Source: Chromatiales bacterium (GTDB lineage Bacteria; Pseudomonadota; Gammaproteobacteria; SpSt-1174). From it: 64,000 bases of DNA. The position numbers were made by a program, and so were the translations under genes. The first letter of the stretch is position 1. Each line of letters starts with the position of its first letter. Of this stretch, positions 1 through 64,000 are shown one piece after another. Below the pieces are notes generated by a model. The model saw nothing but the letters and a program-made list of their open reading frames with translations. It had not been told where the DNA came from and made no database searches. The stretch covers positions 1-64,000 of the forward strand of contig JABURS010000041.1 in assembly GCA_014762505.1 (NCBI GenBank). Reading direction: 5' to 3'.

Positions 1-55
1 CCATCATCTGGGAGTCAGGGCGCCCGAAGTGGTGGGTTTTTCAACGGCCTGCTAG
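1..55. mobile_element. possible insertion-sequence end
   Basis: Read on the minus strand from base 55, the sequence begins CTAGCAGGCCGTTGAAAAAC, exactly where the sensor reading frame breaks off. From memory, starts of the form CTAGCAGGCTGTTGAAAAA occur at the ends of some proteobacterial insertion sequences. The rest of any element lies outside the window, and no transposase or second inverted repeat is visible. The alternative is an ordinary downstream sequence after a naturally short gene. Confidence 0.3.
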
Positions 56-358
56 GGCGAGGTAGCGTTCCCGCGCCAGCACGAAATCGGTGCCCAGCCG
101 CTTGAAGCGCAGGTATTCCTCGTCGCGGGCGAAGGGATCGTCGAGGATGAGCATCTTCTGCAGGCTCACCGTGCGTTCGCGCGCGATGGTACGCATGTCG
201 GTGAGCAGCTGCCGCTTGATATTATAGGAGTTGACCACCGCGTCCAGCTGCTGCACGGTGGCGTTGGTCACTGTGATCCAGGCCACCATCAATGCGCCGG
301 CGAGCACGATGATGAATCCGAATCCGAGGACGAGCGTCGGACGCGTCTTGAAGATCAT
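41..358 (-). pseudogene. truncated membrane sensor N-terminus
   Basis: The 105-residue product has one N-terminal membrane helix (about residues 8-30, rich in L, G, V and A). A helical stretch follows (IKRQLLTDMRTIARERTVSL) that resembles the four-helix-bundle ligand domain of methyl-accepting proteins and GGDEF/EAL sensors. Those families normally continue through a second membrane helix into HAMP, GGDEF or methyl-accepting domains. Here the frame stops after ALAGR at base 41 and no continuation is visible in the remaining 40 bases in any frame. The loss of the output domain coincides with the possible insertion-sequence end. It is most likely a gene fragment. The start is the ATG at 358, divergent from the diguanylate cyclase at 564. 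Confidence 0.5.
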
Positions 359-563
359 TTATATGGTTCCCGGTGCGGGGCGGGATATCGTTGTTATATA
401 TATCGTTGTAATTGCGTTCTTCTTGAGCGAACTTAGGCCTATTGCGCCCGGGCGGCAACCATGACCATACACTTTTCGGGATTAAGTTCCGATCTATTGG
501 GAGTATCCTGACTTTCATGCCCATCCTGCTGCCGTACCCGGTCTCCCGCCGCCGCTGACGCCC

Positions 564-2198
564 ATGCATACGCCCAGGCGCCTGTTCCTGTCGCTCTCCA
601 CCGCCATTCTGGTCGCGGTGGTGGCCTTCGTGCTCATCAACAACCGCGCCGCGCGCGAGTCGCTGGACCAGTCGCTGGACGAGCGGGCCCAGGAGATCGT
701 CTCGGCCTATGAACTGGTGAAGACCTCCTCGCTCACCAGCGCCGCGCAGATGGCCAGTTTCGTGGCCGCGGATGTCGAGATCAAGCGCTACATGGCGGAT
801 GCCCATGCCGCGCGCGTCGTCGATGGCGACGGGGCCAGCGGGGAGAAGGCCTCGGCCGTGCGCTATGACTGGCTGCGCTGGGTGCAGCCGCGCCTGGGGG
901 ACCTGCAGCAGCGTTTCGGCATGAACGAGCTCAAGTTCCACCTGGCCCACGGTGGGCAGGCCATCACCTTCCTGCGCGTCTACCGCCCCGAACGCTTCGG
1001 TGACCGGGTGCAGGGGGCCTATCACCCGGTGAACCTCTCCCTGGCCACGGGCCGTCCGGCGCGGGCGGTCGTGCTGGATTCCGGCGGTGCCGCGCTGCGG
1101 GCCGTGGAGCCGGTGACCTTGCCCGATCCACAGACCGATCGTGAGCTGCTGGTGGGTTTCGTCGAGGTGGGCCTGAGCTTCGATTCCCTGCTGGAACTGC
1201 TGGCCCAGCACCTGGGCGTGCAAATGGCCGTGTTGCTGGATCGGGAGGCCGTGACGTCGGTAGTGGACCAGGTGGTGCGTGAGCGCGAGCTCATGCCCCT
1301 GCCGGGGACCCAGTGCGAACTCGCCAGCGCCGTGGGCCCGGACGTCATGGACCTGCTGGATGCCATGGGCGGCGAGGTCACCGCTCAGCCGCAGGACGGG
1401 GTGACCGTCATGGAGTCGCACGGACGGCGACTGGCGCGTATCAGCGCGCCGCTGGAATTCGTCGGTCCGGCCGCGGCGGGAGGCAATGTCGTGATCTGGT
1501 TCGATGCCGAGGCGGCGCTGGCGGCCTACGAGCACACCGTGGTGCGCAACATCGCCTCGGCCATCGGCGGCTTCGTGGTGCTGGAGCTGATCCTGCTGCT
1601 GTTGCTGCGCGGGGGCATCCGCGTGTTCGAGTCCGAACTCCACCGGCGCACGGTCGAGGTCCGTCAGCTCAACCGTCGACTCACGCGCATCGCGACCACG
1701 GATGGGCTGACGGGGCTGTTCAACCGCCGTCATTTCCTGCAACGCATGCAGGTGGAACTGGACCGCGCCCAGCGATCCGGTGGACATCTGACACTGCTGC
1801 TCATCGACCTCGATTACTTCAAGGACGTCAACGACCGTTATGGGCACAAGGCCGGTGACGAGGTACTGCAGCAGGTCGGGCGCTTCCTGCTGAACCACAT
1901 CCGGTCGGTGGACCTGGCGGGGCGTTATGGTGGCGAGGAGCTGTGTGTGCTGCTGCCGGATGCCGATGCCAGCCAGGGACGGGCCATAGCCGAGCGCATG
2001 CGCCGGGAGATCGCGGCGCTGCGTTTTACGGGGCCGCAGGGCGAGGTCTTTGGCATCACCGCAAGCCTGGGCGTGGCGCAGTGGGATGGGATCTCGGATC
2101 GGGACACCCTCTTCGTGCAGGCCGACAACGCGCTCTATGACGCCAAGGACCGCGGGCGGGATTGCGTCAGTGTGTTTGGCGAGATGGGTGGCCAGTAG
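564..2198 (+). CDS. membrane-bound diguanylate cyclase (GGDEF)
   Basis: The protein has 544 residues. A first membrane helix lies at about 6-25, a periplasmic sensing region of about 300 residues follows, a second helix rich in L/V/I lies near 328-350, then a short linker and a C-terminal GGDEF domain. The active-site signature is GGEEL at 456-460, which is catalytically acceptable. RSVD lies exactly five residues before it, matching the RxxD allosteric inhibition site. It should therefore make cyclic di-GMP from two GTP at the inner face of the cytoplasmic membrane, with feedback inhibition. No EAL domain is present. The periplasmic domain is of the double-Cache/CHASE type by size and position only, so the ligand is unknown. 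The ribosome site before the ATG at 564 is weak. Confidence 0.88.
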   Translation: MHTPRRLFLSLSTAILVAVVAFVLINNRAARESLDQSLDERAQEIVSAYELVKTSSLTSAAQMASFVAADVEIKRYMADAHAARVVDGDGASGEKASAVRYDWLRWVQPRLGDLQQRFGMNELKFHLAHGGQAITFLRVYRPERFGDRVQGAYHPVNLSLATGRPARAVVLDSGGAALRAVEPVTLPDPQTDRELLVGFVEVGLSFDSLLELLAQHLGVQMAVLLDREAVTSVVDQVVRERELMPLPGTQCELASAVGPDVMDLLDAMGGEVTAQPQDGVTVMESHGRRLARISAPLEFVGPAAAGGNVVIWFDAEAALAAYEHTVVRNIASAIGGFVVLELILLLLLRGGIRVFESELHRRTVEVRQLNRRLTRIATTDGLTGLFNRRHFLQRMQVELDRAQRSGGHLTLLLIDLDYFKDVNDRYGHKAGDEVLQQVGRFLLNHIRSVDLAGRYGGEELCVLLPDADASQGRAIAERMRREIAALRFTGPQGEVFGITASLGVAQWDGISDRDTLFVQADNALYDAKDRGRDCVSVFGEMGGQ

Positions 2199-2278
2199 CC
2201 GGCCGCCTGGGACGCTGGCCAGCGGCGCGGGGGCTGGCTATGATGGGGCATCCTGTCGACCGGTTACCTGCAAGCGCC

Positions 2279-2482
2279 ATGCGTGATGACCCACAACAGA
2301 TTCGGGAGCGACTCGAGGCCCTGAAGGTCGAGCATCGGGACCTCGACGAGATCATTCGGCGTCTCGCGGACAATCCCGCGCAGGACCAGCTGCAGGTCAC
2401 GCGGCTGAAAAAGCGCAAGCTGCAGCTCAAGGACGCCATCGCCCGCCTCGAGAGCCGGCTCATCCCCGACCTCAACGCCTGA
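2279..2482 (+). CDS. YdcH-like DUF465 small coiled-coil protein
   Basis: The 67-residue, highly charged, almost wholly helical protein contains LKVEHRDLDEIIRRLADNP and LKKRKLQLKDAIARLE. This is the pattern of DUF465/YdcH proteins (DUF465 is the family name), which are small coiled-coil hairpins of unknown function. I used the ATG at 2279. An in-frame upstream ATG at 2162 would fall inside the preceding diguanylate cyclase gene and add sequence unlike the family. The gene converges on the metallopeptidase gene, and a 7-bp GACCGGT stem lies between them. Confidence 0.75.
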   Translation: MRDDPQQIRERLEALKVEHRDLDEIIRRLADNPAQDQLQVTRLKKRKLQLKDAIARLESRLIPDLNA

Positions 2483-2490
2483 CTCCCCCA

Positions 2491-2509
2491 GACCGGTCGG
2501 GTACCGGTC
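2491..2509. terminator. hairpin between convergent genes
   Basis: GACCGGT (2491-2497) pairs perfectly with ACCGGTC (2503-2509) across a 5-base loop. It sits between the convergent DUF465 and YgjP-like genes. There is no T run on either side, so intrinsic termination would be weak at best. Confidence 0.35.
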
Positions 2510-3251
2510 AGTATCGCTCCGACCAGGCCGGTATCAGCTCCCGGCTGGCATCCAGCTCGCGGTCCCTGTCCCGGGCGCCCGGCAGCATCTCCTCCAGCAA
2601 CCCCCAGAAACGCGCCGAGTGATTGCGCTCCACGGTGTGCGCCAGCTCGTGCAGCAGCACGTAATCGACCAGCGCCGGCGGCAGGAACAGCAGGCGGTAG
2701 TTGAGGCTGATGTCGCCCCGGCCCGAGCAGCTGCCCCAGCGGCTGCGCTGAGCACGGATGCTGAGCCGGCCGTAGTCGAGGCCGTGCCGGGCGGCCAGGT
2801 CGGTCAGGCGGGGGGCGAGGTGGCGGCGGGCCTCGCGCATCAGCCAGCGGCGCAGGGCCTCGCCGAGGTCCGTCTCGCCGGCTTCCGCCGGGGCCTGTAC
2901 CGTCACCGTCCCGTCCCGGCAGCTCACCCGCAGGCGGTTGCCGGATGCCGTTGCATAGACCACCGGCCAGCGTGCCGCGATGGCCCGCAGCGGCAGCAGC
3001 CGGGGCAGCGGGTCGCCATGGATGGCATTGCGCGGGCGGGCCGCCTCCAGCCGCGCCAGTGCGGCCTGCGCCCAGGCGCGGTGGTCCTCGACGATGCCGC
3101 GCAGCTCACGCTCGCTGGCCGCCGGCGGGGCGGAGATGCGCAGCTCCTCCGCGGTCACGCGCAGGCCCACGCGCCGGTAGCGCGGATTGCGTATCACCCG
3201 GCAGCGCAGGCGCCGCCCGTCGCCGAGCTCAAGGTGCCAGGGGCGGCTCAT
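2508..3251 (-). CDS. YgjP-like zinc metallopeptidase (M48/DUF45)
   Basis: The 247-residue soluble protein contains YVLLHELAHTVERNHSARF near the C-terminal third. The HELAH zinc motif is followed by the downstream H typical of the YgjP/DUF45 (SprT-like) metallopeptidases. The stretch RWGSCSGRGDISLNYRL just before it is also a family hallmark. The substrate is unknown for the family. The start codon lies 23 bases inside the end of the upstream srkA gene, so the two are probably cotranscribed and translationally coupled. There is no signal peptide, so it is cytoplasmic. Confidence 0.85.
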   Translation of the reverse strand: MSRPWHLELGDGRRLRCRVIRNPRYRRVGLRVTAEELRISAPPAASERELRGIVEDHRAWAQAALARLEAARPRNAIHGDPLPRLLPLRAIAARWPVVYATASGNRLRVSCRDGTVTVQAPAEAGETDLGEALRRWLMREARRHLAPRLTDLAARHGLDYGRLSIRAQRSRWGSCSGRGDISLNYRLLFLPPALVDYVLLHELAHTVERNHSARFWGLLEEMLPGARDRDRELDASRELIPAWSERY

Positions 3252-4206
3252 GGAGCAGGGCCAGTTGCTCGCGCAGGGCGAGGATGTGGTCCTCCCAGTG
3301 GCGCGGCGATGCGAACCAGGGGAAGGCGGGCGGGAAGGCGGGGTCGTCCCAGCGCCGGGCCACCCAGGCCTCGTAGTGCATGAGGCGCAGGGTACGCAGG
3401 GGCTCGATCAGGGCCAGTTCGGTGTGGTCGAAGGGGCGGAACTGCTGGTAGCCCTCCAGCACCTCGGCCAGCTGCCGTTCCTGTTCCTCGCGTGCGCCGG
3501 CCAGCAGCATCCACAGGTCCTGGATCGCGGGACCCTGGCGGGCGTCGTCGAAGTCGACGAAGTGCGGACCGGCGTCGGTCCAGAGGATGTTGCCGGCATG
3601 ACAGTCGCCGTGCAGGCGCAGGGTGGCCGGGGCGATACCGGCCATGACCTCGCCGATGGCCTGCAGCAGGTCGCGGCTGAGGCTGGCGTAGGCCGCTTCC
3701 ACATGGGATGGCAGCAGGCCGCTGCCGAGGATGAAGGCCGCGGCGTCCTCGCCGAACTCCTGCACCGACAGGGTCGGGCGGTGGGCAAAGCGCCGTATCG
3801 AGCCGATGGCGTGCAGCCGGCCCAGCAGCCGGCCGACCCAGCGGCGGTGTTCGGCGTCGTCGATCTCGATCAGGCGCCCGCCGCGGCGGGGGAACAGCGC
3901 GAGGCGGAAGCCCTCATGCCGATGCAGCGTGCATCCCTGGATCGTGAGCGGGGGCACGGCCGGCAGCTCGGCGTCGGTCAGTTCCGCGGTGAAGCCATGC
4001 TCCTCGAGGATGGCCTCGTCGCTCCAGCGCCCGGGGCGGTAGAACTTGGCGATCAGCGGGGGTGCGTCTTCGAGCCCGACCTGGTAGACGCGGTTCTCGA
4101 AGCTGTTGAGGGCAAGCAGGCGGCCGTCGGCGCGAAAGCCCAGGCCTTCCACGGCATCGAGGATCAGGTCGGGCTGGAGGCGATCGAAGGGATGAGTGGC
4201 ATGCAT
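3229..4206 (-). CDS. srkA: stress response kinase SrkA (YihE)
   Basis: The 325-residue protein matches the SrkA/YihE family in length and N-terminus (HPFDRLQPDLILDAVE). It has the aminoglycoside-phosphotransferase/choline-kinase fold signatures: HGDCHAGNILW (catalytic Asp and metal-binding Asn) followed by FVDFDDARQGP (the DFD metal motif). In E. coli SrkA is a Ser/Thr protein kinase that protects stressed cells by counteracting MazF-type killing. Substrates here are unknown. It overlaps the metallopeptidase gene downstream by 23 bases. The srkA gene in E. coli sits next to dsbA, which is not the case here. Confidence 0.88.
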   Translation of the reverse strand: MHATHPFDRLQPDLILDAVEGLGFRADGRLLALNSFENRVYQVGLEDAPPLIAKFYRPGRWSDEAILEEHGFTAELTDAELPAVPPLTIQGCTLHRHEGFRLALFPRRGGRLIEIDDAEHRRWVGRLLGRLHAIGSIRRFAHRPTLSVQEFGEDAAAFILGSGLLPSHVEAAYASLSRDLLQAIGEVMAGIAPATLRLHGDCHAGNILWTDAGPHFVDFDDARQGPAIQDLWMLLAGAREEQERQLAEVLEGYQQFRPFDHTELALIEPLRTLRLMHYEAWVARRWDDPAFPPAFPWFASPRHWEDHILALREQLALLHEPPLAP

Positions 4207-4284
4207 GGCGGACGGTCCTGTGTCCGCGGCACTATAGGCGTTGCGTTGCGCCCTGTCGATGCACAGGGCGCGCAGGTCGCTGAC

Positions 4285-5220
<936 letters not shown>

Positions 5221-5257
5221 GTGGTTATGAGTCCGCTGCGTGGTAGTGACCGGTATG

Positions 5258-5275
5258 TAGCGAATATCGTGCCAC
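5258..5275 (-). promoter_or_regulatory. sigma-54 (-24/-12) promoter candidate
   Basis: On the minus strand the sequence reads TGGCACGATATTCGCTA. The consensus is TGGCACG-N4-TTGC(A/T). The -24 GG and -12 GC are separated by exactly 10 bases, and only one position of TTGC is changed (TCGC). It lies just upstream of the diguanylate cyclase start at 5220, giving a leader of about 30 bases. No enhancer-binding site was identified. Confidence 0.6.
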
Positions 5276-5509
5276 CTGTGATTTATCCGTAAAAAATATA
5301 TAAATTACAGATGGTTATGATTTGGTCGTGCACCGTTTCAATGGCCGAATGACGAGAAATTGGCGGGTGGAGGGATGGCCCGGGCCTCGCGTCCAACCCG
5401 TCGGCGTCAAAAAACCGTAAGTCGGCCGTCGGGCAACACCGGGCGTCGGGATATTGTCTGTCGGGTGGGCTGTGCGGCCCGCGGGCCGGTTGCTACACTG
5501 CCACCCCTC

Positions 5510-7402
5510 ATGCTCAAGCTCAGCCAGATCACCCTCTACCGCGGCCGGCAGTGCCTGTTCGAAGGCGCCTCGCTCACCGTGCATGCCGGTCAGCGGATCG
5601 GGATCACCGGTGCCAACGGGGCCGGCAAGTCCAGCCTGCTGGCCCTGATTCGCGGCGAGCTGGAGCTCGATGCCGGCGAGCTGGCCGTGCCGTCGGACTG
5701 GGTGGTGGCACATGTGGCGCAGGAGACGCCGGCGGTCGCCACCTCGGCGCAGGACTATGCCCTGGGGGGCGATGCACCGGTGGCCGAGGCACTGGCCGCA
5801 CTGGCCGCCGCCGAGGCGGCCGGCGATGGCGAGGCCCAGGCCCGGCTGCACCAGCGTGTCGAACTGCTCGATGGCTATGCGGCCCCGGCACGGGCGGCGG
5901 CGTTGTTGAACGGCCTGGGTTTTGCCGCCACCGATCTTGCCCGCCCCGTGGCCGACTTCTCCGGCGGCTGGCGCATGCGGCTCAATCTGGCCCGTGCCCT
6001 GATGTGCCGCTCCGACCTGCTGCTGCTGGACGAGCCCACCAACCACCTGGACCTGGATGCCGTGATCTGGCTGCAGGGCTGGCTCAAGAGCTATCCCGGC
6101 ACCCTGCTGCTGATCTCCCATGACCGGGACTTTCTCGACGAGGTGGTCGAGCACATCGTCCATGTCGAGAACCGGGGCATCACCCTCTACACCGGCAACT
6201 ACACCCGCTTCGAGGCGGTGCGCGCCGAGCGCCTGGCCCAGCAGCAGTCGGCCTGGCAGCGCCAGCAGGAGGAGGTCGCCCATGCGCGGCGCTTCATCGA
6301 CCGCTTCCGCGCCAAGGCCTCCAAGGCCCGCCAGGCGCAGAGCCGGCTGAAGGCCCTGGAGCGCATGCAGCTCATCGCCCCGGCGCATGTGGACTCGCCG
6401 TTCCGCTTCGCCTTCCGCCCGGCCGAGCGCTATCCGCATCCGCTGGCGCGCCTCGAGCAGGTGAGCATCGGCTACGGCGAGCGGCCGGTGCTGCATGACG
6501 TCGATCTGGGTATCGAGCCCGGCGACCGCATCGGCCTGCTCGGCCACAACGGTGCCGGCAAGTCCACGCTGATCAAGGCCCTGGCCGGCGAGTCGCCGGT
6601 GATCGCCGGTGAGGTGAGCCTGTCCCCCGAGCTGGTGCTCGGCTATTTCGCCCAGCATCAGCTCGAGGCCCTGGCGCTCGATAGCAGCGCCTTCGATCAC
6701 CTGCGCCGGCAGGAACCGGCCATCACCGAGCAGGAGGCGCGTGACTTCCTGGGCAGTTTCGGCTTTTCCGGCGACCGGGTGTTCGAGCCGGTGCGGCCGT
6801 TCTCGGGCGGGGAGAAGGCGCGGCTGGTGCTGGCGCTCATCGTGCGCCTGCGGCCCAACCTGCTGCTGCTCGACGAGCCCACCAATCACCTCGATCTCGA
6901 CATGCGCCAGGCCCTGATCAATGCGCTGCAGGCCTACGAGGGGGCGCTGCTGGTGGTCTCGCATGACCGGCACCTGCTGCGCTCGGTCTGCGACGGCTTC
7001 TGGCTGGTGGACGGCGGGCGGGTGACGCCGTTCGACGGCGATCTCGATGACTACCGCCGCTGGCTGGCCGAAGGTGGCCGCGGCGCCGGGGTGCCGGTGG
7101 GCAGCGACGGCGACCTCGGCCCCTCACGCAAGGAGCAGCGGCGCCTGGAGGCCGAGCGCCGCCAGCGCCTGAAGCCCCTGACCGACGCCGTGCGCCGGGC
7201 CGAGCAGCAGTGCGAGGCCCTGCGCCTCGCGCAGGCGAGGCTCAATGCCGAGCTGGCCGACCCCGCACTCTATGCCGGCGAGGCCGCCCGTGTCGCCGAG
7301 CTCAGCCGCGAGAAGGGCGAACTCGACCGGCGCCTGGCCGAGGCCGAGGAGGCCTGGCTGCTGGCGATGGAGGCCCTGGAGACCGCCGAGGCCGGGGCCT
7401 GA
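5510..7402 (+). CDS. yheS: ABC-F family ATPase YheS
   Basis: The 630-residue protein has two ATP-binding cassettes in one chain and no membrane segments. Cassette 1 has GANGAGKSS and LLLDEPTNHLDLD. Cassette 2 has GHNGAGKST, SGGEKAR and LLLDEPTNHLDLD. A charged linker lies between them and a C-terminal coiled coil (about 540-630) follows. Beginning MLKLSQITLYRGRQ and having this length fits YheS, an ABC-F protein that acts on the ribosome rather than as a transporter. I chose the ATG at 5510 because the 50 extra upstream in-frame codons are arginine-rich and unlike the family. Confidence 0.88.
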   Translation: MLKLSQITLYRGRQCLFEGASLTVHAGQRIGITGANGAGKSSLLALIRGELELDAGELAVPSDWVVAHVAQETPAVATSAQDYALGGDAPVAEALAALAAAEAAGDGEAQARLHQRVELLDGYAAPARAAALLNGLGFAATDLARPVADFSGGWRMRLNLARALMCRSDLLLLDEPTNHLDLDAVIWLQGWLKSYPGTLLLISHDRDFLDEVVEHIVHVENRGITLYTGNYTRFEAVRAERLAQQQSAWQRQQEEVAHARRFIDRFRAKASKARQAQSRLKALERMQLIAPAHVDSPFRFAFRPAERYPHPLARLEQVSIGYGERPVLHDVDLGIEPGDRIGLLGHNGAGKSTLIKALAGESPVIAGEVSLSPELVLGYFAQHQLEALALDSSAFDHLRRQEPAITEQEARDFLGSFGFSGDRVFEPVRPFSGGEKARLVLALIVRLRPNLLLLDEPTNHLDLDMRQALINALQAYEGALLVVSHDRHLLRSVCDGFWLVDGGRVTPFDGDLDDYRRWLAEGGRGAGVPVGSDGDLGPSRKEQRRLEAERRQRLKPLTDAVRRAEQQCEALRLAQARLNAELADPALYAGEAARVAELSREKGELDRRLAEAEEAWLLAMEALETAEAGA

Positions 7403-7418
7403 GTCCCCGGGTTGGGCA

Positions 7419-7889
7419 TCAGGCCCCGTGACAGCGCTTGAACTTGCGGCCGCTGCCGCAGGGGCAGGGCATGTTGCGTTGGAGCTTCACCGGGGCGTCC
7501 GGCGCCAGGTCCCCGTCCAGGTAGCGCCAGGCGCCGTCCTCGCGGCAGAAGCGGCTCACCTCGTGCAGGCAGTGCAGGTGTTCCCCGCTGATGGCCCGCG
7601 CGACGAACTCCACCTCGCCCTGCGCGTCCGTCTCGTCGCCCGCCCGGGTGGCGCGTATCTCCAGTCCGATCCAGCGCGAGGCGGTCTCGTCCAGCGACAG
7701 TGCCTCGGGGCGGGTCGCTGCGGCCCAGGTGGCGAGCAGGTAGTCGGCCAGCCCCAGGGCGTAGGCGCTGTAGCGTGAGCGCATCAGCGCCTCGGCGGTG
7801 GGGGCGAGGGTCTTGCCGTGGTGCAGCGGCGCGCAGCAGTCGTCGTAGGCGCGGTGCGAACCGCAGGGGCAGGTTTCGGGCATGGGCAT
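7419..7889 (-). CDS. ychJ: YchJ family SEC-C motif protein
   Basis: The 156-residue protein carries zinc-binding SEC-C-type motifs at both ends. The N-terminal one is [13 protein letters not shown] and the C-terminal one is [17 protein letters not shown]. Between them is the YchJ signature ([22 protein letters not shown]). This is the UPF0225/YchJ family, cytoplasmic and of unknown function. It converges on yheS with only 16 bases between the stop codons and is divergent from the yihY-like gene. Confidence 0.87.
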
Positions 7890-7999
7890 CGGGCTCTACA
7901 CCGGGGGACAGGGACGCTGCATTATAGGCGGCGGGGCCTTGCGCGTGCGCGGCACGCGGATTGCGGTTAGGCTCAGACAATAATGACAAGAGAGCGACC

Positions 8000-9352
8000 A
8001 TGTTCAACCCCGTGCACCGGCTGATGAACTTCCTCACCGACCAGCTCTGGTCGATCCGCCTGGACCACCTGCCCTGGTGGCAGGCCTGGCCGCTGGCCGC
8101 CCTGCGTACCGTGGTGGTGATCGGCCGCGACCTGGCCGACGGCCAGCTCAACCTGCGCGCCATGAGCCTGGTCTACACCACGCTGCTGTCGCTGGTGCCC
8201 ATGCTGGCCGTGAGCTTCTCCGTGCTCAAGGCCTTCGGCGTGCACAACCAGATCGAGCCGCTGCTGCAGGAGTTCCTCGCCCCCCTGGGGCCGCGCAGCG
8301 TGGAGATTGTCCAGCACGTCATCGGCTTCGTCGAGAACATGAAGGTGGGGGTGCTCGGGGCCATCGGCATCGGCTTTCTCATCTATACCACCGTCGCCCT
8401 GATGCAGAAGATCGAGACGGCGCTGAACTACACCTGGCATGTGAAGAAGCTGCGGCCGCTCTCGCAGCGCTTCAGCAACTACCTCAGCGTGATCCTGGTC
8501 GGGCCGGTGCTGGTGTTCTCGGCGCTGGGGATGACCGCCTCCATCATGGGCACCGACCTGGTGCTGACCCTCTCGCAGATCGAGCCCTTCGGCACGCTCA
8601 TCCAGTTCGCCACCCGGCTGGTGCCCTACGCCCTGGTCATCCTGGCGTTCACGTTCATCTATGTCTTCATCCCCAACACCCGCGTGTCGGTGGGGGCGGC
8701 CCTGGCGGGTGGCGTGGTGGCGGGCATCCTCTGGCAGACCACGGGCTGGGTCTTCGCCTCCTTCGTGGTGAGCTCGGCCAAGTACACCGCCATCTACTCG
8801 GCCTTCGCCAGCCTCGTCATGTTCATGCTGTGGCTGTATCTCACCTGGCTGATCCTGCTGGTGGGGGCGAGCATCGCCTTTTATGCGCAGTATCCCAACT
8901 ACCTTACGCTGAGCCGCGCCGAGATGCGCCTGAGCGGACGCGTGCGCGAGCGGGTGGCGCTGCACATCATGCACCTGGTGGGGCGCAGCCACTACGAGCA
9001 GGGGCCGCGCTGGTCCGGAGCGGCCCTGGCCGAGGCCCTGCGCCTGCCCATGGAGCTGGTCGACCCGGTGCTGGATACGCTGGAGGAGGCCGGTCTCCTG
9101 GTGGAGAACTGCGACGAGGAACCGGTCTACCTGCCCGGCCGACCGCTGGACACCACCACCGTCGACGAGGTGCTGCGTGCAGTGCGTAGTGCCGGCGAGA
9201 CCCGTTCCTTCAATCCGGGCAAGCTCCCGGCCGAGGCCCGGGTCGACGCCGTGATCCGGGACCTGGAGACGGCCTGCGACCAGGCCCTGGCGGGGCAGAC
9301 GCTCAAGACACTGGCCCTGGGTACGGACGCGGGGGAGGGTGGTGGAACATGA
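8000..9352 (+). CDS. YihY/UPF0761 family inner membrane protein
   Basis: The 450-residue protein has about six membrane helices between residues 35 and 300. The family signature (LRAMSLVYTTLLSLVPMLAV in the first third) shows it to be the YihY/BrkB-type membrane family. The C-terminal ~150 residues are cytoplasmic and winged-helix-like (EALRLPMELVDPVLDTLEEAGLL). The family was once called ribonuclease BN, wrongly; its function is not established. I used the ATG at 8000 with a purine-rich AAGAGAG upstream. A TTG at 7961 in frame is less likely. Its stop overlaps the next gene by 4 bases. Confidence 0.85.
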   Translation: MFNPVHRLMNFLTDQLWSIRLDHLPWWQAWPLAALRTVVVIGRDLADGQLNLRAMSLVYTTLLSLVPMLAVSFSVLKAFGVHNQIEPLLQEFLAPLGPRSVEIVQHVIGFVENMKVGVLGAIGIGFLIYTTVALMQKIETALNYTWHVKKLRPLSQRFSNYLSVILVGPVLVFSALGMTASIMGTDLVLTLSQIEPFGTLIQFATRLVPYALVILAFTFIYVFIPNTRVSVGAALAGGVVAGILWQTTGWVFASFVVSSAKYTAIYSAFASLVMFMLWLYLTWLILLVGASIAFYAQYPNYLTLSRAEMRLSGRVRERVALHIMHLVGRSHYEQGPRWSGAALAEALRLPMELVDPVLDTLEEAGLLVENCDEEPVYLPGRPLDTTTVDEVLRAVRSAGETRSFNPGKLPAEARVDAVIRDLETACDQALAGQTLKTLALGTDAGEGGGT

Positions 9353-10260
9353 CCGCGCCGGATGACGGTCGTCCCCGCCTCTGGTACACGCGCCGCGATG
9401 GCGAGGTGCGTGGGCCGTTCCCGCTGGCGGTCATCCAGAACCACATCCTGCTCGGTCGCATCCATGATCAGGACGAGCTGAGCAGCGACGGCATGCACTG
9501 GCGAGCGCTGGAGCAGCATCCGGAGCTGATCCCCGAGGTGATGCGCCACGTCGAGACCCCGGAGGCCCGCGAGGCGCTGCGGCTGGCGCGGCTGCGGGCC
9601 GACGAACGACGTGGACACGATCGTCGATCGGAGGCGGCCCCGGGCCCTGGTGAGCGGCGCGAGGCCGAACGCCGTCGTCCGGAGACCGTGGAGACGGTAC
9701 AGCACCGCCTGCTGGCCGAGGAGCTGACCGAGGCCCGCCGCTTCGAGGGCCTGCAGCGCCTGGGCCCCCTGCCGGTGCTGGGTATCGTGCTGGGTGCCCT
9801 GGTGCTGATCGGTCTGTTCTTTTGGCTGGCGCCGGCCCCGAGCGAACAGGCGGTGGTGGACTGTCGTGCGCCGGCCGCCGCGGGGGTGAACTGGCGCTAC
9901 TGCAACAAGGCCGGGGCCGACCTGGCGGGTGCCGACCTGCGCGGGGCCGATCTCAGCAACACGGTGCTGGTGGGGGTGGACCTGCGTGGCGCACGCCTGG
10001 CCGGGGCCGATCTGCGCTATGCCGACCTGTCCGCCGCCCGCCTGGCGGGCGCCGATCTGGCCGGTGCGGACCTCACCGGTGCCGTGGCCACGGGTGCCGA
10101 TCTCTCCACGGCGGACCTCAACCAGGCCAACCTCTCCTTCGCCAACCTCAGCCAGGCCGGCCTCGCCGGTGCCCACCTGGCCGGGGCCCGCCTGCACCGG
10201 GCCATCTGGGTGGACGGACGGGTCTGCGGCAGTGACGCGGTGGGCGATTGCGCCCGCTGA
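9349..10260 (+). CDS. GYF_2 / membrane / pentapeptide-repeat protein
   Basis: The 303-residue protein has three parts. Residues 10-65 are a GYF_2 (DUF4339) domain (LWYTRRDGEVRGPFPLAVI). A charged linker is followed by one membrane helix at about 140-161. Residues 185-290 are pentapeptide repeats of the A(D/N)LxG type that should form a right-handed beta-helix. Cysteines at 172 and 185 precede the helix and cysteines at 293 and 301 follow it. This is exactly the 13- and 8-residue spacing found in the pentapeptide protein at 11502-12287. The charge pattern suggests the GYF part is cytoplasmic and the beta-helix periplasmic, where disulfides could form. It is translationally coupled to the yihY-like gene (ATGA). 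Confidence 0.82.
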   Translation: MTAPDDGRPRLWYTRRDGEVRGPFPLAVIQNHILLGRIHDQDELSSDGMHWRALEQHPELIPEVMRHVETPEAREALRLARLRADERRGHDRRSEAAPGPGERREAERRRPETVETVQHRLLAEELTEARRFEGLQRLGPLPVLGIVLGALVLIGLFFWLAPAPSEQAVVDCRAPAAAGVNWRYCNKAGADLAGADLRGADLSNTVLVGVDLRGARLAGADLRYADLSAARLAGADLAGADLTGAVATGADLSTADLNQANLSFANLSQAGLAGAHLAGARLHRAIWVDGRVCGSDAVGDCAR

Positions 10261-10288
10261 CACGCCAATAACCCGTTGATTTTTGTGA

Positions 10289-10316
10289 TTGAATTGTCGG
10301 CAGTCTCTTCTAGGCT
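10289..10316 (+). promoter_or_regulatory. sigma-70 promoter candidate
   Basis: TTGAAT (10289-10294) and TAGGCT (10311-10316) are separated by 16 bases, in an AT-richer patch upstream of the 98-residue gene at 10359. The expected start of transcription, near 10323, leaves a leader of about 35 bases. Confidence 0.45.
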
Positions 10317-10358
10317 TGAGGGTGAACACACGTTTCACCGATGCACAGGAGGTGTCGC

Positions 10359-10655
10359 ATGAACGACAGAGAACTCAACCAGCGTTGTGTCGAGCTGATG
10401 CAGAACCCGGACGTGATGAACCACATGTGGCATCCGCGCATGTTCTGGGAGACCCGCATGAAGGACAACCCGACACCGGATGAGCTGGTCGACCCGAAGG
10501 TGGACCTGCTGGAGCTCGAGGTGATGCTCGCCGAGGTGGCGCACGTACCCTCGGCCTGCGCCGCCGAACTGGAACGGCGTGAACCCGGTCGTGCCGACCT
10601 GATCCGGCACATGATCCGTCGCGGCGACATGCCCTATCTGCATCGGCCGCATTAG
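10359..10655 (+). CDS. conserved small acidic protein, unknown
   Basis: I do not recognise the family. The 98-residue soluble protein starts MNDRELNQRCVELMQNPDVM and is rich in Met, Glu and Asp. It has no signal peptide or membrane helix and only two cysteines. A strong ribosome site (AGGAGGTG) lies seven bases before the ATG at 10359, which argues for real expression; the track start at 10341 ignores it. It has its own promoter candidate and is followed by a strong hairpin, so it is probably a single-gene transcript. Confidence 0.65.
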   Translation: MNDRELNQRCVELMQNPDVMNHMWHPRMFWETRMKDNPTPDELVDPKVDLLELEVMLAEVAHVPSACAAELERREPGRADLIRHMIRRGDMPYLHRPH

Positions 10656-10696
10656 GCCAGCATGGCCCGGCCATCTGTCGGGCACGTCACAGACCG

Positions 10697-10728
10697 GGCC
10701 CGGGGTCTCCCCCCGGGCCTGTTTCGTT
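10697..10728 (+). terminator. rho-independent-like terminator
   Basis: GGCCCGGGG (10697-10705) pairs perfectly with CCCCGGGCC (10711-10719) across a 5-base loop and is followed by TGTTTCGTTT. It would end transcription of the 98-residue gene. Confidence 0.65.
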
Positions 10729-10833
10729 TGATGAATCTGACTGCTGCGTCACATCGCCCGTCGCAGGGCCTGCTATGTTTGCCGCAGCAGGCGCGACGGG
10801 GGGTTGCGCCGCTTTCACTGCAAGGAGATCGAC

Positions 10834-11436
10834 ATGATGATGCGAGTGCTGATGCTGGCGCTGCTGCTGGGCCTGACCCAGGCCGTATGGGCCGACAACC
10901 ACGGCGAGGCACCGATGGCGCCGATGGCGGAAGATACCGACGTCGAGGCGGCCGCCGAACCGGGTGCCGAACCGACCATGGCCGCGAGCACCGGGTCGGT
11001 GGCCCGCGCCCGGTTCACCTCGGCGGTGGACAACCGCGAGCCGGTGGACGACCTGAGCCGTGTGGAGAACGACATCCGCACGGTGTATTTCTTCACCGAG
11101 CTGATGGACATGGACGGCCAGACGGTCATCCATCGCTGGCGTTATGACGGCAACGTGATGGCCGAGGTGGACTTCGCCGTGGGCGGGCCGCGCTGGCGCG
11201 TGAGTTCCAGCAAGAACCTGCTGCCCGAGTGGACCGGCACCTGGGAGGTGGACGTGCTCAACGCCAATGGCGAGGTGGTCGAGACGCGCAGTTTCGACTA
11301 TGTGGAAGCCCCGGCAGCGCCTGCCCCCGCGGAGAGCACCCCGGTGGAGGACGCGGCGTCGGACCAGCCGGTAACGGAGGAGTCGACTGACTCGGCCCCC
11401 GCGGAGGCCGCGCCGGCAGCCGGCGAAGGGCAGTAG
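10834..11436 (+). CDS. exported DUF2914 protein
   Basis: The 200-residue protein has a signal peptide (MMMRVLMLALLLGLTQAVWA) and an acidic Ala/Glu/Pro-rich stretch. A DUF2914 domain follows at about 50-155, recognised by ARFTSAVDNREPVDDL, RTVYFFTEL, VIHRWRYDG and WRVSSSKNLLPEWTGTW. The tail (155-200) is low-complexity Pro/Ala/Glu/Ser. It is probably periplasmic; the domain function is unknown. The ATG at 10834 follows AAGGAGATCGAC, a good ribosome site. It converges on the pentapeptide gene across a perfect 17-bp stem. Confidence 0.8.
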   Translation: MMMRVLMLALLLGLTQAVWADNHGEAPMAPMAEDTDVEAAAEPGAEPTMAASTGSVARARFTSAVDNREPVDDLSRVENDIRTVYFFTELMDMDGQTVIHRWRYDGNVMAEVDFAVGGPRWRVSSSKNLLPEWTGTWEVDVLNANGEVVETRSFDYVEAPAAPAPAESTPVEDAASDQPVTEESTDSAPAEAAPAAGEGQ

Positions 11437-11461
11437 ATCGCCCCCCGCCAATCCGCATGCC

Positions 11462-11497
11462 ACGCAGACAGGGCGCCCACGGGCGCCCTGTCTGCGT
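11462..11497. terminator. bidirectional hairpin terminator
   Basis: Seventeen bases (ACGCAGACAGGGCGCCC, 11462-11478) are repeated as a perfect inverse complement at 11481-11497 with a 2-base loop. It lies between two convergent genes and can serve both. T runs are minimal. Confidence 0.7.
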
Positions 11498-11501
11498 CTG
11501 G

Positions 11502-12287
11502 CTAGTCGCAGTGGCCGCGCGAGCCGGGGCGGCAGCGCTGGCGGTCCACCCACAGGGTGGAGTCGAGGATGGCGTCGTCGAAGCGCGCGCCGTCGATGCG
11601 GGCGTTGACCAGCGTGGCCTCGGTGAGGTCGGCGCCGGTCAGGTCGGCATAGAGCAGCGAGGCCTGCTCGAGGCGTGCGCGCCGGGCCTGGATGCCGCGC
11701 AGGCTGGCATCCTCCAGGCTGGCCCGGTCGAGGCGTGCCTGGCCGAGGCGGGCGCCGTCCAGCCGCGCCCCGTCCAGCCGGGCACGCGAGAGATTGGCGT
11801 GCGTCAGGTCGGTGTCGCTGAGGTCGGCCCGGCTGAGGTCGGTGGTGTAGAGCGAGGCCTCGGTCAGGCGGGCGCCGACCAGGGTCGTATCCTGCATGGG
11901 TGCGCCGTCGAAGCGGGCGCCGCTGAGGTCGGCACCGCTGAGGTCGGCACCGGTCAGGCGGGTGCCGACCAGGTTGGCCTTCACCATGCGCGCGCCACCC
12001 AGTTGCGCCTCCTCCAGGCTGCCCAGGGTGAAGTCCACTCCGTCGAGGATGGCGTCGCGCAGGTCGGCACCGGCAAGATTGCTGCGCATCATGACGGCGC
12101 CGCGCAGGTTGACGCCGCGCAGGTCGCGCCCGGCGAAGTCGCAGCCGATCCAGAGCACGCGTGGAGCGGGCGGGTCGTCGCAGCCGGCCATGGCCGGTGC
12201 AGCTGCCAGCAGGGTCAGCAGACCGAGCAGGGGGATGAGGATGTCGCGCGACGTCGTGCGCGGGCCTGTGGTATAGATGCTCGCCAT
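11502..12287 (-). CDS. exported pentapeptide-repeat protein
   Basis: The 261-residue protein has an N-terminal signal sequence (hydrophobic at 17-34, ending AMAGC). About forty pentapeptide repeats of the A(D/R)L type then fill residues 50-245. Cleavage could be by signal peptidase I after AMA, or it could be a lipoprotein at C36 although the lipobox MAGC is poor. Cysteine pairs C36/C49 and C252/C260 flank the beta-helix with the same spacing as in the protein at 9349, and both end in a WVDxxxC...GxC cap, so the two are paralogues. The role is unknown; gyrase protection is unlikely for an exported protein. The start codon overlaps that of marC. Confidence 0.82.
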   Translation of the reverse strand: MASIYTTGPRTTSRDILIPLLGLLTLLAAAPAMAGCDDPPAPRVLWIGCDFAGRDLRGVNLRGAVMMRSNLAGADLRDAILDGVDFTLGSLEEAQLGGARMVKANLVGTRLTGADLSGADLSGARFDGAPMQDTTLVGARLTEASLYTTDLSRADLSDTDLTHANLSRARLDGARLDGARLGQARLDRASLEDASLRGIQARRARLEQASLLYADLTGADLTEATLVNARIDGARFDDAILDSTLWVDRQRCRPGSRGHCD

Positions 12288-12288
12288 G
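12269..12288 (+). promoter_or_regulatory. extended -10 promoter, possibly leaderless
   Basis: TGGTATAGA (12269-12277) is an extended -10 element (TGn plus TATAGA), with no good -35. The predicted transcription start, 7-9 bases downstream, falls on the ATG at 12286, so the MarC mRNA may be leaderless. No Shine-Dalgarno sequence precedes the ATG. CCATGG at 12284-12289 contains the start codons of both divergent genes. Confidence 0.4.
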
Positions 12289-12918
12289 GACATGCTGCTT
12301 GCCAATTTCATCCTGTTGTTCATCGTCGTCGATCCCATCGGCGTGGCGGCGGTGTTCACCGGCCTGTCGGTGGGCATGACCCGTGCCGCGCAGCGCCGCG
12401 CCGCCCTGCAGGGGGTGCTGGTGGCGCTGGGCATGCTGCTGCTCTTCTTCCTCGTCGGCGAACGGCTGCTCGACTGGCTGGGTATCGGTATCCCGGCCTT
12501 TCGCGTCGCCGGCGGCATCCTGCTGTTCCTGCTCGCCATCGACATGGTGCTGGTGCGCGATTCGGCGCTGCGCACGGCCACCGATTCCGAGCGTGACGAG
12601 GCGGCCACCCGCGGTGACATCTCCGTGTTTCCGCTGGCCTTTCCCCTGCTCGCCGGGCCGGGTGCCCTGACCACGGTGCTGCTGCTGGCCTCGCAGGGCC
12701 ACGCGCTGTTCGACTACCTGGCCCTGACCGGCGTGGTGGTGACCGTGCTGCTGCTGGCCCTGCTGGCCCTGTTGCTGGCGCCGCGGCTGATGCACGCGCT
12801 GGGCGCCACGGGCGTCAACGTCGTCAACCGCGTGCTGGGCCTGATTCTCGCCGCCCTGGCGGCGCAGTACGTGCTGGACGGCCTGGTCGCCGTCTTCCCC
12901 GGCATCGCCACAGCCTGA
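12286..12918 (+). CDS. MarC family membrane protein
   Basis: The 210-residue protein has six predicted membrane helices. The MarC hallmarks are present: LLFIVVDPIGVAAVF near the N-terminus and the second-half repeat FPLAFPLLAGPGALTTVLLL. MarC (UPF0056) proteins were named for multiple antibiotic resistance but that link was withdrawn; the transported substrate is unknown. Starts at 12277, 12286 and 12292 are all in frame. I prefer 12286 because of the promoter position. It is divergent from the pentapeptide gene and shares a CCATGG with it. Confidence 0.85.
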   Translation: MDMLLANFILLFIVVDPIGVAAVFTGLSVGMTRAAQRRAALQGVLVALGMLLLFFLVGERLLDWLGIGIPAFRVAGGILLFLLAIDMVLVRDSALRTATDSERDEAATRGDISVFPLAFPLLAGPGALTTVLLLASQGHALFDYLALTGVVVTVLLLALLALLLAPRLMHALGATGVNVVNRVLGLILAALAAQYVLDGLVAVFPGIATA

Positions 12919-12942
12919 ACCTTCCTCGGGTCGGTTCTTCCC

Positions 12943-13707
12943 TCAGCAATCGTTGGTGGTACAGACCACCCAGGGCGCGTTCGTGCCCAGGGCGTCCTGG
13001 TGTGCCTGCGCGTATTCCCGGGCGGCAGCCCGCGAGGAAAAGCCGTAGATGCGCACGCGGTAACGGAGCATCCCCGCGACCTCGGCGGGGCTGACCCGCG
13101 CCGGGATGCCTGCGGCCTGCAGGCGGCGCGCCTCGCGCTCGGCGTCGCCGGCCGTGGCGAGCGAGGCGGCCTGCAGGGCCCAGGGGCCGTTGCCCAGGGT
13201 AGCGGCGGGCGTGGCGGCGGGGGGCGCTGTGGGGGTGGCGCTGGGCGTGGCCGCCGGCTGGCTGCTGCCCGGCAGGGCGGCCGACCAGGCCTCGGCACGC
13301 GCCCGGCTCACCGGCAGGGCCGGGGTGGGGGCGGTATCACCACGGGCCTCGACGAAGGTCATGGGCAGGTCCAGTGACACGCGCCCGCTGGTCGGGTGGT
13401 CGATGTGGCCGCGGCCCTCGATGAGCCAGAAGCTCACGCGCTCGCCCTCGGCCCGCAGCCAGGCCCGTCCCTGTGTCAGTTCGGCGCGCAGGCGCGGCGT
13501 GTCGATGGTCACCGGGGCATTGCGGGTGGAGAGCTCCACGATGCCGCGGGTCAGCGTCAGCGCGCGCGCGTCCGGCTGCGCCGCGGCCTGCGTACCGTCG
13601 GCCTGCTGGATATGGGTATCGGCATCCCAGTCGTGGGTTTGCAGGGCGGCGACCGGGGCGGTCGCCAGCAGGAGACAGGACAGGCAGCTCAGGCGGAGGG
13701 TGCGCAC
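12943..13707 (-). CDS. exported SPOR-domain protein
   Basis: With the GTG start at 13707 the product is 254 residues: a signal peptide (VRTLRLSCLSCLLLATAPVAA), an unknown middle part, a Pro/Ala/Thr linker and a C-terminal SPOR domain. The SPOR part (about 180-254) is recognisable by WALQAASLATAGDAEREARRL and YRVRIYGFSSRAAAREYAQ. SPOR domains bind denuded septal peptidoglycan, so a periplasmic cell-wall role is likely. An ATG at 13782 overlapping the histidine kinase stop (ATGA) would add 25 residues before the signal peptide. I prefer the GTG, which has AAAGAGAGAATC upstream. Confidence 0.75.
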   Translation of the reverse strand: MRTLRLSCLSCLLLATAPVAALQTHDWDADTHIQQADGTQAAAQPDARALTLTRGIVELSTRNAPVTIDTPRLRAELTQGRAWLRAEGERVSFWLIEGRGHIDHPTSGRVSLDLPMTFVEARGDTAPTPALPVSRARAEAWSAALPGSSQPAATPSATPTAPPAATPAATLGNGPWALQAASLATAGDAEREARRLQAAGIPARVSPAEVAGMLRYRVRIYGFSSRAAAREYAQAHQDALGTNAPWVVCTTNDC

Positions 13708-13778
13708 GATTCTCTCTTTCGCATGGGGCAAAGCGGCATTGTCGATGAAGACTCCGACCCTGGCAAACCGGCGGGGTT

Positions 13779-15530
13779 TCATGGCCCGACGACGGGCAGG
13801 TCGATGTGGAAGGTCGTGCCCTTGCCCGGGGTGCTCTCGAAGTCGATCCGTCCACCCATCTGCTCGATGACACTCTTGGTGAGGTTGAGCCCCAGCCCGG
13901 TGCCGCCGCGTTGCCGGGTGCTGGAGGCGTCGCCCTGGGCGAACCGCTGGAACACGCGCGGGCGAAAGGCCGGATCGATGCCGGGTCCATGGTCGCGCAC
14001 ATGGATGCGCACGATGCTGCCGTGTCGGCTGGCGCCCACCTCCACCGTGCTGTCCGGCGGGGAGAACTTGATGGCGTTGGACAGCAGGTTGGCCATGGCC
14101 TGCTGCAGGCGGTCCGGGTCGGCGAAGAGGGTCAGGCCGGGGGCGTGGTCGTGGAGTGCCAGTCCGACCCCGGCGGATTCCGCCAGGGGCTGGTGGGTGG
14201 CCAGTACCTCGTGCAGGAAATCGTCCAGCGGAATGTCGCGCGGGGTGAAGGCCAGCTTGCCCGACTCCAGTTTCTGCAGGTCCAGCAGGTCGTTGATGAG
14301 AAAGACCAGGCGGTTGCAGTTGCGCTGGGCGATGTCCAGCAGCTCTGCCTGCTGACCGCCCCCACCGGCCTGGTCGATCAGGCCGAGCGCACCCCGGATG
14401 GCGGTGAGCGGGGTGCGCAGTTCGTGACTGACGCTGGAGACGAACTCGTCCTTGAGGCGTTCGGCGCGCAGACGCTCGGTGACATCCTCGGCGGTGCCGA
14501 CCAGGGCCGTGAGCGGTTCGCCCTCGCGCAGCGGCGTGACGGCAAACTGCAGGGTTCGGGGCTGCCCGTCGGGGCGACGGATCTCGAGCAGGCGGTGCGT
14601 CACCTGTTCGCCCTCGCGCAGGATGCGCCAGAGGTCGTCCAGGCGCTCGGCCTGCTGGGCCGGTGCGAACAGGCGGTCGAAGCGCTGGCCGAGGAGCGTG
14701 TCGGCGGTGTGGCCCGTGATGTGTTCCATGGCCCGGTTGACGTGGGTGAAGCATCCCTCGCGATCCAGGCTGAAGATTGCGTCGGAGGCATTGTCCATAA
14801 TGGTGGAGAGCAGCCGGTTGCTGTCGCGCAGCTCGCCCTCCTTGCGCGTGAGGGCGGTGAGCTTCTCCGAGAGCAGCCGGTTGGTGTCGCGCAGTTCGTC
14901 GCGGGAGCGCGCGAGTTCCTCGAGCAGTCGGTCCTTGTCATGGCGCAGGCGCAGGGCCTCGGTGAGCGTGGTATTGAGCCGCGCCGAGGTGACCAGCAGC
15001 GCCCCCAGGTAGACCAGCGTCAGCAGGCCGAGGAAGGCGTGGATCTGGCTCTCCTGCAGGAACAGCAGCAGCGCCAGGGGAGGCAGCATGGGCAGGGCGT
15101 AGGCGAGATAGGCGGCGCGTACGGAGGAGAGGAAGGTGATGCCGCCGGCCGACATGCCGGCGATGACGATGAGCAGCACCATCTGGTGGGGCACGCTCGC
15201 GGACGGGAACAGCAGCGCGGCGCCCGTGCCCCAGGCCGCACCGGACAGGGCGGCGCCGATGACGTAGTCGCGGGTCCAGCGCCGCAGGGGGAGACGATCC
15301 CGGTCGCGTCGCCAGGACCCGACCAGGACCCAGCGAGTAAGGGTGATGACCGTCATGCCGGCAACCCAGGCCAGGATCTCGGCCGGCGGCTGTACCGGCC
15401 AGAGGACGGTGGCCAGGATGACCGTATTGATGAGCGTGGCGATGAAGCCGGTCCTGGCCTGTTCGTAGAGCAGGCGGGTCTGGGACGCCAAGATCGCGTA
15501 CTGCACGCCGGGGCTCGGGGCATCGTCCAT
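13779..15530 (-). CDS. membrane-bound PAS sensor histidine kinase
   Basis: The 583-residue protein has about six membrane helices in residues 25-185, a coiled coil (190-245) and a PAS domain (about 246-350). The kinase core follows: HisKA with SHELRTPLTAIRG (phosphoacceptor His 369) and a HATPase domain with N-box NLLSNAIKFSP, G1 DHGPGID and G2 GGTGLGLNL. No receiver domain or adjacent response regulator is present, so it is an orphan kinase and its partner is unknown. The ATG at 15530 is preferred over an upstream TTG at 15584 that would overlap the lipocalin stop. Confidence 0.85.
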   Translation of the reverse strand: MDDAPSPGVQYAILASQTRLLYEQARTGFIATLINTVILATVLWPVQPPAEILAWVAGMTVITLTRWVLVGSWRRDRDRLPLRRWTRDYVIGAALSGAAWGTGAALLFPSASVPHQMVLLIVIAGMSAGGITFLSSVRAAYLAYALPMLPPLALLLFLQESQIHAFLGLLTLVYLGALLVTSARLNTTLTEALRLRHDKDRLLEELARSRDELRDTNRLLSEKLTALTRKEGELRDSNRLLSTIMDNASDAIFSLDREGCFTHVNRAMEHITGHTADTLLGQRFDRLFAPAQQAERLDDLWRILREGEQVTHRLLEIRRPDGQPRTLQFAVTPLREGEPLTALVGTAEDVTERLRAERLKDEFVSSVSHELRTPLTAIRGALGLIDQAGGGGQQAELLDIAQRNCNRLVFLINDLLDLQKLESGKLAFTPRDIPLDDFLHEVLATHQPLAESAGVGLALHDHAPGLTLFADPDRLQQAMANLLSNAIKFSPPDSTVEVGASRHGSIVRIHVRDHGPGIDPAFRPRVFQRFAQGDASSTRQRGGTGLGLNLTKSVIEQMGGRIDFESTPGKGTTFHIDLPVVGP

Positions 15531-15580
15531 GGTGGGGTCGTTCTCGGTTTGGGGGTCGTGTGGTTGGCGGCTCGTCCGGG

Positions 15581-16684
15581 TCAATCGTAACCCGCCAGCT
15601 CCACATAGCCCATCCCGATCGGCTCGCCCCGGGTATCGAGGACGTCCACCGCCCCCTCCCAGTAGCGCACGCTGAGGGCCATCTCCTGGTCATCCAGTAC
15701 CGGCCGGATGCGCCAGGTCTCGCCGTTCACGGTCAGCTGCCATTCCACCGGATAGCGACGACCATCCGCGGCCTGCCAGTGACGCAGGGGGGCGAGGGTC
15801 ACGTCTGTCGCCTGCAGGCGGCGGTAGCTGCCGTCGGCGGCGACCAGGCTGCCGGCGCTGGCCGGGTCGGTGCCGCCGTCGAGCCGGCGCAGGCGGTAGT
15901 ACATGAGTTCGCGCCCGTCATCGAGCTGCAGGGCGAACCAGTCCCAGCCGGCCTGGTCGTCCGCCAGGGCGCTGGTGCTCCACTCGCGGTCCATCCAGGC
16001 CCGGCCGGCGACGGCCAGACGCCGCTCGCCCAGGCGCAGCTCGCCGGCGGCGGCCAGGCGCGGCAGGGAGTAGTAGTACGAGGCATTGCCCGGGTCGGCA
16101 CTCTTCTGGCTGAGTCCGGCCTCGCCCTGCAGCACGGGGGGCTTTTGCGGCGAGAGGTCCAGCGAGAGGGCGTAGTCGCCGGCGTCCAGTGACAGGTGCC
16201 AGTGACCGGGGCGTGCCGGGTCGGCCCCCAGGCGCCAGTCCTCCAGCCACACGGCCAGCGGCTGGGCGCGGGCGCCGGCCAGCCCGGCTGCACCCCGGGC
16301 GAAGCGTTCGGCCGCGTGGTGCTGCCCGCCGGGCACGTCGGTGATGGCAAAATGCGCCATCCACACGTCACGGGTGCGCCAGGCGCTGTCGTCGGCGACC
16401 GCCGGTGCCAGGGCGAAGCGGAAGAAGGTGACCTGGAAGCCGTAGCGTCCCCCGGCCGGATCCCGGAGGTTGCCGGTGAGGTACCACCACTCCGTCTGGT
16501 AGTCCGGGTGGGGGCCGTGGTCAGCCGGGAAGCGGAACTCGCGGGGCGCTTGGGCGCGGGCGAAGGCGGGGTCCGGCGTGCCGCCCAGCAGGTCGCGGGC
16601 GCGCAGCGGCCCGTCGTCCGGCTCGCCGGCGGGGCCGCAGCCGGTCAGCAGGGCGGCGCAGAGCAGCAGCAGGGACAGGCGCAT
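15581..16684 (-). CDS. AttH/CrtC-like lipocalin-fold lipoprotein
   Basis: The 367-residue protein begins with a lipoprotein signal (lipobox LLTGC). The AttH/carotenoid-1,2-hydratase-like fold is shown by FPADHGPHPDYQTEWWYLTG, RAWMDREWSTS and DWFALQLDDGRELMYYRLR. The family consists of two lipocalin-like beta-barrels. Enzymes such as CrtC hydrate carotenoids, but members beside ABC permeases, as here, have no known activity. The ATG at 16684 sits 7 bases after GGAGG; the ATG at 16690 is too close to it. It follows the permease with overlapping stop/start regions, so it is one operon. Confidence 0.85.
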   Translation of the reverse strand: MRLSLLLLCAALLTGCGPAGEPDDGPLRARDLLGGTPDPAFARAQAPREFRFPADHGPHPDYQTEWWYLTGNLRDPAGGRYGFQVTFFRFALAPAVADDSAWRTRDVWMAHFAITDVPGGQHHAAERFARGAAGLAGARAQPLAVWLEDWRLGADPARPGHWHLSLDAGDYALSLDLSPQKPPVLQGEAGLSQKSADPGNASYYYSLPRLAAAGELRLGERRLAVAGRAWMDREWSTSALADDQAGWDWFALQLDDGRELMYYRLRRLDGGTDPASAGSLVAADGSYRRLQATDVTLAPLRHWQAADGRRYPVEWQLTVNGETWRIRPVLDDQEMALSVRYWEGAVDVLDTRGEPIGMGYVELAGYD

Positions 16685-16686
16685 GT

Positions 16687-19196
16687 TCATTCCTCCCGCA
16701 GGGCCTCGGCGGGCGGGGTGCGGGCGATGCGCCAGGCCGGGACGATGCTGGCGAGCAGCGCGGCGGCCAGCGCCAGCAGCGTCGCCTCGACGAAGGCCGC
16801 CGGGCCGATGGACAACGGCAGGCGCCAGCCGAAGGCGCGCAGGTTGATCACCTCCACCAGCAGCTGCGACATGACCAGCCCCAGCGGGCCGGCCAGCAGC
16901 AGCGCGGCCAAGGCGATCAGCAGTGCCTGCAGGGCGACCAGTCGCCAGAGCTCCCAGGGTGTGACGCCCAGGGCGCGCAGGGTGGCATGATCGCGGCGGC
17001 GCTCCAGCTGCATGGCCGACAGGGCGCTGAGGATGCCGATGAAGGCGATGCCGATCATCAGCAGGCGCAGTACGTCGGTGACGGCGAAGGTGCGGTCGAA
17101 GATGACCAGCGAACGCTCGCGGATCTCGCGGGTGAGGCTCAGCACGGCCCGGCCGGGGTGGTCGGCCAGGCGCGCGCGCACCGCGGCTGCCACGGTGTCC
17201 GTGTCGGCGCCCGGTTGCAGGTACAGGCCGACGCTGCCCACGGCCGGATCGTCCCAGTGGGCATCATAGAGCGCGCGGCGCATCACCAGCTGGCCCTGGT
17301 CGCTGCCGTAGTCCTGGTAGATGCCGGCTACCTGGAGGGCCACCGGTCCGCGCGCGGTGTAGAGCGTGAGGCTATCGCCGGCTGCGAGTCCGTGCCGATA
17401 GGCCAGCGGTTCGGAGACGAGCAGGGCCTGTTCCCCGTCGAAGGCGGGCCAGCTGCCGCCGGGCCGTTCGGCCAGCAGTCGGAAGCCCCGGTAGCTGGCC
17501 GGGGCCATCTGGATGGCAAGGGTCTCCACCGGGCCGAGACCGGTCTCCAGGGTGACCTGCCGGCCGGTGCTGATGGCCGCCACGCCGGGCAGCCCGCGCA
17601 GGTCGTCGACCAGGGCCTCCGGCAGGTGGCCGCCGCTGCGCAGGCTCGTGCTGGCCGCTGCGGCGACATACATGTCGCCCTGCAGGGTCTGGTCCAGCCA
17701 GCTCGTCACGCTGTGGCGAAAGCTGCCGGTCATCAGGCCCACGCCGATGCTGGCGGCCACCGCGATGCCCAGCGCCGCCACGGCCACGCCGCTGCGGCTG
17801 AGGCCGGCCCCGGTGTCGCGGGCGGCGAGGTGGCCGATGCCCGGCAACAGCCGGTCGAGCAGGGGGGCGGCCAGGCGCGTGAGCAGCTGCAGCAGCGCCG
17901 GGGCCAGCAGGGCGGCACCGAGGATGACCAGGAACAGGGCGACGAAGCCCGGCAGCAGGGCCCGCACCGGGTAGTGGGCGAGGCCGTAGCCGCCGGCGAC
18001 GAGCAGCAGGCCCATGGCATTGAGCAGCGGCAGGCGGCGGCGGATGCCGGCCTCCAGCGACGAGCGCCGCTGGGTGGTGATGGGCGGGGTACGGCCGGCC
18101 TCCAGGGCGGCGGGCAGGCCGGCGACGAGTGCGGCGGCAAGCCCCAGGCCGGCGCCGGTGGCCAGGACGGCGGGGGCGACGCGCACCGCCTCCAGCGTCA
18201 GCTGGAAATAGAGGTCGTTGATGGTCTGAACCACCCGGTCGAGCAGGACCTCGGCCAGTGCCACGCCGAGGACGAGCCCGAACAGGATGCCGAGCAGGGC
18301 GAGCAGGCCGGTCTCGAGCAGGATGAGGCGCACGACCTGGCGGGGCTCCACGCCCAGCATGCGGTAGATGCCGAGTACGGGGCGGCGGCGCAGCACCGCG
18401 AAGGTCATGGTGTTGTAGATGAGAAAGCCGCCAACCACGATGGCCAGCAGGCTCATGGCGGCGAGATTGGTCTCGAATGCCCGTGTCATCTCGCGCTGGG
18501 CGTTGCCGCGTGCCTCGGCGGTGACGAGCCGCAGGCCGGGCGGCAGGGCGTCGCGCAGGCGGGCCAGGCCTTGCGCGTCCTCCGCCGGCAGGTAGAGGTC
18601 GATGCGATCCAGCCGGTTGCCGCGCCCGAGCAGGGTCTGGGCGGTGGCCACGTCCACCCAGAGCAGGCCGTCCACGTCGGCGTCCCCCTCCAGCAGGCCG
18701 GTGAGTGCCAGTGTCTGCACGCGCCCGGCAACGGTCACCTCGAAGTCCGTGCCGGGGGAGAGGTCCAGGCGTGCGGCCGTGCTCGCCGGCAGCAGGGCCC
18801 CGGGGCCGGTGAGAAAGCGGTTGAGGTCCGCCTGGCGGTCGTCGGCCAGGGCGGGACGGAAGTCGGCCTCGGCGAAGGGGTCGATGCCGATCAGACGCAG
18901 GGTCTCGTCCCGGTGCTGGACCAGCCCCTCGACCACGGGCGCGGCGGCCGGCAGCAGACCGGTCCGGCGCAGGCTGGCATAGGTCTCGCCGGGCAGGCCC
19001 TCCGGCGGGCCGAGGAGCTGGTGGGTGGCGCGCCCGGTCACGCCGTCCATGGAGGCCTCGAAGGCGCGTCGGGCACTGTCGTTGGCGAGGTCCACGGCCA
19101 CGACGATGGCCACGCCCAGGGCCACGCCGAGCACGGCCAGCAGCGTCTGCCAGCGCTGGCCGAGCAGGAAGCGGCGGCCGGCCCGCAGGAGCAGGC

Positions 19197-19200
<4 letters not shown>
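16687..19200 (-). CDS. FtsX/MacB-type ABC permease
   Basis: The 837-residue membrane protein has ten predicted helices. One is N-terminal, three groups lie around 260-400 and 410-480, and three lie at the C-terminus, with two large periplasmic domains. Two FtsX-type segments (GGFLIYNTMTFAVLRRRP and GILSALSAMQLERRRDHATL) show the duplicated permease type that, with a LolD-like ATPase, moves lipids or lipoproteins or acts mechanically. The GTG at 19200 overlaps the ATPase stop (GTGA). Upstream in-frame codons would be arginine-rich noise. The substrate is unknown; the lipocalin lipoprotein next door is the obvious partner. Confidence 0.87.
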
Positions 19201-19901
<701 letters not shown>

Positions 19902-19919
19902 GGGTGGCCGCAGCGGTGC

Positions 19920-20312
19920 CTACTGGATGACGAAGCCGGTGAAATAGAGGCCGCGTACCGGCTCCCTGCCCGTAAGTCCGGCAAGGACGGCCTGGATCTC
20001 GGCCTGCAGCTCCTGCCGCCAGACCTCGCGTTCGCGGGTGGATCTCGCCGTCTCCACGTCACGGCCACTGAGGTAGAGGATCATGGTGTTGCGCAGCACG
20101 GGCATGTGGGTCTTGACCAGGTCGGCATCGGCGGTGGAGCCGACGGCGAGCTGTGCGCTCAGCTGCATGAAGTGCGTGCCGCGCCCGCCGGTGAGGTTGA
20201 GCACCAGCGGGGGATCGAGCGGGATGTAGGTCACCGGTCCGGCCGCATCCTCTGCCAGAACGGGGGGCGTGGCCAGCAGCAGGAGCAGCAACAGGGTCAG
20301 CAGGCGGGGCAT
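19920..20312 (-). CDS. exported FliL-like protein
   Basis: The 130-residue protein has a cleavable-looking signal peptide (MPRLLTLLLLLLLATPPVLA) and a FliL domain (YIPLDPPLVLNL, MQLSAQLAVGS, LRNTMILYLSGRD, VRGLYFTGFVIQ). Flagellar FliL is normally an inner membrane anchor protein around the MotAB stator. Here it appears fully exported, no other flagellar gene is in sight, and it is the first gene of the ABC/lipocalin operon. FliL folds resemble stomatin/SPFH domains, so it may act as a periplasmic scaffold for the transporter (inference). Confidence 0.78.
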   Translation of the reverse strand: MPRLLTLLLLLLLATPPVLAEDAAGPVTYIPLDPPLVLNLTGGRGTHFMQLSAQLAVGSTADADLVKTHMPVLRNTMILYLSGRDVETARSTREREVWRQELQAEIQAVLAGLTGREPVRGLYFTGFVIQ

Positions 20313-20646
20313 GGATAGGGGTCCTGGGGTTTGGGTTTGCAGGCGTCAGTTTTACCACGCGGGCGGCGCCTCGTGCATGCGCAGGCCGCGCTGCCCCCCC
20401 CTCTGGTCCCGCGTTTTCGACCGCTGGTCCGGCTGGTGCGTGATGGGCTTCACATCCTGTCCCTATGGGAATTTTTCCCATGTCTTCAGATACCTACGAT
20501 CACTACAGTCCATCCAACAGGACGCATCATGTGCTCGCGGATCTCGGCCCGGAATGGACAGGGCCATGACAGGGGATGGCACATGACGATGCATCGATCG
20601 CATCGCAGGTTCCGCATCACATGCATATACAGTCTGGAGGTTTACC
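20313..20646. other. gene-free divergent regulatory region
   Basis: These 334 bases separate the FliL-like operon (minus) from the 75-residue gene (plus). They hold a perfect inverted repeat, ATGGGAA-TTT-TTCCCAT (20465-20481), followed by an AT-richer stretch with possible -10 elements (TACGAT near 20494). I see no convincing ORF in it: the candidates have no good ribosome site and resemble no family. Confidence 0.5.
20465..20481. promoter_or_regulatory. inverted repeat, operator candidate
   Basis: ATGGGAA (20465-20471) and TTCCCAT (20475-20481) are perfect inverse complements around TTT. The 17-base dyad lies in an intergenic region before possible -10 sequences, as expected of a repressor site. 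No T-run follows that would make it a terminator. Confidence 0.45.
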
Positions 20647-20874
20647 ATGATGATCCGTACCGCTACCGTGGCCCTGCTGATGGGTCTTGCCGCCCCTGCC
20701 TTTGCCCAGCTCGACATGCCGGAATCCCGTACCTGGCAGGTGGAGGGTGATAAGGTCGCCAACCCGGAGGCCATGGTGGCCATCGAGCGCGCCAATCAGA
20801 CCCTCAGCCAGACGCATGCCTCACTGCTCAGCGCCCTGGAATCCATGGACGAGGCGCCCGAATCCTCGCGCTAG
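20647..20874 (+). CDS. small exported protein, unknown
   Basis: The 75-residue product has a clear signal peptide (MMIRTATVALLMGLAAPAFA, cleavage before QLDMPES). The mature part is about 55 residues, hydrophilic and helical, ending EAPESSR. I do not recognise the family. A ribosome site (GGAGG, eight bases upstream) and a strong terminator after the gene support expression as a single-gene transcript. It is probably periplasmic. Confidence 0.68.
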   Translation: MMIRTATVALLMGLAAPAFAQLDMPESRTWQVEGDKVANPEAMVAIERANQTLSQTHASLLSALESMDEAPESSR

Positions 20875-20918
20875 TCCGCGCGTGCCGACGGCACGCCAGT
20901 CCGACTCCCCCGGTTGCC

Positions 20919-20951
20919 GCGTCGTCCGCAAGGACGGCGCGTTTTTTTGTT
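20919..20951 (+). terminator. rho-independent terminator
   Basis: GCGTCGTCC (20919-20927) pairs with GGACGGCGC (20932-20940), with one G-U pair, across a GCAA tetraloop, followed directly by GTTTTTTTGTTT. This is a textbook intrinsic terminator for the small exported-protein gene. Confidence 0.9.
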
Positions 20952-21017
20952 TGGACCGCTGCCCCGCTACACTGCATCGGGCGATGAGCGGGCAGACCGC
21001 CGGGAGGAGAGGAAAGA

Positions 21018-21239
21018 ATGCTAAACTACGGCGCGCCGGACTGGGTGACCTGGATTGCGCAGGATGCCGACGGCAGCTGGTGGGGGTTCGAGGCCGAGCC
21101 CAATCTGCACGACCGCGGCTGGTACGAGAACGAGGTCGGTCGCTGCCTGCGCCTGGCCACGGGCAATCCCTCGCCGGACTGGCGCGACTCCCTGCGCCGC
21201 TACGACGGTCGCGGCCCGACCCACCCCGATCAACCCTGA
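21018..21239 (+). CDS. small conserved protein, unknown
   Basis: The 73-residue soluble protein is rich in Trp and acidic residues (DWVTWIAQDADGSWWGFEAE, then WYENEVGRC). I recall similar unassigned proteins in gammaproteobacteria but no function. A strong purine-rich ribosome site (GAGGAAAGA) precedes the ATG at 21018. It lies 16 bases before gshA and is probably cotranscribed with it. Confidence 0.65.
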   Translation: MLNYGAPDWVTWIAQDADGSWWGFEAEPNLHDRGWYENEVGRCLRLATGNPSPDWRDSLRRYDGRGPTHPDQP

Positions 21240-21255
21240 CATACAGGTAGCGCCC

Positions 21256-22842
21256 TTGTACCGACTGGCGGAACAGCGACTCGGCCGGCTGCTCAACGCA
21301 CGGCAGCAGCACCTCCTCGGTGACGGCCTGGTCGGTCTGGAAAAGGAAAGCCTGCGCGTGAGCCCCAACGGAGGCATCGCGCAGACACCACACCCCAGGG
21401 CCCTGGGTTCGGCGCTCACCCACCCCTACATCACCACCGATTATTCCGAGGCACTGCTCGAATTCATCACGCCGCCCTTCGCCGATCGTACGGGGCCGCT
21501 GCAGTTTCTCGAAGACCTGCAGAAGTTCGTCTATACCCGGCTCGACAACGAGATCCTCTGGGCCACCAGCATGCCTTGTGTGGTGGCGGGCGAGGAGAGC
21601 ATTCCCATCGCCCAGTACGGCAGCTCCAATGTCGGCCTGATGAAGACGGTGTACCGTCGGGGCCTCGGCCATCGCTACGGGCGCGTCATGCAGGTGATCG
21701 CCGGGGTGCACTACAACTATTCCGTGCCCGAGGCCCTGTGGCCGGCACTGCGCGAGTTCGATGGCGACACGGGCGAGGCCGGCACCTATCGTTCGCGGGC
21801 CTACTTCGGCATGATCCGCAACCTGCAACGCGTGGGCTGGCTGATCCCCTACCTGTTCGGCGCCTCGCCGGCGGTGTGCAAGTCCTTCTTCGGCGACATG
21901 CACCCGCCGATGCCGGAATTCGACCGCAACACCTGTTACGAGCCCTATGCCACCTCGCTGCGCATGGGCGACATCGGCTACACCAACGCCAAGGAGGGCG
22001 AGACCGGGATCAAGGCCTGCTACGACGACCTCGACTGCTACGTTAAAAGTCTCAGCTGCGCCATCGAGACGCCCTATCCCGAGTACGAACGCATCGGCGT
22101 GTGCGTGGATGGCGAGTATCGCCAGCTCAATGCCAACATCCTGCAGATCGAGAACGAGTACTACAGTACGGTACGCCCCAAGCAGATCCTGCAGGGGCTG
22201 GAAAAGCCCACCCGGGCACTGGCCAGTCGCGGCGTGCGTTACGTGGAGCTGCGCTCGGTGGACGTGAACGCCTTCCATCCGCTGGGGGTCGACGCCGACC
22301 AGGTGCTCTTCATCGAGGCCCTGATGCTGTTCTGCCTGCTGGCGGACAGCCCACCCATCGATGCCGAGGAGCGGGCCTATATCGACTACAACCAGTCGAC
22401 CACCTCGCACCGGGGGCGCGAGCCCGGGCTCGCGTTGCGTCGCCCCGGCGGGGCCGTGACGCTCAGGGACTGGGCGCTGGAGGTGCTCGAGGCCATGCGG
22501 GGCGTGTGCGAGGCGCTGGACCGCGACGACCCGGAACGGCCCTACAGCCGGGTCCTCGCCATCCAGGTCGAGGCCGTGCACGATCCCGAGCGCACGCCCT
22601 CGGCGCGCATGCTCGCCGAGATGCGCGCCAATGGCGAGGGCTTTTATCACTTCGCCCGTCGCATGTCCCAGGTGCATGGCGAGTACTTCAATGCCCTGCC
22701 GGCGCGTGCCGAGGCCGAGGCCATGCTGGAGCGGCTGGCGGCCGATTCTCTGGCCGAACAGGCGGCCCTGGAGGCCGGGCCGCAGGCCCCCTTCGATGCG
22801 TTTCTCGCGGACTATTTCGCCGGCCGCAGCGCCGGGGGGTGA
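21256..22842 (+). CDS. gshA: glutamate-cysteine ligase GshA
   Basis: The 528-residue protein is the E. coli-type gamma-glutamylcysteine synthetase (E. coli GshA is 518). It joins Glu and Cys with ATP in the first, rate-limiting step of glutathione synthesis. Family motifs are GLEKESLRV, ITTDYSEALLEFITPP, PIAQYGSSNVG, GVHYNYSVP, LRMGDIGYTN and RYVELRSVDVNAF. The start is a TTG at 21256 (LYRLAEQRL), with AGGTAG seven bases before it. Further upstream in-frame sequence overlaps the 73-residue gene in another frame. Glutathione supply links it to the glutathionyl-hydroquinone reductase at 36465. Confidence 0.93.
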   Translation: MYRLAEQRLGRLLNARQQHLLGDGLVGLEKESLRVSPNGGIAQTPHPRALGSALTHPYITTDYSEALLEFITPPFADRTGPLQFLEDLQKFVYTRLDNEILWATSMPCVVAGEESIPIAQYGSSNVGLMKTVYRRGLGHRYGRVMQVIAGVHYNYSVPEALWPALREFDGDTGEAGTYRSRAYFGMIRNLQRVGWLIPYLFGASPAVCKSFFGDMHPPMPEFDRNTCYEPYATSLRMGDIGYTNAKEGETGIKACYDDLDCYVKSLSCAIETPYPEYERIGVCVDGEYRQLNANILQIENEYYSTVRPKQILQGLEKPTRALASRGVRYVELRSVDVNAFHPLGVDADQVLFIEALMLFCLLADSPPIDAEERAYIDYNQSTTSHRGREPGLALRRPGGAVTLRDWALEVLEAMRGVCEALDRDDPERPYSRVLAIQVEAVHDPERTPSARMLAEMRANGEGFYHFARRMSQVHGEYFNALPARAEAEAMLERLAADSLAEQAALEAGPQAPFDAFLADYFAGRSAGG

Positions 22843-22935
22843 CGGGCTTCGCATTCGCGCCATCCGCGGCTTGACCCCGTCCGGCAGGATTGGACTAGTC
22901 TAGGGGTATTGTCCCTGAACGACGTCGGGTTTTTC

Positions 22936-23277
22936 ATGGCCGCATACGCCCCCTTCGACTTTGCCCACTGGATGCAACTGGCCGGCACCGACCCGGAGCG
23001 CTTCGAACGGGCGCGGCTGGCGGCCATCGGTGAAGTCCTGGAGGCGGCGCCCCCGGATCGACGGGAGCGTCTGCGCGGGCTGCAGTGGCGCATCGACCAG
23101 GAGCGCCGACGCGCCCGTACCCCTCTGGCGGCCTGTCTGCGTCTGTCCTCGCTGATGTGGGACTCCCTCAACAACGAGTTGTTGCCGGTGCTGCAGCGGC
23201 TGGTCGATGATGAGAACGCCCACCGCGCCGCTCCACCGCACCCGGCGGCCGTGATCATTCCCTTCCGTCGGCGCTGA
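22936..23277 (+). CDS. DUF3135 family protein
   Basis: The 113-residue soluble protein starts MAAYAPFDFAHWMQLAGTDP and continues FERARLAAIGEVLEAAP and RLRGLQWRIDQERRRARTPL. This matches the DUF3135 pattern. It is mostly helical and of unknown function. The ATG at 22936 was chosen; a TTG at 22909 is also in frame. TTGACC at 22871 and TAGTCT at 22896 form a weak promoter with a 19-base spacer. Confidence 0.7.
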   Translation: MAAYAPFDFAHWMQLAGTDPERFERARLAAIGEVLEAAPPDRRERLRGLQWRIDQERRRARTPLAACLRLSSLMWDSLNNELLPVLQRLVDDENAHRAAPPHPAAVIIPFRRR

Positions 23278-23419
23278 TGCCTGCCGTTTGACCCCGTCGC
23301 CCATCTTGGGCATGTTATGCAGACCCGCCGGCCTGCGGCGGGTGTAACCGGGCCTTACAACAACAAGGGCGGGCATTCCACCCATGCCACCGCGCCAGGC
23401 GGTGAGGCAGACTGGGCGG

Positions 23420-24751
23420 ATGCGCACGAACACCGCCCAATACCAGTACGCCGCCATCATGGACGCACAAGACAAGGCGATTGCCGCCAGCATCGCCCGC
23501 CAGATCAAGCGCTCCCGCAGAGAGGTCACCATCCTCTTCACGGATATCGAGTATTCCACCTACCTGTGGGATATCCGTGGCGATGTCGAGGGCCGGTTGA
23601 TGGTCGACAAGCACAACCGCCTGCTGTTTCCGGTGATCCGTGCCTATCGGGGGCGGGTGATCAAGACCATCGGCGACGCCATCATGGCCTCCTTCAAGAA
23701 CCCCGAGGATGCCGTGCGCGCCGCCATCGGCATCCAGCAGGCGCTCTACCGCGCGCGCAAGCAGGACGACAACTTCTATATCCGCGTGCGCATCGGCATC
23801 CACACCGGCATGGCCATCGTCGAGCACAATGACGTGTTCGGCGATGTGGTCAATGTCGCCTCGCGCATCGAGAACGAGGCCAAGGGCGACGAGATCCTGC
23901 TCTCGGAGAACACGGCCGCCACGCTCAAGGACAAGGGCTATTTCCTGGTGGAGGAGGGGGAGTTCATCTTCAAGGGCAAGCGCGAGCCCATGGGGGTGAT
24001 GCGCTGTGAATGGAAGCATGCCCAGGACATGCTGGAGAACGTGAAATTCACGTCTTTCCTGCCGGTGGGGCCGAGCCAGCAGCGCGAGCTGCTGCTCTAT
24101 GCCGTGGCCACACTCGGCATGTTGTACTTCCTCTACGCCAACTACCTGCGCTACGTGATCGCCGACTTCGAGACCTTCGCGCTGATCACGCTCAACCCGC
24201 TGATGCTGATGCAAGTGCATCCGCTGATGCCGGTACTCGGGGCGGCTCTGGCGATCTATGCCGTGCTGCTGGCCTCGCGTATCCGCCGCATCCCGCCCTT
24301 CGTCCTGCGGCTGCTCAAGGGGGGGTTCGGCTTCGCCATCGGCTTCTTCGGGTTCATGCTGCCGATGCAATATCTGCCGGCAGAGCTGACCTCCACGGTC
24401 CATGCGCCGCTCTACGAATCCCGCCACGAGTTTGTCGAGGTGCGTCACGACGCCATCGTCATCGAGCAGCTCGAGCCGACCGCCCGCATCGTCGCCACGG
24501 TGGAGCGGGGCAACCTGCTACTGCGAACCGACAACCGCGTGCGTGACGGCGTGACCTGGAACCAGGTCATCGTGAGTGAGCGCGAACGGGGCTGGATCCA
24601 GGAAACCATCCCGGCGCGTTTTGGTGTGCCCGAGATCGAGAATACCCGCACCAAGCGTTTCCTCTTTACCCTGGCCGATCTCTATGCCCTGGTCATTGGC
24701 GGGTTGATGTTCCTCTGGGGAACGTTAAACTTCCGCATTCGCCCGACCTGA
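23420..24751 (+). CDS. class III adenylate/guanylate cyclase, catalytic domain first
   Basis: The 443-residue protein starts with a class III nucleotide cyclase domain (about 35-205). Metal-binding Asp 42 (FTDIEYST) and Asp 86 (IGDAIM), substrate-contacting Lys 82, and Asn 145/Arg 149 (VNVASR) are all present, so it should be active. Residues 215-330 then contain about four membrane helices. A ~90-residue extracytoplasmic domain resembling a bacterial SH3 (VERGNLLLRTDNRVRDGVTW) follows, and a last helix lies near the C-terminus. Having the enzyme before the membrane part reverses the usual order. Possible starts are 23384, 23420 and 23459. The FHA gene follows. Confidence 0.82.
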   Translation: MRTNTAQYQYAAIMDAQDKAIAASIARQIKRSRREVTILFTDIEYSTYLWDIRGDVEGRLMVDKHNRLLFPVIRAYRGRVIKTIGDAIMASFKNPEDAVRAAIGIQQALYRARKQDDNFYIRVRIGIHTGMAIVEHNDVFGDVVNVASRIENEAKGDEILLSENTAATLKDKGYFLVEEGEFIFKGKREPMGVMRCEWKHAQDMLENVKFTSFLPVGPSQQRELLLYAVATLGMLYFLYANYLRYVIADFETFALITLNPLMLMQVHPLMPVLGAALAIYAVLLASRIRRIPPFVLRLLKGGFGFAIGFFGFMLPMQYLPAELTSTVHAPLYESRHEFVEVRHDAIVIEQLEPTARIVATVERGNLLLRTDNRVRDGVTWNQVIVSERERGWIQETIPARFGVPEIENTRTKRFLFTLADLYALVIGGLMFLWGTLNFRIRPT

Positions 24752-24877
24752 GCTGGCGCTGGAACTGTGACTGCGTTCATACCGGCGCGCACGGGGCGCT
24801 GTTATCTTCTGTCCACAGGGCGAGGGAAGCTCCCCGCCACGCCAGGACAGGCGCACGAATCTTGAAGAGGACGACCC

Positions 24878-25303
24878 ATGTCGAAGTCAGTCAACAGCGG
24901 TTCCTTCGAGCCCGGCTACCAGGAAACGGCCGAGAGCGATGTGTCGCGCGTGCGCGCGCTGTACAACCCGGACTCCCGTCTGGTGTTGCGCATGGGCGAC
25001 GCCGAGATCGTCATGACCCCTGCCATGCGCGTGTTCACCATGGGCCGTAATGCCGACTGCGACCTGGTCGTCAACGAGCCCTACGTGTCGCTGGTACATG
25101 TACGTATCCTGTACCGCAAGGGCAAGTTCGTGCTCATCGACCAGAGCCGCAATGGCACCTATGTGCGTGCCGAAGGCGGTCCGGAGATCGGCCTGGTGCA
25201 GGACGACGAATTCCCGCTGGCCGGCAACGGTGCCATCAGCCTGGGGCATCCGGGCAGCGAGGATGCCCACGACCTGATCCGCTATCGCTTCGAAGACAAG
25301 TGA
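24878..25303 (+). CDS. FHA domain protein
   Basis: The 141-residue protein is essentially one forkhead-associated domain (about 35-125): FTMGRNADCDLVVNEPYVSLVHVRI and LIDQSRNGTYVR. FHA domains bind phosphothreonine peptides. The GR and the S..H and NGTYV motifs are present, though the usual SRxH is SLVH. AAGAGGACGACCC precedes the ATG at 24878. It follows the N-catalytic cyclase and may be an adaptor for signalling by that locus. No Ser/Thr kinase of the Hanks type is in the window, apart from the SrkA kinase of a different fold. Confidence 0.85.
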   Translation: MSKSVNSGSFEPGYQETAESDVSRVRALYNPDSRLVLRMGDAEIVMTPAMRVFTMGRNADCDLVVNEPYVSLVHVRILYRKGKFVLIDQSRNGTYVRAEGGPEIGLVQDDEFPLAGNGAISLGHPGSEDAHDLIRYRFEDK

Positions 25304-25309
25304 ATCCCG

Positions 25310-25329
25310 GCATCCGCCCCGGCGGATGC
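25310..25329 (+). terminator. hairpin after FHA gene
   Basis: GCATCCGCC (25310-25318) pairs perfectly with GGCGGATGC (25321-25329) across CC. It starts six bases after the FHA stop codon. There is no T tract, so it may act as a weak terminator or RNA-end stabiliser. Confidence 0.45.
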
Positions 25330-25391
25330 TGAACCCCGGCCCCCGATCCGTGTCCAATCCGGCGATTCCCCCGTTTATGCCGGAGTACATC

Positions 25392-25892
25392 GTGAAGGTC
25401 CTCTCTCCCCCCGTACTGACGCTAATCCTCATCCTGTTGTCCGCCCCCGCGGCCGCGCTGCAGGACTTCGACGGTCGCCCGGCCGGTCTGGCCGACCATA
25501 TCGGCCAGGACGAACGCTGGCTGGTGGTGATGATCTGGGAATCGAACTGCCCGGCCTGTAACCGTGTCGCCCATCAGTACGTGGATTTCCATGAGTTCAA
25601 CGCCGATCGTCGCGCCCGCGTGCTCGGCATCTCCATCGATGGGCCGGCCGCCGTGGCCGATGCGAAGGCCTTCGTCGAGCGTCACCAGGTCCAGTTCCCC
25701 AACCTGATCGGCGATCCGGCCGAGGTCGCCATGCGCTATCGGCAGCTCACCGGCAATGCCTTTGTCGGCACCCCCAGCTTTCTGTTGTTCGATCCGCAGG
25801 GACAGCTGCGCGGCTACCAGGCGGGCATGATGCCGGCCGAGGTTGTGGAGCGCTTCATCGACGAGGCGGCGGCAGGCAGCGCCGCCCGTTAA
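25392..25892 (+). CDS. exported thioredoxin-like (TlpA/ResA) protein
   Basis: With the GTG start at 25392 the 166-residue product begins with a signal peptide (VKVLSPPVLTLILILLSAPAAA). A thioredoxin fold with redox motif CPAC (WESNCPACNRV) and the cis-Pro region GTPSFLLFD follow. It should be a periplasmic thiol-disulfide reductase or a sensor of disulfide state. GGAG lies six bases before the GTG. An ATG at 25377 in frame is possible. Its substrate is unknown. Confidence 0.8.
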   Translation: MKVLSPPVLTLILILLSAPAAALQDFDGRPAGLADHIGQDERWLVVMIWESNCPACNRVAHQYVDFHEFNADRRARVLGISIDGPAAVADAKAFVERHQVQFPNLIGDPAEVAMRYRQLTGNAFVGTPSFLLFDPQGQLRGYQAGMMPAEVVERFIDEAAAGSAAR

Positions 25893-25973
25893 GCCCCCCG
25901 GCTGTGCTATAAGGACGTTTGCAGGATGATCTGGCAGCGGAACGTCCGTACATGGCTGGCAAGGGAGGCTGGG

Positions 25974-26396
25974 ATGGGATCCCATGAGCGTATCCGGGTA
26001 GTGATCGTGGACGATGCCGCGATGACCCGCGGCATACTGCAGCTGATGCTGGAGATCGAGGGCTACGAGGTGGTCGGCGAGGCCGGCAATGCCCGCGAGG
26101 CGTTGGACCTGGTACGGCGGCTGGTTCCGGACGTGGTCTTTCTGGACATCAACCTGCCGGATCAGAGCGGCATGGCGGTGCTGCAGCAGCTGCACCACGA
26201 TTTCCCCGACCTTGGCGTGATCATGATCACCGTGGATGACACGGCCGACTGCATGCGCGAGGCCATTCGCAACGGGGCGCTGGGCTACGTGCTCAAGCCC
26301 CTGTCGGAAGACCGGGCCGTGGCCACCATCCGCAATATCCTGCGCAGCCGCTACGGAGTGTCATCCCGCGTGGTTGGTCTCGGTGATACGTACTGA
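25974..26396 (+). CDS. CheY-like single-domain response regulator
   Basis: The 140-residue protein is one receiver domain. It has acidic pocket Asp 13/14, phosphoacceptor Asp 58 (VVFLDINLP), conserved Thr 86 and Lys 108 (VLKPLS). No output domain is present, so it works by protein contact, as CheY does. AAGGGAGG lies before the ATG at 25974; an in-frame ATG at 25926 lacks a site. It converges with the TraB-family gene with six bases between them. No cognate kinase is adjacent; the orphan PAS kinase at 13779 is one candidate. Confidence 0.87.
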   Translation: MGSHERIRVVIVDDAAMTRGILQLMLEIEGYEVVGEAGNAREALDLVRRLVPDVVFLDINLPDQSGMAVLQQLHHDFPDLGVIMITVDDTADCMREAIRNGALGYVLKPLSEDRAVATIRNILRSRYGVSSRVVGLGDTY

Positions 26397-26402
26397 CCGC
26401 CC

Positions 26403-27599
26403 TCAGCTGCCGCTCAGGCGCTCGAAGATGCGAAAGCCCGCCAGGTAGGTGCCGGCGGCCGAGCCCAGTGTGGTGAGAAAGAACACCAGCAGGATGCGCG
26501 CCACCCGGTTCTTCCACCACCCGCCCAGGCGGGTGGTGGCGTATTTGAGTTCCGCAAAGTCGGCCATGCTCGGCTTGCGCAGCCAGGTCTCCACGAAGGC
26601 GGCCACCATGCCGGCGCCGATGGCCGGGTTGAGCGAGGTGAGCGGCGCCCCCAGAGCCGCGCTCAGCACGGTGAGCGGATGGCCGCGTGCGAGCAGGGCC
26701 CCAAGCCCTGCCAGGCCGCCGTTGATCAGCACCCAGTCCCCGATCAGCTGCCAGCCGAGTTCGCGGCTCTCCCGAAAGCCGATCGCGAAACCGACCACCA
26801 CCAGCAGGGCGATGGCCCAGGGGATGAGCCGTGGCCAGCGGCTGGGTGGTGGCAGCTGCTCGAGCGCCCGCCGGGTCTCAGCCGGGTTGCTGTCCCCTGC
26901 CTGCAGGTAGTTCGCGATCCCCTTCAGATGCCCGGCGCCCACGACCGCCAGTACCCGGGCCGGTCGCTCGGCGAGGATGTCCTCGCGCAGCCGGGCGGCC
27001 ATGTAGCGGTCCCGCTCGTCGATCAGCGGCAGGTAGAGGGCCTCGGCCTGCTCGGCAAACTCGCTGAAGGTGGTCTCGAGGATGTCGCCCTCCTTGAGGC
27101 GCTCGATGTCGGCTTCCTCGACCTTCTCCTTCGACATCACGCTGCCGATGAGGCCGCCGATCAGGCCCAGGCGCCTCCAGAAGGGGACGTTGCGGTACAC
27201 GCGCTTGAGGGTGGTGCCGATCTCGCGGTCGATCAGCCACACGGCGCGCCCCTGCGCGCGTGCCGTCTCGATGGCGGCCTTCATCTCTGCCCCGGGCTCG
27301 ATGCCGAACTGGTCCGCCAGGCGCTGCTGGTAGGCGCCCAGCGCCAGCGAGGCCATGACCATGGGCACCCGGCCCTCGCGCATCACGCGGAACAGGTCCA
27401 GGCGCGAGAGGTGGTCGGGATCGAGCAGGGCCTGCTGGCGGCTGGGGCAGAGCTCCACGGCCACGGCGTCGAAGGCCTCCTGGTCCAGGAGGGTGCGGAC
27501 GGCCTCGGCGCTCTCGCGGGAGACGTGGGCGGTGCCGAGGAGTACGACCTCGGTGTCGCCGACCTGCAGGCGGGTCAGGGGCTGGGTGTTGTCAGTCAT
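26403..27599 (-). CDS. TraB/PrgY family membrane protein
   Basis: The 398-residue protein has an N-terminal TraB/GumN-like domain (VVLLGTAHVSRESAEAV, with FDAVAVELCPSRQ and VVGAGHLKGI). The C-terminal third has four membrane helices (about 255-395). The GTAH...ELC...GAGH pattern is that of the TraB family, related to Tiki metalloproteases. In enterococci TraB/PrgY reduces pheromone activity; in proteobacteria the role is unknown. Confidence 0.83.
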   Translation of the reverse strand: MTDNTQPLTRLQVGDTEVVLLGTAHVSRESAEAVRTLLDQEAFDAVAVELCPSRQQALLDPDHLSRLDLFRVMREGRVPMVMASLALGAYQQRLADQFGIEPGAEMKAAIETARAQGRAVWLIDREIGTTLKRVYRNVPFWRRLGLIGGLIGSVMSKEKVEEADIERLKEGDILETTFSEFAEQAEALYLPLIDERDRYMAARLREDILAERPARVLAVVGAGHLKGIANYLQAGDSNPAETRRALEQLPPPSRWPRLIPWAIALLVVVGFAIGFRESRELGWQLIGDWVLINGGLAGLGALLARGHPLTVLSAALGAPLTSLNPAIGAGMVAAFVETWLRKPSMADFAELKYATTRLGGWWKNRVARILLVFFLTTLGSAAGTYLAGFRIFERLSGS

Positions 27600-27618
27600 G
27601 TGTCGGCTGGTTGCGGGG

Positions 27619-29166
27619 TCAGGGGGCGAATTGTACCGGGCTCAGGTTGCGCATGCAGTCTGCCCGTGGCGCGCGCCGGGGGTTGGCGAGAAAACGGCGC
27701 GCCAGGGTCACGGCGCAGGCGTCACTGTCCAGCACGCTGTGGCCGATGCCGGGAAAGCGCAGCAGCGTCCCGTTGGGATAGCCGCGGGCGGCGGCCTCGG
27801 CCCACTCCACCGGGGTGACGGGGTCCATCTCGCCGGCCAGCAGCAGGGTCGGAAGGCTGGATCGCACGGGCTCGTAAAAGTCCTCGGGGGCGCGGGCGGC
27901 AGGCCAGCTGGCGCAGACGTCGGCGTCGGCCGCGGCGGCGGTATAGGGGGCCGACAGCGGGTGCGCACGCACCGCGTCGAGGTAGGCCTGCCGGTCGAAG
28001 GGGTGGGCGTCGTGGCATTCCACCGACAGGTACACGGCATCCGAGAAGCTCGGGTCCAGCACGCTGCCCACGTGGCGGGCCGCCAGGGGCTCCAGGCGCT
28101 GGCTGTCACCCCGCCAGAGGGCGTCCAGGGCGGCGGGCAGCTCGCCGATGGCGTCCCATTGGTAGAGGCTGTCGAAGAGCACGTACAGCAGGCGTTCGTC
28201 GTTCACCCGCAGCTGCACGGATGCCTCCGCATAGGGATGGGGCAGGGACAGGTCGACAGGCTGGCGGGCCAGGTGGGCGAGCAGGATGGGGAAGCGCTCA
28301 CGCAGGAGGGGGTGGCGCTCACGGCAGCCGGGGTCGGCCTCGCAGGCGGTGAACAGGCGCTCCATGGCCCCCTGCAGCAGGCCGGGCCAGGTCAGGGTGG
28401 CATCCATGTCCGGGGGGTAGACGGAATCGAGGATGGCGCTGCGCACCCGCCCGGGATGGCGGCGCTGGATCTCCATGGCCAGGCGCGTGCCATAGGACAC
28501 CCCGTAGAGGTTCCAGCGGGCGGCATCGGCGGGCTGCCCCTCGGCCTGGTCCAGTGCCGCCATCAGGTCGCGGGCGTCGCGGGCATTGGCCGGGGTGCTG
28601 TAGGCCGCGAGGTCGTGGCCCGCCGCGCTCAGGCGGTGATGACAGCGCGTCGCGGCCGCAAGCCCGGCGGCTGCCGCCTCGGCCGGGGGCAACGGGTCGT
28701 CCAGCATGTCGACATACAGGGCATCGAGCTCCTGGCAGTCCGGCCGGGGCTCGGCCATGCCGGTGCCGCGCTGGTCGAAGACCACGAAGTCGTGCGGCCA
28801 GTCGACCTCCTCCAGCCAGTAATACCAGCCCTCGATCTGCTCGGGGCCGATCCAGGCGCCGCCGCCCGGGCCACCGGCCAGATAGAGTATGGGCGAGGGG
28901 CGATGGTCGAGGCCGGTGTGGCGGAAGACCACGACGGGCAGGCGGTGGGCCTGTTCGCCAGCCGACGATGCGGGATGGAACCAGGCGCAGTGGGTGGAAC
29001 GGTCCTCGGGCACCTCGAACCAGCACGTCGTCCAGGCCAGGCGGGCGCCGTTGGCCAGCAGCACCTCGCCGGACGGGGCGTCGGGGGGGACGGCCAGCCC
29101 CCGGTAGCCCGCGTAGAGCAGGGCCGCGAGCAGGGGCAGGGCGAGCAGGGGCAGCAGGCGACGCAA
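27619..29166 (-). CDS. secreted alpha/beta hydrolase, proline iminopeptidase/TAP type
   Basis: The 515-residue protein has an N-terminal hydrophobic signal segment (residues 3-22) and an alpha/beta-hydrolase fold with a complete triad: Ser 224 (GVSYGTR), Asp 448 (GEMDPVTP) and His 476 (GIGHSVL). The oxyanion-region motif LAGGPGGG is present. The C-terminal part resembles the TAP/tripeptidyl-aminopeptidase class, which removes N-terminal residues from peptides. It is likely periplasmic or membrane-anchored. It lies 14 bases downstream of the DUF2058 gene. Confidence 0.83.
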   Translation of the reverse strand: MRRLLPLLALPLLAALLYAGYRGLAVPPDAPSGEVLLANGARLAWTTCWFEVPEDRSTHCAWFHPASSAGEQAHRLPVVVFRHTGLDHRPSPILYLAGGPGGGAWIGPEQIEGWYYWLEEVDWPHDFVVFDQRGTGMAEPRPDCQELDALYVDMLDDPLPPAEAAAAGLAAATRCHHRLSAAGHDLAAYSTPANARDARDLMAALDQAEGQPADAARWNLYGVSYGTRLAMEIQRRHPGRVRSAILDSVYPPDMDATLTWPGLLQGAMERLFTACEADPGCRERHPLLRERFPILLAHLARQPVDLSLPHPYAEASVQLRVNDERLLYVLFDSLYQWDAIGELPAALDALWRGDSQRLEPLAARHVGSVLDPSFSDAVYLSVECHDAHPFDRQAYLDAVRAHPLSAPYTAAAADADVCASWPAARAPEDFYEPVRSSLPTLLLAGEMDPVTPVEWAEAAARGYPNGTLLRFPGIGHSVLDSDACAVTLARRFLANPRRAPRADCMRNLSPVQFAP

Positions 29167-29180
29167 GGGCGGTTCCCGGG

Positions 29181-29747
29181 CTACCAGAGGAGATCGTCCG
29201 GCACACCGTCCGCCTCACCGGCGTCCGGGGCGTGGCGCACCACCAGCTTGTCGGGGTCCAGGGTCGCAATCTCCTCGGCGACCGCGGCCGGGATCAGGCA
29301 GCGCTGTCCGTCGAGAAAGGTGATGGCGAGCTCACCGGCCGCCAGGGCCGCGAGCTGCTCCGGGGTGACCCGCACCTGCTTGACCTTGTCGCGGACGGTG
29401 AAGTGGTAGTTGAGCTCGGCCCCCGCGTCGTTCTGCAGGTGGTCGCGAATCAGCTGGGCGATGCGGGCGCGGTTGGCCTTGCGGCGGCGCTCGGCCTCGC
29501 GGCGGGCCTGTTCGGCGGCCTCGCGCTCGCGCCGTTCCTCGCCGGCCCGCAGGCGGTAGGCCTGGGCCAGGTCGATCTCCGCTGCACTGGTGTCGGTGCT
29601 GCGCTTGTCCGGGCGAGGTTCGCGCCGGCCGCCCTTACCGGCCTTCCTGCCGTGCCGCGGTGACGGCGGCTTCGGCCGGCTGGCCGCGCGGGCCTGTGCT
29701 TCGGTGATGAGGCCCGCCTTCAGTAGCTGTTCCTTGAGATCGCTCAT
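29181..29747 (-). CDS. DUF2058 (YaiL-like) protein
   Basis: The 188-residue protein starts MSDLKEQLLKAGLITEAQA, has a Lys/Arg/Pro-rich linker and a long charged helix (RAGEERREREAAEQARREAE). A C-terminal DUF2058 domain (LNYHFTVRDKVKQVRVTPEQ) follows. This is the YaiL/DUF2058 nucleoprotein-like family. It is soluble and cytoplasmic, possibly RNA- or DNA-associated by charge only. Confidence 0.85.
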   Translation of the reverse strand: MSDLKEQLLKAGLITEAQARAASRPKPPSPRHGRKAGKGGRREPRPDKRSTDTSAAEIDLAQAYRLRAGEERREREAAEQARREAERRRKANRARIAQLIRDHLQNDAGAELNYHFTVRDKVKQVRVTPEQLAALAAGELAITFLDGQRCLIPAAVAEEIATLDPDKLVVRHAPDAGEADGVPDDLLW

Positions 29748-29804
29748 GCCCTCAACCGCTCGGCTCGCAAAGGGTGGACAGCTTCCCCGGCCGGGCCGTG
29801 GGTG

Positions 29805-31085
29805 TCAAGGCGAGCCGGCCTCGCGCAGCAGGGCCTCGATCGGCGCCCGGCTCTCCGGCAGGCCCCAGTCCAGGGCGCCGAAGTGGCCGTAGCGCAACCG
29901 GCCTTCATGGTCCACCAGGTAGTTGGTGGGGTAGGCATAGATCTTCCAGGTGCCGACGGTCTCGCCTTGAATGTCGTGCAGCACGGGGAAGTCGACCGGG
30001 ATCTTCTCCAGGAAGGCCTCCACCACCTCGCGCGGCTCGCCCACGTCGATGGAGAGCACGCGCAGGCCGCGATCTGCGTAGTCGGCCTGCAGGTGGTTGA
30101 GCGAGGGCAGTTCTTCCACGCAGGGAGGGCACCAGCTGGCCCAGAAGCTCAGCAGCAGCACCTCGCCCCGGTAATCGTTCAGGTCATGGTGCCGGCCCTC
30201 GAGGTCGGTCATCGCCAGCGGGGGTGCCGGTACCGGTTCCATCGGGCGCAGGCCCAGGGCGGTGGCGCCTGCCGCCTCGGCCGGTGCCGTATCCGGCAGG
30301 GGGGCTGCACCGGCGGGAAGGGGGCGTCCGGCCAGCAAGCGGGCCGCCCGGGCCACGAGCACCGGTAGGTGTTCGCGGAATGCCCGCTCGGCCGGCGACA
30401 GGTCGGCCTCGGCCCGGTGCTGGAAGCCGTCGGTCAGTCCGGGCAGCGGGTGGGCATAGACCTCGGCGCCCCCCTCGGCCAGTACCCGGGTCATCGCTTC
30501 CAGACGCCAGAACTTGGCCGAGAGACCCGGCTGGATCAGGTAGACGGGCAGGTTCACGGCGCGGGCGATGGCCAGGTAGTCCGGGTCCTCGCCGGCTCGC
30601 GGCCGGGTGTCGTAGAGGTAGGGGTGGAACAGGATCAGGCCATGGGGCGGGGAGTGCTTGCGTTCCTGCAGCCAGCGGGCGCCTGAGAGGGCGAGCTGTG
30701 CGCTGCGGCCTGTGGCCAGCACGACCACCGGGCGCCCGTCCTGCATGGCGGTCTCGAGCAGGGCGGCGATGTCCTCGCCTGGCATGTTCGCCAGGCTGTG
30801 GCGCCCGGGTGGCACGAAGTAGCCCGCGTGCAGGTCGGCGACCCAGGTCTCGAATCCCTCCGTGGCCAGCGCGGCGAAAAAGGTGGCGGGCGGGCGGCTG
30901 CCGTGTTCGGACGGCAGCCAGACCAGGCGCGGGCCGGTCCCGGCGGCATGGATCGTGACGGGTATCTCCGCCCCGCTGGGTACCGCCAGCCATTCCTCGG
31001 TCGCGGCGTTGGCGCTCGGGGCCTGGCTGACGAGCAGGAGCAGCAGGAGGGCAGGGGCGAGCAGGCGAATGCGGGTCATGGTCAT
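29805..31085 (-). CDS. hydrolase-like / TlpA thioredoxin fusion protein
   Basis: The 426-residue exported protein (signal peptide ending SANAATEE) has two domains. Residues 30-240 look like an alpha/beta-hydrolase of the DUF3530 type: ATGRSAQLA at 124-132 fits a nucleophile elbow with Ser 128, and DGFQHR holds a candidate His. The usual acid position near IQPGLSAKF is not Asp. Residues 285-426 are a TlpA/ResA thioredoxin with W318-C319-P-P-C322 and the loop YAYPTNYLVD. It is probably a periplasmic thiol oxidoreductase with a fused substrate-binding or esterase module. An ATG at 31079 is an alternative start. Confidence 0.8.
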   Translation of the reverse strand: MTMTRIRLLAPALLLLLLVSQAPSANAATEEWLAVPSGAEIPVTIHAAGTGPRLVWLPSEHGSRPPATFFAALATEGFETWVADLHAGYFVPPGRHSLANMPGEDIAALLETAMQDGRPVVVLATGRSAQLALSGARWLQERKHSPPHGLILFHPYLYDTRPRAGEDPDYLAIARAVNLPVYLIQPGLSAKFWRLEAMTRVLAEGGAEVYAHPLPGLTDGFQHRAEADLSPAERAFREHLPVLVARAARLLAGRPLPAGAAPLPDTAPAEAAGATALGLRPMEPVPAPPLAMTDLEGRHHDLNDYRGEVLLLSFWASWCPPCVEELPSLNHLQADYADRGLRVLSIDVGEPREVVEAFLEKIPVDFPVLHDIQGETVGTWKIYAYPTNYLVDHEGRLRYGHFGALDWGLPESRAPIEALLREAGSP

Positions 31086-31447
31086 GCGGGCCGGGACATC
31101 GTGGTGACGAGGCCCATTCTAGTGGGCAGCCGGGGTGGGCGGTATGTGCATATGCACGGTCGGAACAGGTGAAAGACAACTAAAATCAGTTGCTTGTGAT
31201 TTTTATCTAAGTCTATGCTTTAACTGAATATTTTTCCCTTGCTGCGGCCCACATCGCAGAATTTTGACCTATGCTCATAGACCCTGTTCCTGCGACAGGG
31301 TTCGTGTACAGGACAGGACCGGACGTCATTCGATCCCGATGTCCGCCCAGGGGAAGGCAGGCCGCTGACAGGGCCTGATGTGCAAGGGACCGCCGTCCCT
31401 CCGGTAGCAGCCCGCGCTGCCGTGACCGGATAGAGGAGGAAGTGAAC
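31086..31447. other. AT-rich intergenic region with two dyads
   Basis: These 362 bases separate the minus-strand fusion gene from the plus-strand zinc protein gene. They hold a perfect 12-base palindrome GTGCATATGCAC (31146-31157), a CAACT-N6-AGTTG dyad (31177-31192), an AT-rich block (31193-31240) and a CCCTGT/ACAGGG hairpin near 31292. I see no gene; antisense frames of 133-141 codons here lack ribosome sites and family likeness. Confidence 0.5.
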
Positions 31448-31642
31448 GTGATCAAGCCGATGAGGATCGAGGAAGTCCTGCCGGATCCCGAGGATCCGGT
31501 CTTCCACTGCCAGGTCTGCAGCAAGCAGATCCCCCGCTCGCTCGCACGCCAGGTGCATTTCGACGACGGATACCAGGCCCGCTGGTTCTTCTGTGGCCCC
31601 CAGTGCCTGGCCATCTGGGAACAGGGGCTGCTGGAAGACTGA
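31448..31642 (+). CDS. small zinc-binding protein, DUF3330-like
   Basis: The 64-residue protein contains FHCQVCSKQIPRSLARQVH and, after 20 residues, WFFCGPQCLAIWEQ. CxxC plus CxxxC would bind one zinc. The pattern resembles DUF3330 proteins known from mercury transposons, but no transposon is present here. AGGAGG lies eight bases before the GTG at 31448; GTG 31442 is too close to it. The function is unknown. Confidence 0.65.
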   Translation: MIKPMRIEEVLPDPEDPVFHCQVCSKQIPRSLARQVHFDDGYQARWFFCGPQCLAIWEQGLLED

Positions 31643-31693
31643 CACCGCAGTTGCCGTCGCCGGCCAGTCCTCGGCGGGTCATGGTGCCGGGGT

Positions 31694-32791
31694 TCAGGTC
31701 GGCGGGTTGGCGGGCTGCTGGCGTTGTTCGATCTCGCGCAGGTTGTCCAGCACCCGCTGGGCCCGCTCGATGTGTTCGTTCAGTTGCCGGTTGTCGGGCG
31801 AGAAGCGCCGCAACGGCTGCCAGATGCCCAGCGCCTCTTCGATGTTACCGAGCGTATACGCGCGGCGTCCCCGCTCGATCTCCGTTGTCACGTAGCGGTC
31901 GATGGCGACATCCAGTTCGCGGCGGGCCGCGACCACCTCCCGGTGGTCGGGCTGCAGGCGCCCGGCCTCGTCGAGGGCCGCCTGTGCCCGTTGCAGGTCC
32001 TGCCCGGCCATGGCCGTGCGGTAGTTTTCCAGCAGGGCGGCAACTCTGAGACTGCGCTGCCGTTCCGTGCGTTGCATCCGCGCTTCGCGGGCCCGGCTGT
32101 CCAGGCTGGCCTGGAAGCGGCGGGCCTGGACCAGGGCCTCCTCGATCTCCTTGCTGGGCGACAGGGTATGGGCCAGGCTGAGGCACTGCTCGGCCAGGTC
32201 GGGGCGCTTCTGCGCCAGGGCATCCAGCCCACGGGCATGGAGGCGGGCGGCCGTGTCCTCGAGCTCGCGCTGATGGCGGCGGTTGTCGCTGCGGGCGCGG
32301 AAGCTGTCGGGGATGGTCTGTTCGATGCGGGCCAGTATCGGCGCATCCGCCAGCAGGTAGTCGGCACGGTTGAGCAGCAGGCGGGTGTCGAGCTCCACGA
32401 GCTGGGCCTCGCGCGCGGCGAGAAAGGCCTCGCGGGCCTCGGTGATGCGCCGGCTCTGCGGATAGTTCCTCATGCCCTCGTCGTAGGCCTCCAGCGCCGG
32501 TTGCCATTCCCCCTTCTTCATGAGCGCCTGGGCATTGGCGATGACCCGGTCGGCATAGGCCTCGGCGGCCCGGCTGACGGCCGGCAGGCGCGCGCGTGCC
32601 CGCTCGTGGTCGGGGTGTGAGGCGGGCACGGCCTCGAGTATGGCCAGGGCGCGGCCGTAGTTGCCCTGTTCGATGTGGTCGTCGACGGCCTGTAGCGGGT
32701 CGCCCTGCAGGACGGCCATCTGCGCGCAGCCGGAGAGGAGCAGCAATCCGAGCAGCCCGAGCAGGGCAGGCAGACGCGACAGTGCGGACAT
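31694..32791 (-). CDS. repeat (TPR-like) lipoprotein
   Basis: The 365-residue protein has a lipoprotein signal with lipobox LLSGC (Cys 22). The rest is entirely helical, with TPR-like repeats (for example YGRALAILEAVPASHPDHERA, LAEQCLSLAHTLSPSKEIEE). It is anchored in the envelope, probably as a scaffold. Its start overlaps the stop of the HAMP cyclase (TGATG), so the two are translationally coupled and likely act together. Confidence 0.78.
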   Translation of the reverse strand: MSALSRLPALLGLLGLLLLSGCAQMAVLQGDPLQAVDDHIEQGNYGRALAILEAVPASHPDHERARARLPAVSRAAEAYADRVIANAQALMKKGEWQPALEAYDEGMRNYPQSRRITEAREAFLAAREAQLVELDTRLLLNRADYLLADAPILARIEQTIPDSFRARSDNRRHQRELEDTAARLHARGLDALAQKRPDLAEQCLSLAHTLSPSKEIEEALVQARRFQASLDSRAREARMQRTERQRSLRVAALLENYRTAMAGQDLQRAQAALDEAGRLQPDHREVVAARRELDVAIDRYVTTEIERGRRAYTLGNIEEALGIWQPLRRFSPDNRQLNEHIERAQRVLDNLREIEQRQQPANPPT

Positions 32792-34323
32792 CAGGAGTCC
32801 AGCCGCTCGGCCACCAGCTCGTCGAGCTGGCTATCCATCACGCGGCGATAGGTGGTGGCCACGTCGCGCACCCGGTAGATGGTGACGGGCTTGCTCTTGC
32901 CGCGGATCTTGATGTGCTTGAACTTGCGCGCGATCACCCGGCGCTGCACTTCGGGGTCGTTGTAGTGCTCGTCGCGAATCACGATCTCGCCGGGCTCGGC
33001 CACGGCCGACAGGCGTGAGGCGAGGTTCACCGCGTCGCCGACCACGGTGTACTGCATGCGCTCCTGCGAGCCCATGTTGCCGGCCAGCATGTCGCCGGTG
33101 TTGATGCCGATGCGGAACTTCACCGCCGGTTTGCCCTCGGCCATGCGCACGACATTGAGCCGGTCGGTGAGACGCTGGATCATCACGGCGCAGGCGATGG
33201 CGTTGAAGCGATGGTTGGGGTCGTCGTCCGGCACACCGAACACCACCATGGCACAGTCGCCGATGAACTTGTCGATGGTGCCGCGGTAGAGCTGGCTGAT
33301 GCGGGTGATGTAGCCGAAGTACTCGTTCAGGAGGTCGGCCACCGCGCGGGGGCTCATGTCCTCGGACAGGCGGGTGAAGCCGACGATGTCGGCGAACAGC
33401 ACAGTGGCCTGTACGTGCTTGCCGCCGAGCTGCACGTGGTTGATGTTGGAGATGATCTCGCTGGCGATGTTGTCGGACATGTAGCGCGACAGGGCGTTTT
33501 CCACCTGCGACTTTTCCAGCAGGCTCTGCGCCATGTTGTTGAAGGCCGACATGAGGGTACCGAGTTCGTCGTTGCGCCGGTCGTTGAGGCGATAGGCCAG
33601 GTTGCCCTCGCCGATCTCCCGGCTGGCATTCATCAGCTCGTAGATGGGCTGCGAGATCCTGCGGCTCATGACGAAGGCGCCGATGATGGTCAGCAGGATC
33701 AGGGCGATGGTCGCCGCGATGATCATCTGCTTGGCCTTGCGTTCGGATTCCACCATCTGGTTGCGGCTGAAGGTCACCAGTGCGTGGCCCACCGTCAGCT
33801 CGCGGAACTGGATGGGGGTGATGAAGGAGATCAGCGCCTCGCTGGTCTCGCTGTCGAGCGCATGCTGCCAGTCCAGGGCGTAGTAGCGGTCCTCGATGCG
33901 CCGTGCCTCGTTGTAGACGTCGAGGATGTCATCCTCCGGCACCACACCCAGGCGGTTGAGCACGCTGCCGTTCTCGGCATAGACCACGGCACCCAGCAGC
34001 TTGCCGCCGTGGGCGAGGTTGCTGACCATTACCTGCAGGGCGAGGTCGTCCTCTGCCAGCACCGGCTCCTTGGCCGTCTCGGCAAGCTGGGCGACCACGG
34101 TGCGGCCGAAGGCGTTGGCCTCCGAGCGCATCACCTCGGTCTGGTTGGTGACGACCACGAATCCGAGCACGCCCATGCCGGCCGTGATCAGCAGGGTGAT
34201 GACGACGGCCAGCTTGTAGGCGATGGGGATGCGGCGCGGGGCGTGACCGGACAGCCAGGCGCGCAGGCCCGCGGCATCCTGCCGTGAGGAGGCGTCCGAG
34301 TTGTCGTCCGGATGTGACTGCAT
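32791..34323 (-). CDS. HAMP-linked class III nucleotide cyclase
   Basis: The 510-residue protein has membrane helices at 38-58 and 199-220 around a ~140-residue periplasmic sensor. A HAMP domain (221-272) and a class III cyclase domain (300-480) follow. Metal Asp 312 (FADIVGFT) and Asp 356 (IGDCAM), Lys 352, and Asn 433/Arg 437 (VNLASR) are present, so it should make cAMP or cGMP. I chose the ATG at 34323. It is coupled to the downstream TPR lipoprotein gene, which could report on the envelope to its sensor domain. Confidence 0.87.
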   Translation of the reverse strand: MQSHPDDNSDASSRQDAAGLRAWLSGHAPRRIPIAYKLAVVITLLITAGMGVLGFVVVTNQTEVMRSEANAFGRTVVAQLAETAKEPVLAEDDLALQVMVSNLAHGGKLLGAVVYAENGSVLNRLGVVPEDDILDVYNEARRIEDRYYALDWQHALDSETSEALISFITPIQFRELTVGHALVTFSRNQMVESERKAKQMIIAATIALILLTIIGAFVMSRRISQPIYELMNASREIGEGNLAYRLNDRRNDELGTLMSAFNNMAQSLLEKSQVENALSRYMSDNIASEIISNINHVQLGGKHVQATVLFADIVGFTRLSEDMSPRAVADLLNEYFGYITRISQLYRGTIDKFIGDCAMVVFGVPDDDPNHRFNAIACAVMIQRLTDRLNVVRMAEGKPAVKFRIGINTGDMLAGNMGSQERMQYTVVGDAVNLASRLSAVAEPGEIVIRDEHYNDPEVQRRVIARKFKHIKIRGKSKPVTIYRVRDVATTYRRVMDSQLDELVAERLDS

Positions 34324-34389
34324 GCTCGCTCGTGATCGTCCAAAAATCCTTTGCAACCAGTCAATTATCGTGGGTTTTTAAAGAAAAGG

Positions 34390-35298
34390 CTACCTCGGCC
34401 CCCGGGGCTGCCCCCGCGCGGCATGGGTTTGCAGGATGCCGGCCAGCTGGCGGGTGGCGGGACCGACCCGCTCCGGTTCGCCGAAGACCAGGTAGAGGTC
34501 GGCGAAATAGCGTTGCCCCTCGCGCAGGCGCAGCGGCGTGAGTTCGCCGGCCTCCAGCAACGGCTTCACCTGGTGCGTGGGCAGCCAGGCAAAGCCGAGC
34601 CCGTTGCTCACGGCCTCCAGGGCGCTGTCCAGTGAGGTGACCGTCCAGCGCGGGCCGGCATTCAGCCAGCCCACGTCCTGCTTGCGCGCGATCCCCGAAT
34701 CGCGCACGACCACCTGCAACTCGTCGGAGAGATCGGCCGAGGTGAGCGGGTGCGGTTGCCGCTGCAGGGGGTGGCCCGGGTGGGTGACCGCCACGAACTC
34801 CACCGCCAGCAGCGGCTCGCCCAGGCGGCCGGCCGGTACCCGGGCGGCGATGGCCAGATCGGCCTCGCCGGCGACCAGGGCCTCCTCGACGCCGGAGAGC
34901 ACCTCCTCGATGAGCTGTACCCGGGTGCCCTGGCTGATCGGCAGAAAGTCGCGCAGGGCCTGCATCAGCAGGTCCGAGGGAAAGGCCGCATCCACCACCA
35001 GGCGTATCTCGGCCTCCCAGCCCTCGTCCACGTGCCGGGCCAGGGCCTCCAGCTCGCCGGCGGCGACGACCAGGGCCCGGGCACGCTCCAGCACCGCCCA
35101 CCCGGCCGGGGTGAGTTCCGCCTTGCGGCCCTGAACCTGAAGCAGGTCCACGCCCAGCTGTGCCTGCAGGCGCTGCACGGCATGGCTGACGGAGGACTGG
35201 CTGCGGTGCAGGGCGCCGGCGGCCTGCGCAAAGCCGCCTTCGTCCACCACGGCGAGCAGGGCCCGCCACTGATCCAGGGTGACACGGGGGGTCTTCAT
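34390..35298 (-). CDS. LysR-type regulator, YhaJ-like
   Basis: The 302-residue protein has an N-terminal winged helix-turn-helix (LDQWRALLAVVDEGGFAQAA, then HRSQSSVSHAVQRLQ) and a periplasmic-binding-like effector domain. Divergence from a DoxX/azoreductase/YqjG/pirin operon matches E. coli YhaJ, which controls yqjF and yhaK and responds to quinone-type compounds. It probably activates the plus-strand operon from the 109-base shared region. I used the ATG at 35298 (MKTPRVTLDQ); upstream in-frame codons read through the promoter. Confidence 0.85.
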   Translation of the reverse strand: MKTPRVTLDQWRALLAVVDEGGFAQAAGALHRSQSSVSHAVQRLQAQLGVDLLQVQGRKAELTPAGWAVLERARALVVAAGELEALARHVDEGWEAEIRLVVDAAFPSDLLMQALRDFLPISQGTRVQLIEEVLSGVEEALVAGEADLAIAARVPAGRLGEPLLAVEFVAVTHPGHPLQRQPHPLTSADLSDELQVVVRDSGIARKQDVGWLNAGPRWTVTSLDSALEAVSNGLGFAWLPTHQVKPLLEAGELTPLRLREGQRYFADLYLVFGEPERVGPATRQLAGILQTHAARGQPRGPR

Positions 35299-35407
35299 AT
35301 CGATATCATAGATAGATAATGCCGATATTTTGCGCTTTTTTATCGATGAGTAACAGCCATAATCGTCATCGTGGCATCCGCCACGACGACTACCTGAGGA
35401 TCGAGAC
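35299..35407. promoter_or_regulatory. divergent LysR/doxX control region
   Basis: The 109 bases are strikingly AT-rich for this window. They contain ATCGATATCAT next to the LysR start, a second ATCGAT near 35343, ATAGATAGATAA, and CATAAT near 35357 that could be a -10 for doxX. LysR proteins bind T-N11-A dyads, and the repeated ATCGAT half-sites about 45 bases apart are candidates. AGGATCGAGAC precedes the doxX ATG. Confidence 0.5.
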
Positions 35408-35791
35408 ATGGAAAAGCTTTCGTTACTGGTCGGGCGCGTGCTGCTGGCGCACATCTTTCTGATCGCGGGGATCGGCAAGATCACCGGATATGCCGGCACC
35501 CAGGGCTACATGGAGGCCATGGGTGTACCCGGGGCCCTGCTGCCGCTGGTGATCCTCGCCGAGGTGGGCGGCGGCCTGGCGCTGATCGCCGGGTTCCTTA
35601 CCCGGTATGCGGCCTGGGCGCTGGCGCTGTTCTCCGTGGTGTCGGCCGTGATCTTCCACATGGACTTCGGCGACCCGATGCAGCAGATCCTGTTCATGAA
35701 GAACCTGGCCATGGCCGGCGGGCTGATCGTCCTGGCGGCGGTCGGGGCCGGTGCCCTGAGCCTGGATGCCCGCCTCGGATCGCGCCGGTAA
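35408..35791 (+). CDS. yqjF: DoxX family membrane protein (YqjF-like)
   Basis: The 127-residue protein has four membrane helices and the DoxX signature (VGRVLLAHIFLIAGIGKIT at the N-terminus, later FSVVSAVIFHMDF). YqjF-type DoxX proteins are inner-membrane proteins induced by quinones and nitroaromatics in E. coli, function not settled. It is the first gene of the operon controlled by the divergent LysR. Confidence 0.85.
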   Translation: MEKLSLLVGRVLLAHIFLIAGIGKITGYAGTQGYMEAMGVPGALLPLVILAEVGGGLALIAGFLTRYAAWALALFSVVSAVIFHMDFGDPMQQILFMKNLAMAGGLIVLAAVGAGALSLDARLGSRR

Positions 35792-35859
35792 CAGACGGGG
35801 GTGGCCGGCTGGCCGGTCACCCCATTCGCCACCCACTTCGACGACACGAGGAGACACCG

Positions 35860-36468
35860 ATGACGACACTGTTACGCATCGATTCCAGCCTGCGCCAGGA
35901 CGACTCGGATTCGCGCACCCTGGCCGACCGGTTCGTGGCGGACTGGCGGCAGCGCCACCCCGAGGGGCAGGTGCGCGTCCGTGACCTGGCCGCCGACCCG
36001 GTGCCCCATCTCGACGGGACCATGCTCGCCGCCCTGGCCACGCCGCCCGAGGCGCGCGATGGCGAGGCCGCCGGCCGCGTGGCGATGGCCGATGCGCTGA
36101 TCGCCGAGTTCCTGGCGGCCGACGAGCTCGTGCTCGCCGTACCCATGTACAACTTCGGCATCCCCTCCACGCTCAAGGCCTACCTGGATCACGTGGCAAG
36201 GGCCGGCGTGACCTTCCGTTACACCGCGGCAGGACCCGTGGGGCTGGCCGGCGACAAGCGGGTGACCCTGCTGCTCACGCGCGGCGGCCGCTACACCGGC
36301 AGCCCCCTGGATCACCAGGCGCCGTACCTGCGCAGCTTCTTCGGCTTTCTCGGTATCACCGATATCCGGGAGGTCGTCGCGGAGGGCCTGAATATCGACG
36401 CCGATACCCGTACACGGGCACTGGCCGCGGCCGTCGAACGGCTGAGCGGCCGGAAGGAGGCGGCATGA
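35860..36468 (+). CDS. azoR: FMN-dependent NADH-azoreductase
   Basis: The 202-residue flavodoxin-fold protein has LRIDSSLRQDDSDSRTLAD (phosphate-binding start), PMYNFGIPSTLKAYLDHV (FMN site) and LTRGGRY. This is the AzoR/AcpD family, which reduces quinones and azo dyes with NADH in two-electron steps. It lies 68 bases after doxX with a good ribosome site (CGAGGAGAC). In the operon it would detoxify free quinones without making semiquinone. Confidence 0.9.
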   Translation: MTTLLRIDSSLRQDDSDSRTLADRFVADWRQRHPEGQVRVRDLAADPVPHLDGTMLAALATPPEARDGEAAGRVAMADALIAEFLAADELVLAVPMYNFGIPSTLKAYLDHVARAGVTFRYTAAGPVGLAGDKRVTLLLTRGGRYTGSPLDHQAPYLRSFFGFLGITDIREVVAEGLNIDADTRTRALAAAVERLSGRKEAA

Positions 36469-37439
36469 GCCTGCTGGTCAACGGCGAACTGAGACCGAAC
36501 TGGTTCGAGACGGAATCCGAGGACGGCGAGTTCGTGCGCGAGGACGCGCAGTTCCGCAACTGGATCACCCCGGACGGTGCGCCCGGTCCCTCGGGCGAGG
36601 GCGGCTTTGCGGCCGAGGCCGGTCGCTACCACCTGTACGTGTCCTACGCCTGCCCCTGGGCGCATCGCACCCTGATCTTCCGCGCGCTCAAGGGGCTGGA
36701 GGACCTGGTCAGCGTGGACGTGGTGCACCCCTACATGGGGGAGCCCGGCTGGAGCTTCGACACCTATCCCGGTGCCACCGGCGACACGCTGTACGGCTCG
36801 GCGTTCATGCACGAGATCTACACGCGGGCGCAGCCGGACTACACCGGTATCGTCACCGTGCCGGTGCTGTGGGACAAGCAGCGCGAGACCATCGTCAACA
36901 ACGAGTCCTCCGAGATCATCCGCATGTTCAACAGCGCCTTCGACGGGATCACCGGCAATACGCAGGACTACTACCCGGCCGAGCTGCGCGCCGCGATCGA
37001 CGCCATCAACGCGACCGTCTACGAGAACGTGAACAACGGCGTGTACCGTGCCGGCTTCGCCACCTCGCAGGCGGCCTACGACGAGGCCTATGCGCGGCTG
37101 TTCGACACCCTGGAGGAACTGGAGGCGCGGCTGTCCGGCCAGCGCTACCTGGTGGGCGATCGCGTGACCGAGGCCGACTGGCGGCTGCTGACCACGCTGC
37201 TGCGTTTCGATGCGGTGTACTACAGCCACTTCAAGTGCAACCGCCGGCGCTTGCTGGACTACCCGAACCTGTGGGCCTATGCGCGCGAGCTGTACCAGGT
37301 GCCGGGGGTGGCGGCGACGCTGAATCTCGATCACATCAAGCAGCACTATTTCACCAGCCACGACTGGATCAACCCGGGCGGCATCGTGCCGCGCGGACCC
37401 GAGATCGACTTTTCCGTGCCGCACGGGCGCGGCCATTGA
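36465..37439 (+). CDS. yqjG: glutathionyl-hydroquinone reductase (YqjG)
   Basis: The 324-residue protein is a xi-class glutathione transferase. The catalytic Cys 63 in SYACPWAHR is at the same position as in E. coli YqjG. Family features GEPGWSFDTYPGATGDTLYG, NNESSEIIRMFN and RRRLLDYPNLW are present. It reduces glutathionyl-hydroquinones to hydroquinones, releasing glutathione disulfide. It overlaps azoR by 4 bases (ATGA). Confidence 0.92.
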   Translation: MSLLVNGELRPNWFETESEDGEFVREDAQFRNWITPDGAPGPSGEGGFAAEAGRYHLYVSYACPWAHRTLIFRALKGLEDLVSVDVVHPYMGEPGWSFDTYPGATGDTLYGSAFMHEIYTRAQPDYTGIVTVPVLWDKQRETIVNNESSEIIRMFNSAFDGITGNTQDYYPAELRAAIDAINATVYENVNNGVYRAGFATSQAAYDEAYARLFDTLEELEARLSGQRYLVGDRVTEADWRLLTTLLRFDAVYYSHFKCNRRRLLDYPNLWAYARELYQVPGVAATLNLDHIKQHYFTSHDWINPGGIVPRGPEIDFSVPHGRGH

Positions 37440-37451
37440 TGGAGGTGTGCC

Positions 37452-38177
37452 ATGAACGAGGTGCGCAGGGCCAGTGACATGCACGAGGGCGATGGCGCGC
37501 GGGTGAAGCGCCTCATGCCCATCCCGGGGTTCATGAACTTCGACCCCTTCGTGCTCTTCGACAACTTCGAGCTCGCACCGGGCACGGGCTTTCCGCCGCA
37601 TCCGCACCGCGGGTTCGAGGCCATCACCTATCTCTTCACGGGCGAGATCGAGCACCGCGACAACCTCGGCAACGTCTCAAGGGTGGGGCCGGGCGGTGCG
37701 CAGCGTTTCACCGCCGGGCACGGCATCGTGCATTCGGAGATGCCCTCGGTGGAGGAACCGACCCGCGGTATACAGCTGTGGATCAACCTGCCGGCACGTC
37801 TCAAGGCCAGTGCCCCCGCCTACCAGGAGGCCGGTGCCGAGACGGTGGTCGAGGAGGCGGTGGCCGGCGGCGTGCGGCGCGTGATCGTGGGCGAGGGCGG
37901 GCCGGTGGCGCTGATGACGCCCGTGCGCTACGTGCACTACCGCTTCACGGCGGACGGGGAGGTCGACGAGCCGCTGCCGGTCGGCTGGCGGGCCATCGTC
38001 TACGTGCTGGACGGCGAGATGTCCGTCAACGGCGAGCGCCTGGCCACGGCCGACGCGTACTTTGCCGAGGACGTGGAAGGCCTCGCCCTGCAGGCACAGG
38101 CCGGCACCGAGTGCATGTTCGTCGCCGGCCTGCCGCACGGCGAGCCGATCCGCCAGCGCGGGCCCTTTGTCGATTGA
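37452..38177 (+). CDS. pirin family protein (YhaK-like)
   Basis: The 241-residue double-cupin protein has the pirin metal ligands His 50 and His 52 (PPHPHRGFE), His 94 and Glu 96 (HSEMP). Pirins of this type act as quercetinase-like dioxygenases, and E. coli YhaK is linked to oxidative stress. It lies 12 bases after yqjG with its own ribosome site (GGAGGTGTGCC). The stop codon falls inside the first unit of an 11-base tandem repeat. Confidence 0.88.
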   Translation: MNEVRRASDMHEGDGARVKRLMPIPGFMNFDPFVLFDNFELAPGTGFPPHPHRGFEAITYLFTGEIEHRDNLGNVSRVGPGGAQRFTAGHGIVHSEMPSVEEPTRGIQLWINLPARLKASAPAYQEAGAETVVEEAVAGGVRRVIVGEGGPVALMTPVRYVHYRFTADGEVDEPLPVGWRAIVYVLDGEMSVNGERLATADAYFAEDVEGLALQAQAGTECMFVAGLPHGEPIRQRGPFVD

Positions 38178-38225
38178 GGGTCGATTGAGGGTCGATTGAG
38201 GGTCGATTGAGGGTCGACTGAGGGT
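38171..38225. repeat. 11-bp tandem repeat, five copies
   Basis: CGATTGAGGGT occurs five times head to tail (38171, 38182, 38193, 38204, 38215). The first four are identical and the last has one change (CGACTGAGGGT). The unit begins with the last codon and stop of the pirin gene, so it seems to have arisen by copying that stop region. It lies between convergent pirin and msrB genes. Confidence 0.95.
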
Positions 38226-38237
38226 CCGCGCGGCGGT

Positions 38238-38642
38238 TCAGGCCTCGGCCGGTTCGAAGTCCAGCGCCGCGGAGTTGATGCAGTAGCGCAGTCCCGTCGG
38301 CGGCGGTCCGTCCTCGAAGACGTGGCCGAGGTGGGCGTCGCACCGCGCACAGCGGACCTCGACGCGTCGCATCCCGTGGCTGTCGTCCCGGTGCTCCGTC
38401 ACGGCCTCGGCGGACACCGGCTGCCAGTAGCTCGGCCAGCCGCTGCCCGAGTCGTATTTCTCCTGCGAGGTGAACAGCGGCGCGTTGCAGCACACGCAGT
38501 GGTATACGCCATCCGCCTTGAGGTCGTGGTACCTGCCCGTGAAGGCGCGCTCCGTGCCGGCCTCGCGGGTCACGTGGTACTGCTCCGGCGTCAGCTGCTC
38601 GCGCCATTCGGCCTCGGACTTCTCGATCTTGTTCTCGCTCAC
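38238..38642 (-). CDS. msrB: methionine-R-sulfoxide reductase MsrB
   Basis: The 134-residue protein has two CxxC zinc motifs (CVCC and CARC), the substrate region [13 protein letters not shown] and the catalytic Cys in [11 protein letters not shown]. MsrB reduces the R-form of methionine sulfoxide in damaged proteins. There is no signal peptide, so it is cytoplasmic. It converges with pirin, putting two oxidative-damage functions side by side. Confidence 0.93.
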
Positions 38643-38684
38643 GACGTGGGTCCTCCGGGTGGTTGTCTCGGGGTGTCGCCGGGT

Positions 38685-39479
38685 TCAGGCCTGGCGCAGC
38701 CAGCCCGACCAGGCATCGAACAGTGCCGGCGCGGGGGCCATGATCACCGAGCGGGCCTCCATGCGCGGCACGAACACGGCCTCGCCGTCCAGCGTGCTCG
38801 ACAACCCGCCGGCCTCGCCGAGTATCAGCGACCCCGGCGCGATGTCCCAGAGTTTCATGCCGCCATGCAGGTACACGTGCCCGCGCCCGGCGGCGATCCA
38901 GCACCACTCCAGCGCGCAGGAGCCGAAGTTGCGCTGCGAGCCGAAGGGCGAGGCCGCCATCAGCCGCGTCTTCAGGGGCGGTGCGAGGCGCTTGAAGTCG
39001 ACCAGGGCGACGGCGTGCTCGAGGTCAATGTCGGGCGCCCGGCAGCGCAGGGGCTCGCCGTTGAGAAAGGCCCCCTGGCCCAGGGCGGCGGAGAAGCATT
39101 CGTCGCGCACCGGGTCCAGGGTCACGCCCAGCACCGGTCGCCCGTCCGCCACCAGGGCCAGCGAGATGGCGAAGTAGGGGATGCCGGCGACGAAGTTGCT
39201 GGTGCCGTCCACCGGGTCGAGCACCCACAGGGGGCGCCCGGTCTCTGCCAGCAGGGCCTCCTGTTCCGCCTTCGGCATCTCCTCGCTGAGAAAACCGATC
39301 TCCGGCCAGCGGGCGGTGAGGGCCTCGTGCAGGGCGCGGTCCACGGCGAGATCGGCCTCGGTGAGCAGGCTGCCGTCGGCCTTCACGTCGTGGCCGACGC
39401 GGTTGAAGCGCGGCAGCAGCTCGGCGGCCGCGACCTCGCGCAGCAGGGACTCGATTTCATGGATCGCGGGCAATGACAC
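38685..39479 (-). CDS. inositol monophosphatase family phosphatase
   Basis: The 264-residue protein has the metal-dependent sugar phosphatase motifs LSEEMP, WVLDPVDGTSNFV and WDIAPGSLILGEAGG. The family includes SuhB, CysQ and HisN-type enzymes; this one is a generic inositol-monophosphatase-family member whose substrate I cannot assign. The GTG at 39479 follows CCGGAGCCCGTCAC, a good ribosome site, and the upstream extension to 39605 is unlike the family. It is divergent from the sucrose operon. Confidence 0.85.
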   Translation of the reverse strand: MSLPAIHEIESLLREVAAAELLPRFNRVGHDVKADGSLLTEADLAVDRALHEALTARWPEIGFLSEEMPKAEQEALLAETGRPLWVLDPVDGTSNFVAGIPYFAISLALVADGRPVLGVTLDPVRDECFSAALGQGAFLNGEPLRCRAPDIDLEHAVALVDFKRLAPPLKTRLMAASPFGSQRNFGSCALEWCWIAAGRGHVYLHGGMKLWDIAPGSLILGEAGGLSSTLDGEAVFVPRMEARSVIMAPAPALFDAWSGWLRQA

Positions 39480-39625
39480 GTGACGGGCTCCGGAAAAAGA
39501 CTGAGCGGAATGGTCGTGAATTTCCCGCGCGGGGTCAATCCGGGGTGGCGCGGTTTTCCATTGCCCGGAGGCATCGTTTACCATGAGGACTTGCCATCCG
39601 CGCATGAATCCTCAGGAGAGCCGAC

Positions 39626-41017
39626 TTGTCCGCCGCCGTGCAGAGCGCCTACGAGGTGCTGGAAAAATCGATCGTGCACTACCTGGGAGGGCCGGTGGGC
39701 ACGATCGCGAGCGCCGACCCCAAGGCGCCGGCGGCCAATTACGCCGACTGTTTCGTGCGCGATTTCGTCTCCTCCGCCCTGGTGTTCCTGCTCGACGGGC
39801 GCCCGGAGATCGTGCGCAATTTCCTGCAGCTCACGCTGAAGCTGCGCGACAAGCAGGCCGAGATCGCCGGCCACCGCATGCTGCCGCGCGTGATGCCGGC
39901 GAGCTTCAAGGTGATCACCCATCCCGACGGGCGCGAGGAGATCGATGTCGACTTCGGCGACCGCGCCATCGGCCGCGTCGCCCCCGTGGACTCCATGATG
40001 TGGTGGATCCTGCTGCTGCAGGCCTACGTGCGCGCCACCGGCGATCGCGAGTTCGCACATGCGCCGGACTGCCAGCGCGGCATCCGCAGCATCATGAACA
40101 TCTTCCTGCGCGACCGCTTCGAGGTCTTCCCCACGCTGCTGGTGCCGGACGGCTCCTTCATGATCGACCGGCGCATGGGCGTGTACGGCCATCCGCTGGA
40201 GATCCAGGCGCTGTTCTACGGTGCGCTGGAGGCGGCGCAGCGCCTGCTCGACCCCGCCGATGCCGAGAACCATCCGGTAATCGAGGAGTCCGCCGCGCGC
40301 CTCACCCAGCTCAAGACCTACGTGCACGACTTCTACTGGCTGGACCTCGGGCGGCTCAACGAGATCCACCGCTACGAGACCGAGCTCATCGGCCATGACG
40401 CCATCAATGCGCTCAACATCTATCCCGAGAGCATCCCGGACTGGCTGCCCGGCTGGCTGCCGGACGAGGCCGGCTACCTGGTCGGCAACATCGGGCCGGG
40501 GCGCATGGATTTTCGTTTCTTCTCGCTCGGCAACCTGCTCGCCGTGCTCTTCGGGCTGGCCAGCGAGGAGCATTCCCAACGTATCCTCGATGTCTTCGTC
40601 GGCCGCTGGGACGATCTCGTCGGCACGATGCCGGTGAAGATCTGCTACCCGGCGATGGAGGGCGAGGAGTGGCGGCTGCTCACCGGCTCCGATCCCAAGA
40701 ACATCCCCTGGTCGTACCACAACGGCGGCAACTGGCCGGTATTGCTGTGGGCGCTCACCGGCGCCGCGCTCAAGTACGGGCGCGTGGACCTGGCCAGCCG
40801 CGCGCACGATTTCGCCGAGCGGCGCCTGATGAAGGACCAGTGGCCCGAGTACTACGACGGGCGCAACGGTCGCCTCATCGGCCGGCGCGCCAACTTCAAC
40901 CAGACCTGGTCGGCCACCGCGCTGATCCTGTCGCACAAGTTCATCGAGGACCCGCTGGTGCTCAAACGCATCGGCTGGCTGTTCGACCGGGAGGAGGAAG
41001 CCGCGACTCCCGCATGA
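39626..41017 (+). CDS. GH100 alkaline/neutral invertase
   Basis: The 463-residue soluble protein is a glycoside hydrolase family 100 invertase of the plant/cyanobacterial kind, splitting sucrose into glucose and fructose. Characteristic segments are NYADCFVRDFVSSALVFLL, PVDSMMWWILLLQAYV, YGHPLEIQALFYGAL, PWSYHNGGNWPVLLW and ANFNQTWSATALIL. The start is TTG at 39626, seven bases after AGGAGAG. It lies 32 bases before the sucrose-phosphate synthase gene, so sucrose breakdown and synthesis are encoded in one operon. Confidence 0.9.
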   Translation: MSAAVQSAYEVLEKSIVHYLGGPVGTIASADPKAPAANYADCFVRDFVSSALVFLLDGRPEIVRNFLQLTLKLRDKQAEIAGHRMLPRVMPASFKVITHPDGREEIDVDFGDRAIGRVAPVDSMMWWILLLQAYVRATGDREFAHAPDCQRGIRSIMNIFLRDRFEVFPTLLVPDGSFMIDRRMGVYGHPLEIQALFYGALEAAQRLLDPADAENHPVIEESAARLTQLKTYVHDFYWLDLGRLNEIHRYETELIGHDAINALNIYPESIPDWLPGWLPDEAGYLVGNIGPGRMDFRFFSLGNLLAVLFGLASEEHSQRILDVFVGRWDDLVGTMPVKICYPAMEGEEWRLLTGSDPKNIPWSYHNGGNWPVLLWALTGAALKYGRVDLASRAHDFAERRLMKDQWPEYYDGRNGRLIGRRANFNQTWSATALILSHKFIEDPLVLKRIGWLFDREEEAATPA

Positions 41018-41049
41018 GGTACTGACAAGCCCAAACCGTGGACCGACGC

Positions 41050-43191
41050 ATGACCGACAAGAAGGATTCAACCCGGGGCAGGGGACTCTACGTCGCGCTG
41101 TTCAGCATTCATGGCCTGATCCGGGGCCAGGACCTGGAGCTGGGACGCGATTCCGATACCGGCGGTCAGACCAAGTACGTCGTCGAGCTGGCGCGCGCGC
41201 TGGCCGAGCACCCCGATGTGGAGCGGGTGGACCTGTTCACCCGGCAGGTGGTCGACGCGCGCGTCTCGAAGGACTACGCGCAACCCGTCGAGCAGATCGC
41301 CGGCCGTGCGCAGATCGTGCGCATCCCCTGCGGCCCCGAGGGCTATCTCCGCAAGGAGCTGCTCTGGCCCTACCTGCGCGAGTTCATCGACAACACCCTG
41401 GCGCATTTCCGTCGCATCGGCCGCATCCCGGACGTGCTGCACGGACACTATGCCGACGCCGGGCATGTCGCCACCCGGCTCGCCCGCCTGCTCGGCGTGC
41501 TGCTGGTGCAGACGGGGCATTCGCTCGGGCGCATCAAGCGCGAGCGCCTGCTGAAGAGCGGGCTCTCGGAGGCGGAGATCGAGGCCGCCTACAACATGTC
41601 GCAGCGCATCGCCGCCGAGGAGGAGGTGCTGGCGCATGCGAACCTCGTCATCACCAGTACCAGCCAGGAGGTGGAGCAGCAGTACGCGGTATATGAGCAC
41701 TACCGTCCCGAGCGCATGCTGGTGAATCCGCCCGGTACCGACCTCGAGCACTTCCATCCCCCGCGGCGCGGCGACTATCCTGGCACGGTGCTGGGCGAGA
41801 TCAACCGGTTCCTGCAGCAGCCGAAGAAGCCCATGGTACTGGCCCTCTCGCGACCCGACCCGCGCAAGAACATCGGCACCCTCATCCACGCATTCGGCGG
41901 CAACCAGCGCCTGCGCGACCTGGCCAACCTCGTGATCGTCGCCGGTTCGCGCGACGACATCCGCGAGATCGACGAGGACGGCCCGCGTGAGGTGCTCACC
42001 GAGATGCTGCTGCTCATCGATCGGTACGACCTCTACGGGCAGGTGGCCTATCCCAAGCACATCGACTTCGATTCGGTGGCCGAGATCTACCGCATCGCGA
42101 CCCGTTCCAAGGGCGTGTTCGTCAATCCCGCCTATACCGAACCCTTCGGCCTCACCCTGATCGAGGCCGCCGCCAGCGGCCTGCCCATGGTGGCGACCAA
42201 CGACGGCGGTCCGCGCGACATCCGCGAGTACTGCCGCAACGGCCTGCTCGTCGATCCCTACGACGCCAAGGCCATGGGCGAGGCCATCCTGGAGGTGGTG
42301 GCGGACAGGGAGCAGTGGCGCAAGTACTCCGCGCGCGCCGTGCGCGGTGCCCACGAACACTTCTCCTGGAGCGGGCATGCGCGCAAGTACGTGAGCCGGC
42401 TGAAGAAACTCATCGGGCCCAAGCGCGCAGGCAGCGAACGCTGGAACCGGCTCACCGTCGTCGATCATGCGCTCATCAGCGACATCGACAACACCCTGAT
42501 CGGCGACCGGGCCGCGCTGCGCGAACTGCTGCAGGCGCTGAAGTCGCAGCGTGACCACATCGCCTTCGGCGTGGCCACCGGCCGGCGCCTGGAGCTCACC
42601 CTGGAGGCGCTGAAGGAATGGAAGGTGCCGATCCCGGACGTGCTCGTCACCTCCGTGGGCTCGGAGATCTACTACGGTCCCAACCTGGTGCAGGACGAGG
42701 GCTGGTCCGAGGTGATCGACCACGAATGGGATCGTGCGGCGCTGCAGGCGCTGCTCGACCCGTTACCCGGCCTGCGCCTGCAGCCCGAGATCGACCAGCG
42801 CCGCTTCAAGCTGAGCTACTTCATCGATCCGGACGCGGCCTGGCCGGTCGAGGACATCGAGGGCCTGATGAAAAAACACGGCCTGAAGGCCCGGGTGATC
42901 TTCTCGCACGGCGAGTTTCTCGACCTGCTGCCCGTGCGCGCCTCCAAGGGGGCGGCCATCGAGTACCTTGCCCGCAAGTGGGGCCTCGCACTCGATCACG
43001 TGCTGGTGGCCGGTGATTCCGGCAACGACCGCGACATGCTGGAGGGGCCGGCCCTGGGGGTGGTGGTCGGCAATCACGCCGAGGAGCTCAAGTCACTGGC
43101 CGCGCAGGACAAGCTCTATTTCGCCAGCGCCACCCATGCCGGCGGCATCCTGGAAGGACTCAGGCATTACGGGTTTGTGGGGGAGGCCTGA
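41050..43191 (+). CDS. sucrose-phosphate synthase/phosphatase fusion
   Basis: The 713-residue protein has a GT4 sucrose-phosphate synthase domain (about 15-465; LFSIHGLIRGQDLELGRD, DSDTGGQTKYVVELARAL, FVNPAYTEPFGLTLIEAA). A HAD-type sucrose-phosphatase domain follows (470-713; Asp 478/Asp 480 in SDIDNTLIGD, and VAGDSGNDRDML). One chain should make sucrose-6-phosphate from UDP-glucose and fructose-6-phosphate and dephosphorylate it to sucrose. Salt-tolerant bacteria use sucrose as a compatible solute. The ATG at 41050 is preferred over GTG 41038. Confidence 0.92.
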   Translation: MTDKKDSTRGRGLYVALFSIHGLIRGQDLELGRDSDTGGQTKYVVELARALAEHPDVERVDLFTRQVVDARVSKDYAQPVEQIAGRAQIVRIPCGPEGYLRKELLWPYLREFIDNTLAHFRRIGRIPDVLHGHYADAGHVATRLARLLGVLLVQTGHSLGRIKRERLLKSGLSEAEIEAAYNMSQRIAAEEEVLAHANLVITSTSQEVEQQYAVYEHYRPERMLVNPPGTDLEHFHPPRRGDYPGTVLGEINRFLQQPKKPMVLALSRPDPRKNIGTLIHAFGGNQRLRDLANLVIVAGSRDDIREIDEDGPREVLTEMLLLIDRYDLYGQVAYPKHIDFDSVAEIYRIATRSKGVFVNPAYTEPFGLTLIEAAASGLPMVATNDGGPRDIREYCRNGLLVDPYDAKAMGEAILEVVADREQWRKYSARAVRGAHEHFSWSGHARKYVSRLKKLIGPKRAGSERWNRLTVVDHALISDIDNTLIGDRAALRELLQALKSQRDHIAFGVATGRRLELTLEALKEWKVPIPDVLVTSVGSEIYYGPNLVQDEGWSEVIDHEWDRAALQALLDPLPGLRLQPEIDQRRFKLSYFIDPDAAWPVEDIEGLMKKHGLKARVIFSHGEFLDLLPVRASKGAAIEYLARKWGLALDHVLVAGDSGNDRDMLEGPALGVVVGNHAEELKSLAAQDKLYFASATHAGGILEGLRHYGFVGEA

Positions 43192-43244
43192 GGCGTTGGG
43201 CGATAGGGCGGGCCGTGCCCGCCTCGCGCCTCACACGCAAACGC

Positions 43245-43430
43245 CTAGCGTGCCTCGGTCTTGGTGGCGCCGCAGCGGGTGCAGCGGTAGAGGGTGACGA
43301 GCCTGCCCTGCTTGACGTCGAACTGGTTTTCCTTGACCACTTCCCACTTGTGAAAGTTGGAGCGGCAGAGGATCTTCTTGCCGTGTTTCTCGCTCGCCGT
43401 CTTGCGCCGGAAGGGGACGACGTCACCCAT
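43245..43430 (-). CDS. small zinc-ribbon protein
   Basis: The 61-residue basic protein has a lone Cys (KKILCRSNFH) and a terminal CTRCGATKTEAR pair, consistent with a partial zinc ribbon. I do not recognise a named family. Its ATG at 43430 overlaps the stop of the bolA gene (TGATG), so it is translationally coupled to BolA. Confidence 0.65.
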   Translation of the reverse strand: MGDVVPFRRKTASEKHGKKILCRSNFHKWEVVKENQFDVKQGRLVTLYRCTRCGATKTEAR

Positions 43431-43744
43431 CAATCCTTGCCTCCGCCGTGACAGGGCGGTGAGGCGGGCACCGCGCCGGCGCGTTCGAAATACTCGTCGG
43501 GCGTGTACGTGTGCAGGGCGATGGCGTGCACCGGGCCGGCCAGTTCCTCGGCCAGCAGGGCGTTGATCATGCGGTGGCGCGCCAGCAGCATCTTGCCGGC
43601 GAAGGCATCGGATACCACGGTGATCTTGAAATGGGATTCCGAGCCCGGCGGCACGTTGTGCATGTGGCTCTCGTTCACGACCTCGAGCACGCTGGGGTCG
43701 AGCGCCTCGTCGAGCCGGGACTGGATCTGTTGCTGGATGCTCAT
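43430..43744 (-). CDS. bolA: BolA family protein
   Basis: The 104-residue protein contains the BolA features VVNESHMHNVPPGSESHFKI and FAGKMLLARHRMINALLAEE. BolA proteins pair with monothiol glutaredoxins to handle iron-sulfur clusters and affect cell shape and stress response. The C-terminal tail is Pro/Gly-rich and odd. CAGGAGACAACCGC precedes the ATG at 43744. The zinc-ribbon gene follows in the same transcript. Confidence 0.88.
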   Translation of the reverse strand: MSIQQQIQSRLDEALDPSVLEVVNESHMHNVPPGSESHFKITVVSDAFAGKMLLARHRMINALLAEELAGPVHAIALHTYTPDEYFERAGAVPASPPCHGGGKD

Positions 43745-43840
43745 GCGGTTGTCTCCTGGATCGTTGCCACGATCGTCCATGCCCGGAGCATACCGCAACC
43801 GGCCGGGGTATTGACCCCCGTCGGCATGGGGAAATACGCC

Positions 43841-44062
43841 TCAGCGACGCAGTTCGTCGTCGCGGTAATGCACGTCGGTCCAGCAGCGTGGCAGGGCCTC
43901 GCCCGAGGGGAAGATCAGGTCGGTCTTGGCAAAGGGCTGCGGCTCCGGCAGGTCTTCGCCCCAATTGTAGCGTCCCGTGAGTTCGGCGCGCGTGGGATCG
44001 AACAGTTCGCCGGTATCGAGCACTTCCACCAGGTGATTGGACTTCTTCTCGCGCAGGAACAT
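43841..44062 (-). CDS. small conserved protein, unknown
   Basis: The 73-residue soluble protein starts MFLREKKSNHLVEVLDTGEL and ends in FPSGEALPRCWTDVHYRDDE. I recall similar short proteins in gammaproteobacteria without a proven function. A ribosome site (AAGGAGACCGCCC) precedes the ATG at 44062. It lies between bolA and trhO on the same strand but with ~90-base gaps, so cotranscription is uncertain. Confidence 0.68.
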   Translation of the reverse strand: MFLREKKSNHLVEVLDTGELFDPTRAELTGRYNWGEDLPEPQPFAKTDLIFPSGEALPRCWTDVHYRDDELRR

Positions 44063-44149
44063 GGGCGGTCTCCTTCTGTCGTCGGGCCTGAGTCGTTCAG
44101 GTCCTATGAACAGTATGGTCGCCCGGGCCCGCTTTGCAATTGATGCGGG

Positions 44150-45001
44150 TCATGCCCCCGCGTGCTGCATCCTGCAATGTGGGCAATACTCGCCGGGACG
44201 ATAGTCCGGCGAGGCCTGTACGGCGGCGGTGACGGCCGACTGGCAGACCGTGCAGATCACCGCGCCGCCGGGGGTGAGATCGGGCCTGAGCCCCACGCGC
44301 TCGTCGAAGACGAAGCATTCTCCGGTCCAGTGGTCGCCGCCCACCTCGGCGAAGTAGTTGAGGATGCCGCCCTCGAGCTGGTAGACCTCGGTGTAGCCCT
44401 CGCCGAGCAGGAAGGGCGAGGCCTTCTCGCAGCGCACGCCACCGGTGCAGAACATGACGACGGGCTTTTGCTTCAGTTGCTCGGGCAGCGCACGCACGGC
44501 CTGCGGGAACTCGCGAAAGCCGCCGATCCGCGGGTCGATGGCGTTCTCGAAGGTGCCGAGGCGTACCTCGTAGTCGTTGCGGGTGTCGAGCACCACGAAG
44601 TCGCGGCCCTCGTCGTACCAGCGCCTGAGCTCGGCCGGGCTGATGGTGGGGCCGGTGAAGCGCGCCGGGTCGATGCCGGGCACGTCGAAGCTGATGATCT
44701 CCCGCTTGAGCTTTACCAGCAGGCGACCGAAGGGCGGCGTGTCGGTGAGGCTCTCCTTGAAGGTGAGATCGGCCAGGCGCGGGTCCTTGCGCAGTGTGGT
44801 CTTGATCCCCTCGATGGCCTCGCGCGGGCCGGCCAGCATCACGTTGATGCCCTCCGGGGCGAGCAGGATGGTGCCGAGCAGTCCCAGGGCCTCGCAGCGT
44901 GCCTTGAGCGGCTCGCGCAGCGCGCGGTAGTCGGGCAGGTCGGTGAAGCGGTAGCCAGCGATGTGGATCGTGGCGCCGGACGGTTCGTGCTCGGGGGTCA
45001 T
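44150..45001 (-). CDS. trhO: tRNA uridine 5-hydroxylation rhodanese TrhO
   Basis: The 283-residue protein is the YceA/UPF0176 family. It has the N-terminal domain (IAGYRFTDLPDYRALREPL, LLAPEGINVMLAG) and a rhodanese domain with active Cys loop FCTGGVRCEKAS. TrhO makes 5-hydroxyuridine at U34 of some tRNAs using oxygen. A C-terminal zinc ribbon (CTVCQSAV, CPHCR) is present. The ATG at 45001 was used; 45022 is in frame. It is divergent from pepN. Confidence 0.88.
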   Translation of the reverse strand: MTPEHEPSGATIHIAGYRFTDLPDYRALREPLKARCEALGLLGTILLAPEGINVMLAGPREAIEGIKTTLRKDPRLADLTFKESLTDTPPFGRLLVKLKREIISFDVPGIDPARFTGPTISPAELRRWYDEGRDFVVLDTRNDYEVRLGTFENAIDPRIGGFREFPQAVRALPEQLKQKPVVMFCTGGVRCEKASPFLLGEGYTEVYQLEGGILNYFAEVGGDHWTGECFVFDERVGLRPDLTPGGAVICTVCQSAVTAAVQASPDYRPGEYCPHCRMQHAGA

Positions 45002-45077
45002 GTCTGCTAGTGTGCTGGCCATCAGGGGCGCTATGATCGCCCAGCCGACCTTTACGCTCAACCGCCACGGGTAACGC

Positions 45078-47723
45078 ATGAAACAGGCCAATCCCCAGAC
45101 CGTGTATCTCAAGGACTACCAGCCTCCCGCCTACTGGGTGGATCGCGTCGAGCTGCGCTTCGAGCTGGGCGAGGAACAGGCACGGGTGCATTCCCGCCTG
45201 GCGCTGCGCCGTCGTGAGGGTGTGTCCGACGATGCCCCGCTGGTGCTGGACGGCGAGGACCTGGTGCTGCACTCGCTGGTGCTGGACGGCGAGGTGCTGG
45301 CCGCCGATCGCTACCGGGTGGACGAGGCGTCGCTGGTGATCGAGGCCGTGCCGGCGGTCTTCACCCTGGAGGTGGAGACCATCCTGCGCCCGCAGGACAA
45401 TACGCGACTGGAAGGGCTTTACCGCTCCGGCGGGCTCTTCTGTACGCAATGCGAGGCCGAGGGTTTTCGGCGCATCACCTATTTCCCGGACCGGCCGGAC
45501 GTGATGGCGCGCTACACCACCACCCTGGTGGCCGATCCGGCGGCCTGCCCGGTGCTGCTCTCCAACGGCAACTGCATCGATAGCGGCGTGCTGGAGGATG
45601 GCCGTCATTACGCCACCTGGGAGGATCCGTACCCCAAGCCCTCCTACCTGTTCGCCCTGGTGGCCGGGCAGCTCGACTGCGTCGAGGACCATCACGTCAC
45701 GGCCTCGGGGCGTGACGTGACGCTGCGCGTCTACGTGGAGCCGCACAACATCGACAAGTGCGATCATGCCCTGGCGTCGCTGAAGAAGGCCATGGTGTGG
45801 GACGAGCAGCGCTTCGGCCTGGAATACGATCTGGACATCTACATGATCGTGGCGGTGGACGACTTCAACATGGGCGCCATGGAGAACAAGGGACTGAATA
45901 TCTTCAACTCCAAGTACGTGCTGGCCCGCCCCGACACGGCCACCGACGCCGACTACGTCGCCATCGAGGCGGTGATCGCGCACGAGTATTTCCACAACTG
46001 GACCGGCAACCGCGTGACCTGCCGCGACTGGTTCCAGCTGAGCCTGAAGGAAGGCCTCACGGTGTTCCGCGACCAGGAGTTCACGGCCGACATGCACTCG
46101 GCCGCGGTCAAGCGCATCGACGACGTACGCATGCTGCGCACCCACCAGTTCGCCGAGGACGCCGGCCCCATGGCCCATCCCGTGCGGCCCGATGCCTACA
46201 TCGAGATCAACAACTTCTATACCGTCACCGTGTACGAGAAGGGCGCCGAGGTGGTGCGGCTCTACCAGACCCTGCTGGGGCGTGAGGGCTTCCGCCGCGG
46301 CATGGACCTGTATTTCGCCCGCCACGACGGCCAGGCGGTGACCACCGACGATTTCCGTGCCGCCATGGCCGATGCCAATGGCGCGGACCTCGCGCAGTTC
46401 CAGCGCTGGTACGACCAGGCCGGCACCCCGGTGGTCAGGGCCGAGGGGCGCTGGCTGGCGGACGAACAGGTCTACGAACTGCGACTTGCCCAGTCCTGTC
46501 CGCCCACGCCGGGGCAGACCGAAAAGCAGCCCTTCCTGATCCCGGTGGCTGTGGGCCTGCTGGGGGCGGACGGGCACGACCTGCCGCTGGTGCTGGAGGG
46601 CGAGACGGGGCCGGGCGAGACCACCCGTGTGCTGCGCCTCACCCAGGCCGAGCAGGTCTTCCGTTTCACCGGCATCACCGGGGCGCCGGTGCCGTCGTTG
46701 CTGCGCGGTTTCTCCGCACCGGTCAACCTCGAATACGAGCAGACGCCCGAGGCGCTGATGTTCCTCATGGCCCACGATGAGGACAGCTTCAACCGCTGGG
46801 AGGCGGGGCAGCGCCTGGCGCTCAAGGCCATCGAGTGCCTGCTCGAGGAATACGGCCACCAGCATGCCCTGGGCCTGGAGCCGGACTTCATCGACGCCTT
46901 CCGTGCCGTGCTGCTGGACGAGGCGGCCGACCCGGCGCTCATCGCCGAGGCCCTGACCCTGCCCTCCGAGGCCTACCTGGCCGAGCGTTTCACGCCGGCC
47001 GACCCGGAGGCGATCCACGCCGTGCGCCGCTTCGTGCGTCGCACCCTGGCAGCCACCCTGCGCGACGTGTTCCAGGAGACCTACGACACCCTGAAGCATG
47101 ACGGGCCGTACAGCGCCGAAGCAGCGGCCATCGGCCGGCGGGCGCTGAAGAACCTGTGCCTCTCGTACCTGGCCGAACTGGACGATGCCGACATCCACGA
47201 GCAGAGCTATGCGCAGTTTGCCGGGGCCGACAACATGACCGACCAGCTCGCCGCCCTGCGTGCGCTGGCGGACAGCGAGAGCGAGGAGGGCGAGCGTGCC
47301 CTGGCCGAGTTCGAGGCCCGCTGGCGCGGCGACCCGCTGGTGCTGGACAAGTGGTTCGGCATCCAGGCCATGTCGCGCCGGCCCGATACCCTGGCGCGGG
47401 TGCGGCAGCTGATGGGCCATCCCGGTTTCTCGATGCGCAATCCCAACCGCGTGCGCGCCCTCATCGGTGCCTTCACCAGCGGCAACCCGCTGCGTTTTCA
47501 TGCGCCCGATGGCAGCGGTTATGACTTCCTGGCCGAACGTGTACTGGAGCTCGACGCCCTGAATCCGCAGGTGGCGGCGCGGCTCGTGAAGCCGCTGACC
47601 CGCTGGCGTCACTACGAGCCCGGTCGCAGTGCCCGGATGCGCGCGGCCTTGCAGCGGGTGGGCGAGCGCGATGGGCTGTCGCGGGATGTCTTCGAGATCG
47701 TCTCCAGGGGTCTGGCCGACTGA
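45078..47723 (+). CDS. pepN: aminopeptidase N (PepN)
   Basis: The 881-residue M1 metalloaminopeptidase has the exopeptidase motif GAMEN (266-270) and the zinc motif HEYFH (302-306) with third ligand Glu 325 (LKEG). Length and flanking sequence (NKGLNIFNSKYVLA, NWTGNRVTCRDWFQLSLKEG) match E. coli PepN (870). It degrades peptides in the cytoplasm by removing N-terminal residues. It is divergent from trhO and followed by a 7-bp hairpin. Confidence 0.95.
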   Translation: MKQANPQTVYLKDYQPPAYWVDRVELRFELGEEQARVHSRLALRRREGVSDDAPLVLDGEDLVLHSLVLDGEVLAADRYRVDEASLVIEAVPAVFTLEVETILRPQDNTRLEGLYRSGGLFCTQCEAEGFRRITYFPDRPDVMARYTTTLVADPAACPVLLSNGNCIDSGVLEDGRHYATWEDPYPKPSYLFALVAGQLDCVEDHHVTASGRDVTLRVYVEPHNIDKCDHALASLKKAMVWDEQRFGLEYDLDIYMIVAVDDFNMGAMENKGLNIFNSKYVLARPDTATDADYVAIEAVIAHEYFHNWTGNRVTCRDWFQLSLKEGLTVFRDQEFTADMHSAAVKRIDDVRMLRTHQFAEDAGPMAHPVRPDAYIEINNFYTVTVYEKGAEVVRLYQTLLGREGFRRGMDLYFARHDGQAVTTDDFRAAMADANGADLAQFQRWYDQAGTPVVRAEGRWLADEQVYELRLAQSCPPTPGQTEKQPFLIPVAVGLLGADGHDLPLVLEGETGPGETTRVLRLTQAEQVFRFTGITGAPVPSLLRGFSAPVNLEYEQTPEALMFLMAHDEDSFNRWEAGQRLALKAIECLLEEYGHQHALGLEPDFIDAFRAVLLDEAADPALIAEALTLPSEAYLAERFTPADPEAIHAVRRFVRRTLAATLRDVFQETYDTLKHDGPYSAEAAAIGRRALKNLCLSYLAELDDADIHEQSYAQFAGADNMTDQLAALRALADSESEEGERALAEFEARWRGDPLVLDKWFGIQAMSRRPDTLARVRQLMGHPGFSMRNPNRVRALIGAFTSGNPLRFHAPDGSGYDFLAERVLELDALNPQVAARLVKPLTRWRHYEPGRSARMRAALQRVGERDGLSRDVFEIVSRGLAD

Positions 47724-47742
47724 GGCGGATGGAGTATCCGCC
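47724..47742 (+). terminator. hairpin after pepN
   Basis: GGCGGAT (47724-47730) pairs with ATCCGCC (47736-47742) across GGAGT, starting directly after the pepN stop codon. No T tract follows, so it is a weak terminator candidate. Confidence 0.4.
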
Positions 47743-47773
47743 CGATCCATGCGGTATTTGCCTGCGATTCGTG

Positions 47774-47779
47774 TATAAT
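47774..47779 (+). promoter_or_regulatory. -10 element upstream of SulP gene
   Basis: A perfect TATAAT lies 180 bases before the SulP start. No good -35 is seen at 16-18 bases (TTGCCT at 47758 is too close). If used, it gives a GC-rich leader of about 165 bases with several inverted repeats. Confidence 0.4.
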
Positions 47780-47953
47780 GCGGGGCCTCGCCGGCGGGGC
47801 ACCCCCGTCAGGCGTATCCCCCGGGCCTGATTCCCGCTTCGCCTGCTTCGCGCCACGCGCGCGATGGTTCGAGAGCCCTCCGGCGCACCGCCGCCCTCTC
47901 CACCGGCAATGGCCCGAGTCCTCTCATGGTCTGTTGCAGTTAAGGAGCGCGCA

Positions 47954-49726
47954 TTGTCCAACCGGAGACCGGCCTGGCTGACGAGTCTTTTCCCCTTTCT
48001 TCTCTGGTGGCCGCGCGTCAACGCCACAACCCTCCGGGCCGATGGCATGGCCGGGCTTACCGGTGCCATCGTGGTACTGCCCCAGGGTGTCGCCTTTGCC
48101 GTCATCGCCGGCATGCCGCCCGAGTACGGCCTCTATGCCGCCATGGTGCCGGCCATCATCGCTGCGCTGTGGGGCTCTTCCTGGCACCTGGTGTCGGGGC
48201 CGACCACGGCGGCCTCCATCGTGCTGTTCTCCGGCCTCAGCGCCCTGGCCGAACCGGCCACGCCGGAGTACGTGACGCTCGCCATCACGCTCACCTTCAT
48301 GGTGGGGGTGACGCAGTTGGTTATGGGCGTGGTGCGCATGGGCACGCTGGTCAACTTCATCTCGCACTCGGTGGTCATCGGTTTTACCGCCGGTGCGGCC
48401 CTGCTTATCGCGCTCAACCAGCTGAAGAACTTCTTCGGCGTGGAGATCGCACGCGGGCTGATGTTTCACGAGGTCTTCATCAGCTTCTATGGCCAGCTCT
48501 CTGACATCAATCCCTATATCACCGGGGTGGCCCTGGTCACGCTGATCAGCGGCATCCTGGTCAAGCGCTTCCTGCCACGCGTCCCCTACATGATCGTGGC
48601 CATGGTGGTGGGCAGTCTGGTCTCGGTGGTGCTGAACCTCCTCTATGGCCAGGAACACACCGGCATCGAGACCGTCGGCGCGCTGCCGGCACAGCTGCCA
48701 CCGCTGTCGGCACCTGACCTCTCGCTGGCCACGATCAAGGAGCTCGCCCCGCTGACCGTGGCGGCGACCCTGTTCGCGCTGACCGAGGCGGTCTCCATCG
48801 CCCGTTCGCTGGCGGCCCGTTCCGGTCAGCACCTGGACGGCAACCAGGAATTCAAGGGTCAGGGGCTGTCCAACATCGTCGGCAGTTTCTTCTCCTCCTA
48901 TGTCGCCACCGGCTCGTTCAACCGCTCGGGCGTGAACTACGAGGCCGGGGCGCGCACGCCGCTGGCCGCCGTGTTCGCCGGCCTGGCGCTGATCGTGACC
49001 ATGCTGCTGGTCGCTCCCTATGCCGCCTATCTGCCCAATGCCGCCATGGCAGGCATCCTGGTCCTGGTGGCCTGGGGGCTGATCGACTTCCATCACATCG
49101 CCCAGATCATCCGGACCAGCCGCTCTGAGACGGCGGTGCTCGGTGTGGTCTTCTTCTCCACCCTGTTCCTGGACCTCGAGTTCGCCATCCTGCTCGGCGT
49201 CCTGCTGTCGCTGGTCGTGTATCTGAGCCGTACCTCGCGCCCGGCAGTGCGCGTGCGCGTGCCCGATCCGGACAAGCCGCGGCGCGAATTCACCACCAAT
49301 CCTGATCTTCCGGAATGTCCGCAGTTCAAGATGGTGCGTATCGATGGTTCGCTGTTCTTCGGTGCAGTGCCCTACGTGGCCGAGCGCCTGCGCGACTTCG
49401 AGCAGCGTCAGCCGCTGCAAAAGCACCTGCTGATCATTGCCAAGGGGATCAATTTCCTGGACGTGGCCGGTGCCGAATTCATCGCCGCGGAGGCGAAGAA
49501 GCGCCGGGCCCAGGGCGGGCGGCTGTACCTTTATGAAGTGAAGGAGGCTGTCTGCGAGGCGCTCAAGCGCGGTGGTTTCGTGGAGACCATCGGCGAGGAG
49601 AACATCTTCGAGTCGAAGACGGTCGCCATCAAGACGATCTTCGATCAGCTCGACCGCGACATCTGCAGCCGTTGCGACAAGCGTATCTTCCAGGAGTGTC
49701 AGGCGTTGCCGCCGCCCATCAAGTGA
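47954..49726 (+). CDS. SulP family anion transporter with STAS domain
   Basis: The 590-residue protein has about twelve membrane helices (LTGAIVVLPQGVAFAVIAGM, PPEYGLYAAMVPAIIAALWG). A C-terminal STAS domain (about 450-560; MVRIDGSLFFGAVPYV, GINFLDVAGAEFIAAEAKKR) follows. SulP proteins carry sulfate, bicarbonate or dicarboxylates; the substrate is unknown here. The last 30 residues hold a cysteine cluster (CSRCDKRIFQEC) that could bind metal. TTG at 47954, six bases after AAGGAG, is the likely start. Confidence 0.88.
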   Translation: MSNRRPAWLTSLFPFLLWWPRVNATTLRADGMAGLTGAIVVLPQGVAFAVIAGMPPEYGLYAAMVPAIIAALWGSSWHLVSGPTTAASIVLFSGLSALAEPATPEYVTLAITLTFMVGVTQLVMGVVRMGTLVNFISHSVVIGFTAGAALLIALNQLKNFFGVEIARGLMFHEVFISFYGQLSDINPYITGVALVTLISGILVKRFLPRVPYMIVAMVVGSLVSVVLNLLYGQEHTGIETVGALPAQLPPLSAPDLSLATIKELAPLTVAATLFALTEAVSIARSLAARSGQHLDGNQEFKGQGLSNIVGSFFSSYVATGSFNRSGVNYEAGARTPLAAVFAGLALIVTMLLVAPYAAYLPNAAMAGILVLVAWGLIDFHHIAQIIRTSRSETAVLGVVFFSTLFLDLEFAILLGVLLSLVVYLSRTSRPAVRVRVPDPDKPRREFTTNPDLPECPQFKMVRIDGSLFFGAVPYVAERLRDFEQRQPLQKHLLIIAKGINFLDVAGAEFIAAEAKKRRAQGGRLYLYEVKEAVCEALKRGGFVETIGEENIFESKTVAIKTIFDQLDRDICSRCDKRIFQECQALPPPIK

Positions 49727-49745
49727 TTGGTGCCGGGGCGGCGCC

Positions 49746-50066
49746 TCAGTCCTGGCCTTCCAGGTGCTTGCGGGTGAGTTCGCGGTAGCGGGGCATGGGG
49801 CCGATATCCTCGTAGAGCGGATCGCCCTGTTCGTCCTCGCTCACCACCCGTGGGCCCGGGACATAGGGCATGCCGGCCTCCAGTTCGCTCAGGGCCGCGC
49901 GCAGGAGGTCGAGCACGATGTCGGTCTCGCTGCGTCCCGGAAACATGTCGGCCAGCGCCGCGATCTTGGCCTTTTCGTGGCGGGTGAGCCGCACGGTGAA
50001 GGCCTGATCCTGTATCTCCTGCTCACCGGATCGCTGCCACTGATTCAACAGTTCTCTGACACGCAT
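49746..50066 (-). CDS. small RHH-like protein
   Basis: The 106-residue protein has a beta strand and two helices (YxVRL-like FTVRLTRHEKAKIAALADMF, SETDIVLDLLRAALSELE) as in ribbon-helix-helix proteins. A conserved tail (GDPLYEDIGPMPRY) follows. Proteins of this look are sometimes labelled type 1 pili tip component, without support. It could be a DNA-binding regulator. It converges with the SulP gene, 19 bases apart. Confidence 0.6.
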   Translation of the reverse strand: MRVRELLNQWQRSGEQEIQDQAFTVRLTRHEKAKIAALADMFPGRSETDIVLDLLRAALSELEAGMPYVPGPRVVSEDEQGDPLYEDIGPMPRYRELTRKHLEGQD

Positions 50067-50137
50067 CGCGGGTTCCTCGTTGGCTGCGTCATTGCCATCA
50101 ATCCAGTGTAATCCAGGAACGGGGAAAATGGGGGAAC

Positions 50138-50164
50138 GAAAAAGGCCGGGGGTATCCCCCGGCC
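50138..50164 (-). terminator. rho-independent terminator
   Basis: On the minus strand GGCCGGGGG pairs with CCCCCGGCC (50144-50152 with 50156-50164, loop of 3) and is followed by TTTTTCG. It is a strong intrinsic terminator for the two small genes at 50208-50659. Confidence 0.88.
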
Positions 50165-50207
50165 CGGCGTCGCGTCCCTCGCAGGCATGGATGCATGCGG
50201 TGGGGCA

Positions 50208-50417
50208 CTAATGCGCCAGTGGTGGCATGTACTCGGTACGCACATGCTCCGGCTGGGCGTTTGGTTCGATCCCGGCGGCCTGCAGCAGGCGTGCCAGCTC
50301 CTGGCCCAGCTCGCCGAGTTCTTCCTGGTGGGCAAGCAGGCCATCGAGCAGGTCACGGGCCTTGCTTTCGCGGGCGCGGATGGTAACGGTCTTGCCTTCC
50401 AGTTTGTCGATGTTCAT
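50208..50417 (-). CDS. small protein, paralogue of next gene
   Basis: The 69-residue soluble protein starts MNIDKLEGKTVTIRARESKA and is mainly one helix (LLDGLLAHQEELGELGQELA) with a short beta start. Over 38 residues it aligns without gaps to the protein at 50432-50659 with about 12 identities (V..I, R.L, H..E, ELA.LL..A). The family is unknown to me. A strong AGAGGAGG ribosome site precedes it and a strong terminator follows. Confidence 0.68.
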   Translation of the reverse strand: MNIDKLEGKTVTIRARESKARDLLDGLLAHQEELGELGQELARLLQAAGIEPNAQPEHVRTEYMPPLAH

Positions 50418-50431
50418 GTGGTAACCTCCTC

Positions 50432-50659
50432 TCAGTCTTCGACGGACGGCGCCTTGGGGGCGTTTTCGTCGAAGGCATGCGGCGGCTGGCGAAAGTCGTT
50501 CTTCGCGTTGTAGTTGGCCTCGCTCAGGAGGCTGGCGAGTTCCAGGCAGCCGTTGGTGATTTCGTCCGCATGTCCGCGGATGGCGTTGACGAGCTTGCGG
50601 CCGTCGTTGACGTCGATCTCGATGAGGACGCTGCCGTCTTCGGCACGTTCGACTTTCAT
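50432..50659 (-). CDS. small protein, tandem paralogue
   Basis: The 75-residue soluble protein starts MKVERAEDGSVLIEIDVNDG, then a helix (HADEITNGCLELASLLSEA) and a polar tail. It is related to the protein encoded 14 bases downstream. AGGAGG lies five bases before the ATG. The function is unknown; tandem duplication and strong ribosome sites suggest that dosage or heterodimer formation matters. Confidence 0.68.
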   Translation of the reverse strand: MKVERAEDGSVLIEIDVNDGRKLVNAIRGHADEITNGCLELASLLSEANYNAKNDFRQPPHAFDENAPKAPSVED

Positions 50660-50696
50660 GCTGACCTCCTAACTGATGAATGACCGGGGTCGCGCT

Positions 50697-50714
50697 GGCC
50701 GGAAGATTCCGGCC
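50697..50714. promoter_or_regulatory. inverted repeat, operator candidate
   Basis: GGCCGGAA (50697-50704) and TTCCGGCC (50707-50714) form a perfect dyad around GA. It lies 38 bases upstream of the 75-residue gene, next to a possible minus-strand -10 (TACAAAT, near 50720-50726). It could therefore be a repressor site for that gene pair. Confidence 0.45.
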
Positions 50715-50827
50715 CTTCTATTTGTAGTCCAGCGTCGGCCTGATATCCAGTTTCCCTGGGTTTTGCGAGGAAAACACGGGAAAATGCCCCGATGACGCGA
50801 TAAACTGAGCCGAGTTCAGGTGACGCC

Positions 50828-51724
50828 ATGGCCCATACCGCAGACGTTTCTTCCTTCAATGACCGCCTGGTCCATGTCGGGGAGCTCGACACCCCGGCAC
50901 TACAGGCCCTGCAGCGGCAGGCGGCCGATGCGGCCGGTCTGCCACCGGTCTTTCGTGACCGGCTGGACGATGGCGGCGAGGGGGTGCAGCTGTGCGTGAT
51001 TCCGGCCGGCAGCTTCGAGATGGGGTCGCCGCCGGAGGAGTTCGGTCACCGTCCGGAGGAGGGGCCGGTGCACTACGTGGCCCTGCAGCGCGCCTTTGCC
51101 CTGGGGCGCTTCACCATCACTGCCGACGAGTTCGCCGTCTTCCAGCGCGACAGCGGCTATCGCTTTCGTTCCGATCTCATCGTCGCCCGCGGCCGCCATC
51201 CGGTGATGAATATTCGCATCGCCGACGCGAAGCGTTATTGCGCCTGGCTCAGCGAGCGTACGGGACAGGTCTACCGTCTGCCCACCGAGGCGGAGTGGGA
51301 GTATGCCTGTCGGGCAGGCACGTCCACCCCCTTTCACTTTGGCGATTCGGTGACCTGCCGGGAAGTCCATTTCAATGCCACCTTTCCCTACAACGAGGCA
51401 CGTGAGAAGCGCCGCTGGTTCCTGCCTCGCTGCGTGCCCCTGCCCACCGCGCTGGAAGTGGGCAGCAAGCCGCCCAATGCCTGGGGGCTGCACGAGATGC
51501 ACGGCAACGTCTGGGAGTTCACGCAAAATCCCTGGACCACCTCGCATCTCGGTGCGCACCGTGATGGCACCGTGGGGAGCAGCCGGCATCGCGACTGGAT
51601 CGTGGTGAAGGGCGGCTCCTGGTTCGATGCCGCGGTCCTGGCCCGCTCCGCTGCCCGTCGTCCCCGGCTGCGTGACGAGATGGACGTGAACCTCGGTTTT
51701 CGCGTGCTGCGCGAACTCCCCTAG
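50828..51724 (+). CDS. SUMF1/FGE-like protein lacking catalytic cysteines
   Basis: The 298-residue protein has the formylglycine-generating-enzyme fold: IPAGSFEMGSPPEEFGHRPEEGP, RLPTEAEWEYACRAG, NAWGLHEMHGNVWEFTQNPW, VKGGSWFDAAVLARSAARR and GFRVLRELP. True FGE enzymes have two Cys near the C-terminal GGS/R region; here that region has none, so sulfatase activation is unlikely. Such FGE-like proteins often have binding or other oxidase roles. It is 20 bases upstream of the third diguanylate cyclase, likely the same operon. Confidence 0.82.
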   Translation: MAHTADVSSFNDRLVHVGELDTPALQALQRQAADAAGLPPVFRDRLDDGGEGVQLCVIPAGSFEMGSPPEEFGHRPEEGPVHYVALQRAFALGRFTITADEFAVFQRDSGYRFRSDLIVARGRHPVMNIRIADAKRYCAWLSERTGQVYRLPTEAEWEYACRAGTSTPFHFGDSVTCREVHFNATFPYNEAREKRRWFLPRCVPLPTALEVGSKPPNAWGLHEMHGNVWEFTQNPWTTSHLGAHRDGTVGSSRHRDWIVVKGGSWFDAAVLARSAARRPRLRDEMDVNLGFRVLRELP

Positions 51725-51744
51725 CCCCGGAAAGGACCGGCCGC

Positions 51745-52863
51745 ATGGAAGAGAATCTCAAGGAAACACGGCACCGCGAGCTCAAGGACGAGAATCGCCA
51801 GCTCAAGAGCCAGTTGCGCCAGCTCTGGGACCAGGCACGCGAGAACGAGCAGAAGCAGATGCGCATGCTCGAGATCGAGTCGCGACTGATCGGTGCCGAG
51901 GGCCTGCGGGCCCTGGTCGACGTCCTGTTCCACGACCTGCGCATGGCCAATGGCCTCGACATGATCGGCCTGGCGGTGGTGGACGAGGAAGAGGAGCTGC
52001 AGGCCCTGCTCGAGGAAGAGGGGGTCGAGATTCCGTCCACCCTGTTCCTGCTGGATGCGGCCGAGGCCGCCCACGCCCGGCTGTCGCGTTTCTATGTGGG
52101 TGCCTACGACCCGACCCTGCACAGCGACTGGTTCGGCGAGCTGCACGAGCTGCGTGGCGTGGCCCTGGTGCCGCTCAAGCGCGGCGACAAGCTGCTCGGG
52201 CGCCTGCACCTGGGTACCCGCGACCCAGCCCGTTACGCCGAGGGGGTGGGCACCTATTTCATCGAGCGCCTGGCGGCCGTCACCGCGGTGTGCATCGAAA
52301 ACGCCGTCAACATCCAGCGCCTCAAGCAGTTCGGCGTCACCGACACCCTCACCGGCATCAAGAACCGTCGGTATTTCGACCAGCGCCTGGTAGAGGAGGT
52401 GGCCCGTGCCCAGCGCGAGGACAGCCCGCTGGGCTGCCTGTTCGTCGATATCGACAAGTTCAAGCGCATCAACGACAACCTGGGACACCCCGTGGGCGAT
52501 GCCGTGATCGCGGAGACGGCCCGGCGCATCGCCTCGCAGCTGCGCAAATCCGATGTGCTGGCCCGCTACGGTGGCGAGGAGTTCGTGGTGCTGCTGCCGG
52601 CCATGGATGGGGGCGATTCCTGGGAGATCGCCGAGCGTATCCGCAGCGTGCTGGCCGCGGCCCCCGTCGGCTACCTGGTCGATGGCACCGCCGGCGGGCT
52701 CGCCGTGACCGTCTCGCTGGGCCTGGCCTGCGTCACGCCGCGCCGTGACAGCGACCCGCGGATCGTGGGCGAGTCGTTGCTGCGGCGTGCCGACGACGCC
52801 CTGCTCGCGGCCAAGGAGGGTGGCCGCAATCGCGTGGTGGCCTCCGACTGCACCGAGGCCTGA
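51745..52863 (+). CDS. diguanylate cyclase with coiled-coil/GAF-like sensor
   Basis: The 372-residue soluble protein starts with a coiled coil (about 1-45; ENLKETRHRELKDENRQLKS). A region of about 150 residues that looks like a GAF domain follows (DVLFHDLRMANGLDMIGLAV, LVPLKRGDKLLGRLHLGT). A GGDEF domain with GGEEF at 276-280 comes last. RKSD lies five residues upstream, so the I-site is present. Cyclic di-GMP synthesis in the cytoplasm is expected. The gene is downstream of the FGE-like gene and upstream of the membrane/VWA pair. Confidence 0.87.
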   Translation: MEENLKETRHRELKDENRQLKSQLRQLWDQARENEQKQMRMLEIESRLIGAEGLRALVDVLFHDLRMANGLDMIGLAVVDEEEELQALLEEEGVEIPSTLFLLDAAEAAHARLSRFYVGAYDPTLHSDWFGELHELRGVALVPLKRGDKLLGRLHLGTRDPARYAEGVGTYFIERLAAVTAVCIENAVNIQRLKQFGVTDTLTGIKNRRYFDQRLVEEVARAQREDSPLGCLFVDIDKFKRINDNLGHPVGDAVIAETARRIASQLRKSDVLARYGGEEFVVLLPAMDGGDSWEIAERIRSVLAAAPVGYLVDGTAGGLAVTVSLGLACVTPRRDSDPRIVGESLLRRADDALLAAKEGGRNRVVASDCTEA

Positions 52864-52880
52864 GCCGTTGGCGATGAACA

Positions 52881-53003
52881 CCGGTCCCCGGCCGCCCGTG
52901 GCTACCGGGGACCGGCGGCATGTGTGGGAAACGGGTAGCCCGTCACGGGACGGGAGGCAGGGGATGGGCTACTGTTGGCGCTGGGCAGTCCGACCGGGGG
53001 GAA
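52881..53003 (+). ncRNA. structured leader candidate
   Basis: A perfect 11-bp stem (CCGGTCCCCGG 52881-52891 with 52905-52915) is followed by two mutually exclusive pairings. GTAGCCC (52935-52941) can pair with GGGCTAC (52966-52972), or CCCGTC (52939-52944) with GACGGG (52949-52954). They share bases 52939-52941, as in a switch. No known riboswitch consensus, including either c-di-GMP class, is evident. Confidence 0.35.
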
Positions 53004-53103
53004 CAACCGGCGGGCGCTGCCGGGGCCCTGGTCCCGGCGTTCGACAAGAAGCAAGGAGCGGCGGCCGCCCGGTCGCCCATATGCCACCATTGTGAGGTTT
53101 CCA

Positions 53104-54636
53104 ATGACCTGGGAGCAGATCCTGACATTGTGGTCGGACAGCATCGCCCTGTCGGTGCTGATCTGGCTCGTGATTCTCATCACCCTGCTGTACCTGGCCC
53201 GTTCGCCGGCGCACGAGGCTCTGCTGGGGCTGGGTCGCGGCATCCAGCGCAGCCTGCGGCTGGCATCGCGTTCGGTGATGAAGGCCGAACAGCAGGCGCA
53301 GGCGCGCAACCGCGAAGTCCTGCTCAACATGGCCGAGGAGCAGCAGCAGCGTATCCTAGAGCGCGAGTTCCACCGCGTGAACGCAGTGGTGCGCCGTGAC
53401 CTCAGCGGTTATCCGGCCCTGCAGCGCCAGATCGGCAACCAGGTCGCCAAGATCGACGAGGACTATCGCGAATCCACCGAGGTGCCGCCCGCGCCGCCGG
53501 CCTGGCTGGATGCCGTGGAGGCGGTGGCGAAGATCCCCTCCAACGGCGATCCCACCGTGGCGCGCATCCTCGAGGACATCCACGGCACCCTGAACAAGGC
53601 CAGCCGCGATGCCATCGAGGAGTACCGCGCGGCCAGCCAGAAGCGCCACCTCTACCTCAAGCGCATGATGCCGCACTGGCGCCAGATCTCGAACCAGCTC
53701 GAGGACGTGGGCAAGACCATCACCGGCCTGGAGGAGCGGGCCGAGGTGATCGATACCCAGATGGAGCGTTTCGAGGAGATGCGTGCCAAGACCGACCGGG
53801 TGGTGAATACCCTCTCGGCCTCGGCCACCAAGCAGTTCTTCGTCGACGGCCTGGTCATGTTCATCGCCATCCTCGGCGGTGCGGTCAACTTCTGGCTCAT
53901 CCAGCGTCCGATGTCGGAGATGGTCGGGGCCAGCACCGGCATCAGCCTGCTGGGGCTGGACATGAACATCTCGCACATCGCCGCCATCGTGATCGTCGCC
54001 CTCGAGGTGGCGATGGGTATCTTCCTGATGGAGAGCCTGCGCATCACGCGGCTGTTCCCGGTGATCGGTTCCCTGGACGACCGCATGCGCCGGCGCATGA
54101 TCTGGGTGACCTTCACCATCCTCTTCATCCTCGCCTCCATCGAGTCGGGGCTGGCCTACATGCGCGATCTGCTCGCCCTGCAGGACGAGGCCCTCACCCA
54201 GGAGATCATCCAGAGCATGCGCGATGGGCCCGAGATCGTGGCCGGCGAGATCGCCGGAGCCCCGCCGTCCTTCCGCTGGATACCCTCGGTGGCGCAGATG
54301 ATCCTGGGTTTCATCCTGCCCTTCGCCCTGGCCTTCGTCGCGATACCGCTGGAGTCCTTCGTGCACTCGGCGCGCAACGTCTTCGGCCGTCTCTATGCCG
54401 CCGGCCTGCGCGCCCTGGCCGCCGTGCTGCGCTTCATCGGCCAGTTCCTGATGGGGCTCATGCGGGTGCTGGTGCAGCTGTATGACGTCATCGTGATCCT
54501 GCCGCTGTCCATCGAGCGCCTGGTGGCCCGACGCGGTGGCGGCGGGACATCCGCAGCGCCTGCGGCCACGCTGGCCACCGAGCGCGCCTCACCGCTGCTC
54601 TCGTCCGACAAGAACAACAAGGAAGGGAAGAAATGA
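53104..54636 (+). CDS. multi-pass membrane protein with long coiled coil
   Basis: I do not recognise the family. The 510-residue protein has membrane helix 1 at about 15-35 and a ~200-residue helical/coiled-coil domain (AEQQAQARNREVLLNMAEEQ, ITGLEERAEVIDTQMERFEE). Four to five more helices follow (about 242-264, 282-303, 325-347, 399-421, 445-480), then a polar tail. GAGGTTTCCA precedes the ATG at 53104. Its stop overlaps the VWA lipoprotein start by 4 bases (ATGA). The two probably form an envelope complex. Confidence 0.7.
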   Translation: MTWEQILTLWSDSIALSVLIWLVILITLLYLARSPAHEALLGLGRGIQRSLRLASRSVMKAEQQAQARNREVLLNMAEEQQQRILEREFHRVNAVVRRDLSGYPALQRQIGNQVAKIDEDYRESTEVPPAPPAWLDAVEAVAKIPSNGDPTVARILEDIHGTLNKASRDAIEEYRAASQKRHLYLKRMMPHWRQISNQLEDVGKTITGLEERAEVIDTQMERFEEMRAKTDRVVNTLSASATKQFFVDGLVMFIAILGGAVNFWLIQRPMSEMVGASTGISLLGLDMNISHIAAIVIVALEVAMGIFLMESLRITRLFPVIGSLDDRMRRRMIWVTFTILFILASIESGLAYMRDLLALQDEALTQEIIQSMRDGPEIVAGEIAGAPPSFRWIPSVAQMILGFILPFALAFVAIPLESFVHSARNVFGRLYAAGLRALAAVLRFIGQFLMGLMRVLVQLYDVIVILPLSIERLVARRGGGGTSAAPAATLATERASPLLSSDKNNKEGKK

Positions 54637-55304
54637 TGAAGGAATTCCGCAAGCGCAATGCCATTGCTGCCGTGGTCCTGGCGGGCCTGATCGTCCTGCT
54701 CGCGGGCTGCAGCATGCAGGCCAACGACCGCCGCGCCGTCTACCTGCTGCTGGACACCTCCGGTACCTACAGCCAGGAGATGCGCAAGGCCGATGCGATC
54801 CTCGCCCACCTGCTGAACACCCTGGGCAGTGGCGAGTCGCTCGCCGTGGCGCGCATCGACAGCGGCAGCTTCAGCGAGAAGGACATCCTCGCCAAGGCCA
54901 CCTTCGACGAGCGGCCCTCCATGGCCAACAGCCAGAAACTGGCCTTCCGCAGCCGCATGGAGGCCTTCTTCAAGGAACTGCAGCCCAGCCGCTTCACCGA
55001 CATCCGCGGCGGCATGCTGCAGGCCACCGAGTGGCTCGAGGAGACAGGCGCGGGGCACCGGTTCATCCTGCTGTTCACCGACCTCGAGGAGGACCTGCCG
55101 GAGGGACACGTGCGCGAGTTCATCATCCCGCTGGAGGGGGTGACGGTGGTGGCGCTCAACGTCACCAAGCTGCGCCAGGACAACGTCGACCCGCGCGAAT
55201 ATCTCGATCGCCTGGCGATGTGGGAAGGCGAGGTGGCCCGCGGCGGGGGCAACTGGCGGGTGATGAACGACCTGGAGCGGCTGGACAAGCTCCTGGTGGA
55301 CTAG
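54633..55304 (+). CDS. VWA-domain lipoprotein
   Basis: The 223-residue protein has lipobox LLAGC (Cys 26; Ser at +2 predicts outer-membrane sorting by the usual rule). A von Willebrand A-like domain follows. The MIDAS motif DTSGT (Asp 41, Ser 43, Thr 45) and a later LFTDLEEDLP are present, so it could bind a divalent metal and ligand. It is coupled to the membrane protein gene and followed by a strong bidirectional terminator. The function is unknown. Confidence 0.75.
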   Translation: MMKEFRKRNAIAAVVLAGLIVLLAGCSMQANDRRAVYLLLDTSGTYSQEMRKADAILAHLLNTLGSGESLAVARIDSGSFSEKDILAKATFDERPSMANSQKLAFRSRMEAFFKELQPSRFTDIRGGMLQATEWLEETGAGHRFILLFTDLEEDLPEGHVREFIIPLEGVTVVALNVTKLRQDNVDPREYLDRLAMWEGEVARGGGNWRVMNDLERLDKLLVD

Positions 55305-55324
55305 CAGTCGTCACGGCCGCCATG

Positions 55325-55352
55325 AAAAACGGCGCCCTCGGGCGCCGTTTTT
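55325..55352. terminator. bidirectional rho-independent terminator
   Basis: AAAAACGGCGCCC (55325-55337) pairs perfectly with GGGCGCCGTTTTT (55340-55352) across TC. The T and A runs serve both the VWA gene (plus) and fabA (minus). Confidence 0.9.
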
Positions 55353-55373
55353 CGTCATCTTCTGCCGCGGTCG

Positions 55374-55889
55374 TCAGAAGTTCTCGGTGGAGGTGAACAG
55401 GCCGACGCGCAGGTCCTTTGCGACATAGATCTCGCGTCCGTCCACCGACACGCTGCCATCGGCAATGCCCATGGTAAGCTTGCGGGTGATGACGCGCTTG
55501 AGGTCGATCTGGTAGCTGACCCGCTTCGCCGTGGGCAGCACCTGGCCGGTGAATTTCACCTCGCCCACCCCCAGGGCACGCCCGCGGCCCTTGCCGCCGG
55601 ACCAGCCCAGGAAGAAGCCCACCAGCTGCCACATGGCGTCGAGGCCCAGGCAGCCCGGCATCACCGGGTCGCCGGGAAAGTGGCACTCGAAGAACCAGAG
55701 GTCGGGCGTGATGTCGAGCTCGGCCTTGATCTCGCCCTTGCCGAACAACCCGCCTTCCTGCGCGATGTGGGTGATGCGGTCGAGCATCAGCATGTTGCCA
55801 ACGGGCAGCTGGGCATTGCCCGGACCGAACATCTCGCCGTGGCCACAGGCCAGTAGCTCGTCTTTGTTGAAGGCGTGTTGTGTCGTCAT
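55374..55889 (-). CDS. fabA: 3-hydroxydecanoyl-ACP dehydratase/isomerase FabA
   Basis: The 171-residue protein has the active-site His 70 ([11 protein letters not shown]) and Asp 84 (LGLDAMWQ) at exactly the E. coli positions. FabA dehydrates 3-hydroxyacyl-ACP and isomerises the C10 product to start unsaturated fatty acid synthesis in type II FAS. fabB, often adjacent, is not in this window. Confidence 0.95.
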
Positions 55890-55990
55890 GAATCTGTCTT
55901 GGGTTGTGGTTCGAGGTCGCCTATTCGACTAAAGACGGCGCGAAAGTGCAAGTAAAACAGCGATTTCCCGCCGCCGGCCGGGTGGAGGAC

Positions 55991-56230
55991 TTATTGCGGG
56001 CGGTTCAGGCCGCGCTTCTGGCGCTGCATCTCGATCAGGGTGATGAGCGAGCCGAGATTCTTCTTCTCCTGCCAGGTCACGCGCGGGTCGCGCTCGATGG
56101 CGTCGCGTCCGAGCTTTTCCATGGTCACCAGTTCTTCGTCATCGAGGCGGTCGAAGGTGAAGCCGTCGCCGTATTTCTTTTCCATCTGGTCGAAGTAGTC
56201 GGCGAGCGGGGGGCGATAGTCGTCACTCAT
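55991..56230 (-). CDS. small conserved protein, paralogue of 59562 gene
   Basis: The 79-residue soluble protein (MSDDYRPPLADYFDQMEKKYG) shares YFxxxExxYGxxFTFDxL...EL...E.L...AIE.DP.V.....NL with the protein at 59562-59819. The function is unknown. The upstream in-frame 21 codons are not used because the family similarity starts at MSDDY. Confidence 0.65.
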   Translation of the reverse strand: MSDDYRPPLADYFDQMEKKYGDGFTFDRLDDEELVTMEKLGRDAIERDPRVTWQEKKNLGSLITLIEMQRQKRGLNRPQ

Positions 56231-56289
56231 GATCGGTCCTGTATGGGCAAAGCGTTCATTGTAATGGCTTTGTACGCCCGAGGGCCAAA

Positions 56290-56808
56290 TCAATCCGGTG
56301 AGTCGTCCTGCGCGGGATTTTGCTGCATCCAGCGGCGATCGCGGGTGATGTCCTCGAGCAGGTGGATGAGGCTCTCCTTTTCCGTGGCATCCAGGGCGGA
56401 GGCGAGTTCGAATTCGCGATCATGGCAGCGCAGCCACAGCCGCCGTGGCGACCATTGTCCGCCGTCGCGCACCACGAAATGCGACCAGTGGCGTGACAGG
56501 CGGATCTCGTCATGCAGGAGGCGACGACCGCTTTGCAGCACCACCTCGGTCTCGGTGAAGGCCAGTACCTCACGCCGATGCTGGCGCAGGCTGGTGTAGT
56601 AGAGCGCGCCCCAGAGCGCTGCGAGTTCCAGCCCGGCGAAGGGCAGGATCAGCCAAAGCCCCTGTAGCAGGAAATACACCGGCAGGGTGAGCACCACGCA
56701 GGCGGTGGCGAGCAGGAACAGCTTGTTGCCCTGCCAGGACAGGGAGGGACTGGGGCCGATCAGCAGATAGCCCGTCCCCCGTTCCGGCAGCATGTGATTC
56801 TCGATCAT
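56290..56808 (-). CDS. DUF2244 membrane protein
   Basis: The 172-residue protein has two membrane helices (about 28-70) and a C-terminal soluble part with VLAFTETEVVLQSGRRLLHDEI and RLWLRCHDREFEL. This matches DUF2244, integral membrane proteins often encoded near respiratory or phospholipid genes. No function is known. It lies 59 bases upstream of the 79-residue gene and is likely cotranscribed. Confidence 0.75.
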   Translation of the reverse strand: MIENHMLPERGTGYLLIGPSPSLSWQGNKLFLLATACVVLTLPVYFLLQGLWLILPFAGLELAALWGALYYTSLRQHRREVLAFTETEVVLQSGRRLLHDEIRLSRHWSHFVVRDGGQWSPRRLWLRCHDREFELASALDATEKESLIHLLEDITRDRRWMQQNPAQDDSPD

Positions 56809-56873
56809 GGTGCCCCCCGTCTTTCCACACTGGGCCCATGGCTAACAGATAGCACATGTTCGCACCGACAGGG

Positions 56874-57191
56874 TCAGGCGTCGGGCAGGAAGTCCTGCAG
56901 CTCGCGATGGGTGTAGAAGCTCGCCCCGCGCAGATAGCCGGCGATGACGGTCTCTCTCAGGGCCACCACGCGGGCCTGCTGGTCGCGTTGCAGCACCCAG
57001 TGGTCGGGAATGCCGTCGAGCAGGTGCACCGGCGCCAGGCTGCCGTCACTGTTGATGGACAGGTGGGTCTCCCCCGTGGCGATGTCGCGAAAGGCCGGCA
57101 GGAAGCCGAAGCCGAGCTGGTGCACGCCGACGGGTGTCGGGCGCGGCTCGTGCGTGCGCGGTGCGTCGGGCAGGGAATGTGCGGTGGTCAT
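56874..57191 (-). CDS. conserved hypothetical protein
   Basis: I do not recognise this 105-residue soluble protein. Segments are GFGFLPAFRDIATGETHLS and LQRDQQARVVALRETVIAGY. There is no signal peptide, zinc motif or membrane helix. Consistent codon use and position between two clear genes support it. It could be a regulator or a metabolic accessory protein. Confidence 0.6.
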   Translation of the reverse strand: MTTAHSLPDAPRTHEPRPTPVGVHQLGFGFLPAFRDIATGETHLSINSDGSLAPVHLLDGIPDHWVLQRDQQARVVALRETVIAGYLRGASFYTHRELQDFLPDA

Positions 57192-57343
57192 GCCGGGTTC
57201 TCCAGGACGTGCAATACCTTCTTCTGGTAGCGGCCTGCGCGGCCGGTTCTTGAGTCTTTGGGTGATGCAGTGAGGTTCACGGTTTTGCGGCGCCCCGGGG
57301 TGCTAGCATGCGGTTTTCCATCGTGAACTGGAGCCTGTGAACC

Positions 57344-58021
57344 ATGCCCGCGAGTGTGAAGCTGTTGGTGTTGATGTTGCTGCTGGGCGTCGCCGGTGGT
57401 GCGGTCGCCGAGACGACGCGCTGGGTGGCCGATGATCTCAAGGTGGCGGTGCGCAGCGGGCCGAGCCTACAGCACCGCATCTTCCGCTTCGTCGAGAGCG
57501 GCACGCCCATGACGGTGCTCGCGCAGGACGAGGAGGCGGGTTACAGCCAGGTGCGCACGCCTGACGGCACCGAGGGCTGGATGCTCACCGAGCAGCTCAT
57601 GGACCAGCGTGGTGCCCGTGAACGCCTGGAGCAGGCGCAGGGGCGTATCCAGTCCCTGGAAGACCAGCGCGGACAGCTGCGCGAACGCGTGGCCGGGCTG
57701 GAGGCCGAGCTCAAGGCCCTGCAGGGGGAGAAGGCGGGCGTGGACGAGGCGCTGGCGCGCAGTCGCGGTGAGCTGGCCGAGCTGCGCCAGGTGGCCGCCG
57801 AACCCATCGCGGTGGCGGAGGAGAACCAGGGGCTGAAGCAGGCCCTGGCCGACGAGCAGGAGAAGACCCGCCTGCTGGTGGCGGAGGTGCAGACACTGCG
57901 CGACCGGTCGCTGAAGGAGTGGTTCCTGATCGGCGCCGGGGTGTCGCTCGGCAGCCTGTTCATGGGGTTGATCATCCCGCGCATCCGCTGGCGCCGCCGC
58001 GGCTGGGACGATTTCCGCTAG
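57344..58021 (+). CDS. SH3-domain membrane protein (TIGR04211/YgiM-like)
   Basis: The 225-residue protein has a signal peptide (MPASVKLLVLMLLLGVAGGAVAE), a bacterial SH3 domain (about 25-90; WVADDLKVAVRSGPSLQHRI), a coiled coil (90-185) and a C-terminal membrane helix (195-212). This is the YgiM-type layout: a periplasmic SH3 that likely binds cell wall or peptides, anchored at the C-terminus. It converges with the thioredoxin-like gene 10 bases away. Confidence 0.82.
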   Translation: MPASVKLLVLMLLLGVAGGAVAETTRWVADDLKVAVRSGPSLQHRIFRFVESGTPMTVLAQDEEAGYSQVRTPDGTEGWMLTEQLMDQRGARERLEQAQGRIQSLEDQRGQLRERVAGLEAELKALQGEKAGVDEALARSRGELAELRQVAAEPIAVAEENQGLKQALADEQEKTRLLVAEVQTLRDRSLKEWFLIGAGVSLGSLFMGLIIPRIRWRRRGWDDFR

Positions 58022-58031
58022 TGTTATCGCG

Positions 58032-58388
58032 CTAGTCGTCGGTTTCGAACAGCAGGGCATAGGGGCGGCCGATGGCCGCCCCTATTTCGTTCAGGCCGAA
58101 GGCATGGGCGTAGCGGCGGTGCTCGTGCCCCTCGAAGTAGAGCAGTACCGCCGGCAGGCTGTGCACCATGAGCCCGGCCGCCAGGTCGGGGTGGGCCGCC
58201 GTGTCGATACGGGCGAAGGCGAGCTGCGGGAAGGCCGCGCCCAGCTGCTTGCGCAGTCGCGGCCACAGCACCCGGCAGATGCCGCAGTCCGGGGCATGCA
58301 GGTAGAGCAAGAGGGCGGGTGTGGATGCCAGCAGGGCATCGAGCGCGGTCTGCCCGGCGACGTCGACGGTGGCAAGGCCGTCAGACAT
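58032..58388 (-). CDS. thioredoxin-like protein (CGIC)
   Basis: The 118-residue soluble protein has a thioredoxin fold: PALLLYLHAPDCGICRVLWP with redox motif CGIC, then the cis-Pro region HSLPAVLLYFEG. There is no signal peptide, so it is a cytoplasmic thiol-disulfide exchanger. It overlaps the upstream 168-residue gene by 8 bases. Confidence 0.8.
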   Translation of the reverse strand: MSDGLATVDVAGQTALDALLASTPALLLYLHAPDCGICRVLWPRLRKQLGAAFPQLAFARIDTAAHPDLAAGLMVHSLPAVLLYFEGHEHRRYAHAFGLNEIGAAIGRPYALLFETDD

Positions 58389-58887
58389 CGTGCTCCCGGA
58401 TGCAACTCAGCTCGCCGCTGTATTCCTGCGACAGTCCCTGCTCCACCATGGCGCAGAGCATGCGCGCCTCCTCCACCGTCAAGCCCCAGAAGATCATGGC
58501 GAACTCGCGCTCGTCGCGGCTGCCCGGGCTGCCATACAGGTAGGTGAGGTGGGTGGGGCTTTGTGCGAAGTAGGCGAGCTCGCGTTTGGCCAGGCTGTCG
58601 GTGCAGGTCGCCTCGCTCACCTCGCACTGGGGGCATTGCCGGATCATGTCGCGCATTTCCTGCTGCGTGCGCTGCTCGCACTCGGCCTGGGAGCGCATCT
58701 TGCCGAAGGCGATGCCCTCGATCTCGCGGCCCTCGGCCCGGATGTCCACGCTCAGCCGTGCGTATACCGGATTCCGTATCTCGCCGCTGTCGGCGCTCAT
58801 GAAGTCGCCGAGGCCTTCGAGATGGCCGTTCTGATAGCTGTAATAGAGTCCGCCGGCGAGCAGGGCGATGACGATGAGCTTGTACAC
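58381..58887 (-). CDS. membrane-anchored protein, unknown
   Basis: The 168-residue protein has an N-terminal anchor (MYKLIVIALLAGGLYYSY) and a periplasmic part with six or seven cysteines (CEQRTQQ, CPQCEVSEATC, CAMVEQ, SCIREH). Such cysteine content fits the thioredoxin-like neighbour and possible disulfides. I do not recognise the family. Confidence 0.62.
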   Translation of the reverse strand: MYKLIVIALLAGGLYYSYQNGHLEGLGDFMSADSGEIRNPVYARLSVDIRAEGREIEGIAFGKMRSQAECEQRTQQEMRDMIRQCPQCEVSEATCTDSLAKRELAYFAQSPTHLTYLYGSPGSRDEREFAMIFWGLTVEEARMLCAMVEQGLSQEYSGELSCIREHDV

Positions 58888-58923
58888 GGGTGGTCCTCCC
58901 TGACTGGGTCGTGAGTGGTGATG

Positions 58924-59499
58924 TCAGTGCCTGAAGAGTCGCTGCAGCAGGCCGCGGCGCCGTGGCCTGGACTGCGGGTCCTCGGTGAGGCCGTCGAGCA
59001 GGGCCTCGAGGTCGGCGAACAGGGCGGCGTGCGCCGGGTTGCCGGCCAGGCGTTCCCGCAGGGCGTCGGTGTTGTGGCTGCGCACGAGACCGGCATAGGG
59101 GCCGTCGACCGGGCTCGGGGCCGGTGCCAGTACGAGAAAGCGCGCCTGCGCGGTGTAGGGGGCGATCTCGATCACCGCGAAGGTGGCGAAGAGCACGAGG
59201 TTGAAGTCGCGGCCATGGGGCGCGCCCTCGATGCTGTCGACGAAGGCCCCGCTGTCCTCGAAGAAGATACGCGCCGAGGCCTGGATGAGGTCGCCGGCGC
59301 CGAAGCGCTCACGGTCGAGTTGGTGGCTGCCGACGTAGTCGGCCACCACGTAGTCGGCCAGCAGCTCGCCGGGGGCGGCCGGGGTGCGTCCCAGCAGCTC
59401 GCGCAGGGACCTGCGGCCATAAATCACCTGTTCCAGCCGGGCGTGACTGAATGGACGACGCGGCGAGGCGCCGGGCATGGTGGGGTCCTGATGAGTCAT
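58924..59499 (-). CDS. conserved hypothetical protein
   Basis: I do not recognise this 191-residue soluble protein. It has ELLADYVVADYVGSHQLDRE and FNLVLFATFAVIEIAPYTAQ. It ends in a basic tail RRRGLLQRLFRH that could contact membrane or nucleic acid. The ATG at 59499 was chosen. It belongs to the minus-strand operon starting near 60061. Confidence 0.6.
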   Translation of the reverse strand: MTHQDPTMPGASPRRPFSHARLEQVIYGRRSLRELLGRTPAAPGELLADYVVADYVGSHQLDRERFGAGDLIQASARIFFEDSGAFVDSIEGAPHGRDFNLVLFATFAVIEIAPYTAQARFLVLAPAPSPVDGPYAGLVRSHNTDALRERLAGNPAHAALFADLEALLDGLTEDPQSRPRRRGLLQRLFRH

Positions 59500-59561
59500 G
59501 GGGCTGCATGATACCGTCGGCGCCGTCGCAGGCACAGTGTGTCGCCTGGACTTCGCGGCGG

Positions 59562-59819
59562 TTAGCCGGTCTGCCGCGCCTCCAGCGACAGGGCGGCGGA
59601 GAGCGAGCGGTATTCGATCTGCTTGCGGATCAGGCCCAGCAGGGCGCGCAGGTTCTGGCGATCGGTGGAGGAGACGGCGGGGTCCGCCTCGATGGCGTGG
59701 TTGGCCAGGCGTTCCAGCCGGCAGAGTTCGGTGGTCCTGAGGGCGTCGAAGGTGAAGTGTTCGCCGTAGCGCTGTTCGAGTTCCTCGAAGTACACCAGGA
59801 TTTGCGGTCGCGTCTCCAT
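59562..59819 (-). CDS. small conserved protein, paralogue of 55991 gene
   Basis: The 85-residue soluble protein (METRPQILVYFEELEQRYGEH) shares the YFEELEQRYG..FTFDAL...EL..LERL...AIEADPAV pattern with the protein at 55991-56230. The function is unknown. It is the first well-supported gene after the DnaA-box-flanked promoter. Confidence 0.65.
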   Translation of the reverse strand: METRPQILVYFEELEQRYGEHFTFDALRTTELCRLERLANHAIEADPAVSSTDRQNLRALLGLIRKQIEYRSLSAALSLEARQTG

Positions 59820-59831
59820 GCTCTGTTTCCT

Positions 59832-60017
59832 CTATTCCCGGTATCCGGCCACGGTCAGCGCGGCGTTGAGGATGGTGCGGATGCCGCGGCGGGATGGCCG
59901 CGGGCGACAGGCGGACAGGGCGTTGAGGGAGTGGGCGCGCGGGAACACAATCGGGTCACCCGGTGGGTGGTCCGTGGACTGTCCCTGACGGCCTGGGGTG
60001 GTGGTTCCCTCTGGCAT
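59832..60017 (-). CDS. possible 61-residue leader protein
   Basis: The frame MPEGTTTPGRQGQSTD ... ILNAALTVAGYRE has an ATG five bases after GGGG and lies between the promoter at 60069-60098 and the 85-residue gene 12 bases downstream. It looks like no known family and may be a leader peptide or noise. Confidence 0.3.
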   Translation of the reverse strand: MPEGTTTPGRQGQSTDHPPGDPIVFPRAHSLNALSACRPRPSRRGIRTILNAALTVAGYRE

Positions 60018-60068
60018 GTCGTCCCCATGATGCGGCGGGCGGTTTTCCGCCTCGTTGGTATTCCAGCC

Positions 60069-60098
60069 ACTATAGGAGGGGGTTGGCAAGTGCGTCAA
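60069..60098 (-). promoter_or_regulatory. sigma-70 promoter of the small-protein operon
   Basis: On the minus strand TTGACG (60093-60098) and TATAGT (60069-60074) are separated by 18 bases; each matches five of six consensus positions. Transcription would start near 60061 and read into 59819 and beyond. Two DnaA-box-like sites lie just upstream. Confidence 0.65.
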
Positions 60099-60109
60099 GC
60101 ACAAGATGC

Positions 60110-60141
60110 TGTGGGTAAGCCTGGGGGCAGGCTGTGGATAA
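60110..60141 (-). promoter_or_regulatory. two DnaA-box-like sites
   Basis: TTATCCACA (minus strand, 60133-60141) is a perfect DnaA R-box. TTACCCACA (60110-60118) differs at one base. They have the same orientation, 23 bases apart, and lie 11 and 34 bases upstream of the -35 element. Confidence 0.55.
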
Positions 60142-60247
60142 GTTGTGATCTCGGGGTGGAGGCCCTCGTGGAGGGTGGCCCCTGTTCCGCGAGTCTCCCG
60201 CAGGCTGCTGATTTCATTGATGTTCACGGGCGATGTTCGCCGTCGCT

Positions 60248-60275
60248 TTGCCTCGCGCCCGTTTCGGGGTAGCCT
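60248..60275 (+). promoter_or_regulatory. promoter candidate for riboswitch transcript
   Basis: TTGCCT (60248-60253) and TAGCCT (60270-60275) are separated by 16 bases and lie just before the cobalamin riboswitch. Confidence 0.4.
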
Positions 60276-60289
60276 ATGCCCGCCAGTTG

Positions 60290-60490
60290 AACGACAGGTG
60301 TCCTCGCCCCCGCCCGGGGTCGAGGATGAAACGGGAAGTCGGTGCGCCAGTAATCCCTGGCCATTCCGACGCTGCCCCCGCAACGGTGATTGGGTTGCGA
60401 CGGTTCAAGACGCCACTGTGCTGTGCATGGGAAGGCGAACCGTCCGTTCCGTCAGGGACACCCATCAGCCCGGAGACCGGCCTGTCGCGA
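60290..60490 (+). promoter_or_regulatory. cobalamin (AdoCbl) riboswitch
   Basis: The conserved elements appear in order: AGGTGTCC...GATGAAACGGGAA (60296-60337), GCCAGTAATCCC, GACGCTGCCCCCGCAACGGT (60368-60387), CACTGTGC, TGGGAAGGCGA (60428-60438), and a B12 box CAGCCCGGAGACCGGCC (60466-60482) matching the consensus. It controls btuB; a later GC-rich stretch (CCTCCTCCCGCG near 60571-60582) can pair with the ribosome site. Confidence 0.93.
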
Positions 60491-60610
60491 TTGTTGCACG
60501 AGTTGCGGTGGGCGGCTCGGGGCGCGTACACCGATCGCCCGTGGGCGTCCGTCTATGCCTCCCCCCGAGTTCCTCCTCCCGCGTTGTCTGCACATAAGCG
60601 GAGGGCTTTC

Positions 60611-62593
60611 ATGAAAATTACTTCTCGCGCCATACCGGCGTCCGTTCTTTTGGGGGTTTCTGCCGTCCTGGGGGTTGCCCCTGCCGCGGCGCAGGACGTG
60701 CTGGATACGGTGGTGGTCTCGGCGACCCGCAGTGAACAGGCGGAGGTGGTCACGCCAGCCAGCATCACGGTGATTTCCCGCCAGGAGATCGAGCGCAGCG
60801 GTGCCCAGAACGTGGCGGAGGTCCTGCGCGGACGTCCCGGCGTGTTCGTCCGGGATGCCTCCGGCAACGGTTCCGGCGCGGTCGTCGACATGCGCGGCTT
60901 CGGTCCCACGGCAACCGCCAATACGCTGGTGATCGTCGACGGTCGCCGCCTCAACAATGCCTCCGATACCGGCGCCCCGGATCTCGGCTCGATCTCGCTG
61001 GACGACGTCGAGCGTATCGAGATCGTGCAGGGCAGTGCCGGTGCGCTGTACGGCAACCAGGCCGTCGGCGGCGTGGTGAATATCGTGCTGCGGCGCCCGC
61101 TCGGTGCGGCGTCGTCGGTGGAGCTGGGTGTCGGCAGTTATGGACGCCAGCAGTTGCGTATGAACCTGGCCGAACAGCTGGGGGACGGGCTGTCGCTGCG
61201 GCTCTCCGGTGAGACGCGCAACGCGGACAACTACCGGGACAACAATGCCGAGGAATACGACAACCTGCTGTTGCACCTGGAAAAGACCCATGCCGCCGGA
61301 CGCGTCTTCATCGAGGGACAGGTGATCCGGGATTATCTCGAGTTGCCCGGGTCGCTGTTCGAAGACGAGCTGGCGGCGGACCGGCGCCAGTCGGTGGCCG
61401 ACTATGCCGGCGACTTCTCCGATACGGACACGGATATCCTGCGCATCGGCGCGCAGCATATGCTCACCGGTGCCTGGATGATGGAGGGCGAGCTTTCCCG
61501 GCGCCGGGCGTATCATGATTTCGTGACCAGTTTCAGGGGCTGGCCCGGTACGCCGAGCGACCAGGACCGGGAGGTCTACATGTTCACGCCACGCCTGATC
61601 AAGAGTTATGCGAATGACTGGGGGCAGGGCACCTTGACGCTGGGGATGGATCTCGAGGACACGGATTATTTCCTCGCGTCGCAGATCGGCACGCAGCAGG
61701 TCGATCAGCTGATGCGCAGCTACTACGTCCAGGCCGTGGTGCCGCTGCCGAACGCCCTGAGTCTGACGGCGGGTGCCCGTTATGCCGGGGTGAACAATGA
61801 AATCGAGGACAGTTTCACCTTCACCAACGGCGCGAATCTCGACGACGACCTCGCGGTCGGTTCGCTCGGTCTGGTATACAGGCCCGTGCCGGCCTGGCGT
61901 CTGTTCGCGCGCGCCGACCAGAACTTCCGTTTCGCCAAGGTGGAGGAACATACCGACATGGGCGGGAACCCCACCGGGCTCGACACCCAGACGGGGATCT
62001 CCTACGAGCTGGGTGCGGAGTACGCCGGTGCCCGCCTGTCCGGCAAGCTGGTGGCCTACCGCATCGACCTCGAGGACGAGATCGCCTACGACTCCGCCGT
62101 GGGCGTGTTCGGTGGGAACACGAACCTCGAGGAGACGCGCCGCCTGGGCGTGATGGCCGAGGGTGGCCTGAATCTCGGTGCGGGACGGCGTCTCGGTCTG
62201 AGCTATACGTATACGGACAGCGAAATCACCGACGGGAGCTTCGAGGGCAACGATGTCCCGCTGGTGCCCGAGCACATGGTGTCACTGTTCGCGGACTACC
62301 GCCTGAGCGAGCGCTGGGACCTGCATGGCGAGATCCTGTCCGTGAGCAAGCGTCGCTTCGGTGGGGACTTCGACAACCAGTTCGGGTATCTGGACGGCTA
62401 CGAGGTCGTCAACCTGCGCGTCGGCTATGCCGCCGGCGCGGCCGAGTTCGACGTGCGTGTCAACAACCTGCTGGACGAGGAATACAGCGAGGACGGGGCG
62501 GTCGGCTGGAACCCCGCCATCTTCGACAACAGTCCCGCCTATTTCCCGTCCCCCGAGCGCAACGTCTGGGTGACATCGACGATTCGTTTCTGA
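60611..62593 (+). CDS. btuB: TonB-dependent cobalamin receptor (BtuB-like)
   Basis: The 660-residue outer-membrane protein has a signal peptide ending AAAQDV, a TonB-box region (LDTVVVSATRS), a plug domain (VISRQEIERSGAQNVAEVLRG, DGRRLNNASD) and a beta-barrel ending in a terminal Phe (VTSTIRF). The riboswitch upstream and the cobalamin adenosyltransferase downstream identify it as a vitamin B12 receptor. GGAGGG lies six bases before the ATG at 60611. TonB and BtuFCD are not in the window. Confidence 0.9.
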   Translation: MKITSRAIPASVLLGVSAVLGVAPAAAQDVLDTVVVSATRSEQAEVVTPASITVISRQEIERSGAQNVAEVLRGRPGVFVRDASGNGSGAVVDMRGFGPTATANTLVIVDGRRLNNASDTGAPDLGSISLDDVERIEIVQGSAGALYGNQAVGGVVNIVLRRPLGAASSVELGVGSYGRQQLRMNLAEQLGDGLSLRLSGETRNADNYRDNNAEEYDNLLLHLEKTHAAGRVFIEGQVIRDYLELPGSLFEDELAADRRQSVADYAGDFSDTDTDILRIGAQHMLTGAWMMEGELSRRRAYHDFVTSFRGWPGTPSDQDREVYMFTPRLIKSYANDWGQGTLTLGMDLEDTDYFLASQIGTQQVDQLMRSYYVQAVVPLPNALSLTAGARYAGVNNEIEDSFTFTNGANLDDDLAVGSLGLVYRPVPAWRLFARADQNFRFAKVEEHTDMGGNPTGLDTQTGISYELGAEYAGARLSGKLVAYRIDLEDEIAYDSAVGVFGGNTNLEETRRLGVMAEGGLNLGAGRRLGLSYTYTDSEITDGSFEGNDVPLVPEHMVSLFADYRLSERWDLHGEILSVSKRRFGGDFDNQFGYLDGYEVVNLRVGYAAGAAEFDVRVNNLLDEEYSEDGAVGWNPAIFDNSPAYFPSPERNVWVTSTIRF

Positions 62594-62608
62594 ACGAGGA
62601 CGCGATCC

Positions 62609-63172
62609 ATGGGTAACCGTCTATCGAAGATCTACACCCGCACCGGCGACGAGGGCATGACCGGCCTCTCCACCGGCGAGCGAGTGCGCAAGGACAGCCT
62701 GCGCATCGAGGCGATGGGCGACGTCGACGAACTGAACAGCGTCATCGGCATGGTGCTCGCGATCGAGTTGCCGGAGGCGGTGGCCGATTGTCTCGTCGAC
62801 GTGCAGCACGACCTCTTCAATCTCGGTGCCGAGATCAGCATGCCGGGCGAGCAGTTGCTCGTCCCGGCGCGCATCGACTGGCTGGAGGCCACGCTCGACA
62901 GCTTCAACGACGAACTGCCGCCGTTGATGGAGTTCATCCTCCCGGGCGGCGGTCTCGCTGCCGCCACCTGCCATCTCGCCCGCAGCGTCTGCCGGCGGGC
63001 GGAGCGTCACCTGGTGGCGCTGGCCGCCGAGGAGCCGGTGACCGGGGCGGCGCGTACCTATCTCAACCGTCTCTCCGACCTGCTGTTCGTGCTCGCGCGC
63101 ATCATCGCGCGCGAGGCGGGCGAAGGCGAGGTGTTCTGGCAGTCCGCCCGGCTGGGCGGCAACGCCGACTGA
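62609..63172 (+). CDS. PduO-type cob(I)alamin adenosyltransferase
   Basis: The 187-residue protein has the PduO signature (KIYTRTGDEGMTGLSTGERV, RIEAMGDVDELNSVIGM). It transfers adenosyl from ATP to cob(I)alamin, making the coenzyme that also binds the riboswitch. It lies 15 bases after btuB, one operon. Confidence 0.92.
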   Translation: MGNRLSKIYTRTGDEGMTGLSTGERVRKDSLRIEAMGDVDELNSVIGMVLAIELPEAVADCLVDVQHDLFNLGAEISMPGEQLLVPARIDWLEATLDSFNDELPPLMEFILPGGGLAAATCHLARSVCRRAERHLVALAAEEPVTGAARTYLNRLSDLLFVLARIIAREAGEGEVFWQSARLGGNAD

Positions 63173-63229
63173 AGCGCGGCGGGCCGCATGGTATCCTGAT
63201 CGACGCACGCACAGGTTCGGGAGGGACGG

Positions 63230-64000
63230 ATGCGCCTGGGTATCGATCTGGGAGGCACCAAAATCGAGATCATCGCGCTGGACGCCTCCGGCACGGAGCG
63301 CCTGCGCGAACGCATCGACACCCCGCAGGGTGACTACGCCGCTACCCTCGAGGCCGTGGCGGGGCTCGTCGCGCGGGCCGAGCAGCGGCTGGGCGTCACC
63401 GGCACCATCGGCATCGGCACGCCCGGGGCGATCTCGCCGGCCACGGGCCTGCTCAAGAACTCCAACTCCACCTGTCTGAACGGCCAGCCCTTCCAGCGCG
63501 ATCTCGAGGCCCGTCTCGGACGCGGGATCCGCATGATGAACGATGCCAACTGCTTCGCGCTCTCGGAGGCCACCGACGGGGCGGCCGCCGATGTCGAGGT
63601 GGTGTTCGGCGTCATCATCGGCACGGGGGTGGGCGCGGGTGTGGTGGTGCGTCGCCATCCCCTGGTGGGGCCCAATGCAATCGCCGGCGAATGGGGGCAT
63701 AATCCCCTGCCATGGCCACGAGACGAGGAGCGCCCGGGGCCGGCCTGCTATTGCGGCAAGTCGGGCTGCGTCGAGACCTTCCTCTCCGGGCCGTCCATGG
63801 CGCGCGATCATGCGGCCGTGACCGGCGAGTCGCTGGACACCCGCACCATCGTCGAGCGGGCGGCGGCCGGTGACGCGGCCTGCGAGGCCACGCTGGCGCG
63901 TTATGAGGACCGTCTCGCACGCGGGCTGGCCCACGTGATCAACGTGCTCGACCCCGATGCCATCGTGCTCGGCGGCGGCATGTCCAATATCGAGCGGCTG
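63230..64000 (+). CDS. mak: ROK fructokinase Mak-like (partial)
   Basis: The first 257 residues are inside the window. GIDLGGTKIEII (phosphate-binding), GIGTPGAISPATGLLKNSNS, DANCFALSEATDGAA, VIIGTGVGAG, AGEWGHNPLPWP and the zinc motif CYCGKSGCVETF all match E. coli Mak, which phosphorylates fructose. The gene runs off the window after GGGMSNIERL. GGGAGGG precedes the ATG at 63230. It could use fructose released by the GH100 invertase. Confidence 0.87.
   Translation, partial: MRLGIDLGGTKIEIIALDASGTERLRERIDTPQGDYAATLEAVAGLVARAEQRLGVTGTIGIGTPGAISPATGLLKNSNSTCLNGQPFQRDLEARLGRGIRMMNDANCFALSEATDGAAADVEVVFGVIIGTGVGAGVVVRRHPLVGPNAIAGEWGHNPLPWPRDEERPGPACYCGKSGCVETFLSGPSMARDHAAVTGESLDTRTIVERAAAGDAACEATLARYEDRLARGLAHVINVLDPDAIVLGGGMSNIERL

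Follow-up and report, generated by a model that had tools for sequence, protein, structure and literature searches.

In animal integrins, VWA domains are the classical modules for adhesion and the sensing of force, and BatA/BatB and related VWA proteins belong to MoxR AAA+ operons. McaA, which places magnetosomes marked by McaB, has a VWA domain in the periplasm whose MIDAS is essential (PMC9512821). The VWA domain of alpha2delta docks on an external loop of CaV near an acidic residue (CaV1.1 D78/CaV2.2 D122), and Cachd1, a paralogue with a broken MIDAS, still works (PMC6231325). The FtsZl1 (Tubulin_2)/VWA membrane-remodelling loci of Makarova and Koonin encode VWA proteins in which the MIDAS is mostly intact (PMC2875224), and Bd0875 of Bdellovibrio is a MIDAS adhesin lipoprotein with a cap and extra domains (PMC11003981).

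The window analyzed here, a stretch of 64,000 nucleotides that is part of contig 41 of a gammaproteobacterial genome of 2.77 Mb, contains a membrane protein gene and a VWA lipoprotein gene in direct succession. An initial annotation had combined these two genes with the preceding diguanylate cyclase (DGC) gene and a 240-base leader into a four-part envelope system. The features of the region are as follows.

50828-51724, + strand: gene of an FGE-sulfatase-domain protein (formylglycine-generating-enzyme type); probable operon partner of the DGC, outside the conserved unit
51745-52863, + strand: DGC gene (DUF484/GAF-like + GGDEF); strong GGDEF domain; a neighbor outside the conserved unit
52864-53103, + strand: intergenic region of 240 bases; probably the DGC 3' end and the promoter region of the pair
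53104-54636, + strand: membrane protein gene, 510 aa (translation); the start codon agrees with homologs
53200-53784, + strand: coiled-coil arm, residues 33-227 (AF2)
53899-53973, + strand: periplasmic loop 1, residues 266-290, with E272; predicted VWA docking site
54163-54282, + strand: periplasmic loop 2, residues 354-393, with R354 and W392; predicted VWA docking site
54633-54636, + strand: ATGA stop/start overlap coupling the membrane protein and VWA genes
54633-55304, + strand: VWA lipoprotein gene, 223 aa (translation); VWA fold by AF2/Foldseek
54708-54710, + strand: lipobox Cys26 in the signal peptide of the VWA lipoprotein
54753-54767, + strand: MIDAS D41-T-S43-G-T45 of the VWA lipoprotein
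54996-55001, + strand: MIDAS T122-D123 of the VWA lipoprotein
55080-55082, + strand: MIDAS D150 of the VWA lipoprotein
55322-55355, + strand: terminator hairpin, perfect, -26.8 kcal/mol, z -6.6
55374-55889, - strand: fabA-like gene, convergent with the VWA gene, the terminator hairpin lying between both

The DGC gene, the ATGA coupling at 54633 and the strong terminator at the end of the unit are all as the initial annotation had described them.

The lipoprotein shares the VWA fold with BatB (3ibs is among its Foldseek matches), but MoxR is not among the recurrent neighbors of the pair, unlike in the BatA/BatB operons. As in McaA/McaB, a periplasmic VWA domain with an intact MIDAS is coupled to a cytoplasmic part in a system of two proteins. 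However, in McaA a single chain holds the VWA domain, the transmembrane (TM) segment and the cytoplasmic part, and no lipoprotein nature is described for it; McaA/McaB, compared by described architecture only, have no coiled-coil partner with multiple TM segments (PMC9512821). Docking of the VWA domain on an external loop near an acidic residue is predicted for the pair, as in alpha2delta/CaV, whereas the latter is a eukaryotic channel with an unrelated membrane partner that lacks such a cytoplasmic arm (PMC6231325). The pair resembles the FtsZl1/VWA loci in being conserved and in combining VWA proteins with uncharacterized membrane proteins (PMC2875224). However, Tubulin_2 (PF13809) is absent from the window genome and from all pair-bearing genomes among the 232 searched, which excludes that membrane-remodelling system. 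With Bd0875 the lipoprotein has in common a signal peptide with a lipobox and a VWA domain with a MIDAS, but no obligate coiled-coil membrane partner is described for adhesins of this type in PMC11003981. No paper describing the pair was found in a literature search that left most subscription journals outside. A phage or plasmid origin was rejected because a tblastn search of the two collections gave no match, and a defence system was rejected as well, no PADLOC model having matched.

When GTDB species were scanned, each represented by a single genome, at least 435 pattern-matched loci with a relative of the membrane protein were obtained, and the best 80 of them were kept. The membrane protein occurs in Gammaproteobacteria, 'Deltaproteobacteria'/Desulfobacterota, Myxococcota, Nitrospirota and others. 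Among these best 80 of at least 435 loci, which represent several phyla, every one of the 79 for which enough sequence is available has the VWA gene immediately downstream, and in all testable loci the two genes show the ATGA overlap or a gap of less than 120 bases once over-extended ORF starts are taken into account. Among 232 genomes of the class, the membrane protein was found in 31 and the VWA protein in 29, with both present in 28 (p = 1e-31), and the sole partnerless VWA protein (in G136) is without signal peptide and first strand. VWA genes standing unlinked elsewhere, for which the initial annotation had allowed, are thus in the main not found. The unit consists of two genes, for the membrane protein and the VWA lipoprotein, that are inseparable in nearly all genomes.

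Of the four parts proposed to occur together, the cyclase and the leader do not belong to this unit. In none of the 80 loci (again the best of at least 435) is the pair next to a GGDEF gene. In the sister genus (G002), the pairing of FGE-type gene and DGC is kept, and an opposite-strand dihydroorotase-like gene sits between the DGC and the membrane protein gene. Because of this missing adjacency and the gene order in the sister genus, the unit is limited to two genes, the cyclase goes with its upstream FGE neighbor, and the DGC was rejected as a component. The FGE-type gene, on which the initial annotation was silent, ends 20 bases before the DGC. The DGC itself is probably active, since it has GGEEF and, at the usual I-site spacing upstream, RxxD, as read from its sequence. 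The Pfam scan recognized neither PilZ nor any other known c-di-GMP receptor domain in the two proteins of the pair; with no GGDEF linkage in the 80 loci either, the proposed control by c-di-GMP could not be upheld.

The same applies to the leader, which had been called switch-like on account of competing stems. Its minimum free energy (MFE) is -124.8 kcal/mol against -119.4 (sd 4.9) for shuffled sequences (z -1.11), and 31 of the 200 shuffles fold at least equally well. At a G+C content of 71%, any stretch has competing stems. An Rfam search gave chance-level matches only, far under the gathering scores, and no riboswitch family, and the leader has no similar counterpart among relatives. A riboswitch was therefore rejected on folding, Rfam and conservation alike. 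A strong 11-pair hairpin at about 52881-52914, just 3' of the DGC stop, is as compatible with a transcript end as with a switch and may serve to terminate or protect the DGC transcript; the region 52864-53103 is probably made up of the DGC 3' end and the pair's promoter region. In favor of a unit of four parts under c-di-GMP control, with a leader resembling a riboswitch, are the one-strand adjacency of the genes in this genome and the FGE-DGC genes that are also nearby in the sister genus. Given the lack of any adjacent GGDEF gene in the 80 loci, the opposite-strand gene of the sister genus and a leader whose structure is at chance level, outside Rfam and unconserved, we regard such a unit as very improbable.

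The membrane protein could not be assigned in the initial annotation, and searches of Pfam, NCBIfam, PADLOC and PHROGs likewise gave no family, nor was there a significant fold match in the PDB. As judged from these searches, it is an undescribed family. In an AF2 model based on 67 sequences (mean pLDDT 84.5), TM1 (residues 14-32) is followed by helix 33-124 (92 residues), which runs out, and helix 150-227, which runs back, so that the two form an antiparallel coiled-coil hairpin and bear out the coiled coil of about 200 residues noticed earlier. The tip of this arm is conserved, with Y103-P104 and PP-x-PP-x-W (P129, P132, W134). TM2-TM5 and a long C-terminal helix (413-478, 66 residues) come after the arm. 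Six membrane helices had been counted in the initial annotation; five TM segments are clear from AF2 and the TM/charge profile, and a sixth may lie within the long hydrophobic C-terminal helix. The region after TM1 has 5.3 K+R versus 0.2 D+E, and residues 312-332 have 5.0 versus 1.8. Because of this excess of K+R, the positive-inside rule would place the coil in the cytoplasm and loops 266-290 and 354-393 outside. Two further matches were set aside. A PDB sequence match to angiotensin receptor chains (1.8e-4) was read as an artefact of TM composition because it covers a single segment (residues 301-396) and does not recur in the fold search, and L012 (in G011) is a chance coiled-coil match to an apparently RpoN-like protein.

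The VWA fold of the lipoprotein is predicted by AF2 with a pLDDT of 91.3, and Foldseek matched it with a probability of 1.00 to CLCA1, ITIH1, CMG2, integrin I domains and BatB. All of the MIDAS residues (D41, S43, T45, T122, D123 and D150) are present and near-invariant, and the lipobox Cys26 is found in 56 of 56 lipoproteins. The intact MIDAS and the lipoprotein nature reported earlier are thus confirmed, except that the third MIDAS position is Thr in 55 of the 56, which makes the motif DxSxT and not DxSxS. Residue +2 after the Cys is other than Asp in 53 of the 56, and the lipoprotein is predicted to go to the outer membrane in most species; in the other 3 an Asp could hold it in the inner membrane.

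In the order to which G069 and G186 belong, as in a small number of further genomes, the VWA gene is missing or degenerate. A genome-wide search detected no VWA protein elsewhere in these loss genomes, apart from three in which an intact VWA-linked copy is present as well. On a tree of residues 14-245 (the coil only), the 'lost' label needs six changes, at least four of which are forced by well-supported branches, and by this tree the VWA protein is lost independently at least four times. When 87 distinct membrane proteins with a VWA partner (VWA-plus) and 20 that had lost it were compared, residue 272 was acidic in 86 of the 87 (Glu 85, Asp 1, with Ala in one lineage, L123, whose VWA is intact), and residue 354 was Arg in 87/87. 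Among the VWA-lost homologs, an acidic residue 272 and R354 were each found in 3/20, whereas the arm and its tip were kept even here. In three recent losses with well-kept coils (L114, L138 and L141), 130 of 150 conserved coil positions are retained versus 8 of 45 loop positions. The two-copy genomes G240 and G244 have E272 and R354 in the VWA-linked copy and neither residue in the other, but in G289 both copies, including the one without VWA, keep them. The contrast between coil and loops is strongest in L114, L138 and L141 and less marked where the loss is old. Positions in TM2-TM4 erode too, so that the effect extends beyond the loops.

These patterns suggest that the loops very probably dock a VWA-type partner, although loss of any periplasmic partner that disappeared together with the VWA protein could also erode them. 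Lineages in which the secreted partner has neither MIDAS nor lipobox keep E272 and R354 in 7/7 cases; E272 is accordingly not simply a metal ligand, and its role as a direct ligand of the MIDAS metal, also at odds with the Ala of L123, was downgraded. We read the same lineages as suggesting that docking of the VWA type does not need the MIDAS, and MIDAS-degenerate lineages of the pair may still work, like Cachd1 (PMC6231325). The persistence of the arm in turn can be read as a sign that it works at least partly without the VWA partner, and since the membrane protein survives VWA loss, its core function need not be VWA sensing. The acidic residue at the docking loop recalls CaV1.1 D78/CaV2.2 D122 (PMC6231325), and the membrane protein might by analogy be a channel or transporter, with the VWA lipoprotein as an auxiliary subunit on its outer loops as alpha2delta is on CaV. 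The best fold matches, to MscK and TTYH, point the same way. However, these are not significant (E 0.06-0.3, best 0.059; TM 0.10-0.14, 0.12 for the best), so that channel homology through them was rejected, and the conservation of E272 opposite MIDAS-less partners also speaks against this role, which we hold to be improbable.

The recurrent neighbors of the pair include no candidate for a universal cytoplasmic partner and are lineage-specific: kinase/regulator, fliA-cheB, an M23 peptidase, DUF3568/SH3/CysQ, and a Prc-like protease (by eye). In 26 of the 80 loci (the best of at least 435), the pair has as its neighbor a gene for a response regulator, a histidine kinase or both, in almost every case upstream and in divergent orientation. 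The kinase combines an HATPase domain with two hydrophobic stretches at the N terminus that a short segment separates. It occurs in 7 of the 232 genomes, each of which has the membrane protein (7/7, p = 4e-7), on the same contig as the pair and within about 8 kb of it, and it is still linked in loci whose gene order has changed (L072, G054 and G047). This linkage supports a functional connection to the pair, as output or regulator, in one large gammaproteobacterial clade. As the kinase is absent from most pair-bearing genomes, a two-component output would not be general.

An envelope-spanning module for signalling or mechanical coupling, the kind of function originally proposed, is still the best reading of the pair. 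It seems somewhat probable that the VWA lipoprotein binds to the periplasmic loops and from there relays the state of the envelope to the cytoplasmic arm. From the features above we infer signalling by the pair, its topology, direct docking, the direction of signalling and the identity of signal and output. The membrane protein would lie in the inner membrane with a periplasmic N terminus and two short periplasmic loops, and its antiparallel coiled-coil hairpin of about 200 residues would project into the cytoplasm. The VWA domain would dock on both loops through contacts including E272 and R354. Sensing of a ligand, a metal or a mechanical state by the VWA domain would then alter the membrane domain, which would pass the change on to the arm, and the conserved arm tip (YP...PPxPPxW) would contact a cytoplasmic partner. 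In one large gammaproteobacterial group, the dedicated histidine kinase/response regulator would be the likely output or regulator.

The long rigid arm with its conserved tip, the constant one-to-one pairing and the lack of a universal signalling neighbor would also suit a tether or scaffold, which fixes the distance between inner and outer membranes or positions something along the envelope without any signal. In this role the cytoplasmic arm would anchor an internal structure, and a parallel is offered by McaA, whose periplasmic VWA domain, with its essential MIDAS, serves to place McaB-marked magnetosomes (PMC9512821). However, a passive tether would not be expected to have the dedicated histidine kinase/response regulator seen in a large clade, and we think this explanation unlikely. 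As to the proposed relay, it is conceivable, if rather doubtful, that the pair represents a new trans-envelope type widespread in Gram-negatives, in which an integrin-like lipoprotein sits on a polytopic inner-membrane protein that passes ligand or tension on to the cytoplasmic coiled-coil arm, and in which the outputs are exchangeable, being a dedicated kinase in some lineages and others elsewhere. It would then be a bacterial outside-to-inside receptor homologous to no known one.

In short, the membrane protein exists in at least 435 loci of the GTDB set, yet has neither a family name nor a model, and together with its VWA lipoprotein it probably forms a hitherto undescribed device for linkage or signalling across the cell envelope. 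In these bacteria the pairing is obligate, a docking site is predicted and losses have occurred naturally, which makes outside-to-inside communication by VWA domains directly testable.

Among the 232 genomes of the class searched, a histidine kinase/response regulator family was restricted to those possessing the membrane protein and VWA lipoprotein gene pair. It was recognized at the following loci (L-numbers denote genome loci with relatives of the pair):

L039, 7227-8846 (-), histidine kinase/response regulator family
L036, 2788-3594 (-), same family
about 24 more loci, same family

The histidine kinase of this family has a conserved EVRHNG box and gave no HisKA match, and the response regulator carries the motif LDAxMNG.

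Other neighbors of the pair are lineage-specific. In one clade (L032, L052, L059, L073, L081, L091 and L093), cheB-fliA lies directly upstream of the pair and a DUF1249 gene and a SPOR/Sel1 gene lie downstream; the pair is located there at the end of a chemotaxis/flagellar cluster. In the lineage with a degenerate partner (L117, L175, L176 and L177), a gene assigned by eye only as a putative Prc/tail-specific protease is located just 5' of the membrane protein gene. In the window, the FGE-sulfatase-domain gene and the DUF484-GGDEF cyclase gene (together 50828-52863) are separated by 20 bases, and this pairing is retained in the sister genus.

The lipoprotein itself varies among lineages:

L139, L140, L142-L144, L153 and L147 (one order), secreted partner protein
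L118, 7283-7933 (-), VWA relative, the sole one found lacking the membrane protein

In the former, the lipoprotein has lost its lipid anchor and its MIDAS and is now secreted; its gene retains the position directly 3' of the membrane protein gene. The L118 relative, in which the signal peptide and first strand are absent, is probably a remnant. The VWA genes of one sub-lineage (L010, L124, L135 and L137) encode Asp, Glu or Asn at the third position of the MIDAS (DISSDY, DISGEY, DISENY), and these substitutions point to altered metal use.
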